From positions 1 to 36,863 of IMG/VR virus record IMGVR_UViG_3300009128_000062: a stretch of 36,863 nucleotides of DNA; one strand, given 5' to 3'. The DNA comes from a virus. The position numbers were made by a program, and so were the translations under genes. Under the pieces are notes generated by a model, which saw only the letters and a program-made list of their open reading frames with translations, was not told the DNA's origin and did not search any database. Position 1 is the stretch's first letter. Every line of letters starts with the position of its first letter. Positions 1-36,863 of this stretch are shown piece by piece.

Positions 1-1650
1 GTGAGAAGATACTTTGGAACCCTCCCAGACTTTCTGGCCACCTCTATGGCATCACAGTTAGATTCTTTATCTTTTATCAATGAAGGATCAACAAAAAGAA
101 AAGAGTTCTTGGCCAAGTTCTTGGACCTGGAGATTTTCGACAAGAAGTTCAAAATGGCTAAGGAAGCTTCTGCGGAGATAAAGGTGTCTTTGAAGCGCCT
201 AGAAGGTATTGATTTTGAAACAAATATTAAGAACATTAAGTCTGAAATCTCAAAGGGAGAATTGTCGATTGAGAGAAACAAAGCTCTTTGCAGCATCTTG
301 AAGGAAGATTTGGAAACCTTGTCGACAGAGTTGAATGATATTCAAAACAAAATAACATCCGTACCTGCAGATGTTATTGATCCAGTCATGACATCACGCG
401 CCATAACAAGCAAGCAGCAAGTTATTTTGCAGATAACTGCAAAGAAGACCGAGGCGCAACAGCTTTTGTTAGAAAATGAGTCAAAGTTTGAAAAGATCGA
501 CAGTTTCCTATCAGAATTTGAGGTAGAATCTTACGAGAAAAAGAAAGAACTCATAGATTCAAAATCAACAAAGCTTGATTCATTACTTTTGGAATTGGAA
601 AAGGAGTCAAAGCTGAAAACTACAAACATGGTAAAGCAGGATTTATTATCTCAGGTTCCGTGTGGGTCTCAGTTTCCGAGTTGTAAGTTCATCAAAGATG
701 CTCATCAAGCTGTGAGTCTTATTCAGGTTTCTGAGAGGAAGATGAGTTCTCTCTCGAAAGATATAAACTCATTAGGAGAGGACATTTCGGAATTGGAACC
801 AATGAAGGTTGTCAGTCATTTGGATAAATATAGCCAATTAGTAGAGAAGAGAAATCAAATAGCGACTACCATCGCAAACAGCAAGCTCGTCGTCGAGCGC
901 GCTGACAGCACTCTCTTCAAAGAACAGGTGGAGCTTGACGAATTAAAAGCAAGAGCCACAGAGTATGAAGAAAACAAGGACGCTATCGAGAACTTGAAGC
1001 AACTACTTTCAGACCGCGATGAATTAAAGAGCAGCGCTAAGTCTAAAGAATCTGAGTTAGCAGCATGTGACCAAAAGATCATGCAACTTCATAAGAAACA
1101 TGGATCATCTGAACAGAAGTTGGAATATATGGAAAAACAATTCGCAGAATTTCAAGAACTGGAAGAAGACTTTGCTGCGTACCATCTTTTTATGGTTTGT
1201 TGTCATCCGAATGGCGTCTCTTACGAGATCATCAAAGAGAGATTACCTTACATTAATCAAGAGATCTCCAAGATCTTGACCAATATTGTAGATTTTGAGG
1301 TGTTTATCTCTAACAACGAGGATAAGCTTGACATCTTTATTAAGCATCCGAGTCATGAACCGCGACCCTTAGAGATGGGTTCAGGCGCCGAGAAGACAAT
1401 CGCAAGTATGGCTATCCGTCTTGCATTTTTAACTGTGTCCAGTTTGCCTAAGTCCGACCTATTTATACTTGATGAGCCGGGAACTGCTCTCGATGAAGAG
1501 AATATGGAAGGCTTTGTCCGTATTTTAGATATGGTCAAGGGGTATTTCAAGACTGTTCTTCTTATCTCACATTTAGACAGTTTAAAGGACTGTGTTGACA
1601 TGCAGATAAACATTGAGAAAAAGAACGGCTATGCACACGTAAACATATAG
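1..1650 (+). CDS. 46: gp46/SbcC/Rad50-like recombination ATPase subunit, 5' partial
   Basis: The C-terminal 549 residues of an SMC/Rad50-type ATPase. The first visible segment (TSMASQLDSLSFINEGSTKR) matches the region just after the N-terminal ATPase lobe of gp46 proteins. The Walker A motif is absent, so the true start is upstream of the window and the GTG at position 1 is probably an internal Val codon. Two coiled-coil arms (about residues 50-215 and 235-390) flank a cysteine pair, C221 and C228, at the place of the zinc hook. The C-terminal lobe has an ABC signature (EMGSGAEKT), a Walker B (LFILDEP) and an H-loop His (LLISHLD). In T4 this subunit pairs with the gp47 nuclease for recombination-dependent replication and host DNA breakdown. 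The partner gene is not in the window. The family is clear; exact activity is inferred. Confidence 0.85.
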   Translation: MRRYFGTLPDFLATSMASQLDSLSFINEGSTKRKEFLAKFLDLEIFDKKFKMAKEASAEIKVSLKRLEGIDFETNIKNIKSEISKGELSIERNKALCSILKEDLETLSTELNDIQNKITSVPADVIDPVMTSRAITSKQQVILQITAKKTEAQQLLLENESKFEKIDSFLSEFEVESYEKKKELIDSKSTKLDSLLLELEKESKLKTTNMVKQDLLSQVPCGSQFPSCKFIKDAHQAVSLIQVSERKMSSLSKDINSLGEDISELEPMKVVSHLDKYSQLVEKRNQIATTIANSKLVVERADSTLFKEQVELDELKARATEYEENKDAIENLKQLLSDRDELKSSAKSKESELAACDQKIMQLHKKHGSSEQKLEYMEKQFAEFQELEEDFAAYHLFMVCCHPNGVSYEIIKERLPYINQEISKILTNIVDFEVFISNNEDKLDIFIKHPSHEPRPLEMGSGAEKTIASMAIRLAFLTVSSLPKSDLFILDEPGTALDEENMEGFVRILDMVKGYFKTVLLISHLDSLKDCVDMQINIEKKNGYAHVNI

Positions 1651-1659
1651 GAGGACAAG

Positions 1660-1860
1660 ATGGTGGCAGCATTAAAATCATTCGCAGACAAATATACAGA
1701 GAGGTTCATCTCACGCAAGTTTCTTGCTTGGCTGACAGCAACAGGGCTATGCGCATACGGCACAGTGACTAGTGGAGACTGGGTAGCAGTAACATTGGCT
1801 TACATTGGAACCCAAGCGCTTGTAGACATGGCAACCCAGTGGAAGCACGGTAAGCAGTAA
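1660..1860 (+). CDS. Small holin-like membrane protein
   Basis: A 66-residue protein. After a charged N-terminus (KSFADKYTERFISRK) there are two hydrophobic stretches, about residues 21-36 (FLAWLTATGLCAYGTV) and 40-57, then a short basic tail. The size and two-segment hairpin pattern resemble small phage holins, which permeabilise the inner membrane at lysis. The start is supported by AGGAGG overlapping the stop of the preceding gene. It is followed with a TAATG overlap by a membrane-anchored coiled-coil protein and then an exported protein, which fits a lysis cassette. No endolysin is seen beside it, so the holin role is inference; an anchor or other small membrane function is possible. Confidence 0.5.
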   Translation: MVAALKSFADKYTERFISRKFLAWLTATGLCAYGTVTSGDWVAVTLAYIGTQALVDMATQWKHGKQ

Positions 1861-2246
1861 TGTTGCAACTGAAGGTAATCTGGTTCTGGCTCAAGAAGAA
1901 TTGGAAGGCTACAGCTTTGGCTGTGTGGTCTGTCTTCATTTGGTTTATCTCACGCAAGAATTCTCAAGGCGCTATTGATGCAATGAATGCAAACAAGGAG
2001 TCTTATGAAGCTCAGATCAAGTCACTAAAAGATCAACACAAGGTCGAAGTACAAAAAAGAGAAGAACTTCACTTAAAATATCAAGAAACTCTTGTTAGAA
2101 TAGAAGAAAAATATAAAAAGAAGAAAGAAGAACTTTCGATAATAGAAAAAAAGAAAGTAAAAGAAATAGTAAAGAAAGCAAAGGATAACCCCAATGAGAT
2201 CAATGATAAACTTGAAAACATGTTTGGTTTTACTTCTGACTCTTAG
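1860..2246 (+). CDS. Membrane-anchored coiled-coil protein, i-spanin-like topology
   Basis: A 128-residue protein with one N-terminal membrane segment (about residues 16-31, TALAVWSVFIWFIS) behind a short basic leader. A long Lys/Glu-rich coiled coil (about 38-112) and a C-terminal tail ending in FGFTSDS follow. One N-terminal anchor plus a periplasmic coiled coil is the architecture of Rz-type inner-membrane spanins. The ATG overlaps the preceding stop (TAATG), so translation is probably coupled. The next gene starts inside this one in another frame, as Rz1 genes often do inside Rz genes. No sequence-level spanin motif is visible, so the role rests on topology and context. Confidence 0.45.
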   Translation: MLQLKVIWFWLKKNWKATALAVWSVFIWFISRKNSQGAIDAMNANKESYEAQIKSLKDQHKVEVQKREELHLKYQETLVRIEEKYKKKKEELSIIEKKKVKEIVKKAKDNPNEINDKLENMFGFTSDS

Positions 2247-2628
2247 TTTTTCTACTGTAGCCATTGCAAGCCCCGGGAAGTATGCCCAGTTAGAAAAGGG
2301 TACAAGACTACCATGGGATGGCTGGTGCTTCGATGGTCAAGCTATGGCAACGATCGTAGCAGACAAAGAACTGGCAGAAGAGAAATGCAGACTGAGAACC
2401 CTTGAGGAGCTTGAGAAACAAAAAGCAGCATTCGACTTGCAGATAGGACAACTTCAGGCAACTCTGGACTACGAAGTGAAAACGAAAGAGACTACAATCC
2501 AAGCTCTCAAGAAAGAGAATCTGGAACTAGAAGAAGTTATTATTCACAATAACAAGTTCGGCTGGGTAGGACCATCAGCAATCGGCTTCATCGTCGGAGG
2601 CTTAACAATATTTTTAATAACATTATGA
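2194..2628 (+). CDS. Exported coiled-coil protein with C-terminal membrane segment
   Basis: A 144-residue protein whose start overlaps the previous gene by 53 bases. It has a signal peptide (NLKTCLVLLLTLSFSTVAIA, probable signal peptidase I cut after AIA), a globular piece with LPWDGWCFDGQ, a coiled coil (about residues 60-118) and a C-terminal hydrophobic segment (about 125-143). There is no lipobox cysteine after the signal, so it is neither a normal Rz1 lipoprotein nor a typical unimolecular spanin. The fold-back order resembles envelope-spanning lysis proteins. Either ATG 2194 or ATG 2203 could be used; AAGGAT at about 2180 serves both. The function is unknown and a lysis-cassette role is inferred. 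Confidence 0.5.
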   Translation: MRSMINLKTCLVLLLTLSFSTVAIASPGKYAQLEKGTRLPWDGWCFDGQAMATIVADKELAEEKCRLRTLEELEKQKAAFDLQIGQLQATLDYEVKTKETTIQALKKENLELEEVIIHNNKFGWVGPSAIGFIVGGLTIFLITL

Positions 2629-2996
2629 AGAAGAAAGACTTAAACGAAATAGCCAAAATAGAAAAGGCGATAAAGGAGAAATACGGAGATGAAGCGATTC
2701 AAAACCCTAAAAGACATTGGGACGAGGAAAAGGAGAAGAAATATCTGGAAGACCTCAAAACTTTCCACGAAAGGCCTAGGCGCACAAAGAAAACAAAAGA
2801 ATTAAAGGGCGCCCTTGTAAAGGAACGAAAATCTTCTCATGGGGTCGACCGCACTTGCCCGGTCTGTGAATCATATTCCTTTTCAGGGCGAGATGATCTT
2901 TATATGACAAAGTTCGAATGTTGTTTCGAATGTTATATTCAATACATCGAAGGTCGAGAAGAACGATGGAAATCGGGCTGGAGACCAAACAACTAA
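2625..2996 (+). CDS. Hypothetical zinc-finger protein
   Basis: A 123-residue hydrophilic protein. The first 70 residues are highly charged and probably helical. The C-terminal part has a Cys cluster, CPVCESYSF followed about 20 residues later by CCFECY, the pattern of a four-cysteine zinc ribbon. The ATG overlaps the stop of the preceding gene (ATGA). I do not recognise a named family. A zinc-binding, nucleic-acid or protein-interaction role is the simplest reading. Its place just before the terminase block does not settle the function. Confidence 0.6.
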   Translation: MKKKDLNEIAKIEKAIKEKYGDEAIQNPKRHWDEEKEKKYLEDLKTFHERPRRTKKTKELKGALVKERKSSHGVDRTCPVCESYSFSGRDDLYMTKFECCFECYIQYIEGREERWKSGWRPNN

Positions 2997-3023
2997 CTAT
3001 TTATTATTAGCAAACTATTTATT
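2997..3023 (+). promoter_or_regulatory. Tandem CTATTTATT elements, candidate late promoter
   Basis: CTATTTATT occurs at 2997-3005 and again at 3015-3023, 18 bases apart, in the 45-base gap before the gene at 3042. The same CTATTTA core recurs in the gaps before several other gene blocks. Its position and AT-rich form suggest a phage late promoter -10 box, analogous to T4 TATAAATA but different in sequence. No transcription data are available, so this is a motif-level inference. Confidence 0.4.
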
Positions 3024-3041
3024 GCAAGAGGATTTTAAACA

Positions 3042-3530
3042 ATGGCAACAACTTTAGAAATTATTGATTGTATCTCTCAGGTACTAGCAAACACTTATGA
3101 TGGCGCTCTAGACGAGAGTGGAGAACCAATCAAGATCGGTCTCCGAAGGGAGGAGGGAAACCCACTCATAGATAATAGAGTTATGGACGGCTTCGGCGCA
3201 TACATCTCTGGTGACCGGCTTCACATTAAGTATCATGCAGAAATTCCACTTAAGGAAGTTCACTCTAACGGATTCGAAAGTGACATGGAGTCTATGGTTG
3301 AAAAGGTAAAGTCTTTCATCCAGAAAGAATACAAGAAGATCAAAAAGAACGCGCTCACATTGACAGAGCCAAGTGAAGTAGATGTGCTTGTAGAATACAT
3401 CTCCAGAATCAGGACAAGTGTGAAGGTCCACAAGTGCTATAGAATCAGTGCAATACCTCATGAATGTGGCGAAAAAGAAACCGACCCAGCCTTTGAAAAG
3501 TTCACACAACTCAGCGGCATAAAGTCGTAA
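3042..3530 (+). CDS. Conserved-looking hypothetical protein upstream of terminase
   Basis: A 162-residue soluble protein starting at an ATG with an AGAGGA ribosome binding site at about 3027. It contains a basic stretch (KIGLRREEGNP), a mixed alpha/beta middle (GFGAYISGDRLHIKYHAE) and a lysine-rich helix (about residues 82-104). No catalytic motif, signal peptide or membrane segment is seen. It sits directly before the large terminase, where the small terminase lies in T4. I see no helix-turn-helix and cannot assign it as that subunit. It could be a packaging accessory or a structural protein; the function is unknown. Confidence 0.6.
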   Translation: MATTLEIIDCISQVLANTYDGALDESGEPIKIGLRREEGNPLIDNRVMDGFGAYISGDRLHIKYHAEIPLKEVHSNGFESDMESMVEKVKSFIQKEYKKIKKNALTLTEPSEVDVLVEYISRIRTSVKVHKCYRISAIPHECGEKETDPAFEKFTQLSGIKS

Positions 3531-3539
3531 GAGGGTTAA

Positions 3540-5126
3540 ATGGCAATAAAGCTAACCAAGCAAGAGATAATGAAGGAGATTGTCCGATGTGGCAAGAAAC
3601 CTGAATACTTCATTCACACATATGCAAAAATTACCCACCCAATGAAAGGGCTCATACCTTTTCATTTATATCCATTCCAAAAGGATTTGCTAACCGACTT
3701 CGAGGATCACCGATTTAATGTGATCTTAAAGGCGCGACAACTTGGTATATCCACTGTCACAGCCGCATATGTAGCTTGGATGATGATGTTCCACCGCGAA
3801 AAGAATGTACTTGTAATCGCGACGAAATTTAACACTGCAGCCAACTTGGTAAAGAAAGTAAAGGCGATCATTAAAGCCTTACCAGACTGGCTTTGTATAT
3901 CCAATGTGGACATAGACAATAGAACTTCTTTTGTTCTATCCAATGGCTCACAGATTAAGGCTTCCTCAACTTCAGGTGATGCTGGTCGCTCAGAAGCGTT
4001 GTCGTTGCTTGTTATAGACGAAGCAGCGCACGTAGAAGGCCTCGACGAGTTGTGGATGGGCCTCTACCCTACACTATCGACTGGTGGACGCTGTATCGCA
4101 CTATCTACGCCCAACGGCGTTGGAAACTGGTTTCACAAAATATACACAGAAGCAGATAACAAGGCGAACGATTTTTTTCCCACAAAACTTCCTTGGGACA
4201 TGCACCCGGACAGAAACCAAGATTGGTTCGAAAAAGAAACTAGGAACATGTCTAGAAGAGAGATTGCTCAAGAACTTGAGTGTAACTTCAATATGTCTGG
4301 AGAGACCGTCTTTGCAGCGGAAGACATGGAAACCTACTTGAATATGTCCTGCCCTCCCAAACATAGGACTGGTTTTGACCGCAACCTTTGGATTTGGGAA
4401 GAAAGAAAGCCCGAAAACACGTATCTTATAGCCGCAGACGTAGCAAGAGGTGATGGTAAAGACTACTCAGTGTGTCATGTATTTAAATTAGAAACAATGG
4501 AACTAGTAGCAGAGTATCAAGGAAAGGTAACTCCAGATGTTTTCTCTAGGGTCCTATTTGACGTTGGGCAAGAGTATGGCGGAGGACTCTTGGTCGTAGA
4601 AAATAACTCAGTTGGATATTCTGTGCTTGAAAAGTTGAAAGAAATGAGGTACCCTAATCTATATCATTCAATTAAGTCAACCCATGAGTTTGTAGAAGAG
4701 TATCAAGCAGACCAAATGTCGAACGCTGTTCCTGGTTTCACTACAACTTCAAAGACTAGGCCTCTAATAGTCGCTAAGATGGAAGAATTCATAAGAAACA
4801 ATCTAATTAAGATATATTCTTCCAGGCTTTTGGCTGAAATGAAGACTTTTGTATGGAATAATGGTCGCGCAGAGGCTATGAGATCTTACAATGACGATCT
4901 AATCATGGCCTGTGCAGTCGGATGCTGGGTCAGAGACACAGCGTTAACTGCAAACCAGAGGGATGCAGAATATGCGAAAGCGTTTATTGGTTCGATCACT
5001 AGAAGTGGGAATGAACTAGATACTAGAATAAAAGGTATGATTGGTACCAACAAGTTAAAGATGCAAGATAGCATGAACAAACATCACAAGGCGACAACCG
5101 ACTTTCCGTGGTTGTTTAAGGGATAA
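3540..5126 (+). CDS. 17: Terminase large subunit, T4 gp17-like
   Basis: A 528-residue DNA-packaging motor. The N-terminal ATPase has the Q-motif-like segment YPFQKDLL (44-51), a variant Walker A KARQLGIST (64-72), Walker B LLVIDE (156-161) and the coupling motif STPNG (189-193). The C-terminal RNase H-like nuclease has the expected acidic residues: D300 in IAADVARGDG, E354 in VVENNS, and D452/D453 in SYNDDL. T4 gp17 is 610 residues, so this is a somewhat short but complete version. It docks on the portal encoded three bases downstream, translocates DNA and makes the headful cut. The start is supported by GAGGG just upstream. Confidence 0.95.
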   Translation: MAIKLTKQEIMKEIVRCGKKPEYFIHTYAKITHPMKGLIPFHLYPFQKDLLTDFEDHRFNVILKARQLGISTVTAAYVAWMMMFHREKNVLVIATKFNTAANLVKKVKAIIKALPDWLCISNVDIDNRTSFVLSNGSQIKASSTSGDAGRSEALSLLVIDEAAHVEGLDELWMGLYPTLSTGGRCIALSTPNGVGNWFHKIYTEADNKANDFFPTKLPWDMHPDRNQDWFEKETRNMSRREIAQELECNFNMSGETVFAAEDMETYLNMSCPPKHRTGFDRNLWIWEERKPENTYLIAADVARGDGKDYSVCHVFKLETMELVAEYQGKVTPDVFSRVLFDVGQEYGGGLLVVENNSVGYSVLEKLKEMRYPNLYHSIKSTHEFVEEYQADQMSNAVPGFTTTSKTRPLIVAKMEEFIRNNLIKIYSSRLLAEMKTFVWNNGRAEAMRSYNDDLIMACAVGCWVRDTALTANQRDAEYAKAFIGSITRSGNELDTRIKGMIGTNKLKMQDSMNKHHKATTDFPWLFKG

Positions 5127-5129
5127 AAA

Positions 5130-7130
5130 ATGGCAAGCAAAAATAAAAACAATACAAGAAACCCACAGAGTCTACTCTTTAGGAGACTAACAAGGTTGCT
5201 TTCTGGACCTCTTACGCAATATAGGACACAAAACAACCACAGATTAAGAAGAATTGACCTAGACAGATATGCATCTAAGTTTACTTCCGCATCAGGAAAA
5301 GATTTTAAGAAGACAGCATATAACCCCTATGATAATTTGAACGCAAATATAATGGCATCACAGGCTCGCACCGAACGCTATGTAGATTTCGATCAAATGG
5401 AGTATACACCGGAAATCGCCTCAGCGCTTGATATTTATGCTGATGAAATGACCACATATTCTTCTCTGACTCCAATGCTTAAGGTTGATTGTGAGAATGA
5501 AGAGATAAAAGCAATATTAGAATCATTATATTCTAACGTTTTGAACATCGAGCACAATTTATTTTCCTGGTGTCGTACAATGTGCAAGTATGGTGATTTT
5601 TTCTTGTACCTTGACCTGGATGATTCCTTGGGAGTCACTTCTGTCATTGGGTTACCATCTCAAGAAATGGAAAGATTAGAGGGAGAAGACAAATCAAATC
5701 CGAATTATGTACAATATCAATGGAATTCAGCCGGATTAACGTTTGAAAATTGGCAAGTTGGCCACTTCAGGATCTTGGGACAAGACAAATATAACCCATA
5801 TGGCACATCCGTACTTGAGCCGGCTAGAAGAATCTGGAGACAACTTACCTTACTTGAAGATGCGATGATGGCTTATCGAATAGTCAGATCGCCAGAGCGC
5901 CGCGCATTCTATATCGACGTCGGAAGCATCGCACCGCAAGATGTAGAGCAATATATGCAGAAAGTTATGACTAACATGAAGCGAAACCAGGTAGTCGACG
6001 CAGATACTGGCAGAGTTGACCTTAGATACAACCCTCTTTCTGTGGAAGAGGATTATTTTATCCCTGTCCGAGGAAACTCCTCAACAAAAATTGAACCCAT
6101 TGCAGGTGGAAAGTACACAGGAGACATCGACGACGTTAAATACTTGAGAGATAAGCTCTTTTCAGCGTTAAAAGTACCTGCAGCATATATTTCGTCTGAT
6201 GGTGAAAAGGCAATGGAAGATAAAACTACATTGGCTCAAAAAGATATCAGATTCGCTAGAACCATTCAACGACTACAGAGGTCGATAATAACAGAATTGG
6301 AGAAGATAGGAATTGTGCACCTTTATACTCTCGGATATAGAGACGAAGACTTGGTAGGTTTCACTTGTACCCTTAACAATCCTTCAAAGATTGCAGAGAT
6401 GCAGGAACTTGAACACTGGAAAACGCGTTTCGACATTGCCGGCAACGCAACAGAGGGTTTCTTTTCAAAGCAGTGGTTAGCCAAGACACTATTTGGCATG
6501 TCTGATGATGAATTTATTCGAAACCGACGCGAGATGTTCTATGACAAGCGCTACGAAGCTGCTCTAGAGACTGCTGGCGAAGCGGAACAAGCAGAGATGA
6601 CCGCAGGTCTAGACGCAGGAGTCGACGACTTGGACGTTGGCGGCGACCTTGGAGAGCCAGGCGGCGTAGGCGCAGTGGGGTCAGAGCCAGAACTTGGAGC
6701 ACCAACTGATGCTGCAGATCTAGGGGCAGCAGATCTAGGCGGCGGAGACGCTGGAGGTGCACCTGAGGAGGGAGATCTCTTGGCAGCCCCACCCGGTAAG
6801 AGAGAGGACAGTAAGGGTAGAACTACGACAGAGAAGTCTCATGGCTGGTACAGCCCCCGCGCACTATCTGCCGGCGGTGACAGAAGAAAATCTTCAGGTC
6901 CACGAAAGAAGAATATGAATAGAGCCGCCTCTCCGGAAACAGGAACGACGAGAAAGATGTTCCCTGGAATGGGAGAACTTACAGGTCTTGCAAAAGCAAC
7001 CAGTATTTACGAGGGACAAACGACTAATTATAAAGTAGAGGAGACAAAGATCCTCAAAGAACAGAAAGAGTTAGACGCTCTTTTCAAAAGCCTAAAAGCG
7101 AGGAACGACAAGAATGAGACTGAAACATAA
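5130..7130 (+). CDS. 20: Portal vertex protein, T4 gp20-like, with long C-terminal tail
   Basis: A 666-residue portal that would form the dodecameric ring through which DNA enters and to which the neck attaches. The region around FDQMEYTPEIASALDIYADE and the segment FSALKVPAAYISSDGEKAMEDK are typical of gp20-type portals. T4 gp20 is 524 residues. The extra length is at the C-terminus: a Gly/Asp/Ala/Glu-rich acidic stretch (about residues 485-560), then a basic linker rich in Arg, Lys, Ser and Thr, then a short helical end. Both tail parts look disordered. It follows terminase by three bases and overlaps the next gene by 17. Confidence 0.93.
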   Translation: MASKNKNNTRNPQSLLFRRLTRLLSGPLTQYRTQNNHRLRRIDLDRYASKFTSASGKDFKKTAYNPYDNLNANIMASQARTERYVDFDQMEYTPEIASALDIYADEMTTYSSLTPMLKVDCENEEIKAILESLYSNVLNIEHNLFSWCRTMCKYGDFFLYLDLDDSLGVTSVIGLPSQEMERLEGEDKSNPNYVQYQWNSAGLTFENWQVGHFRILGQDKYNPYGTSVLEPARRIWRQLTLLEDAMMAYRIVRSPERRAFYIDVGSIAPQDVEQYMQKVMTNMKRNQVVDADTGRVDLRYNPLSVEEDYFIPVRGNSSTKIEPIAGGKYTGDIDDVKYLRDKLFSALKVPAAYISSDGEKAMEDKTTLAQKDIRFARTIQRLQRSIITELEKIGIVHLYTLGYRDEDLVGFTCTLNNPSKIAEMQELEHWKTRFDIAGNATEGFFSKQWLAKTLFGMSDDEFIRNRREMFYDKRYEAALETAGEAEQAEMTAGLDAGVDDLDVGGDLGEPGGVGAVGSEPELGAPTDAADLGAADLGGGDAGGAPEEGDLLAAPPGKREDSKGRTTTEKSHGWYSPRALSAGGDRRKSSGPRKKNMNRAASPETGTTRKMFPGMGELTGLAKATSIYEGQTTNYKVEETKILKEQKELDALFKSLKARNDKNETET

Positions 7131-7944
7131 TAAAAAAAGAAACACAGCATTTGTTTATGAGGCGCTCGTAAGAGAACTTACAGAGTCTGTTGTAAAAAAC
7201 AACAAGAACAAGCAAAACAAAATTGTTTCTATTATAAAAGACCATTTCACTGGAGATTCAGTTCTAAAAGAGGAGTTGGAACTTTATAAATCAATTTATG
7301 AGACGAGAGACATAAACAAGAACACTGCAGAGAAGATTGTAGTGGAAGTCAAGGATAGATATAACTCATTAGACAAGAAAAAACTTTTTCAAGAACAGTC
7401 CGCATTGATAAATAAGATTAACAAAACTTTATCGAAAAATATATTCAGCAACTTTGTCCCCAATTATAAAAGCATAGCGTCTGTATATTCGATATTTCAA
7501 CACGCGCTGCCTGTTAAGGACAGGGTTCTACTAGAAGAAAACATTGTTGAGCAAATGTCATCTTCAGTTGAAACAAAACAAGAAGTCCAACAACCAATAG
7601 ACTCGATAGTATATAGTACTTTTGTTTCTAAGTTTAACGATGAATACTCAGAAGTGTTGAGCGAAAACCAAAAGAATTTGCTTGGAAGGTACATTTCCTC
7701 TTTTGCTGACAATGGCGTTGAACTCAAGGTTTATCTTAATGAAGAAATTGGAAGGCTGAAAGAGGGACTAAATCAGGCTCGCAACGCGCCATCAGCCGAA
7801 ACAAATTCCGAACTTAAAGATAAGATAAACAAGATATACAACATTCTAGATGAAACTAAGAATAGAGAGATAGACACAGAAACATTAGAACTGGTCCTGA
7901 ACACTCAAGGACTACTAGAAGAGATAAATAGCCATGACGATTGA
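7114..7944 (+). CDS. Head-module hypothetical protein between portal and protease
   Basis: A 276-residue, largely helical, Lys/Asn/Glu-rich protein beginning MRLKHNKKRNTAFVYEALVR. It overlaps the end of the portal gene by 17 bases, with GCGAGGA about nine bases before the ATG, so translation is likely coupled. In T4 the genes between portal and protease (67, 68) encode prohead core proteins. This gene occupies that position but is longer, and I see no sequence that proves the relationship. No signal, membrane segment or catalytic motif is visible. A prohead-core or portal-associated role is an inference from position. Confidence 0.6.
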   Translation: MRLKHNKKRNTAFVYEALVRELTESVVKNNKNKQNKIVSIIKDHFTGDSVLKEELELYKSIYETRDINKNTAEKIVVEVKDRYNSLDKKKLFQEQSALINKINKTLSKNIFSNFVPNYKSIASVYSIFQHALPVKDRVLLEENIVEQMSSSVETKQEVQQPIDSIVYSTFVSKFNDEYSEVLSENQKNLLGRYISSFADNGVELKVYLNEEIGRLKEGLNQARNAPSAETNSELKDKINKIYNILDETKNREIDTETLELVLNTQGLLEEINSHDD

Positions 7945-8476
7945 TGTGAAATTAGAATTAGATCCTCGGATCAATCTCAAAGCTAGGAGAACCATTGATG
8001 GTAATATACTTGTTTTGGATCATGAAGACGTGGACATCGTGATTATGACAGAAAAAAACAAGTGTGTAGCCTTTCCTAAATCAAACATGTCAGATAAGGT
8101 GTACGCCGCTCAAGATAGGATGTTTCAATTCTTAGCAAAGAAGGGTTTGATATCTCGCTCAACAATTCGAGGCGGTAACGTCTTTGGTGCTCTAGAAGCT
8201 GAGCTTCTGGAGTCAGCAATCCCTGGTATCGACAGAAACCAGGCCTTGTTGTTTTGTTTGCAGGAATATATCACAGACGAACGACCATACTTCAAGACGG
8301 CCGAAGAGTATGATGATGATCGCCTAGACGCGATGTTGCGCCCTGCACCAGAAGACTCTACTGAACTTGGGGACATACCTCATTCAGACAAGAAGGGTTC
8401 TCACGGCATCACTAGAGGGCCCTACGGATTTATGTACAACTACTCGTTAGTCAGAGAGGGTCAAGGTGAGGATTAA
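7934..8476 (+). CDS. Head-module hypothetical protein
   Basis: A 180-residue soluble protein overlapping its neighbour upstream by 11 bases and the next gene by one base (TAATG). The N-terminal half looks like a small beta-rich domain (VKLELDPRINLKARRTIDGN). A helical section (about residues 55-115) and an acidic then Gly/Tyr-containing tail (GITRGPYGFMYNYS) follow. I do not recognise a family. Its place in an uninterrupted run between portal and prohead protease suggests a head assembly or packaging accessory. Nothing in the sequence shows enzymatic activity. Confidence 0.6.
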   Translation: MTIDVKLELDPRINLKARRTIDGNILVLDHEDVDIVIMTEKNKCVAFPKSNMSDKVYAAQDRMFQFLAKKGLISRSTIRGGNVFGALEAELLESAIPGIDRNQALLFCLQEYITDERPYFKTAEEYDDDRLDAMLRPAPEDSTELGDIPHSDKKGSHGITRGPYGFMYNYSLVREGQGED

Positions 8477-8808
8477 TGACATTTATCTGGTTCTGCCTTA
8501 TATCGTATGGCCTCACTCAGATCCTCGTTTACGGAAAAATCCTAAACCCAATCCGCCCAAAGTCCGGAAAGTTAGGGCGATTGCTTAACTGCCCAATGTG
8601 TACAGGCTTCTGGGTTGGTCTATTTTTATGGTCCGTAAAGGACTACACACAACTATTTACTTTTGATAATTCTTTTGTCACAGGTCTACTATTGGGCTTC
8701 GCAGGTTCTGCCGCAGCTTACGTAGGTAATACATTGTTTGGTGATGAAGGATTAAAGGTGGAAAAGCTAGTCCACGTTAAGAGGAGAGAGAATGAGACCA
8801 TTTACTAA
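8476..8808 (+). CDS. Small membrane protein with CPMCTGFW motif, DUF1360-like
   Basis: A 110-residue protein with an N-terminal hydrophobic helix (about residues 2-18), a Cys pair in the motif NCPMCTGFWVG (about 38-48), a second hydrophobic segment running on from the Cys pair and a third (about 68-85, VTGLLLGFAGSAAAYVG). A CxxC followed by GFW or GVW inside a membrane protein resembles the DUF1360 family, whose function I do not know. The ATG is coupled to the previous stop by TAATG. A membrane protein in the middle of a head gene cluster is unexpected, and it may be an accessory insertion. Confidence 0.6.
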   Translation: MTFIWFCLISYGLTQILVYGKILNPIRPKSGKLGRLLNCPMCTGFWVGLFLWSVKDYTQLFTFDNSFVTGLLLGFAGSAAAYVGNTLFGDEGLKVEKLVHVKRRENETIY

Positions 8809-8857
8809 AATAAGATGGATGATTAGACCAGTAGCGAATTGCTGCAAGGGATCATAG
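8792..8857 (+). CDS. Possible 21-residue micro-protein
   Basis: A 22-codon reading frame starts at ATG 8792 inside the end of the preceding gene and stops at 8857. It encodes a basic peptide, MRPFTKIRW then MIRPVANCC and KGS. GAGGAGAGAG lies immediately upstream at 8781-8790 and would make a good ribosome binding site. It is too short for statistical support from coding bias and could be chance; the ribosome binding site and snug overlap argue for translation. Confidence 0.3.
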   Translation: MRPFTKIRWMIRPVANCCKGS

Positions 8858-8862
8858 CTGAA

Positions 8863-8877
8863 GCGGGTGACCCCCGC
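8863..8877 (+). other. Short GC hairpin before protease gene
   Basis: GCGGG at 8863-8867 and CCCGC at 8873-8877 form a perfect 5-bp stem with a TGACC loop. It ends just before the GAGG ribosome binding site (8881-8884) of the protease gene. No T-run follows, so it is not a normal intrinsic terminator. It could affect ribosome access or message stability; this is inference. Confidence 0.3.
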
Positions 8878-8890
8878 ATTGAGGAATATT

Positions 8891-9499
8891 ATGAAACTTA
8901 TAAGAGAATATTATGAACTGTGTGAAGGAGGCGTATGCCAAGACCTTCTAACAGAGGCCGAGAAGAGAGAAGTCGCCGAAGGTGCCTTGTATTTAACTGG
9001 CGTAATGCAAAAGTGTAACACAAAGAACGCGAACGGCCGCATATATGAAAGAAAGACTTTGTTTAGAGAAGTCGACCGCTACAAAGAACTTGTAAACGGC
9101 CGTAGAGCACTTGGAGAACTTGACCACCCAGACAGTTCAGTAATATCTTTGGATAGGGTATCACACATGGTTGTAGATATTTGGACAGAGGGTGATAGCG
9201 TCATGGGTAAGATAAAGGTTTTACAGGAAACTCCCTGTGGAAAGATTCTAGCAGGCCTTATAAAAGAGGGAGTCACCTGTGGCATCTCGTCTAGAGGAAC
9301 TGGCTCAGTGAGAGAGAGTAATGGTACAACAATGGTGGAGGATGACTTTCAACTTATCTGTTTCGACATGGTTTCAGACCCTTCGACACCAGGAGCATTC
9401 ATGCTCAAGGAAGCGAAGGAAATACAAAAGAATATAAAAGAAGAGAACGACATTACAAGAATGATGGATGACATCATCGGTAAGTTTGGAGAAAAATGA
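8891..9499 (+). CDS. 21: Prohead maturation protease, T4 gp21-like
   Basis: A 202-residue serine protease that would cleave scaffold and capsid precursors inside the prohead. The core LTGVMQKCNTKNANGRIYER (about 35-54) is a family hallmark. The likely catalytic His is H79 in GELDHPD and the Ser is in GISSRG (S133 or S134). The following segment FDMVSDPSTPGAFM is also characteristic. I chose ATG 8891 because GAGG lies six bases upstream and the protein then starts MKLIREYYEL. An in-frame GTG at 8867 would add eight residues but lies inside a hairpin and lacks a ribosome site. The stop overlaps the next start (ATGA). Confidence 0.92.
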   Translation: MKLIREYYELCEGGVCQDLLTEAEKREVAEGALYLTGVMQKCNTKNANGRIYERKTLFREVDRYKELVNGRRALGELDHPDSSVISLDRVSHMVVDIWTEGDSVMGKIKVLQETPCGKILAGLIKEGVTCGISSRGTGSVRESNGTTMVEDDFQLICFDMVSDPSTPGAFMLKEAKEIQKNIKEENDITRMMDDIIGKFGEK

Positions 9500-9912
9500 A
9501 AAAGTCAGAATTAAAATCTATGATTAAAGAGTGTGTAAAGGAGGTCCTCTTCGACGAGGGTGTACTTTCTAACCTTGTAGCAGAAGTGGCAATGGGTATC
9601 ACGAAGGCTCAATCTCTCATGGTAGAGACAAAGCAGACCCCTACGCCGCAGCTAAGGACACAGAATGATATAGAAGAACAAAACGAAGCAAAGAGAAAGA
9701 GGCTTCTAGAGACTAAGAGAAAAATGCTTGATGCTATGGGTAACACAAAGATGTCTAACGTCTTTGAAGGTACCGAGCCACTCAAGTCTGCAGGATCCCC
9801 AACGGCACCAGCCGCACAGGGTCCAATGGCAGGAAGAGACCCTAACGACGCCGGAATAGATATATCCGGACTATTTAGTGTCGCAGGACAAAAATGGAAA
9901 GCTCTAAAGTAA
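9496..9912 (+). CDS. Hypothetical head-region protein
   Basis: A 138-residue hydrophilic protein. The N-terminus (KKSELKSMIKECVKEVLFDEG) is an amphipathic helix of a type common at the start of small head-region proteins in marine T4-type phages. A Lys/Arg/Glu-rich helix (about residues 58-85), a Pro/Ala-rich linker and a short conserved-looking end (GLFSVAGQKWKALK) follow. It is coupled to the protease by an ATGA overlap. Its position between protease and scaffold suggests a prohead component, but I do not recognise the family. Confidence 0.55.
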   Translation: MKKSELKSMIKECVKEVLFDEGVLSNLVAEVAMGITKAQSLMVETKQTPTPQLRTQNDIEEQNEAKRKRLLETKRKMLDAMGNTKMSNVFEGTEPLKSAGSPTAPAAQGPMAGRDPNDAGIDISGLFSVAGQKWKALK

Positions 9913-9922
9913 AGGAGATACG

Positions 9923-10159
9923 ATGAGTAGAGGAAAACCATGTCACGTTGAAATCGTGATACACGACCAAGACCAGGTCATGAGAATGATCAAGAAGTTT
10001 ACGCGAAAGTGTAAGAAGCAAGGTTTGTTCGAGGAACTTAGAGAGCGAAGATATTTCAAGAAGAAGTCTCTCACGCGAAAAGAAAAACGGGAAAATAAAA
10101 AGAGGTTGTCCCGAAAATCAACCCAAAAAATGAAAGACAAATTTAACAAATTTGATTAG
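9923..10159 (+). CDS. rpsU: Phage-encoded ribosomal protein bS21 homologue
   Basis: A 78-residue, very basic protein. Residues 8-62 follow the bS21 pattern: a short beta-like start (HVEIVIHDQDQ), the helix RMIKKFTRKCKKQGLFEELRE, the turn RRYFKKKSLTRKEK and a Lys/Arg-rich tail. Cellular bS21 has the same order, with a KxGIL-type turn, LRRREFYEKP and a basic tail, at about 70 residues. bS21 binds the 30S subunit near the 3' end of 16S rRNA and helps initiation. Phage-encoded bS21 is known from marine and huge phages. AAAGGAG lies just before the ATG. It sits between protease and scaffold, so it is probably expressed with the capsid genes. Incorporation into host ribosomes is inferred. Confidence 0.78.
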   Translation: MSRGKPCHVEIVIHDQDQVMRMIKKFTRKCKKQGLFEELRERRYFKKKSLTRKEKRENKKRLSRKSTQKMKDKFNKFD

Positions 10160-10170
10160 GAGAATAAACA

Positions 10171-10635
10171 ATGTCAGAATTTCACACGTATAGCAGTTGG
10201 GGCAGGACTCGCCGCCCAAAGACAATAAGTACAAAAGCCAATAGCGCCAAGCCCGGCGGCACTCTAGAGACACCCAGAGCGTGTGCTGTTGTAACCAACG
10301 TAGCGCACTTCGATGCTACTCTTGCGCACGGTACTGAGGGCAGAAACGGTTATGCAACTGAGAATCAGAGGTTTTTACATGTTACTGTCTCTGGACAGAA
10401 TGCTCAGTCTGTTATAATTTATGTATTTCACTATGCGACCGGCAAGTGGTCAGCCCTTATGGTAAACGACGGAGACGGTAGCTTTTCTCAAGCAACAGCT
10501 ACAACTGCTGCATCCGACACCGCCGCAGAACAGCCACAAACATTCATATTTGAAATTGCAGGCGCAGACAGAGTAGGATTCCTGGGAGATGGCACTAATG
10601 ATCCAACTGTACACGCTACGTGCACTTCCTTCTAG
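10171..10635 (+). CDS. Hypothetical, possible head decoration or structural protein
   Basis: A 154-residue protein with a basic N-terminus (SSWGRTRRPKT) and a beta-rich, Thr/Ala-rich body, for example FLHVTVSGQ, SVIIYVFHYATGKWSALMV and TFIFEIAGADRVGFLGDG. There is no signal or membrane segment. The start has TAGGAG overlapping the stop of the bS21 gene. Its place just before scaffold and capsid, and its beta-sandwich-like composition, fit a capsid decoration or other virion protein. That is a positional guess and no family was recognised. Confidence 0.55.
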   Translation: MSEFHTYSSWGRTRRPKTISTKANSAKPGGTLETPRACAVVTNVAHFDATLAHGTEGRNGYATENQRFLHVTVSGQNAQSVIIYVFHYATGKWSALMVNDGDGSFSQATATTAASDTAAEQPQTFIFEIAGADRVGFLGDGTNDPTVHATCTSF

Positions 10636-10677
10636 GAAGCATCAAAAATTTTTCCTTCCCTTTAGATGCTCCTAATA

Positions 10678-10686
10678 CTATTTACT
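10678..10686 (+). promoter_or_regulatory. CTATTTACT element before scaffold gene, candidate late promoter
   Basis: The gap 10636-10741 holds CTATTTACT, the recurrent core of this window, 64 bases before the scaffold ATG. A bulged inverted repeat (AGCATC at 10638-10643 with GATGCT at 10665-10670) lies upstream of it. The repeat has a 21-base loop and no T-run, so it is not a convincing terminator. Confidence 0.35.
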
Positions 10687-10741
10687 TAGAGGCAAACCCG
10701 TTTGTCCGTTCACATATATACAATTGTTAGGAGTCAAAAAC

Positions 10742-11881
10742 ATGTCAAATCTACTCGAAAGAGCTATCATCGATGCCAAGGCACTGAAAGAAGCCGCTCT
10801 CAAAAACGCAGAGCAGCTCGTAATCGAAAAGTATTCACAAGAAGTAAAGAAAGCAATGACAGAAATATTAGAAGAAGCACCTGAGGATGAACTTGGTGCC
10901 ATGGATGACCTCTTCGGAGCCGAAGGAGAAGAAGGAGCGGAGCCACAAACCGAGGAAGGTTTGGAAGACGATCCATCAATATCCGCTGATGACCTCGAAG
11001 CGCAGCTGCCCGACGCCTTTTCGGCTGAAGATGATGAGATCATTCAAATCAAGTTAGACTCCCTTGATGACGAGATCGAAGATGATGAAATGGACGGCCC
11101 ATTTGCCGGCGACGACAGTTTCGACGATGATGAAATTGGAATTGACATAACCGACGATGAAGCACTCGCAGATGTTGATATTGACACCACACCGGACATG
11201 GACACAACACCAGACGCAGATCTCGGCGTAGACATCTCTCCTGAGATGGTTGCTGAAGTTCTTAGAGAAATGGATCTCGACGGTGAGGAAATTGATCTTG
11301 AAGAAGTCATGGAAGCAGTAAGGGTAGACTTCGAACCAGTCAAGTCTGGTTGGGCAGGAACTCCAGAAAAAATTATGCAAGAATATGAATCAATGCTACT
11401 TGCTAGAGAGCAAGATAGCGAAGTAAAAGAGAAGAATGAGGAACTTCGAAAGAATGTTGCCGCTCTTCAAAAAGAAAACAAGACTTTATCTTCTGCGGCT
11501 ATTAAGCTGCAGGAGCAAAACAAAGATTTTAGTGCAGCATTTAAAACTATGCAAGAAAAGTTAGAGACCATGAATGTCTCCAACGCAAAGTTGTTGTACA
11601 TAAACCAGGCTCTTGAGAATGCCTCCTTGAATGAGCGACAAAAAAGAAAAATTGTCGAAGCCATTTCGAAAGCCGAAACAGTACAAGAAGCAAAGATTAT
11701 GTTTGAAACCTTGAATGAAACTGTTACTACTACTTCAGACGTGAAGAAGGAAGCAACATTAAATGAGATGGTATCAAGAAAGTCCTCACTACTTGTCGCG
11801 GCTCGAAAAGAGCAACCAAAAAATGAAGCTAACCCATTCTTTAACAGAATGCAAGCGTTAGCAGGAATAAAGACAAATTAA
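10742..11881 (+). CDS. 22: Prohead core scaffold protein, T4 gp22-like
   Basis: A 379-residue acidic scaffold. The N-terminal helix is rich in Ala, Lys and Glu. A long Asp/Glu-rich low-complexity region (about residues 45-195, with repeats such as DDDEIGIDITDDE and DTTPDMDTTPD) follows. A helical coiled-coil part (about 215-300) and a C-terminus with EANPFFNRMQALAGIK complete it. The ending with NPFFNRMQALAGI and the location between protease and capsid gene are typical of gp22-type scaffolds, which shape the prohead and are then digested by the protease. ATG 10742 is preferred because TAGGAG lies eight bases upstream. A TTG at 10724 is in frame but has no ribosome site. Confidence 0.85.
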   Translation: MSNLLERAIIDAKALKEAALKNAEQLVIEKYSQEVKKAMTEILEEAPEDELGAMDDLFGAEGEEGAEPQTEEGLEDDPSISADDLEAQLPDAFSAEDDEIIQIKLDSLDDEIEDDEMDGPFAGDDSFDDDEIGIDITDDEALADVDIDTTPDMDTTPDADLGVDISPEMVAEVLREMDLDGEEIDLEEVMEAVRVDFEPVKSGWAGTPEKIMQEYESMLLAREQDSEVKEKNEELRKNVAALQKENKTLSSAAIKLQEQNKDFSAAFKTMQEKLETMNVSNAKLLYINQALENASLNERQKRKIVEAISKAETVQEAKIMFETLNETVTTTSDVKKEATLNEMVSRKSSLLVAARKEQPKNEANPFFNRMQALAGIKTN

Positions 11882-11900
11882 TTCTAATAATATTACAGAA

Positions 11901-11910
11901 AAGGAGGTGA
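11901..11910 (+). promoter_or_regulatory. Maximal Shine-Dalgarno of the major capsid gene
   Basis: AAGGAGGTGA matches the complement of the standard 16S rRNA 3' end over ten consecutive bases and ends eight bases before the capsid ATG at 11918. Most other genes here have only four to seven matching bases. This fits very high translation of the major capsid protein. Confidence 0.75.
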
Positions 11911-11917
11911 ATTTATA

Positions 11918-13735
11918 ATGTCTATTTTACAAAAATTAACAGAAGGCGTACAGTCTCGCGATATGCGTGCAGAAGGTGCAGCACTTCTTAACAAATGGGA
12001 GGCCACTGGTCTCTTAGAGGGTCTCAATGGAGAGTCCCAAAAGCAAGGTATGGCCGTTCTTCTTGAGAACCAGGCCAAGGAGCTTCTTCGTGAGGCTTCA
12101 TCAATGGCAGCTGGCGACGTCGAAGGCTTCGCAGCAGTTGCATTCCCAATCGTTCGTCGTGTATTCGGTGGATTGATCGCAAATGATCTCGTATCGGTTC
12201 AGCCAATGAGCTTGCCATCCGGTCTCATTTTCTTTCTCGACTTCACTCACAGTACTGGCCGATTAGGCGCAGTGCAGAATGATTCTCTCTACGGCGGCAA
12301 CGTCGTTGGTAGTCAGATCACCGGTGGTGTTGATTTGGCGCCTTCAGATGGTTCTGGTCCAAATGGTTTTTACAACCTTGGCCATGGTGACGCATCACCA
12401 ACTGGTTCTACTGGTGATCCTACTTTTATTGCAATCACAGGTGACGTTCTTACGGAACTTGGTGGAACTGCAGTAACTAACGTTACTCTTAGTGACATGA
12501 CAGACGCGCAGAAGAAGGCTATCCGTTGGGATGCCGATATCCTTGCGATGGCTGCTGCAACTAAGGTTGGTGTTTATCAGTCAACTAATGACATCACAGG
12601 TGGATCTATCTCCACTGACTTCGATATCGACGGCGTCGCAGGATCTGCTGAGGCAATTGATACCGGCAAGCTTTCAGCTTTCGCAGGAGTTGGTCATCTT
12701 GCAACCAGTGTTTTGGTAAGAAGATTGACCAGAATTATTAAGAACAAGCTGGTTGTAGTTCTTGTCCACGATGACGGTGCCATGGCAGCAGCAAACGCAC
12801 CAACCTCTATGTTGGTACCTTTGAAGGACAATTTTGTTGCCGGCGGCGCAGCAGGCTCAGTTGTTGGTTCAGAGCCATTCGCTCTTGAAGAACCTGATTA
12901 CCTCGGTTCACGCGGCAACAACGGTGCTGCAAAGGCTAGTGATAGCGGCCAGCAAATGCAGTCTATCGCAGAGATCGACATCAAGGTTGACTCAATTGCT
13001 GTTACTGCACAGACTAAGAAGCTGAAGGCTAAGTGGTCTCCAGAGCTTGGTCAGGACCTCAACGCATACCACAACTTGGATGCAGAGGTTGAATTGACTG
13101 GTATTCTTTCAGAGCAGATCGCTTTGGAAATTGACCGTGAACTTCTCAGCGAGCTTGTTCAGGGTGCAACAGCTGGTACACGTTACTGGTCACGCGCACC
13201 AGGTCTTTTCGTTGACTCATCCGGTTCAGAGCTTGGTGCAGCTTCGGCAGCTCCTGACTTCACTGGTACTGTTAGCGAGTGGTATGAAACCCTCATTGAG
13301 ACAATCAATGACGTAAGTGCTCAGATCCACAGAAAGACACTTCGTGGCGGTGCAAACTTTGTTGTTTGTTCTCCAGAAGTTGCTAACATTCTTGAGTTCA
13401 CAAGTGGTTTCCGCGCAAGCGTAACTGCTGACCAGGACAGAGGCACCATCGGTGCTGTAAAGGCTGGTTCTTTGAGTAAGAAGTTCGACGTTTACGTTGA
13501 TCCTTACTTCGTTCGTAACGTTGTCCTCGTTGGCCGTAAGGGTAGCTCATTCCTTGAGAGTGGGTTTGTATATGCTCCTTACGTACCATTGCAGGTAACA
13601 CCTACCATTTTCGGTACGGAAGACTTCGTACCACGTAAGGGTGTCATGACCCGTTACGCTAAGAAGATGGTACGACCTGATATGTACGGTCTTGTTGTTG
13701 TACGTGGTCTCCTCGGAGAGCAGGGCGCTAGCTAA
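11918..13735 (+). CDS. 23: Major capsid protein, T4 gp23-like
   Basis: A 605-residue HK97-fold capsid subunit. The region GFAAVAFPIVRRVF then GLIANDLVSVQPMS (about residues 69-100) is the signature of gp23 proteins. The C-terminal part with YVDPYFVRNVVLVGRKGSS and PYVPLQVTPTIFG is also characteristic. The first 59 residues look like the removable delta-domain. LRE at 57-59 fits the (L/I)xE cleavage rule of the gp21 protease, predicting a mature protein starting at residue 60. The gene uses CGT for Arg and other highly expressed-type codons far more than its AGA-rich neighbours, and has a near-perfect ribosome binding site. A strong terminator follows. No separate gp24-like vertex gene is seen. 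Confidence 0.95.
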   Translation: MSILQKLTEGVQSRDMRAEGAALLNKWEATGLLEGLNGESQKQGMAVLLENQAKELLREASSMAAGDVEGFAAVAFPIVRRVFGGLIANDLVSVQPMSLPSGLIFFLDFTHSTGRLGAVQNDSLYGGNVVGSQITGGVDLAPSDGSGPNGFYNLGHGDASPTGSTGDPTFIAITGDVLTELGGTAVTNVTLSDMTDAQKKAIRWDADILAMAAATKVGVYQSTNDITGGSISTDFDIDGVAGSAEAIDTGKLSAFAGVGHLATSVLVRRLTRIIKNKLVVVLVHDDGAMAAANAPTSMLVPLKDNFVAGGAAGSVVGSEPFALEEPDYLGSRGNNGAAKASDSGQQMQSIAEIDIKVDSIAVTAQTKKLKAKWSPELGQDLNAYHNLDAEVELTGILSEQIALEIDRELLSELVQGATAGTRYWSRAPGLFVDSSGSELGAASAAPDFTGTVSEWYETLIETINDVSAQIHRKTLRGGANFVVCSPEVANILEFTSGFRASVTADQDRGTIGAVKAGSLSKKFDVYVDPYFVRNVVLVGRKGSSFLESGFVYAPYVPLQVTPTIFGTEDFVPRKGVMTRYAKKMVRPDMYGLVVVRGLLGEQGAS

Positions 13736-13768
13736 TAGCTAACCGCAACACGCAATAGCGAAAGAATT

Positions 13769-13805
13769 AAGCCCCACCATTTATTTGGTGGGGCTTTTCT
13801 TTTTT
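13769..13805 (+). terminator. Intrinsic terminator after major capsid gene
   Basis: A perfect 10-bp stem, AAGCCCCACC (13769-13778) with GGTGGGGCTT (13787-13796), encloses an 8-base loop (ATTTATTT) and is followed by a T-rich run. It lies 34 bases after the capsid stop and should end the capsid transcript. Confidence 0.9.
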
Positions 13806-13812
13806 CTGAAAG

Positions 13813-13947
13813 CTATTTATTATAACTTGGAATAACCTCCTGGGTCGTAAAGCCACTGGCCCTTGAAGAAATGCAACAGAGGTGGCTGGTTGTGTTTCGT
13901 GGAAGTTCGAGGTTAACGTTAACCACATAATAAGGAGGAAATAAATT
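13813..13947 (+). promoter_or_regulatory. Structured 5' leader with candidate promoter and anti-Shine-Dalgarno
   Basis: After the terminator there is CTATTTATT (13813-13821), the recurrent candidate promoter element. It is followed by an untranslated stretch with CCTCCT (13836-13841), able to pair with AGGAGG (13933-13938) of the next gene. There is also an inverted repeat AGCCAC...GTGGCT around 13851-13886 and a perfect 14-base palindrome GGTTAACGTTAACC (13911-13924). The layout suggests a leader that can mask its own ribosome site, or a small RNA. No tRNA or known riboswitch pattern is seen. Confidence 0.4.
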
Positions 13948-14544
13948 ATGGGTAGTAGAAGATTAGGTAGAAAGAGGATTAACGCCCTCAATAAGGTAGG
14001 TGAAAGCGTAGTCAGCACTGCTGGCGACGGTATTAAGGATGCTATTGTATCTGAGACAGTCCGAAGAGAGGGGTTAAAGGTGATCACCGAGATCGCAGTT
14101 GATTTGGGCACTTCAAAGGCAACCATTGCATCAGTTGCCACGGATTTAGACATCATTGGTGTTGATACTGCTGCAAACGCAGCACTCACTCAGTTGGACC
14201 CCGCAGTTCATGGATACATCACCTATGTAGAGATGGCATGTGTGGAGGTGCCAGCAGGTGGTACTTTGGATATTGACTTATATCTTGCAACAGAGGTGTC
14301 AGCAACTGAGCGACAGGGGTATGCCATTGGCTCCGCAACAGAAACCGCACTTATTACTGCAGGCGGTAACTGGGCACTAGGTGAGATTGATCACTACGCT
14401 GTAGCACATGGTACTGCTCACGACATCGAGGCTGATAGCAAGGGTCTTTACCTAGTATCAGGCGAAGCAGCCAATGCAGGTGACTATACTGCAGGAAAGT
14501 TTGTAATTACTTTGGAAGGGTGGTTAGCACCTGACGATATATAG
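13948..14544 (+). CDS. Putative virion structural protein following the capsid gene
   Basis: A 198-residue protein with a very basic start (GSRRLGRKRINALNKVGES) followed by a beta-rich body. Segments include HGYITYVEMACVEVPAGGTLDIDLYLATE, GLYLVSGEA and a C-terminus FVITLEGWLAPDDI. The basic arm plus beta domain resembles a capsid-binding decoration protein, and the gene directly follows the capsid unit. I recognise the MGSRRLGRKR-type start only as a theme in marine T4-type phages, without a function. The start has AAGGAGG ten bases upstream. The stop TAG overlaps the ribosome site of the next small gene. Confidence 0.55.
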   Translation: MGSRRLGRKRINALNKVGESVVSTAGDGIKDAIVSETVRREGLKVITEIAVDLGTSKATIASVATDLDIIGVDTAANAALTQLDPAVHGYITYVEMACVEVPAGGTLDIDLYLATEVSATERQGYAIGSATETALITAGGNWALGEIDHYAVAHGTAHDIEADSKGLYLVSGEAANAGDYTAGKFVITLEGWLAPDDI

Positions 14545-14555
14545 GAGGGTGATGT

Positions 14556-14717
14556 ATGTCTAGCATGGGAAAGAAGATCGCTCTAATTAGGTCAAAATCC
14601 AAACCTGCCCCTAAAAAGGCAGCACCAAAAAAGGTTGAAAAACCAAAGGCTGAAAAGCCAAAGGCTGAAAAGCCAAAGGCTGAAAAGCCAAAGGCTGAAG
14701 AGGCTAAAGAAGAGTAA
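14556..14717 (+). CDS. 53-residue lysine-rich protein with KPKAE repeats
   Basis: A 53-residue protein starting MSSMGKKIALIRSKSKPAPK and ending in four perfect KPKAE repeats plus an acidic tail (EAKEE). The composition resembles histone-H1-like or nucleic-acid-coating tails. AGGAGGGTGA overlaps the stop of the upstream gene and gives a strong ribosome site. A terminator follows 11 bases after the stop. The next gene begins with a similar motif (MGKKKKAILRNKR), so the two may be diverged relatives. The function is unknown; a virion-internal DNA-binding or capsid-associated role is a guess. Confidence 0.65.
   Translation: MSSMGKKIALIRSKSKPAPKKAAPKKVEKPKAEKPKAEKPKAEKPKAEEAKEE
14640..14699 (+). 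repeat. Four tandem 15-bp repeats encoding KPKAE
   Basis: The unit AARCCAAAGGCTGAA is repeated four times head to tail, with one base difference in the first copy. The near identity at DNA level suggests recent slippage expansion, unlike the codon-diverged repeats of the fibre gene. Confidence 0.85.
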
Positions 14718-14727
14718 AACCTTCACA

Positions 14728-14754
14728 CCCCCCTGCAAAGGGGGGCTTTTTATT
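14728..14754 (+). terminator. Intrinsic terminator after lysine-rich gene
   Basis: CCCCCC (14728-14733) pairs with GGGGGG (14740-14745) around the loop TGCAAA and is followed by CTTTTTATTT. It lies between the two lysine-rich genes, so the downstream gene may depend on read-through or its own start. Confidence 0.85.
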
Positions 14755-14771
14755 TCACGAAAGGAAAAACA

Positions 14772-15071
14772 ATGGGAAAGAAAAAGAAAGCAATCTTAAG
14801 AAACAAGAGACTTGGAAACTTGGGCAAATTTGCAACAAAGTTTTCAGCACTAATAAAAACAACCACAGAAATCATAGAAGATAAAGTAGAAGAAGTATTA
14901 GATAAGGTTGAAGAAACCTTGGACAAGACTCAAGAAATTATAGATTCTGCAAAGGAAGAGCCAAAGGTCGAACAGCCCAAACCTGCGCAAAAGACTAAAG
15001 CTCCAGCGAAAAAGAAATCTACTTCTACAACTCGTAAAAGACGAACCACCAAAACTAAAACAGACACCTAG
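14772..15071 (+). CDS. Lysine-rich hypothetical protein with basic C-terminal tail
   Basis: A 99-residue protein starting MGKKKKAILRNKRLGNLGKF. A Glu/Lys helix (about residues 30-65, with IIEDKVEEVLDKVEETLDKT) follows, then a Pro/Ala/Lys/Thr tail ending in RKRRTTKTKTDT. It looks like an acidic-basic coiled helix joined to a DNA- or RNA-binding tail. The N-terminal motif resembles the preceding 53-residue protein. GAAAGGAAAA lies before the ATG. The 61-base gap after it has two small inverted repeats (TTGTCC...GGACAA at 15077-15092 and GTTATA...TATAAC at 15096-15116) without T-runs. The function is not recognised. Confidence 0.6.
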   Translation: MGKKKKAILRNKRLGNLGKFATKFSALIKTTTEIIEDKVEEVLDKVEETLDKTQEIIDSAKEEPKVEQPKPAQKTKAPAKKKSTSTTRKRRTTKTKTDT

Positions 15072-15132
15072 GTTATTTGTCCCTTTGGACAACTAGTTAT
15101 ATTGATAAACTATAACATGTGAGGGCCCATGA

Positions 15133-16746
15133 ATGTCATTACCTACATTAACACCAGCAAGCACTTTGTCTGCTGTTATTTTGCCAGTCACAGGAACAAC
15201 GACGAATGTAAATTCGGCAGTTCCTTATAAAATATATTCAGAAGAAACTTCAGCACTATATTCATCAGAGTTCATCTCGGGAGCAGTAGATCAAGTATCT
15301 TACGTATATAAGAAGCTTGGCGGAGATATTCTCGATCTTGAAATAACTGAGGGCAGTGTGTATGCTGCTTATGAAGAAGCAGTATTGGAATACTCTTATC
15401 TCATAAACGTACACCAAGCAACAAACATTCTATCAGACGCATTAGGTAACACTACAGGATCGTTCGACTCCAAGGGCAATATCGAAGCAGGCGACTTATC
15501 TTCTTCTCTTGCTGGTACACATGTTGCTCTTAAGTATCCTAAATTCGATTATAGTATGACACGACGCGTTGCCGATGGCATCGGATCGGAAATAGGCCTT
15601 AATGGCTCAGTTCAATATTCTGCATCATTCGGTGTCGGCCCGGGCAAACAAGAATATGATCTTCAAAGTATTATAACCGCTGAAGGATATGGCAAGGCAA
15701 CGGTCACAATCTCTTCCAAGGGAGATATCGATGCCGGCAGCACCATCGCCTTTAAAACAACGGACGGTACAGCTATAACTGCTTCCGCCACAGCAGGGAC
15801 TACTTCAGACGCTGCAACAAACACACCACAGTTTGCCCACGATGCTGCCACGAATGATCTTGTCGCAACATCGCTGGCAACAGCGCTAAACTTGAATGCA
15901 AAGTTAACCGCGACAGCTAGTGCTAATGTAGTTACAATAACGCAGGTTACCCCAGGAGCTATGGCAGATACCTCAGTAACAATAACTGACGCCGGAACTG
16001 CGGGTATGACGTCAACATCTTTTACTGGCGCGAAAGATTTGCCCTATGCTGGTAACATAAACGGAAAAACACTTCTAATCAAAAAAGTATACTACAAAAC
16101 ACCGCATGCTATGTGGAGGTTCTTTGGTTATTACGGTGGACTGAACGTTGTAGGTAACTTATCTAATTATGGTCAATTTTCAGATGACTCAACTTTCCAG
16201 TTGGTCCCTGCTTGGCAGAACAAAGCCCAGGCCATGGCATTTGAAGACGCGATATACACTAGAATGTCTCAGTACTCGTACGAACTGAAAGATAATAAGT
16301 TGCGGCTTTACCCTACTCCTACCACCGGCGGCCCTAAGACTATGATGGTTGAGTTCTCAATACCTCAAGACGTCTGGGATAATACAGACCTGGCTACTGA
16401 CGGTGTCAATAATATGAACACATTGCCAATAGGTAATTTGCCATTTGCAAACATTAACGCAATTGGTAAACAATGGATAAGAAGATTTGCTTTAGCTCTC
16501 AGCAAGGAAACCTTGGGGCAAGTTAGATCGAAGTTCGGAACCGTCCCAGTCCCAGGCGACAGCATAACACTAAACGGACCAGCGCTACTATCTGAGTCAA
16601 AAGCTGAGCAAGATAAGTTGCGTGAAGAACTTAAGACGACATTGGCTGAACTAACTTACGCTAAGTTGGCCGAGCAAGACGTTAATTTGGCTGAAAATAC
16701 GGAAAAGGTTTTGGAAAAGATTCCAAACTATATCTTTGTGGGGTAA
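15133..16746 (+). CDS. Putative neck or head-tail connector structural protein with inserted domain
   Basis: A 537-residue protein. The N-terminal part (about 30-175) and C-terminal part (about 303-537) look like one structural protein, with segments YAAYEEAVLEYSYLIN, VYYKTPHAMWRFFGYYGGL and WIRRFALALSKETLGQVRSK. Residues about 186-302 interrupt it with a Thr/Ala/Ser-rich beta module (GSTIAFKTTDGTAITAS...ANVVTITQVTPG). The C-terminal helix repeats (about 480-530) resemble connector-type proteins. It opens a run of four overlapping or adjacent genes before the fibre and tail genes, where neck proteins are expected. I assign it to the neck or connector with moderate confidence; the T4 equivalent is not certain. 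ATG 15133 has GAGGG upstream. Confidence 0.6.
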   Translation: MSLPTLTPASTLSAVILPVTGTTTNVNSAVPYKIYSEETSALYSSEFISGAVDQVSYVYKKLGGDILDLEITEGSVYAAYEEAVLEYSYLINVHQATNILSDALGNTTGSFDSKGNIEAGDLSSSLAGTHVALKYPKFDYSMTRRVADGIGSEIGLNGSVQYSASFGVGPGKQEYDLQSIITAEGYGKATVTISSKGDIDAGSTIAFKTTDGTAITASATAGTTSDAATNTPQFAHDAATNDLVATSLATALNLNAKLTATASANVVTITQVTPGAMADTSVTITDAGTAGMTSTSFTGAKDLPYAGNINGKTLLIKKVYYKTPHAMWRFFGYYGGLNVVGNLSNYGQFSDDSTFQLVPAWQNKAQAMAFEDAIYTRMSQYSYELKDNKLRLYPTPTTGGPKTMMVEFSIPQDVWDNTDLATDGVNNMNTLPIGNLPFANINAIGKQWIRRFALALSKETLGQVRSKFGTVPVPGDSITLNGPALLSESKAEQDKLREELKTTLAELTYAKLAEQDVNLAENTEKVLEKIPNYIFVG

Positions 16747-16751
16747 CATAA

Positions 16752-17240
16752 ATGTCTGATGATAACAAATGGTCACAACCCGATTCCCCGCCACCACCGC
16801 TCTTTACGGGAAAGAAGGAAAAGGACTTTGTAAAGCAAGTTAACGACGAAGTCATCGAAAGAGTCGTAGGTCAAACCATAGCTTATTATCCAATAAGTCT
16901 GGAGCACACTAACTTTCATGACATCTATGGAGAAGCCATAGATAAGAGTTTTCTAAACCCAGTAAGAGTGTATGCAATGGTAAAGTATGACTCACAGAAC
17001 ACTACTACAACCCCATTGGGTGTTGATAGGATAGAAAAGATTTCTGTATTCTTCCACAAAAGGAGACTTACAGAAGATCAAGATCTTTTTGTGAGAGAGG
17101 GTGACTTCATACAATATGGTGAGCACTTCTATGAAATTTTGACTTTGGTAGAGCCAAAATGGCTCTTCGGCCAAGTCGAATCCAAGTTTGAAATCGGAGC
17201 AACATGTATGAGAGCCAGGGAGGGCCTATTCAATGTCTAA
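16752..17240 (+). CDS. Putative head-closure/neck protein
   Basis: A 162-residue protein. After a Pro-rich start (PDSPPPPLFTGKKEKD) comes a helix (FVKQVNDEVIERVVGQ) and a compact beta-barrel-like part. The segments NPVRVYAMVKYDS, ISVFFHKRRL and REGDFIQYGEHFYEILTLVEP resemble the strand pattern of head-closure and head-tail joining proteins of tailed phages. It lies between the connector candidate and the tail-terminator candidate and overlaps the latter by eight bases. The fold assignment is by pattern only. Confidence 0.5.
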   Translation: MSDDNKWSQPDSPPPPLFTGKKEKDFVKQVNDEVIERVVGQTIAYYPISLEHTNFHDIYGEAIDKSFLNPVRVYAMVKYDSQNTTTTPLGVDRIEKISVFFHKRRLTEDQDLFVREGDFIQYGEHFYEILTLVEPKWLFGQVESKFEIGATCMRAREGLFNV

Positions 17241-18474
17241 AGTACCAGTAGAGGGTCCGCTAATAAGGAAAATACATTTTGAGCCATCGACTGTGGAGAC
17301 TATCGATAGGTCAGTTATCAGTTATATAGAGAGTCTAGACCTTTTTGCCAATACAAACGAGGGCTGGAGGAAGGTTCCGGTAATTTGGGGTACCGCAGAG
17401 AGAGCTTATCAAGTAAAGAAGAATAAGGACGTCAGAGATGCCCAAGGCATGTTGAGGTTGCCTATCTTAACCATAAGAAGAACGGCAATAACGAAAGATA
17501 TGCAAAGTAAGGGCGTTTTCCAGGGTAATGTACCAGGCCAGCCAGACGAGCAAGGAGGCTCGTTGCCGGTCTCAAGAGTAATATACCAAGAAAAGACCAA
17601 GAAGTTCGCTTCAGCAGACGCTCTTCGGCTTCACAAGCAAGAAAACTACCCGCGCCCAAACGCGAAGACAGTCTATCGCACGATATCTGCCCCCATGCCG
17701 GTAAATGTGACGGTAATGTATGAAATCACACTAAGAACAGAGTATCAGCAGCAAATGAACGATTTATTGTTGCCTTTTGTCACGATGCCTGGTACAATAA
17801 ACTATATTCGCCTCTTCGATGGAGAACATAGGTATGAAGCCTTCATTCAGGGGGAGTTTCAAAACGGAGACAACTCGGCAGATTTTTCATCAGATGAGAG
17901 AAAGTTCGAAACTAAGATACAATTAAAGGTTATAGGCTATTTGGTGGGCCAAGAAGACAATAGAGACAAGCCGCACTACTCGGTGAGAGAAAACGCAGTG
18001 GAAGTAAAGATCCCCAGAGAGAGAATCTCTCTAAACGAGGTTCCAGAGCATGAATATGGGGCCCATTATGGACTTGCTGGTATTGATCAACCACTTATCA
18101 TGCCAGGGTTTCCAAATCCGTTTGTATTCTCGAATGTACCTGCAGTTGGTTCAGCCGGAGGCACAACAACATCCGCCGGAAGCAGTGATACCAGTGGAGA
18201 CTTAATTACAACGACGAATTTTTCGGAAATTTTAGCAGACAATCTAGTAATTAGAGAGACGCTCAAGTCGGATACTGATGGTGTACCTTCACCGGCTAAC
18301 CAAATTGTGATCTCTGGAGCCACAATCAGAGCCAACACAGAGACTCTGTACGTAAACGGTATATTGCAATCAGTGGGAGCAGATAACGACTACACAATCA
18401 GCGGAAATACCATTACTTTGACTTTTGACTTGGAGTCTGGTGATGCAGTTTTCGTAACATATATAAAACAATAA
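17233..18474 (+). CDS. Putative tail-terminator or neck structural protein with C-terminal beta module
   Basis: A 413-residue protein. The central region (about 150-245: PMPVNVTVMYEITLRTEYQQ, then LLPFVTMPGTINYIRLFDG and FETKIQLKVIGYLVG) looks like a terminator-type alpha/beta domain. A Gly/Ser/Thr linker (about 300-325) follows. A separate small beta module (about 350-413) carries the pattern TLYVNGILQ...DYTISGNTITLTF...GDAVFVTYIKQ. The same module ends the large fibre protein encoded at 19238. The gene overlaps its upstream neighbour by eight bases. The context between capsid and sheath supports a neck or tail-end role; the exact equivalent (for example T4 gp15) is unproven. Confidence 0.5.
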   Translation: MSKVPVEGPLIRKIHFEPSTVETIDRSVISYIESLDLFANTNEGWRKVPVIWGTAERAYQVKKNKDVRDAQGMLRLPILTIRRTAITKDMQSKGVFQGNVPGQPDEQGGSLPVSRVIYQEKTKKFASADALRLHKQENYPRPNAKTVYRTISAPMPVNVTVMYEITLRTEYQQQMNDLLLPFVTMPGTINYIRLFDGEHRYEAFIQGEFQNGDNSADFSSDERKFETKIQLKVIGYLVGQEDNRDKPHYSVRENAVEVKIPRERISLNEVPEHEYGAHYGLAGIDQPLIMPGFPNPFVFSNVPAVGSAGGTTTSAGSSDTSGDLITTTNFSEILADNLVIRETLKSDTDGVPSPANQIVISGATIRANTETLYVNGILQSVGADNDYTISGNTITLTFDLESGDAVFVTYIKQ

Positions 18475-18498
18475 GACAATTAAATAAAGGAGAAAATA

Positions 18499-18828
18499 AT
18501 GTCTGAAGAAACACAAAATGTGGAAGAGTCCACGGAAGAAACACTAGTAACTGACGAGATCGTGGAGGTCTCTTGGGAAGAAGTATCGGAATTGGTCGCG
18601 ACCAGACGCGCTTATGCTGAGCTGGAGAACCACCTCGCAGGAATGATGCTTACTTTTGAAAAGCAAAAGAGAGAACTCTTGGATCGAGGATCACAACTGG
18701 AAACTAGAATGTTTGATATTGCAAGCGGGCTTAAGGACAATAACAACATAGACCCCAGATTAACTTACGAAATAAAACTACCACAACAAGAGGGTGAAAA
18801 AGCGTATTTTATACGTAAAGACACTTAA
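18499..18828 (+). CDS. Small acidic coiled-coil hypothetical protein
   Basis: A 109-residue protein: an acidic, disordered start (MSEETQNVEESTEETLV), then a helical section (about residues 28-78, with VSWEEVSELVATRRAYAELE and MMLTFEKQKRELLDRGSQLE) that is probably coiled coil, and a short ending. AAAGGAG lies upstream of the ATG. It ends the neck gene run. I do not recognise a function; a chaperone-like or structural accessory role would fit size and context. Confidence 0.55.
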   Translation: MSEETQNVEESTEETLVTDEIVEVSWEEVSELVATRRAYAELENHLAGMMLTFEKQKRELLDRGSQLETRMFDIASGLKDNNNIDPRLTYEIKLPQQEGEKAYFIRKDT

Positions 18829-18857
18829 TTGACCTCATCATAACTACTTATTATAGT
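18829..18857 (+). promoter_or_regulatory. Sigma70-like promoter
   Basis: TTGACC (18829-18834), a 17-base spacer and TATAGT (18852-18857) match the bacterial housekeeping promoter consensus at five of six bases in each box. It would start a transcript near 18864, just ahead of the small gene at 18891. CTACTTATT, a one-mismatch copy of the recurrent element, lies within the spacer. Confidence 0.5.
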
Positions 18858-18890
18858 CAGACACAACTGATAGGGGGGGAGAGGCAGTCC

Positions 18891-19103
18891 ATGTTTAGAA
18901 CAAGTGATATAGGTATCGCCGCATATTTGCAATTGAAGAAGTTTAAGTTGATCGAGTGTAAGCGACTCGAAACAGGAAAGTTCCATTTTTGTTTCGAGGA
19001 TCCCGAGAACAAAGGGCCCGCAATTTCTTTAGAATTTCTAGACTCTGACTTTTGCAAATTTGACAACAATGTTAGGAATCTAAAGAAAATTTTATTCTCT
19101 TAG
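18891..19103 (+). CDS. DUF5659-like small protein
   Basis: A 70-residue protein with the order MFRTSDIGIAAYLQLKKFKL, a short strand pair (KFHFCFEDPEN), and a C-terminal VRNLKKILFS. The start with F-x-TSD and the ending with NLKKxL are the features I associate with DUF5659, a small family common in phages and mobile DNA, of unknown function. AGGGGGGAGAGG upstream gives the ribosome site. It stands alone between a sigma70-like promoter and a 134-base gap, so it may be expressed separately from the structural genes. Confidence 0.6.
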   Translation: MFRTSDIGIAAYLQLKKFKLIECKRLETGKFHFCFEDPENKGPAISLEFLDSDFCKFDNNVRNLKKILFS

Positions 19104-19115
19104 AAAATCCACAAA

Positions 19116-19237
19116 CTATTTATAGGCATACGTCCGTTCATTCCCTTAACATCCTATCTATTCGATTTTCCTAATAATTTACTCCTATAATATAATATAA
19201 TTTTAAGTACAAAATTCATATATAGGAGGAAAAATAT
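19116..19237 (+). promoter_or_regulatory. Leader of fibre gene: CTATTTATA element and masked ribosome site
   Basis: The gap has CTATTTATA at 19116-19124, the recurrent candidate promoter core, and an AT-rich stretch with overlapping TATAAT hexamers (19186-19196) that lacks a -35 box. CTCCTATA (19182-19189) is a perfect complement of TATAGGAG (19221-19228), which contains the ribosome binding site. The message could therefore fold to hide its own start. Confidence 0.4.
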
Positions 19238-22200
19238 ATGGCTTATGAAGTAAGCTCTTCCGTCGCTGCAGGTAACGTAGTTGGGACTTTTGTCGCAGCT
19301 AGGGCTAGTACCTTTACTAAAGGCGGTATCCCCAGTCCAGACGGTAATAAGATAGCTACTTATTCTTATCGCCACGGCGGTGCTGGTTCAAGTGACTATG
19401 GTATAGACATTTGGACATCAAGTAGTTCCGGCGGCTGGGAAGAGTCAGAATCAATTGATACTGGCGCTAACCTACCAAGATCGCTAGAATGGTTTAGCAA
19501 CCACGAAATCTTTGCGGTGGAGAGCAACAACAAACTTAGAAGATATACATCAGGATCCGAGACCGGCTGGGTAGCAGACGAAATTGGTAGCGTGTTCACT
19601 GGTGGCCACGCCATGATGTGGAACCCGTCAAAAACAAAGATAGCAGTTACAGATACATACCAACCTTATTCATCGACTAATCTAGACGACGATGAACAAA
19701 TGGACGTATATGTCAGTTCTTCTGGAACTTGGACAAGAGTTGCTTTCAACTCAGTACAACTCGAACCAGACGGTAGAGTAACTGGTGTAACATGGGTTGA
19801 CGACGATAATATGATTATCGGTATGCCAAATCCTGATAACGACAACCAGGGTCGCATCGCGCACTATAGCTTTGATGGTACTACCGCAACCAAGGTTAGA
19901 CAGTGTGATGGGTTTAATGGCAGCCAGGGTGTCAAGCAAATTGGCTGGATGGTGCACTGGCACTCAGGATCAGAAGGTGGTGATGGTGCATTGTTAGCAG
20001 CTGGTATTGCCAGCTCTGGCTACGCGTCTATTAACTATATTCCATCACAGTCAGACGGGTTTATCCCCGCCAGCAACCCACACAGCGCCCCAGGCAGACA
20101 ACTGTTGGATCTATCCGACATCGGTTCTACCGACGGTGGCAGCGGCAAAGTGAGACAACTACAGGGTATGACCTTTTTTGCTGACCGGAGCAACGGAGAT
20201 AGAATCTTTGGACAATCGGGTTATAAGAATGGTAGCCCGTATGACGACTCAGTCTATTTTGTCATGGAGACCGGATCTGATGGATGGAAATTCACAGAAC
20301 TTGAGGATAACGCAATTCAAGGCGGCCTCGCTTCGCTTAGCGGTTTGCCAGACGGAGCAGGATATTATGTTGGTTGGACAACAGGTTCGACATCCACTCT
20401 TGGTTTTACGGTCTATGAGAATATCATAGAAGCAAATCCAGCGCTGAACGCTACGGTTACCGAAACCGTTGGCACTGCAGGTGGCACAGTCAAGGCCGGC
20501 GGCACGCAAAATTCGCCAAAGGTAACACTTACCTTTCCGGAAAATGCTTTATCACAGAACACCAGTATTGGTATCGATCTGTCTAAAAGCAATGATCCTA
20601 AGGCAATTGGTCTGGGAGACGCTGGCGTTGCCGGCGCAGATGTTTATTCAAATAGAATAACCTTGACACCTCATGGTCAAACGTTTGCAGAAACAGTTAC
20701 AGTACAGTTTACTTTGTTAGGTTCAGGAGCGGGCTCTTGCCCATCTAATCTCGAAATCTGGAAAAGAAATAACGGATCCGAGATTTGGTACAAGGTTCCA
20801 AACAATCTTTGGTCCTGTAGTTCAGGAACCATAACAATTAGCACTACAAGCTTTAGTGAATACATGGCAATAGGAGGAAATAACATGGCTAGAACTAAAC
20901 TATCGAACGTCCAGTTAGCAAAACTTACCGAATCGGATAAGGTGCTGGCAGAGGCGATTAACATTTCAGGGTCTCAACTCGCAGGTGAAGTAACATCTGT
21001 TGTGGCGGGAGACTACTTTCTTATACAACAAGCAGCCGGCGGCACTGCAAGACCAGTATCGGCGTCTGTTATGCAGGACTTCTTTTCGAAGTCTGACGTG
21101 CATGTTTCGGATGCAAACGCGGATCAGAAAATACTTTTCGCTTCCGGCTCCGGCGGTGGCGTATCTGTCGCTGTTGATGACGGCACGGGCTTGACTTTCA
21201 ATGCAAGCACCAACTTGCTCAAAGCAGGCGCACTTACTGTAGCGAACACCATTTCTGGTTCAATCGTTTCAGCAGCCGGCTTGGTTTCAGCTGGTGGCAG
21301 TATTACTGCTGGCGGCTCAATCACAGCTGACGACACAGTTTCCGGTTCGCTACTTGTAGCGGCAGGTTCTGTAACTGCAGGTACCAGTTTCATCATTGGT
21401 TCTGCAGATCTCAACGAGACTGATCTCGAAAAACTAGACGGCATCACTAATGGTGCTGGTGCTGCAAACAAGGCTCTTGTACTTGATGCTGGTGGAGACA
21501 TTGTCTCTGGTTTGCGTAACTTAAGTGCTTCAGCTCTTGTTGGTGCAACCGTTTCAGGTTCAGGCCAAGGCTCTTTCGACAACTTAAACCTAGGTGGTGG
21601 AACATCCACTGTTAGTAACACAGGCGTTGCCTCTTTTGGTGGTTCTGTAACAGCAGTTGGTAGCTTTATCATTGGTTCTGCTGATCTTAATGAAGCGGAC
21701 ATGGAAAAGCTTGACGGCATCACCAACGGTACCGGCGCTGCATCCAAGGCTCTTGTCCTCGATGCAAGTAAAAACATCGCTAGCATCAACAACCTTACTG
21801 CAGACGGCACCATTTCTGGCTCGATCGTTTCAGCGGCTGGTCTCTTGTCAGCAGGTGGCTCAATCACTGCTGGTGGTTCAATCACTGCGGACGACACAGT
21901 TTCTGGCTCAATCGTTGCAGCAGCCGGCGCAATCACTGCTGGTGGTTCTGTAACTGCTGGAACAAGCTTTATCATTGGTTCTGCGGACCTTAATGAGACT
22001 GATCTTGAGAAGCTCGACGGCATTACCAATGGTACTGCTGCAGCATCTAAGGCTGTTGTTCTTGATGCAAACAAGAACGTTGGAACTCTTAATGCACTGA
22101 CGGCTTCTGGTGTTACAGTGACAGAGTTAACAGCAACAAACGCAACTATCGCAGGAAACCTCACGGTTCAGGGTACAACAACTACGGTTGACTCAACACA

Positions 22201-24148
22201 CCTTACTGTTAAGGACACAATCATTACACTTGGTTCGTCTTCTAGCGGTGATTCACCAGCAATTGGTGACCGCGGTTTCGTGTTCGAAGTAACAGGCTCA
22301 CAGAAGGCTTTCTTCTGGGACCAGTCTGCAACAGAGTTCGCTCTCGCGCAAGTACCGGTCGGGCAGTATGCACACACTGGATCTGGTGACATCAACATTG
22401 ATTCATATTTAGATTTATCAGCTGGTGCAGTCTCAGGTTCAGGCCAAGGTTCCTTCGAGAACTTAAGCTTGGGCGGCGGCACATCTACTGTCAGTAACAC
22501 AGGCGTTGCATCTTTCGGTGGCTCTGTAACTGCAGTTGGTAGCTTTATCATTGGCTCTGCGGACCTCAACGAAGCAGACATGGAAAAGCTTGATGGTATC
22601 ACAAATGGTACTGGTGCAGCAAGTAAAGCTCTTGTGCTCGATGCTAACAAGAACATTACTGGAATAAACAGTGTAACCTCATCCTTCTCGGGTGATGGTT
22701 CAGGGTTGACTGGCGTCGGCGCAGAAGTTAAACTTGCTGGCGCTGATGATCTCGATCTTCAGATTCCATTCACAACCGGTTCTGCTTCGGCAGGCACGTT
22801 CTTCATCGATTCTGGTTCATTAACCTATAACCCTAACTCGAACAAGCTATCAGTAAATGGTGCAGTTTCAGGTTCTGGTGCTGGTTCATTTGCTAGTTTG
22901 GATATTGACGGCGTGATCGCAGCAGGCGCAAGCGTAACTGCTGGTACAAGCTTTATCATTGGGTCCGCGGATCTTAATGAGACAGACCTTGAGAAGCTCG
23001 ATGGTATCACTAACGGTGCTGGCGCAGCCAACAAGGCTCTGGTTCTTGATGCTGGCGGAGACATTGTCTCCGGTCTTAGAAATCTAAGTGCATCAGCTCT
23101 TGTCGGTGGAACTGTTTCAGGCTCAGGCCAAGGCTCTTTTGAGAACTTAAACCTAGGCGGCGGAACAAGCACAGTCAGTAACACTGGTGTTGCTTCTTTC
23201 GGTGGGTCTGTAACAGCTGTTGGTAGCTTCATTATCGGATCCGCTGATCTCAACGAAGCAGACATGGAAAAGCTTGACGGTATCACTAATGGTACTGGTG
23301 CAGCCGCTAAGGCCTTAGTCCTTGATGCAAGTAAAGACATCGCTAGCATCAACAACCTTACTGCAGATGGAACCATTTCTGGCTCAATCGTCTCCGCAGC
23401 AGGCCTCTTGTCCGCTGGTGGTTCGATTACTGCTGGTGGTTCGATTACTGCTGACGACACGGTTTCTGGCTCAATCGTTGCAGCTGCTGGTGCAATCACT
23501 GCTGGTGGTTCTGTAACTGCTGGAACTAGTTTCATCATTGGCTCTGCAGATCTCAATGAAACAGACCTTGAGAAACTTGATGGTATCACTAATGGTACCG
23601 CAGCCGCCTCTAAGGCAGTTGTTTTGGATGCATCTCTGAACGCTACTGGTGTTAACGCGCTCACAGCTTCAGGTCTCAAGGCTTCTACGGCTCTCGACGC
23701 GACTGGTACGATCCACTTGCATGCTGCATCCGCATCGGTTGCACCTGGTAGTGACTTCATGTACTTCAAGGAAGCAGACGGAACCAACGAAGTTAAGCAG
23801 CAGACTGTGGCAGCATTCTTGTCAGCATCCACGGGTGCAGGTCTACAGATCACCAACGGTGTATTCAGTGTGACTTCAGTAACCGATATTGCAACTTCAG
23901 CATCGAAGAACAGCATTCTCAGTGCAGACCTGGTAACAGCGTCTCTTACCACTGAGCCATTGACTGGTTCTATTCAGGTATACTTGAATGGTCTATTGCA
24001 GACTCCATCTGGTTCCGTAGAAGGTCCAGGCGCTGGTGGTATTTTTGACTACCAGAACTTTGGAGATTCAGAGGACGGATACAGAATTGAGTTCGTTTCC
24101 GCTGTAGACAACGATGATGTTGTACAAATCAAGTACATTAAAAAATAA
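19238..24148 (+). CDS. Large repetitive fibre or adhesin-like virion protein
   Basis: A 1,636-residue protein. Residues 1 to about 405 have repeated beta segments typical of a beta-propeller. About 410-545 look like a ZU5-type domain (VGTAGGTVKAGG, VTLTFPENAL, ending SFSEYMAIGG). From about 550 the protein is Gly/Ser/Ala/Thr-rich repeats, including seven copies of FIIGSADLNE(T/A)D(L/M)EKLDGI, and an insert (VQGTTTTVDSTHLTVKDTI) common in phage structural proteins. A final module is VYLNGLLQ...VVQIKYIKK. The composition and size suggest a fibre or surface adhesin, probably a host-recognition part. It starts after TAGGAGG and ends before a terminator. An in-frame ATG with a strong ribosome site at residue 550 suggests a second product or a gene fusion. 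Confidence 0.7.
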   Translation: MAYEVSSSVAAGNVVGTFVAARASTFTKGGIPSPDGNKIATYSYRHGGAGSSDYGIDIWTSSSSGGWEESESIDTGANLPRSLEWFSNHEIFAVESNNKLRRYTSGSETGWVADEIGSVFTGGHAMMWNPSKTKIAVTDTYQPYSSTNLDDDEQMDVYVSSSGTWTRVAFNSVQLEPDGRVTGVTWVDDDNMIIGMPNPDNDNQGRIAHYSFDGTTATKVRQCDGFNGSQGVKQIGWMVHWHSGSEGGDGALLAAGIASSGYASINYIPSQSDGFIPASNPHSAPGRQLLDLSDIGSTDGGSGKVRQLQGMTFFADRSNGDRIFGQSGYKNGSPYDDSVYFVMETGSDGWKFTELEDNAIQGGLASLSGLPDGAGYYVGWTTGSTSTLGFTVYENIIEANPALNATVTETVGTAGGTVKAGGTQNSPKVTLTFPENALSQNTSIGIDLSKSNDPKAIGLGDAGVAGADVYSNRITLTPHGQTFAETVTVQFTLLGSGAGSCPSNLEIWKRNNGSEIWYKVPNNLWSCSSGTITISTTSFSEYMAIGGNNMARTKLSNVQLAKLTESDKVLAEAINISGSQLAGEVTSVVAGDYFLIQQAAGGTARPVSASVMQDFFSKSDVHVSDANADQKILFASGSGGGVSVAVDDGTGLTFNASTNLLKAGALTVANTISGSIVSAAGLVSAGGSITAGGSITADDTVSGSLLVAAGSVTAGTSFIIGSADLNETDLEKLDGITNGAGAANKALVLDAGGDIVSGLRNLSASALVGATVSGSGQGSFDNLNLGGGTSTVSNTGVASFGGSVTAVGSFIIGSADLNEADMEKLDGITNGTGAASKALVLDASKNIASINNLTADGTISGSIVSAAGLLSAGGSITAGGSITADDTVSGSIVAAAGAITAGGSVTAGTSFIIGSADLNETDLEKLDGITNGTAAASKAVVLDANKNVGTLNALTASGVTVTELTATNATIAGNLTVQGTTTTVDSTHLTVKDTIITLGSSSSGDSPAIGDRGFVFEVTGSQKAFFWDQSATEFALAQVPVGQYAHTGSGDINIDSYLDLSAGAVSGSGQGSFENLSLGGGTSTVSNTGVASFGGSVTAVGSFIIGSADLNEADMEKLDGITNGTGAASKALVLDANKNITGINSVTSSFSGDGSGLTGVGAEVKLAGADDLDLQIPFTTGSASAGTFFIDSGSLTYNPNSNKLSVNGAVSGSGAGSFASLDIDGVIAAGASVTAGTSFIIGSADLNETDLEKLDGITNGAGAANKALVLDAGGDIVSGLRNLSASALVGGTVSGSGQGSFENLNLGGGTSTVSNTGVASFGGSVTAVGSFIIGSADLNEADMEKLDGITNGTGAAAKALVLDASKDIASINNLTADGTISGSIVSAAGLLSAGGSITAGGSITADDTVSGSIVAAAGAITAGGSVTAGTSFIIGSADLNETDLEKLDGITNGTAAASKAVVLDASLNATGVNALTASGLKASTALDATGTIHLHAASASVAPGSDFMYFKEADGTNEVKQQTVAAFLSASTGAGLQITNGVFSVTSVTDIATSASKNSILSADLVTASLTTEPLTGSIQVYLNGLLQTPSGSVEGPGAGGIFDYQNFGDSEDGYRIEFVSAVDNDDVVQIKYIKK
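20885..24148 (+). CDS. Nested in-frame product of the fibre gene (alternative start)
   Basis: ATG 20885 is codon 550 of the large gene and has TAGGAGGAAATAAC directly upstream, the same arrangement as true starts at 13948 and 19238. Initiation here would give a 1,087-residue protein, MARTKLSNVQLAKLTE onward, holding only the repetitive fibre part. The boundary falls exactly where the ZU5-like domain ends (SEYMAIGG). Either two proteins are made from one frame, or two formerly separate genes have fused by loss of a stop. Confidence 0.5.
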   Translation: MARTKLSNVQLAKLTESDKVLAEAINISGSQLAGEVTSVVAGDYFLIQQAAGGTARPVSASVMQDFFSKSDVHVSDANADQKILFASGSGGGVSVAVDDGTGLTFNASTNLLKAGALTVANTISGSIVSAAGLVSAGGSITAGGSITADDTVSGSLLVAAGSVTAGTSFIIGSADLNETDLEKLDGITNGAGAANKALVLDAGGDIVSGLRNLSASALVGATVSGSGQGSFDNLNLGGGTSTVSNTGVASFGGSVTAVGSFIIGSADLNEADMEKLDGITNGTGAASKALVLDASKNIASINNLTADGTISGSIVSAAGLLSAGGSITAGGSITADDTVSGSIVAAAGAITAGGSVTAGTSFIIGSADLNETDLEKLDGITNGTAAASKAVVLDANKNVGTLNALTASGVTVTELTATNATIAGNLTVQGTTTTVDSTHLTVKDTIITLGSSSSGDSPAIGDRGFVFEVTGSQKAFFWDQSATEFALAQVPVGQYAHTGSGDINIDSYLDLSAGAVSGSGQGSFENLSLGGGTSTVSNTGVASFGGSVTAVGSFIIGSADLNEADMEKLDGITNGTGAASKALVLDANKNITGINSVTSSFSGDGSGLTGVGAEVKLAGADDLDLQIPFTTGSASAGTFFIDSGSLTYNPNSNKLSVNGAVSGSGAGSFASLDIDGVIAAGASVTAGTSFIIGSADLNETDLEKLDGITNGAGAANKALVLDAGGDIVSGLRNLSASALVGGTVSGSGQGSFENLNLGGGTSTVSNTGVASFGGSVTAVGSFIIGSADLNEADMEKLDGITNGTGAAAKALVLDASKDIASINNLTADGTISGSIVSAAGLLSAGGSITAGGSITADDTVSGSIVAAAGAITAGGSVTAGTSFIIGSADLNETDLEKLDGITNGTAAASKAVVLDASLNATGVNALTASGLKASTALDATGTIHLHAASASVAPGSDFMYFKEADGTNEVKQQTVAAFLSASTGAGLQITNGVFSVTSVTDIATSASKNSILSADLVTASLTTEPLTGSIQVYLNGLLQTPSGSVEGPGAGGIFDYQNFGDSEDGYRIEFVSAVDNDDVVQIKYIKK
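21380..22069 (+). repeat. 690-base internal repeat, copy 1
   Basis: 230 codons from GTSFIIGSADLNE to AVVLDA. They are nearly identical in protein sequence to copy 2 at 22943-23632, with no length difference, but many codons differ synonymously. A shorter third relative covers about 22435-22645. Confidence 0.9.
22943..23632 (+). repeat. 690-base internal repeat, copy 2
   Basis: Second copy of the 230-codon unit, 1,563 bases downstream of copy 1 and in the same frame. Only a few residues differ (for example A/G in LVG(A/G)TVS and D/E in SF(D/E)N), whereas roughly every second or third codon carries a silent change. Confidence 0.9.
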
Positions 24149-24184
24149 ACAACCCAACCTAGAGTAATCTAATTTTTCCCACCC

Positions 24185-24214
24185 AAGCCCGGTTTTTACC
24201 GGGCTTTTCCTTTT
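24185..24214 (+). terminator. Intrinsic terminator after fibre gene
   Basis: AAGCCCGGT (24185-24193) pairs perfectly with ACCGGGCTT (24198-24206) around a TTTT loop, followed by TTCCTTTTC. It separates the fibre gene from the sheath gene. Confidence 0.88.
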
Positions 24215-24239
24215 CTCAGTCTATTGGAGTATAAAAAAA

Positions 24240-24248
24240 CTATTTACT
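24240..24248 (+). promoter_or_regulatory. CTATTTACT element before sheath gene, candidate late promoter
   Basis: CTATTTACT lies after the terminator and 52 bases before the sheath ATG. It overlaps a small inverted repeat TTTAC-TAA-GTAAA. It shares the core seen before other gene blocks. With the terminator upstream, a promoter is needed about here to express the tail genes. Confidence 0.4.
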
Positions 24249-24291
24249 AAGTAAAATAACATTTACTTTCGTTCTTTAAGGAGATAATCGT

Positions 24292-27132
24292 ATGGCAGCT
24301 AGAAAATTTAAGTTCGTATCCCCCGGAGTATTTTTAAAAGAGATTGACAATTCACAACTTCCAAAACTACCAGGAAACAACGGACCAGTCATTATAGGCA
24401 GAACACGAAAAGGGCCCGCACTAAACCCCGTCAAGGTTAATTCATATGCGGATTTCGTCGAGGTATTCGGGGAACCAATCCCTGGCGGACATGGAGAAGA
24501 TGTCTGGAGAGAGGGCAACGGCCTCCTCGCAACAGCGTACGCGTCGTATGCAGCGAAGGCTTACTTTGCGGCAGACATACAATCACCAGTTACAATGATT
24601 AGGCTTTTGGGTGTTCAAGGCGACAACGCTACATCTGCCGCGGCAGCACAGCCAGGATGGACAGTTAATAATGCGTATGCATTGGTTACTTACGAATCCG
24701 GAAGCATGCTTGCAGGAACAGTTACTAATCATAACGTCTCTGCGGTCTTCTACTTTAAAGACGCAACTACTTCGGTGCGTTTGTTAGGTTCTGCTCCTAA
24801 TGGTGACCTCATGGCTGCCAATACTGGTTCAGGCCTAAGAGGCGCCACACCAGGTAATGTCGTAAAGACAAATTCGGACGGAAAATTCCGCCTTTTGCTG
24901 TCCTCTAGTACAGAAGTCACCAAAGAAGTCGTAGTAGATTTCACCAAGGGAAGTAAAAATTACATAAGAAGTGTCCTCAATACCAACCCAGTGTTGACAA
25001 ACACTACTATATCATACATAACCACAGGGACTCTTGCTGACAAATATTGGCTCGGTGAGACATTCGACTCGCATGCCGCCTCCGGATCTCAAAAACTCGG
25101 ATACATGATAAAATTACAAGACACAACATATGATTTTGCAGATTATACCCATGAAGCTTCAGCAGCTAGATCTGGGTGGATCATCAGCCAGCATCAAGGC
25201 ACCGCAGCAGAATACGCTCCACTGAGTCAGCAAAGATTATTCAGGTTGATAGCTTTATCTGAAGGTGAGCAGCCATCTAGAGACATTGTTGTGTCGATAG
25301 AGGATATAAGAATATCGGAAACAGGAGATGTGGATCCATATGGCTCATTTTCTGTCGTAGTTAAGAGAAAGATCGGCACCCGCTTAGAGGTAGTGGAATC
25401 TTACCCAGGATGTAATCTAAACCCGAATTCAGAGAACTATGTTGCTCGCAGAGTTGGTGATCAATACTTTCAGTGGTCATCCGTAGAAAAGAGAAACAAA
25501 GTTTACGGAAACTACACCAACAACTCTCAACACATTCGAGTGGAAATGGAAGCCAATACCGATCAGGGCTTGATTTCTCCATCAAATATACCATTTGGCT
25601 TCTTGGGCCCAATCGTTCCAAAGAGACACACCAAAGACGCTACTAACGGTAGAGTTGTAATAGGCGCCACTGACAGCTTTGTAGAAGAGAGTCAAGTGTA
25701 CTCTTCTCTCGGCGCTGATATCGATGGTACATTTAACATCATTTGGCCATCAACCCCAACAACATTCTCAGGGTCTGTCAGGGGCCTAGACTATTTTGGA
25801 GCGGCCATATACAAGAAGTCTGGTTTAAATTTAACTTCAGAGCTTGATCCAGCACTTCCAGATTATAACAGAAAAATGCCAACAGGCTTGACAACCGCTC
25901 AAACCACAGGCGAAGTAGATGCTCGAACAGAGCATGCTTATGTGTTCAGTCTTGACGATGTTAGAATAGAGGGTCATAGCCTTAGTCCAACATCTACAGC
26001 AAACGTAACCGCGGTATACCATAAGAGCGGATCTAGAGCAGATAGTACATCTTTTACTGCTGTGTCTAGCTCAACAGGCATATCGGACATGTTAGAATTA
26101 GGTTTTAATAAATTCCAGATGCCACTATGTGGTGGGTTTGATGGTGTTAACATTACCGAGCCAGATCCGTTTGCAAATCGTATACTGACCGCTGGTGGTT
26201 CAACTTCTGATTCGTATGCATTTGCATCTGTCGATAGAGCAATTGAGCTTATCAAGGATCCAGAGATGATTGAGCACAATATTGCAGCTATGCCAGGGAT
26301 CACAAACGCATCTCTTACTTCTAAGTTGGTAGATAAGTGTGAATCCAGAGCAGACAGTTTGGCAGTCATCGATTTACCAGATGTATATAAGCCACCCCAA
26401 GAATTAAAGTGTACCTCTTTCAGTGACAGGTTGGGTACTACACCAGAAGCAGCTGCAAAGGCTCTCAAGGCACGACAGATTAATTCTTCATATGGTGCAA
26501 CCTATTATCCATGGGTCAAGGTTAGAGATAACGAGAATTCTAGAGACATTTGGGTACCACCTTCAGTTGTAGCTCTCGGGGTTATGGCCTACACAGAGCA
26601 GGCAAGCGAAGTTTGGTTTGCACCTGCAGGTTTTAACCGCGGCGGCCTGAATGAGGGTAACGCAGGAATTCCAGTCTTGCAGGCTTCTGAACAACTTCTT
26701 TCCAAGCAAAGAGATGCTCTTTACGAGTCAAACATTAACCCAATCGCTTCTTTTGTAACAGAAGGTTTGGTAATTTTCGGACAAAAGACACTTCAATCTA
26801 CTCCTTCTGCACTTGACAGAATTAACGTACGTAGATTGCTGATCTTTGTAAAGAAGGAGATCTCCAGAATTGCAAATGGTCTTCTTTTTGACCAGAATGT
26901 ACCAGCTACTTGGAACCGATTTTTAGGTCAGGTTAACCCTTTCTTGCAAAGTGTTAAGACTAGACTTGGTTTATCTGACTTCAAGGTAATCTTGGACAAC
27001 ACAACTACTACACCAGATTTGGTTGATAGAAATGTGATGTATGCTAAGATCTTCTTAAAGCCAGCACGAGCTATTGAGTTTATCGCAGTTGATTTTGTTA
27101 TAACAAATACAGGAGCTTCTTTTGACGATTAG
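24292..27132 (+). CDS. 18: Contractile tail sheath protein, T4 gp18-like
   Basis: A 946-residue sheath subunit. The N-terminus FVSPGVFLKEIDNSQLP is the standard start of T4-type sheath proteins. The conserved C-terminal domain includes AGFNRGGLNEG, FVTEGLVIFGQKTLQ, RLLIFVKKEI and a final strand with PARAIEFIAVDFVIT, which forms the inter-subunit mesh. T4 gp18 is 659 residues; the extra length lies in the middle (about residues 110-640), probably in the outer protruding domains. AAGGAG precedes the ATG. The tube gene follows after 48 bases, the usual sheath-tube pair. Contraction of this protein drives the tube through the cell envelope. Confidence 0.93.
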   Translation: MAARKFKFVSPGVFLKEIDNSQLPKLPGNNGPVIIGRTRKGPALNPVKVNSYADFVEVFGEPIPGGHGEDVWREGNGLLATAYASYAAKAYFAADIQSPVTMIRLLGVQGDNATSAAAAQPGWTVNNAYALVTYESGSMLAGTVTNHNVSAVFYFKDATTSVRLLGSAPNGDLMAANTGSGLRGATPGNVVKTNSDGKFRLLLSSSTEVTKEVVVDFTKGSKNYIRSVLNTNPVLTNTTISYITTGTLADKYWLGETFDSHAASGSQKLGYMIKLQDTTYDFADYTHEASAARSGWIISQHQGTAAEYAPLSQQRLFRLIALSEGEQPSRDIVVSIEDIRISETGDVDPYGSFSVVVKRKIGTRLEVVESYPGCNLNPNSENYVARRVGDQYFQWSSVEKRNKVYGNYTNNSQHIRVEMEANTDQGLISPSNIPFGFLGPIVPKRHTKDATNGRVVIGATDSFVEESQVYSSLGADIDGTFNIIWPSTPTTFSGSVRGLDYFGAAIYKKSGLNLTSELDPALPDYNRKMPTGLTTAQTTGEVDARTEHAYVFSLDDVRIEGHSLSPTSTANVTAVYHKSGSRADSTSFTAVSSSTGISDMLELGFNKFQMPLCGGFDGVNITEPDPFANRILTAGGSTSDSYAFASVDRAIELIKDPEMIEHNIAAMPGITNASLTSKLVDKCESRADSLAVIDLPDVYKPPQELKCTSFSDRLGTTPEAAAKALKARQINSSYGATYYPWVKVRDNENSRDIWVPPSVVALGVMAYTEQASEVWFAPAGFNRGGLNEGNAGIPVLQASEQLLSKQRDALYESNINPIASFVTEGLVIFGQKTLQSTPSALDRINVRRLLIFVKKEISRIANGLLFDQNVPATWNRFLGQVNPFLQSVKTRLGLSDFKVILDNTTTTPDLVDRNVMYAKIFLKPARAIEFIAVDFVITNTGASFDD

Positions 27133-27180
27133 GTTAAAAAAGCATCTTGACTAATATATACTTATAGGAGATACTAAATA

Positions 27181-27762
27181 ATGAGTTTTTGGAACCAAGC
27201 AAGCATAGAGCCTAAAAGACAGTTTAGGTGGTTGCTTTACATTGCGGGTATGCCCCAATTTATTGTGAAGGATGTAAAGAAGCCTTCTTTTACTGTCGCG
27301 TCGACACCACATGATTTTATAAATTATAAATTTCACTACCCGGGAAGAGTAGAGTGGCAAGACATTACTGTTACAATTGTGGACCCAGTACAACCTGACT
27401 CCACAGCTAGCCTGGTAAACATACTAGAAGCCGCGGGATACGTCCTGCCTGACGAGTACACCTCACAGGCAAACGAGCCTAGGACAATCTCAAAGCAGTC
27501 TTTCGTAGACGCTATGGGTGGCCAGATACAGTTGGTACAGTTCGGTGCAAACACTGGTGCGCAAGAGGAGAATGTACTTGAGAAATGGACAATCAACAAT
27601 CCATTCCTTACAAACGTCGACTTCGGAAACTTAAGCTACGCCAGTGACGAGTTGGTCAACATCTCAATGACAATTAAATATGACTGGGCTAACCTAGAGT
27701 TACCAGGAAGAACGCCAGGAAAGGTTTGGACATTAAACCCAACCGCGCAGACAATCGAATAA
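27181..27762 (+). CDS. 19: Tail tube protein, T4 gp19-like
   Basis: A 193-residue tube subunit starting MSFWNQASIEPKRQFRWLLY. The pattern VKKPSFTV...FHYPGRVEWQDITVTIVDP and the ending VNISMTIKYDWANLE are typical of gp19-type tubes, whose hexamers stack to make the inner tube. It is slightly longer than T4 gp19 (163 residues). TAGGAG is followed by the ATG. It sits between sheath and gp26-like genes, the expected tail order. Confidence 0.9.
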   Translation: MSFWNQASIEPKRQFRWLLYIAGMPQFIVKDVKKPSFTVASTPHDFINYKFHYPGRVEWQDITVTIVDPVQPDSTASLVNILEAAGYVLPDEYTSQANEPRTISKQSFVDAMGGQIQLVQFGANTGAQEENVLEKWTINNPFLTNVDFGNLSYASDELVNISMTIKYDWANLELPGRTPGKVWTLNPTAQTIE

Positions 27763-27777
27763 AGAAAAGAGGTATAA

Positions 27778-28638
27778 ATGTCAAGAAATTCGAGAAGGAC
27801 ATCAGTTCCTAAGCCGCAGACCCCCTTGAGGCCTTCGGTGCCCTCGGCGCCTCAAGCGCCACCAAACCCTTTCGGGGTAAGTTTCGTCGTCCCAACAGAA
27901 GTAGTGAACTTACCATCGAAGGGAAAATATTATGATCCGCAATCACCCATGTTTAACAAGGAGAGTGTAGAGATAAAACAAATGACCGCAAAACAGGAGG
28001 AAATACTTTCTAATTTGGGCTATTTGGAAGACGGAAGCATGATAGAACGGCTGATATCAAGTATATTGATAGATACTAGTATCATTGCATCAGAACTCAT
28101 GCCTGCAGATCAAAACGCAATTATAATTGCTGCCAGAAGATCCTCTTATGGTAATGAATATGAAGTAGAACAAACATGTCCAAACTGCAAGGGGAATCAC
28201 ATATTCACATTTGACCTAGAGAAGACGTCAATTAAGGAAGATATCCCAGAAGACGTCACAGTACTTGAAGAGTCCGGATATTTCCAGTTTGAGACGCCAC
28301 AGACAGGATTAAAGACTGTTATTAGAGTCTTGACAGCTGAAGACGAGGCTTATTTAAGGCAACAAAACGAGAAAGCATCAAAGCTAAAAATACAAAACTC
28401 AGAAACCATAAATTTTCTAAGAAGAGTAATTGTTAGCGTGAATGGAATAACCGACACAGCTCTTCTGAACGAGTTGTATGAAGTTTTACCAGTTTTAGAC
28501 ATAAGAAAGATAAAGAAAACCTTGAGAGACATCACACCTTCCCTAGACACAAGTCAGGAAGTTGCGTGCAGTGGATGCGGAATAACCACTGAAAGCGAGG
28601 TGCCCTTTTCATTGGGCTTCTTTTGGCCTGACCTCTGA
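27778..28638 (+). CDS. 26: T4 gp26-like baseplate/tail assembly protein
   Basis: A 286-residue protein. After a Pro-rich, basic start (1-32) comes VPTEVVNLPSKGKYY, then VEIKQMTAKQEEIL and the segment NAIIIAARRSSYGNEYEVEQ, the hallmarks of the T4 gp26 (T4_baseplate) family. A zinc-ribbon pair, C134/C137 (CPNC) and a second pair C264/C267 (CSGC), is present. The gene lies between tube and tape measure, the place where lambda G/T and P2 E/E' encode tail-assembly chaperones. It stops at TGA 28636, but an open +1 frame continues to 28792, suggesting a frameshift extension. In T4 the gp26 protein is required for hub assembly. A chaperone role here is inference. Confidence 0.8.
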   Translation: MSRNSRRTSVPKPQTPLRPSVPSAPQAPPNPFGVSFVVPTEVVNLPSKGKYYDPQSPMFNKESVEIKQMTAKQEEILSNLGYLEDGSMIERLISSILIDTSIIASELMPADQNAIIIAARRSSYGNEYEVEQTCPNCKGNHIFTFDLEKTSIKEDIPEDVTVLEESGYFQFETPQTGLKTVIRVLTAEDEAYLRQQNEKASKLKIQNSETINFLRRVIVSVNGITDTALLNELYEVLPVLDIRKIKKTLRDITPSLDTSQEVACSGCGITTESEVPFSLGFFWPDL

Positions 28639-28792
28639 TTACGTCCAGGAAGTTACGTATGAAGAGATAGTGTTCTTACAACACTATGGCCACTTTACTT
28701 TCACAGAAGCTTACAACCTACCGATCGGCCTTAGGTCGTGGTTCGTCGAAAAGAACATGACTCTTCTAGAAGAAAGAAGTAAGACGGACTAA
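28586..28792 (+). CDS. +1-frame extension of the gp26-like gene, possible programmed frameshift
   Basis: This frame overlaps the last 53 bases of the gp26-like gene and runs 68 codons to TAA 28790. It has no ATG with a ribosome site. Beyond the overlap it encodes SDYVQEVTYEEIVFLQHYG then HFTFTEAYNLPIGLRSWFVE, which looks like real protein and not random sequence. A +1 slip at CTC-TGA (28633-28638), at TTT-T (28620-28624) or at CCC-T (28603-28606) would join it to the upstream frame. A slip at the stop gives 337 residues. An independent weak GTG start at 28670 (40 residues) is the main alternative. Confidence 0.5.
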   Translation, partial: PLKARCPFHWASFGLTSDYVQEVTYEEIVFLQHYGHFTFTEAYNLPIGLRSWFVEKNMTLLEERSKTD

Positions 28793-28808
28793 AAACGTCT
28801 GCAGCGTC

Positions 28809-28817
28809 ATATTTACT
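28809..28817 (+). promoter_or_regulatory. ATATTTACT element before tape measure gene
   Basis: A one-mismatch relative of the recurrent CTATTTACT element lies in the 54-base gap after the +1 frame, 38 bases before the tape measure ATG. Support is by motif only and weaker than at other sites. Confidence 0.25.
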
Positions 28818-28846
28818 ACATATCATAAACCACGAGGAACCCTTCA

Positions 28847-30463
28847 ATGGTAGAGAAAGTAACGGTCCCCAAGAAAGAATGGCTAGAGATGAAAGCCACG
28901 ATAAAAAAACTTCAGTCTAAGGTCACTGAGGTTACTAAGTCTAGTTCTGCAGAAGGTTTCAAAATAGGCGGTGGCTTTTTCGATATTCTTGAAGAGGGAG
29001 CCCAGATTTATGATTTAAGAAAAGAGTCGATTAAGAGTTCCGGACTTCTCCTGGATGCGTTAGCCGGCCCTGCAGGTTTTGTTTCTAAATTTGCGCAATT
29101 AGCAGAATCTGACGTCTCAATTTTCGGTTCAATAAAACCAACGATCCAGGCATTTGAAGATTTGGGCAAGGCTACCACTTCCTTTGCAATGACGTCAGAG
29201 GAGATGCAGACAAAACTGGGAACCACGTTAGCTGTCTTTAAGGAGCTTGGGGTAGATGTCCAAGACTTTTCAGCAGTGTTGGATTCAGCGAGATTAGGTT
29301 TCGGCATGGCAGCCGTAGATGCAGAGAAGCTAGCAAGATCAGTTGGAAACATCGGCCTCGCTACTGGTGTGGGAATGGGCAAAGCAATGAAGAACTTCTC
29401 CACGGCCCAATCAAGCATGGCCTATGATTCAAAAAAGTTGATGGAAAACTTCAAGCAACTTCAATTCACAGCTGCAACCACAGGTGTTAGTTTCGACAAG
29501 TTAACAAGCGCATTTGGTGACTCCATGGACACATTTGAAGGATCAGCGGGCAAAGCCGGAAGTCTAAATGCAATACTTGGACGTTCAATTTTCAACTCTA
29601 TAGATCTTTTAGGTAAGACAGAGGGCGAACGCGTCTCGACAATTGTAGAAGGAATAAGAAAAAGTGTAGATGTAAACGCGCTTTCTAAAAATAAGTTCCA
29701 ACTCAAGGCAGTAGCAGAAGGTTTAGGTCTAAGTGTGGATGACACGAGAAAACTACTAACAGGTCAAACTTCGGTAGATGCAGTTTTAGCAGGTAAAACA
29801 CCAAAAGACCACAGAGAAAAAGCAATCAGCAAAATGACAGAACTCTTGAGAGATGGAACAAATCCTGAAATTGAGAAGTTTGTAGATGCTTTGAAGAAGG
29901 GTAGAACAGAGCTAGTTAATACTGGCGCAGAACTCAACGCAAAACAGAGAGAATTTTTCCGAAAAATTATTCAAACCGCGACTGCTGGCTTCACTGATGA
30001 CGCGTCATCTGCGATTACAGCAAACACTCCAGCAGAGTTGTTTACTTATCTAGAAGGAGCAGTTCAATCAATAAGGAAAAACTTATCAGTTGAAAAATTC
30101 ACTGAACTCCAGACGGACATGCGCCGCGGCGCCGCAGACTTGTTGAGCGCTCGCACGAGGGAACAACAAGAAGCTGCCGTCAAGGCGATTTTCGACAGAC
30201 TCTCCATCGCACGCCGAAACGACCAAGCAGCCGGCCAAGTCAGATACACGCACAGCTCTCAAGCGCGCACTGCCAAGGGTGAAAAAACCTTCACACAAGA
30301 GGCTATAGCCAAAGCCAGCGAAAAAGGCTCGGAACTGATGGCCGGTTTAGTAGACAAGATGAATGTCGTGCTCAGCGGCGCAGTCAAGTTCGTGGTCGGT
30401 GAACACGAATTCGATGCATATATCGTGGACAAAGTTAAAAGCATGCCTGCAGGCAAAAAATAA
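28847..30463 (+). CDS. Tail tape measure protein candidate
   Basis: A 538-residue, mostly helical protein. The start (MVEKVTVPKKEWLEMKATIK) is a coiled coil. Middle segments such as FDKLTSAFGDSMDTFEGSAG, LGRSIFNSIDLLGKTEGERV and AEGLGLSVDDTRKLLTGQTS are patterns I know from tape measure proteins of T4-type marine phages. The C-terminus has an amphipathic segment (LVDKMNVVLSGAVKFVVG). T4 gp29 is 590 residues, so the length fits a tail of similar size. It follows the gp26-like gene and its frameshift extension and precedes the baseplate genes, the classical tape measure position. GAGGAA precedes the ATG. Confidence 0.75.
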   Translation: MVEKVTVPKKEWLEMKATIKKLQSKVTEVTKSSSAEGFKIGGGFFDILEEGAQIYDLRKESIKSSGLLLDALAGPAGFVSKFAQLAESDVSIFGSIKPTIQAFEDLGKATTSFAMTSEEMQTKLGTTLAVFKELGVDVQDFSAVLDSARLGFGMAAVDAEKLARSVGNIGLATGVGMGKAMKNFSTAQSSMAYDSKKLMENFKQLQFTAATTGVSFDKLTSAFGDSMDTFEGSAGKAGSLNAILGRSIFNSIDLLGKTEGERVSTIVEGIRKSVDVNALSKNKFQLKAVAEGLGLSVDDTRKLLTGQTSVDAVLAGKTPKDHREKAISKMTELLRDGTNPEIEKFVDALKKGRTELVNTGAELNAKQREFFRKIIQTATAGFTDDASSAITANTPAELFTYLEGAVQSIRKNLSVEKFTELQTDMRRGAADLLSARTREQQEAAVKAIFDRLSIARRNDQAAGQVRYTHSSQARTAKGEKTFTQEAIAKASEKGSELMAGLVDKMNVVLSGAVKFVVGEHEFDAYIVDKVKSMPAGKK

Positions 30464-30478
30464 CAAGGAGGTTAATTG

Positions 30479-31180
30479 ATGATATCATTTCATGACATAG
30501 CAAAAGGTAGCGACCATATGGTCAAGTTCCTGCATGTGGCAACAGGAAAGAAAGTAGAGTTCCCAGCATTTATAACTGACTATTCAGATTCTTTTTCGGT
30601 TGCTTGGGGCACGGAAAATGTTTTCGGCCGTATGGATCCAATAAAACCATATCAAGGTACAACGAGAACGATTAGTTTAGGTTTCGATGTTGTGGCGCCC
30701 TCACTGGAACAAGCAAAGAAGAACATGGACAACTACAGTACACTAGTCCAGATGATGTATCCTGTATATAACAAGCCTCTCTCTGGGGGATTCGAAGGGA
30801 AGGGTAGGACAATAAAGGCACCACCAATACTGAGGATACAGTTTATGAATCTGGTAAAGAACAACTCTGCAAGCACTCTAGAAGAGGGTCTGTTGGGATG
30901 TATCAGTGGCTTCACGTTTAATCCAAACAGAGAAGCCGGCTTTTTCGATCAAAACAATGAACTTTTACCAAAACACTTTAACATATCGTTCAAGTTCGAT
31001 CCTCAACATGAAGCAACATTGGGGTTTGATGAGGAAACATTTATAAACCAGGGCTTTCCACATAACAGGCCCGCCAATGCTCCAAGTTCAGATAATTCAA
31101 CATCAGGTACATCAGAAGTGAATACAAAAGTGGCACAAGACATGTTGCGAAACTTGAGCAAGTCGATGAGGGGACAATAA
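30479..31180 (+). CDS. Baseplate/tail-tube junction protein
   Basis: A 233-residue protein. The pattern KVEFPAFITDYSDSFSVAWG, VFGRMDPIKPYQGTTRTISL, GFDVVAPSLEQAKKNM and GLLGCISGFTFNPNREAGFF is typical of a tube-fold baseplate protein found near LysM baseplate genes in many myophages. It would lie at the junction of tube and baseplate, like T4 gp48 or gp54, but I cannot tell which. ATG 30479 is preferred, with AAGGAGG about eight bases upstream; TTG 30476 would add one residue. The last 35 residues are Ser/Thr/Asn-rich and probably flexible. Confidence 0.65.
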   Translation: MISFHDIAKGSDHMVKFLHVATGKKVEFPAFITDYSDSFSVAWGTENVFGRMDPIKPYQGTTRTISLGFDVVAPSLEQAKKNMDNYSTLVQMMYPVYNKPLSGGFEGKGRTIKAPPILRIQFMNLVKNNSASTLEEGLLGCISGFTFNPNREAGFFDQNNELLPKHFNISFKFDPQHEATLGFDEETFINQGFPHNRPANAPSSDNSTSGTSEVNTKVAQDMLRNLSKSMRGQ

Positions 31181-31181
31181 A

Positions 31182-31526
31182 ATGACAGATAGAAACGAAA
31201 AGAGAGAGATCTTCTTGAACGATCATGAATTTTACAAGAAGAAATTGCGAGACCGCGGTGTACCGTTTTTTCGCCACTACTCTAAGATGAAAATATCACA
31301 TATCACCCCGGATGATATGGATAACCTAAACATTTTAGACCACATTTACAAAACAGGCGATAGTTTAAGTAAGTTGGCATTTCAGTATTATGGCGATACT
31401 CGCCATTGGTGGGTGTTAGCAGCTTTCAACAAAAAACCAATTGACAATTTGATAAAAATAGGAGATACTATACACATTCCATTACCGCTGAATGAAGTTG
31501 TGTATTTATTAGGTAGAGATGACTGA
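31182..31526 (+). CDS. 53: LysM-type baseplate wedge protein, T4 gp53-like
   Basis: A 114-residue protein. The N-terminal part (FRHYSKMKISHITPDDMDNL) is followed by a LysM-like domain (about residues 48-108): HIYKTGDSLSKLAFQYYGD, HWWVLAAFN and KIGDTIHIPLP. T4 gp53, a wedge protein that joins neighbouring wedges, also ends in a LysM-like domain. It is longer there (196 residues). GAGGGG lies before the ATG, one base after the upstream stop, and the gene overlaps the next by eight bases. Confidence 0.78.
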   Translation: MTDRNEKREIFLNDHEFYKKKLRDRGVPFFRHYSKMKISHITPDDMDNLNILDHIYKTGDSLSKLAFQYYGDTRHWWVLAAFNKKPIDNLIKIGDTIHIPLPLNEVVYLLGRDD

Positions 31527-33828
31527 TAAAAAAGATAGATCCTTTAACGAGCAGGCCTATGTGATGTGGCATGAGTTCGTCCGCGGAAAACCAAACACTA
31601 AGAGCAATTTAGCAAAAGGTAAGTCCAGTAAAAGCGGAATCACACTTCATAAGATAAAAGGAAATTATGAACCTTCTAACTTCATATCTAAAACGCTTAA
31701 CAAAAAGAACAAGCTGAGTACATATAAGAGTCTTTTAGATCTTGAGACTCACAAACTGTCTTCTCTGGTTCCGGAAGTGAAATTGTCTAAGATTGTAGAC
31801 AACAAATACACACCTTTCTATTTTCCCGTCGCGGCAGAGAATGCAACAATAACATCTCTTCTACAACCCGGGTCTTCTCTTGGAGGCACAGGCATCCGAA
31901 GCTTCGGGGTTGAGTTTGTCGGAAAAGATTTCTTCACGAGAGATAAAACGATAAAATGTAGTTTGTCTATATTCGTAGACTCCTTGGAGAACGTTTTTAA
32001 GGATCCTCCTACTGGCTATGCACCACTTGCGGAGTTGTTTACTATATCGAGAAAAAGACATGTGTCCCTTAGAGAGGGATTATCAAAAGAAGTCTCAAGT
32101 GATCAGATTAACAAGGCGTCGTCTCATGAAATCGCCGCAAATTTGGCATATTCGATCGACAACTCTTCAGGCATTTTCAGCAACCGAGAAAAACAGGCAA
32201 TCCAAAACACTTCTCTATCAATAAGGATGACATATACTGGACACAACATATCTATTAGTCAAGATGGCACAGCGACTATAGACGTCACCTTCATCGGCCG
32301 ACTGTCAGGAGTCTTAGATGATCCGATGTACAATATTCTGTCTGACTCCGCTCAAATAATCGCTCTCGGAGACATACAGAAGATGAAAGATCAAGAGAGA
32401 GAATCGCAGAGTCCTGATTCGACTAAAGTCAAGGAAGAACTAGCAAAGCTAGATGCCAAAATCAGAAAAAGCGTACGAGGTATTTTTAAAAAACACATTC
32501 AAATGCTCCGCGAAGACGGGAAAATACACAGCCTTACGGTTAAGCAAAAAGATTTTGATGAGTACGCTGCTTTCTTTGATGGGTCCACGGAAGAGTCAAC
32601 CAAAAAGGTAAAGAACCAGACACCAAAGCCAGAAAAGAAGACTGCCACCAAGCCGGCTTCGGGACCAAGCAGCGAATCACCAGATCCGAAAAAACCCGAA
32701 AACATCGATCGCAAATCCATCACAGTGGAATATGTCCACGCAGGAGATTTTGTCCAAGCGATCATCGCAGGAACAAAAAAATCACTAGAGGAGTCTATAG
32801 CTGAGATCTCTGAAAGAGTACAGTCATCTAAACTTGCCCCGGGAAAAGCAAAAGCTATTGAGGAGCCAATAAAAAAAGCACTGGAACAACTTAAAACGTT
32901 CAAAGTTCTGTTTGGTCAGATGCCCATAGTTTCCAGTGATAGAAAATATATTATGATCAACCTGGCTGACATCCCGGTCTCAATGAAGGTTGTGAGTGAA
33001 TATATTTTCGAAAACATAGAACAAAAACATGTTGCACGACTCAGTTTGAACACTTTTCTAGACGACTTTGTGGGGAAGGTGCTTCCCGCGGCGTTGACCA
33101 AACACTTGTATAAGGATGCACCAAAGTTGCCATCCCGCATGGAGGTCAAGTCGATCAACGTCACTGCACCAAACAGTAAAAAGCTAGCAAAATCCTCAAA
33201 CGACGTAAACATTAAAGACCTTCCAGACTTCCTAAAGAGTGTCAACGCGAACAGGAAAAAGGAGGATGATGCAGACTACATGATTGTCTATACAGATATA
33301 TCAGAGAAGTCCAGTGCAGGTCTAAGGGGTAAGGAAGATCAGGATACCAGTAACGGCGTCTATCACTTTAACTTATCTAAGGACAGGGGGATGGTTAAAT
33401 CCATAAGCTTTGCTCAAAACACTATAAAGTATCGTAAAGAAGCATTGATGCTGGAATCTGTATCGCTGTATGATGAGTTGAAGCTTCCATATAACGCAAA
33501 CATTGAGATGTTTGGTAACGGCCTTTTCCTTCCGGGTTCGATGATATATATAAATCCTTCTAGTCTAGGCCTCGGTGACCCAAGAAACAAGAGGTCTGCA
33601 GCAGCACGCCTGGGTATCGGAGGGTACTATGTTGTTATATCCGTTAGCACAACCTTTAATGGAGGAAAGTTGACAACCACGCTCACCACCCAGCATCATG
33701 ATTGGGCTAGCGAAGACTCTCGTATTTCCACAGCAGAGGAATTGAGCGATACGGGTATATTCGAGAAGGCAAAGAGGAAGGTTGAAAGGCGAACCGGACA
33801 TAAATCACCGATAGAGAGGTTGTTCTAA
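31519..33828 (+). CDS. Large baseplate or hub structural protein candidate
   Basis: A 769-residue protein. An N-terminal domain (about 90-280) has beta-rich segments, including GGTGIRSFGVEFVGKDFF and IRMTYTGHNISISQDGTATI. A Lys/Pro/Ser-rich linker (about 365-400) and a helical part lead to a C-terminal domain (about 600-740) with SVSLYDELKLPYNANIEMFG, NGLFLPGSMIYINPSS and GIGGYYVVISVSTTFNGGKL. The C-terminal domain resembles hub-type proteins of contractile tails, where the tail tip is built. It overlaps the gp53-like gene by eight bases and the next gene by one. A T4 equivalent (for example gp27) is not established. Confidence 0.6.
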   Translation: MTDKKDRSFNEQAYVMWHEFVRGKPNTKSNLAKGKSSKSGITLHKIKGNYEPSNFISKTLNKKNKLSTYKSLLDLETHKLSSLVPEVKLSKIVDNKYTPFYFPVAAENATITSLLQPGSSLGGTGIRSFGVEFVGKDFFTRDKTIKCSLSIFVDSLENVFKDPPTGYAPLAELFTISRKRHVSLREGLSKEVSSDQINKASSHEIAANLAYSIDNSSGIFSNREKQAIQNTSLSIRMTYTGHNISISQDGTATIDVTFIGRLSGVLDDPMYNILSDSAQIIALGDIQKMKDQERESQSPDSTKVKEELAKLDAKIRKSVRGIFKKHIQMLREDGKIHSLTVKQKDFDEYAAFFDGSTEESTKKVKNQTPKPEKKTATKPASGPSSESPDPKKPENIDRKSITVEYVHAGDFVQAIIAGTKKSLEESIAEISERVQSSKLAPGKAKAIEEPIKKALEQLKTFKVLFGQMPIVSSDRKYIMINLADIPVSMKVVSEYIFENIEQKHVARLSLNTFLDDFVGKVLPAALTKHLYKDAPKLPSRMEVKSINVTAPNSKKLAKSSNDVNIKDLPDFLKSVNANRKKEDDADYMIVYTDISEKSSAGLRGKEDQDTSNGVYHFNLSKDRGMVKSISFAQNTIKYRKEALMLESVSLYDELKLPYNANIEMFGNGLFLPGSMIYINPSSLGLGDPRNKRSAAARLGIGGYYVVISVSTTFNGGKLTTTLTTQHHDWASEDSRISTAEELSDTGIFEKAKRKVERRTGHKSPIERLF

Positions 33829-34967
33829 TGGCTTTTAATTTTAAAGGAGGGGATTCTCAAAATTTTAGAGAATCCTTTAAGGATAGAAAGGAATATAAAG
33901 AGAATGCAAAATTAGAAGGAGTTCTTTTCCTGGATACTTGGTATCAGTATTCAAATTATGGACTACTAAATGCAAATTTCGAACCGGTGGTTCTGAACAA
34001 CGATGAACTCAACGGTAATTTGACAGAGTTTGGGGACTACACAGAACCCGGGCTAGCTGCAGCCTCTTTTGTCACGCGCGCATTTCAGAACTTTAGGGAG
34101 TACTATGTGGCGAAAACGCAACTTGCAAGGTTGGATTTCCCCCAGTTCATCCAAACCGCTGTTCCAAAGTATGCTCATGACGACTTTGACACCGTATATA
34201 ACGCCTACATTATGGGTATGATTAACACCTATGCAGACTTGGTACAAGAGGACATGAGCAGTTTTGAGGACTTTAATTCACTGTTGTTTAATCTGATAGA
34301 ATCCAACATAGAGAAGTTTCCAATAACTCGAAGTGGGTTCCTACTATCTTCAGAATGCCCAATCTCGGTCTCGGGGCTCACCATTGAACTTGCAGAATTG
34401 CAATACTACTCAGACGCTGAAAAGTCTCAGCTATTCAATTCACACGAATTTAAGTGTTTTGCTGAACTCGCCACATCAATGGGGTTTTATTTGGACAAGA
34501 ACGCACCTTGGAGACTAATCGCAAACCTAGAATCCCCCGTCATGAAAGGATACATTTCAGACTATCAACCAAATACCACTACGGAGAATGTTTTGAATAA
34601 GACGTTTAGACAAAAAACACATTATGAAGACATATCGAGTGTTTATTATTTTTATGCAAGCGTTTTGTCGACGATATATAATCGCCTCGACATACAGGCA
34701 GCGCCATCCTTCAATCAAGAATTTTTGATTTCTGAAACCTTGAAAATAAGAATGCTTGAGACAGGAATAGATATGAAGAAGTTTCCGACACTAAACAGGC
34801 AAGTTATTGATTTACACAGAGTCTATGCACCACGTTTTCCAGAGAACCCTCTAAAGCAAGCATCCGGAAAGATCGGAAAAATTTGTTCTGAAAAATTAAA
34901 AGAAATTTATCTTGCAAAATCCCAAATAAACAGTTATGATAAGACGACACTAAAGGATTATCGTTGA
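33828..34967 (+). CDS. Hypothetical protein at end of tail module
   Basis: A 379-residue soluble protein, rich in Asn, Phe, Tyr and Leu, mostly helical. Landmarks are VLFLDTWYQYSNYGLLN, FVTRAFQNFREYYVAKTQLA and a Tyr-rich stretch YEDISSVYYFYASVLSTIYNRLD. There is no signal, membrane segment or catalytic motif. It is coupled to the upstream structural gene (TAATG) and to the downstream polymerase (TTGA). I do not recognise the family. Context suggests a virion component, but the operon then turns to replication genes, so the role is open. Confidence 0.6.
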   Translation: MAFNFKGGDSQNFRESFKDRKEYKENAKLEGVLFLDTWYQYSNYGLLNANFEPVVLNNDELNGNLTEFGDYTEPGLAAASFVTRAFQNFREYYVAKTQLARLDFPQFIQTAVPKYAHDDFDTVYNAYIMGMINTYADLVQEDMSSFEDFNSLLFNLIESNIEKFPITRSGFLLSSECPISVSGLTIELAELQYYSDAEKSQLFNSHEFKCFAELATSMGFYLDKNAPWRLIANLESPVMKGYISDYQPNTTTENVLNKTFRQKTHYEDISSVYYFYASVLSTIYNRLDIQAAPSFNQEFLISETLKIRMLETGIDMKKFPTLNRQVIDLHRVYAPRFPENPLKQASGKIGKICSEKLKEIYLAKSQINSYDKTTLKDYR

Positions 34968-36094
34968 TTTTACAGACATTAGATATAAAAGATAACTGCA
35001 AAGGCATTTTTCACAGAGGCACGTTTCTATTCGATGGTGCCGAAGAGACAGCCAACCGATATTTTCTTGCTTGGAAGCATTCGCCCATGCTAGAGGACGA
35101 GAATTTTCGATATCTTTTCCTTTCTTTAAAGGACGAAGACCTCTCATCTTACTCTACAGACCCTGAGCTATATGAGGAGTGTAAAAAGAAGATGTTGGCC
35201 CACGCCAAAGCCGCAACTGCAGCAAAGATAGACCTGACAGAGGAGTGTTTCTTTGATTTGCTTCCCGAACATCAATTAACAAAGTGGTTCAAAATGAGAG
35301 AGCAGGCACTACACTCTCTCCATAAAGCTACCAAACGCGAAGACGATTATGATATTCTGCATAAGGCACATGTCCTGACATCTGAGATTGCGCGCCAAGA
35401 CCTGATGTTCGAGGGCAAGAAAGGTCGAATACAATACAACATCTTTGGCTCGGCAACGGGAAGACTAACCACCAAGAAGGGTTCAGTACCTATTATGACT
35501 CTAAAGAAGGAGGATAGGCATAAAATCACCCCTCAGAATGATGCTTTCGTGGAGCTAGATCTAAACGCAGCAGAGGTAAGAACGCTGATGGCCCTGTCAG
35601 GCCGAGAACAGCCCCCAGGTGACATTCATGAGTGGGTCGTGGAGAATGTGTTCAATGGCGAGATAGAACGGTCAAAAGCGAAGGTAGAATTGTTTGCGTG
35701 GCTGTATAATCCTTCGAACTCCAAAAGTCGATTCGACCAAATTTTTTCGCGGACAATTTTCCGAGATTTTTTTGCCCCTGAGGAAGAAGTGCTTACAACG
35801 CCATTTGGACGAAGACTTGCCGTGGATGAAAGAAAAGCACAGAATTACTTGCTTCAATCGACGACATCTGATATAGTTATACAAAACGCATACAAGATTA
35901 TGAAGATGCTAAAGGGCAAAAAGTCCAAAATAGCGTTTACACTGCACGATTCGATTATCCTTGACATGGATAAAAAAGATGCTATAATGTTAAGAGATAT
36001 AAAGGAGCAATTCGAGGAAACACCCTGGGGCCCCTTTAAGAGTACATGTAAAATCGGCAAAACATTCGGCCACCTAAAGGATTTAGTGATTTGA
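34964..36094 (+). CDS. polA: Family A DNA polymerase, polymerase domain only
   Basis: A 376-residue PolA-type polymerase lacking both exonuclease domains. The thumb-palm region shows FGSATGRLTT (161-170), motif A VELDLNAAEVRTL with D199 and E204, and helix O with R236, K240 and Y248 at the same spacing as R754, K758 and Y766 of E. coli Pol I. It also has TPFGRRLAVDERKAQNYLLQ (about 279-298) and motif C TLHDSIIL. In motif C the catalytic D329 is kept but the usual next Glu is S330. The start is TTG 34964, which overlaps the previous stop as TTGA and has AAAGGA about eight bases upstream. T4 itself uses a family B polymerase. A separate proofreading subunit could be encoded elsewhere. Confidence 0.85.
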   Translation: MILQTLDIKDNCKGIFHRGTFLFDGAEETANRYFLAWKHSPMLEDENFRYLFLSLKDEDLSSYSTDPELYEECKKKMLAHAKAATAAKIDLTEECFFDLLPEHQLTKWFKMREQALHSLHKATKREDDYDILHKAHVLTSEIARQDLMFEGKKGRIQYNIFGSATGRLTTKKGSVPIMTLKKEDRHKITPQNDAFVELDLNAAEVRTLMALSGREQPPGDIHEWVVENVFNGEIERSKAKVELFAWLYNPSNSKSRFDQIFSRTIFRDFFAPEEEVLTTPFGRRLAVDERKAQNYLLQSTTSDIVIQNAYKIMKMLKGKKSKIAFTLHDSIILDMDKKDAIMLRDIKEQFEETPWGPFKSTCKIGKTFGHLKDLVI

Positions 36095-36863
36095 AGACAA
36101 TATTGGGTATAGGCATGGCAGGCAGCAACGTTGTAAGGCAGCTTGGCGAGCATAAAGCATACAAACCATATACGATTTGTACAGAAAACCAGAAAACAAC
36201 GAAATACCACTTCAACCTACCCGAACTCGAAGGACCAGAAGAGTACGAGGCAATGGATATGAAGAAATTAGATAAATGGCTCGGTACAATCGAAAAGAGC
36301 TGCACAATATTTCTTTGTGGAGCATCGAATTCATCAGGTTTGACTTTACGAGCACTGCAATCACTTCACCAGAGGGGTGTAAAAATGGATGTTGTATATT
36401 TCATGCCTGAAATTGAGGTTCTCTCAGAGGAGAAGACACTCAATGAGAGGGCGGTAAGGGGTATATTACAAAACTATGCTCGAAGTGGTTTGTTTGAGAA
36501 AATTTGCCTCGTATCCAACCTTCGGTTGGAGGAAATTGCCGGCTCAACGAATGTGTTTGATTATTATGATCAAATAAACCGAGTATTTACAAGCACTTAC
36601 TATATGCTGGATGTGTTCAAAAACACGAAACCGATTACATCCACATTCAAACGCCCAAAAGAATCCTGCCGTATTACCACTATTGGCTTGGGATCACTAG
36701 AGAATGACGATTTAATGTTTTTTCCTTGCAATCAAGAGGTGGAGGTGGTATACTATTATGGTATCAACGAAGAAAAGTTAAAGACGGAAGAGAACTTGTT
36801 TAGAACAATCACAAACAAAGTAAAATCAAGAATTACAGATGAAACGAAGGTTTCTTTTGGGAT
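36091..36863 (+). CDS. Divergent FtsZ/tubulin-superfamily-like protein, 3' partial
   Basis: 257 residues are visible before the window ends. The order of motifs follows FtsZ: an N-terminal nucleotide loop ILGIGMAGSNVV (4-15), YTICTENQKT (27-36) at the place of the FtsZ NTDxQ loop, and FLCGASNSSG (74-83) at the place of the GGGTGTG signature. YFMPE (103-107) follows, then CLVSNLRLEEIAG (139-151) like the IPNDKLLE segment. A helix FDYYDQINRVF (156-166) sits where FtsZ has its AFxxADxVL helix. A C-terminal segment with IGLGS and a final SFG resembles the second FtsZ domain. The start is TTG, overlapping the polymerase stop as TTGA, with AAAGGA upstream. Key glycines of the signature are partly replaced, so GTPase activity is uncertain. 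Confidence 0.55.
   Translation, partial: MKTILGIGMAGSNVVRQLGEHKAYKPYTICTENQKTTKYHFNLPELEGPEEYEAMDMKKLDKWLGTIEKSCTIFLCGASNSSGLTLRALQSLHQRGVKMDVVYFMPEIEVLSEEKTLNERAVRGILQNYARSGLFEKICLVSNLRLEEIAGSTNVFDYYDQINRVFTSTYYMLDVFKNTKPITSTFKRPKESCRITTIGLGSLENDDLMFFPCNQEVEVVYYYGINEEKLKTEENLFRTITNKVKSRITDETKVSFG

Follow-up and report, generated by a model that had tools for sequence, protein, structure and literature searches.

We report that a partial gene at the 3' end of a viral contig encodes a protein that, judged by the predicted fold of two of its relatives, almost certainly belongs to the tubulin/FtsZ superfamily, and that this gene is one of the core genes in a large clade of T4-like phages, uncultured and mostly marine. 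Loop T1 and the two base-contacting asparagines are kept, and the aspartate motif of loop T7 and helix H8 are lost throughout the family. Moreover, the gene lies in a cassette of replication genes and very probably has a role in phage DNA replication, a tie that is drawn from gene order alone; as the most likely reading of our data we see a tubulin homologue that would bind nucleotide, hydrolyse it poorly and scaffold phage replication.

Most of what is known of the tubulin superfamily in phages comes from nucleus-forming jumbo phages and from a few plasmid-like ones, in which DNA is moved or centred, and the members already known are PhuZ, TubZ and a few FtsZ-named proteins in metagenomic phages. 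Our data extend the superfamily to hundreds of T4-like phages, uncultured and mostly marine, whose replication cassette almost always includes such a gene, in a family that is invisible to current profile libraries and is without the catalytic loop underlying the dynamics of the superfamily. These findings suggest that viral DNA replication has taken on a protein of cytoskeletal type as a regular component. No report of a large family lacking T7 and H8 and fixed in a replication cassette was found in the literature searched (open-licence papers only). If the protein does work with polymerase, SSB and RecA, the tubulin fold would here have been put to a new use, and the protein, being short (approximately 285 aa) and expressible, would then allow a test of how far a tubulin can be stripped and of what function is left after the loss of hydrolysis.

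Source contig and gene limits

The window, i.e. the whole stretch of DNA analysed, is a linear IMG/VR virus contig of 36,863 bases that carries a T4-like structural module with terminase, portal, protease, major head protein, sheath, tube and baseplate genes. The tail sheath gene (window positions 24292-27132) is unusually long (946 aa), and its homology to sheath proteins is confined to the C-terminal part. At the 3' end of the contig lie, in order, p379, for which no profile match was found in PHROG or Pfam, a family A DNA polymerase and the tubulin-like gene (Table 1).

The tubulin-like open reading frame (36091-36861, plus strand) has 257 codons and no stop before the contig end, being open through the last base, and the initial annotation was right in describing the gene as truncated by the window edge. 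Its C-terminal SFG ending has to be abandoned: full-length relatives have 275-292 aa, i.e. approximately 20-35 residues beyond the window product, and because they read on past this point as SFGIYPTQYE..., SFG marks the window edge rather than the C-terminus. The gene does start inside the polymerase stop codon, as had been noted, with the start TTG (36091-36093) overlapping the stop TGA (36092-36094). Among the 26 nearest-group sequences compared, nearly all have the polA stop overlapping or abutting the tubulin-like start (TTGA or ATGA), and nearly all likewise have a GGA-containing ribosome-binding site. The reading frame is a real gene, far beyond chance, and is under strong purifying selection (dN/dS 0.03-0.10 versus close relatives, with substitutions mostly at third codon positions).

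Table 1. Features at the 3' end of the window. Residue numbers refer to the tubulin-like protein and residue percentages are weighted family counts.
Feature	Position	Strand	Remarks
p379	33828..34967	+	precedes polA at almost all loci whose flank is long enough
Exonuclease-less family A DNA polymerase, related to divPolA1	34964..36094	+	stop overlaps tubulin-like start
Ribosome-binding site aaagga (36076-36081) and stop/start overlap TTGA (36091-36094)	36076..36094	+
Tubulin/FtsZ-fold gene, partial	36091..36863	+	257 of ~285 codons; 3' end lost at contig edge
T1 loop GIGMAGSNVV, residues 6-15	36106..36135	+	G8 invariant, A10 76%, G11 81%, N13 63%
T4-equivalent CGASNSSG, residues 76-83, replacing GGGTGTG	36316..36339	+	G77 invariant, S/T82 86%, G83 65%
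T5-equivalent PEIEVLSE, residues 106-113	36406..36429	+	from model and family counts
RSG, residues 131-133, end of H5	36481..36489	+	R131 and S132 100%, G133 87%
T6 with equivalent of base-binding Asn, N143	36514..36519	+	N143 92%; aligned to FtsZ T6 Asn
Core helix H7, invariant Y158 and N163	36553..36621	+	Y158 100%, N163 96%
T7-equivalent loop NTKPITSTFKRPKESCR	36622..36672	+	without helix H8 and without conserved N-x-D-x-x-D

Predicted fold and superfamily membership

Structures were predicted with AlphaFold for two relatives in place of the truncated window protein, L005, which is full-length and 91% identical to the window protein, and L044, which is 36% identical to L005. The models (pLDDT 93 and pTM 0.91 for L005; pLDDT 92 and pTM 0.89 for L044) have the two-domain tubulin fold, with a nucleotide-binding Rossmann domain, the core helix H7 and a C-terminal domain. 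A Foldseek search of the PDB with L005 gave FtsZ as all 50 matches listed (best E 3.8e-13, probability 1.00). The Z scores on the DALI scale (VIA) were 23.8 for CetZ, 23.3 for TubZ, 21.4 for FtsZ and approximately 21 for tubulin with L005 (residues 1-285), and 24.1, 22.4 and 21.5 for CetZ, TubZ and FtsZ, respectively, with L044. For both models the first 50 PDB structures listed all belong to the tubulin superfamily; CetZ, TubZ, FtsZ and tubulin are among the structural matches listed and PhuZ is not, which does not speak against a match to PhuZ. The initial annotation had proposed a distant member of the FtsZ/tubulin superfamily, to be checked by an AlphaFold model compared by DALI and by profile-profile search, and the structural comparison of both relatives agrees with this proposal.

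The profile-profile search bore it out in part. The family was aligned with cellular FtsZ using hhalign and is colinear over 241 columns with E 0.0022 (range 0.002-0.003), the reversed controls giving E 0.24 and 0.34; an unrelated control pair, UvsX versus the family, gave E 0.0024 over 60 columns. Because this control pair scored similarly, we take the sequence evidence as supporting and let the fold comparison carry the claim. Searches with the family against the Pfam, PHROG and NCBIfam profiles gave sub-threshold noise only, the PDB sequence search gave no significant match and the profile alignment with PhuZ gave no useful match. The Pfam Tubulin profile PF00091, used as a detection test (the superfamily is defined by fold rather than by profile), was found in 0/10 phage contigs at E ≤ 10 versus 13/14 control genomes.

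The protein might instead be an unrelated Rossmann-type protein with FtsZ-like motifs that have arisen by chance, in line with the marginal profile signal to FtsZ, the similar score of the UvsX control and weak Pfam matches to other Rossmann models. We consider this hardly credible: two high-confidence models align with tubulin-superfamily structures over nearly the whole chain, including the C-terminal domain, and the chance reading would appear to be refuted already as far as prediction can do so.

Conserved and lost elements

On the basis of the L005 model and the FtsZ profile alignment the elements follow in the order S1-T1-H1-S2-(shortened T2/T3 region)-S4-T4-H4-S5-T5-H5-S6-T6-H6-H7-loop-S7-S8-H10-S9-S10, where helix H2 is missing or shortened and H9 is not predicted. 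The six motifs previously listed in FtsZ order are all present (GIGMAGSNVV, ICTENQKT, LCGASNSSG, YFMPE, VSNLRLEE and FDYYDQINRVF), and the earlier assignments of T1, T4, T5, T6 and H7 agree with the predicted secondary structure and the colinear FtsZ alignment. The T1 family pattern is GxGxAG(C/S)N, and N163 in H7 was assigned by profile alignment as the equivalent of FtsZ D187 and beta-tubulin N226. In T4 the family consensus is G(A/S)(S/G)x(I/S/V)(S/T)(G/A), in which the first G is the only invariant position and the GGGTG(T/S)G signature is not found; hence the alteration of the signature loop to GASNSSG, recognised from the window alone, holds family-wide, and it could change nucleotide binding.

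The loss of T7 and H8, which the initial annotation did not mention, is weightier than the change in T4. In FtsZ of Staphylococcus aureus the T7 residues are N208, D210 and D213, and the aspartates hold the catalytic water on the GTP of the next subunit (PMC8936486). The T7 region was checked in 140 aligned sequences, where no acid pair is conserved in columns 172-196, and helix H8 is absent from both models. The positions that vary least across the family include Q127, R131 and S132 (each 1.00 in the 140 sequences) and the tyrosines of the YYYGINEE segment at S8-H10; Q127 and RSG are expected to lie on the face opposite the nucleotide. Finally, the family members end within approximately 20 residues of strand S10.

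Distribution and the replication cassette

Relatives in viral contigs numbered 86 in a first scan (31-92% identity among the matches listed), 495 in a second and at least 597 in a third, of IMG/VR; none was found among 50,697 phage records. When loci were sampled by way of polA, the tubulin-like gene was present at 75/77, and at the remaining two the contig leaves just 9 and 782 bases after polA. Each of 12 large contigs (144-204 kb) has exactly one copy. The sole match in a bacterial genome (L082; CP070664.1, a WOR-3 MAG) might have pointed to a host or a prophage, a reading that we rejected. In it a phage replication cassette (2514-7873) lies inside a 'complete' MAG chromosome, and since this phage stretch sits between runs of N it looks like a scaffolding error; the assembly is probably a chimera, and the MAG should therefore not be used to infer a host.

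The order p379 - polA - tubulin-like gene - gp32-like SSB - RecA/UvsX is kept in approximately 80 loci, as far as the contigs extend (SSB was assigned by PHROG and Pfam, RecA by Pfam), and further downstream there are genes for an exonuclease, a DnaB-like helicase, ribonucleotide reductase and thymidylate synthase. In many of the more distant loci polA and the tubulin-like gene are separated by other small genes, and the linkage to SSB stays. A gene often seen among these, in a distant group, encodes a protein of approximately 100-107 aa with the motif KLVRDRIPEII (L044 5678-5998, and at the same place in L042, L045, L050, L054, L065, L071 and L076); by eye it resembles a MazG-type house-cleaning pyrophosphohydrolase, and Pfam gave no match.

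The polymerase to which the gene had been described as coupled is confirmed as a family A enzyme (Pfam DNA_pol_A, E 1.5e-11; PHROG DNA polymerase, 1.7e-20), and the description can be refined in that it is exonuclease-less and probably accessory, in phages that also carry a family C polymerase. In an alignment that includes divPolA1 of Immutovirus, to which it has 29% identity over half the query, the palm motifs are retained and the exonuclease domain is absent. divPolA1 is known from 14 phages, Immutovirus and its relatives, where it lies beside replication genes and where an additional regular DNA polymerase is also carried (PMC11348598). Going by sequence, the enzyme studied here would likewise qualify as divPolA1, with the palm kept, the exonuclease lost, replication genes downstream and an additional regular polymerase: all 12 large contigs have one PolA and one family C polymerase, the latter approximately 13-18 kb from the tubulin-like gene, and no PolB was found in them. 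The family C polymerase has approximately 1,145 aa and lies within approximately 20 kb of the accessory PolA (G001 C1 111616-112419, with equivalents in the 11 other contigs).

Proposed function and alternatives

The mechanism we propose, and hold tentatively, is that a compact and highly divergent protein of the tubulin/FtsZ superfamily binds guanine nucleotide in the usual pocket and would use its conserved lower face (RSG, the end of H7 and YYYGINEE) either to self-associate head to tail or to contact replication partners. GTP hydrolysis would be slow or absent, and a stable, nucleotide-gated scaffold may thereby organise or position the phage replication complexes (accessory PolA, SSB and RecA), as opposed to a dynamic spindle like that of PhuZ; nucleotide binding, assembly and weak hydrolysis are what we infer from the elements kept and lost. 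At somewhat less than even confidence, this marine phage clade would use a catalytically disabled tubulin with a structural or regulatory task at the replication fork or site, its synthesis being matched to that of the accessory polymerase. Helices H2 and H8 take part in, or lie by, the longitudinal contact of FtsZ, and because they are missing or shortened here canonical protofilaments may not form.

The nearest alternative, which we regard as rather unlikely, is a non-polymerising replisome factor, in which the tubulin fold was kept for sensing nucleotide or binding protein and acts, as a monomer or small oligomer, alongside the accessory PolA, e.g. as a processivity or regulatory subunit. 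The overlap between the polA stop and the tubulin-like start in the nearest group, the strict co-occurrence with polA and the loss of H2 and H8 would fit such a factor, as would the result that no T4-type gp45 clamp was found in the 12 contigs, albeit in a weak test. However, the top-face loops T1 and T5 and the lower-face elements are both conserved above average, as head-to-tail assembly would need, and in many distant members genes intervene between polA and the tubulin-like gene with the SSB linkage intact.

Next comes a dynamic, cytomotive filament resembling those of PhuZ and TubZ, which would position or segregate the DNA of the phage and hydrolyse GTP through residues other than the T7 aspartates. 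The fold is close to those of TubZ and CetZ, phage tubulins are known to centre DNA (PMC4244570), and invariant residues on the lower face, R131 for example, could take over the catalytic role. Neither a conserved T7 acid pair in the 140 sequences nor H8 in either model is there to support such a filament, and the family is without a long C-terminal tail like that which stabilises the phiKZ filaments (PMC3678025); moreover, the phiKZ nuclear shell protein gp54 (chimallin) had no match in the 12 large contigs in an insensitive single-sequence search without positive control, and altogether we find this reading improbable. Still less probable, to the point where we give it little weight, is a protein that blocks division of the host cell by mimicking FtsZ and capping or poisoning its filaments. 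A largely kept upper face and a broken lower catalytic face could be the design expected of a chain terminator, but the identity to FtsZ in structural alignments is only 10-15%, and the gene has its fixed place among the replication genes, not in a variable region for host takeover.

Comparison with known systems

FtsZ has the loop order, the T1 GxGxAG and the positions of the T6 Asn and the H7 Asn/Asp in common with the family, which differs from it in having GAxxxS(G) in place of GGGTGTG, a shortened H2, no H8 or T7 motif and no linker or C-terminal peptide. The best structural match by Z is archaeal CetZ (PDB 3zid and 4b45), with approximately 255-265 residues aligned; compared with CetZ the identity is 12-17%, and the family is shorter and is without T7/H8 and the canonical T4. 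A precedent within the superfamily for the loss of recognisable filament elements in the S6-T7 region is FtsZl1 (Makarova and Koonin 2010, PMC2875224). That family is encoded by cells and, together with one other, has been linked to membrane remodelling, and no similarity to FtsZ-tubulin is seen in its C-terminal domain (PMC2875224), whereas the family described here is phage-borne and its C-terminal domain keeps the tubulin topology.

Among mobile elements, Bacillus plasmid TubZ and the PhuZ/TubZ proteins of phiKZ-like jumbo phages are superfamily members as the family is. PhuZ of phiKZ has acidic residues in the T7 region (LDLMDI, by eye), where the family has no conserved aspartate pair, and uses a C-terminal tail in filament assembly, where the family ends approximately 20 residues after S10. 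PhuZ is found in nucleus-forming phages, whereas the tubulin-like gene is found in T4-like phages and is locked into the polA-SSB-RecA cassette. In type III partition tubZ lies beside a centromere and the gene for the adaptor TubR; the neighbours of the tubulin-like gene are polA, SSB and RecA.

The divPolA1 cassette of Immutovirus (PMC11348598), a cultured Flavobacterium phage, has an exonuclease-less PolA followed by SSB, RecA, exonuclease and DnaB as in the family loci, and two unrelated small genes at the position of the tubulin-like gene; the published text on divPolA1 makes no mention of tubulin. Its gp002 and gp003 were considered as a split tubulin and rejected on reading their sequences. 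Because Immutovirus keeps polA - SSB - RecA without a tubulin-like gene, a cassette of the divPolA1 type can work without one. In the next phage by terminase, Microcystis phage Mel-JY01, no such gene was found just upstream of the SSB candidate. Finally, the best viral structural match is an FtsZ-named protein of an uncultured Caudovirales phage (A0A6J5RW92; 452 aa), with TM 0.76 on the query and 12% identity.
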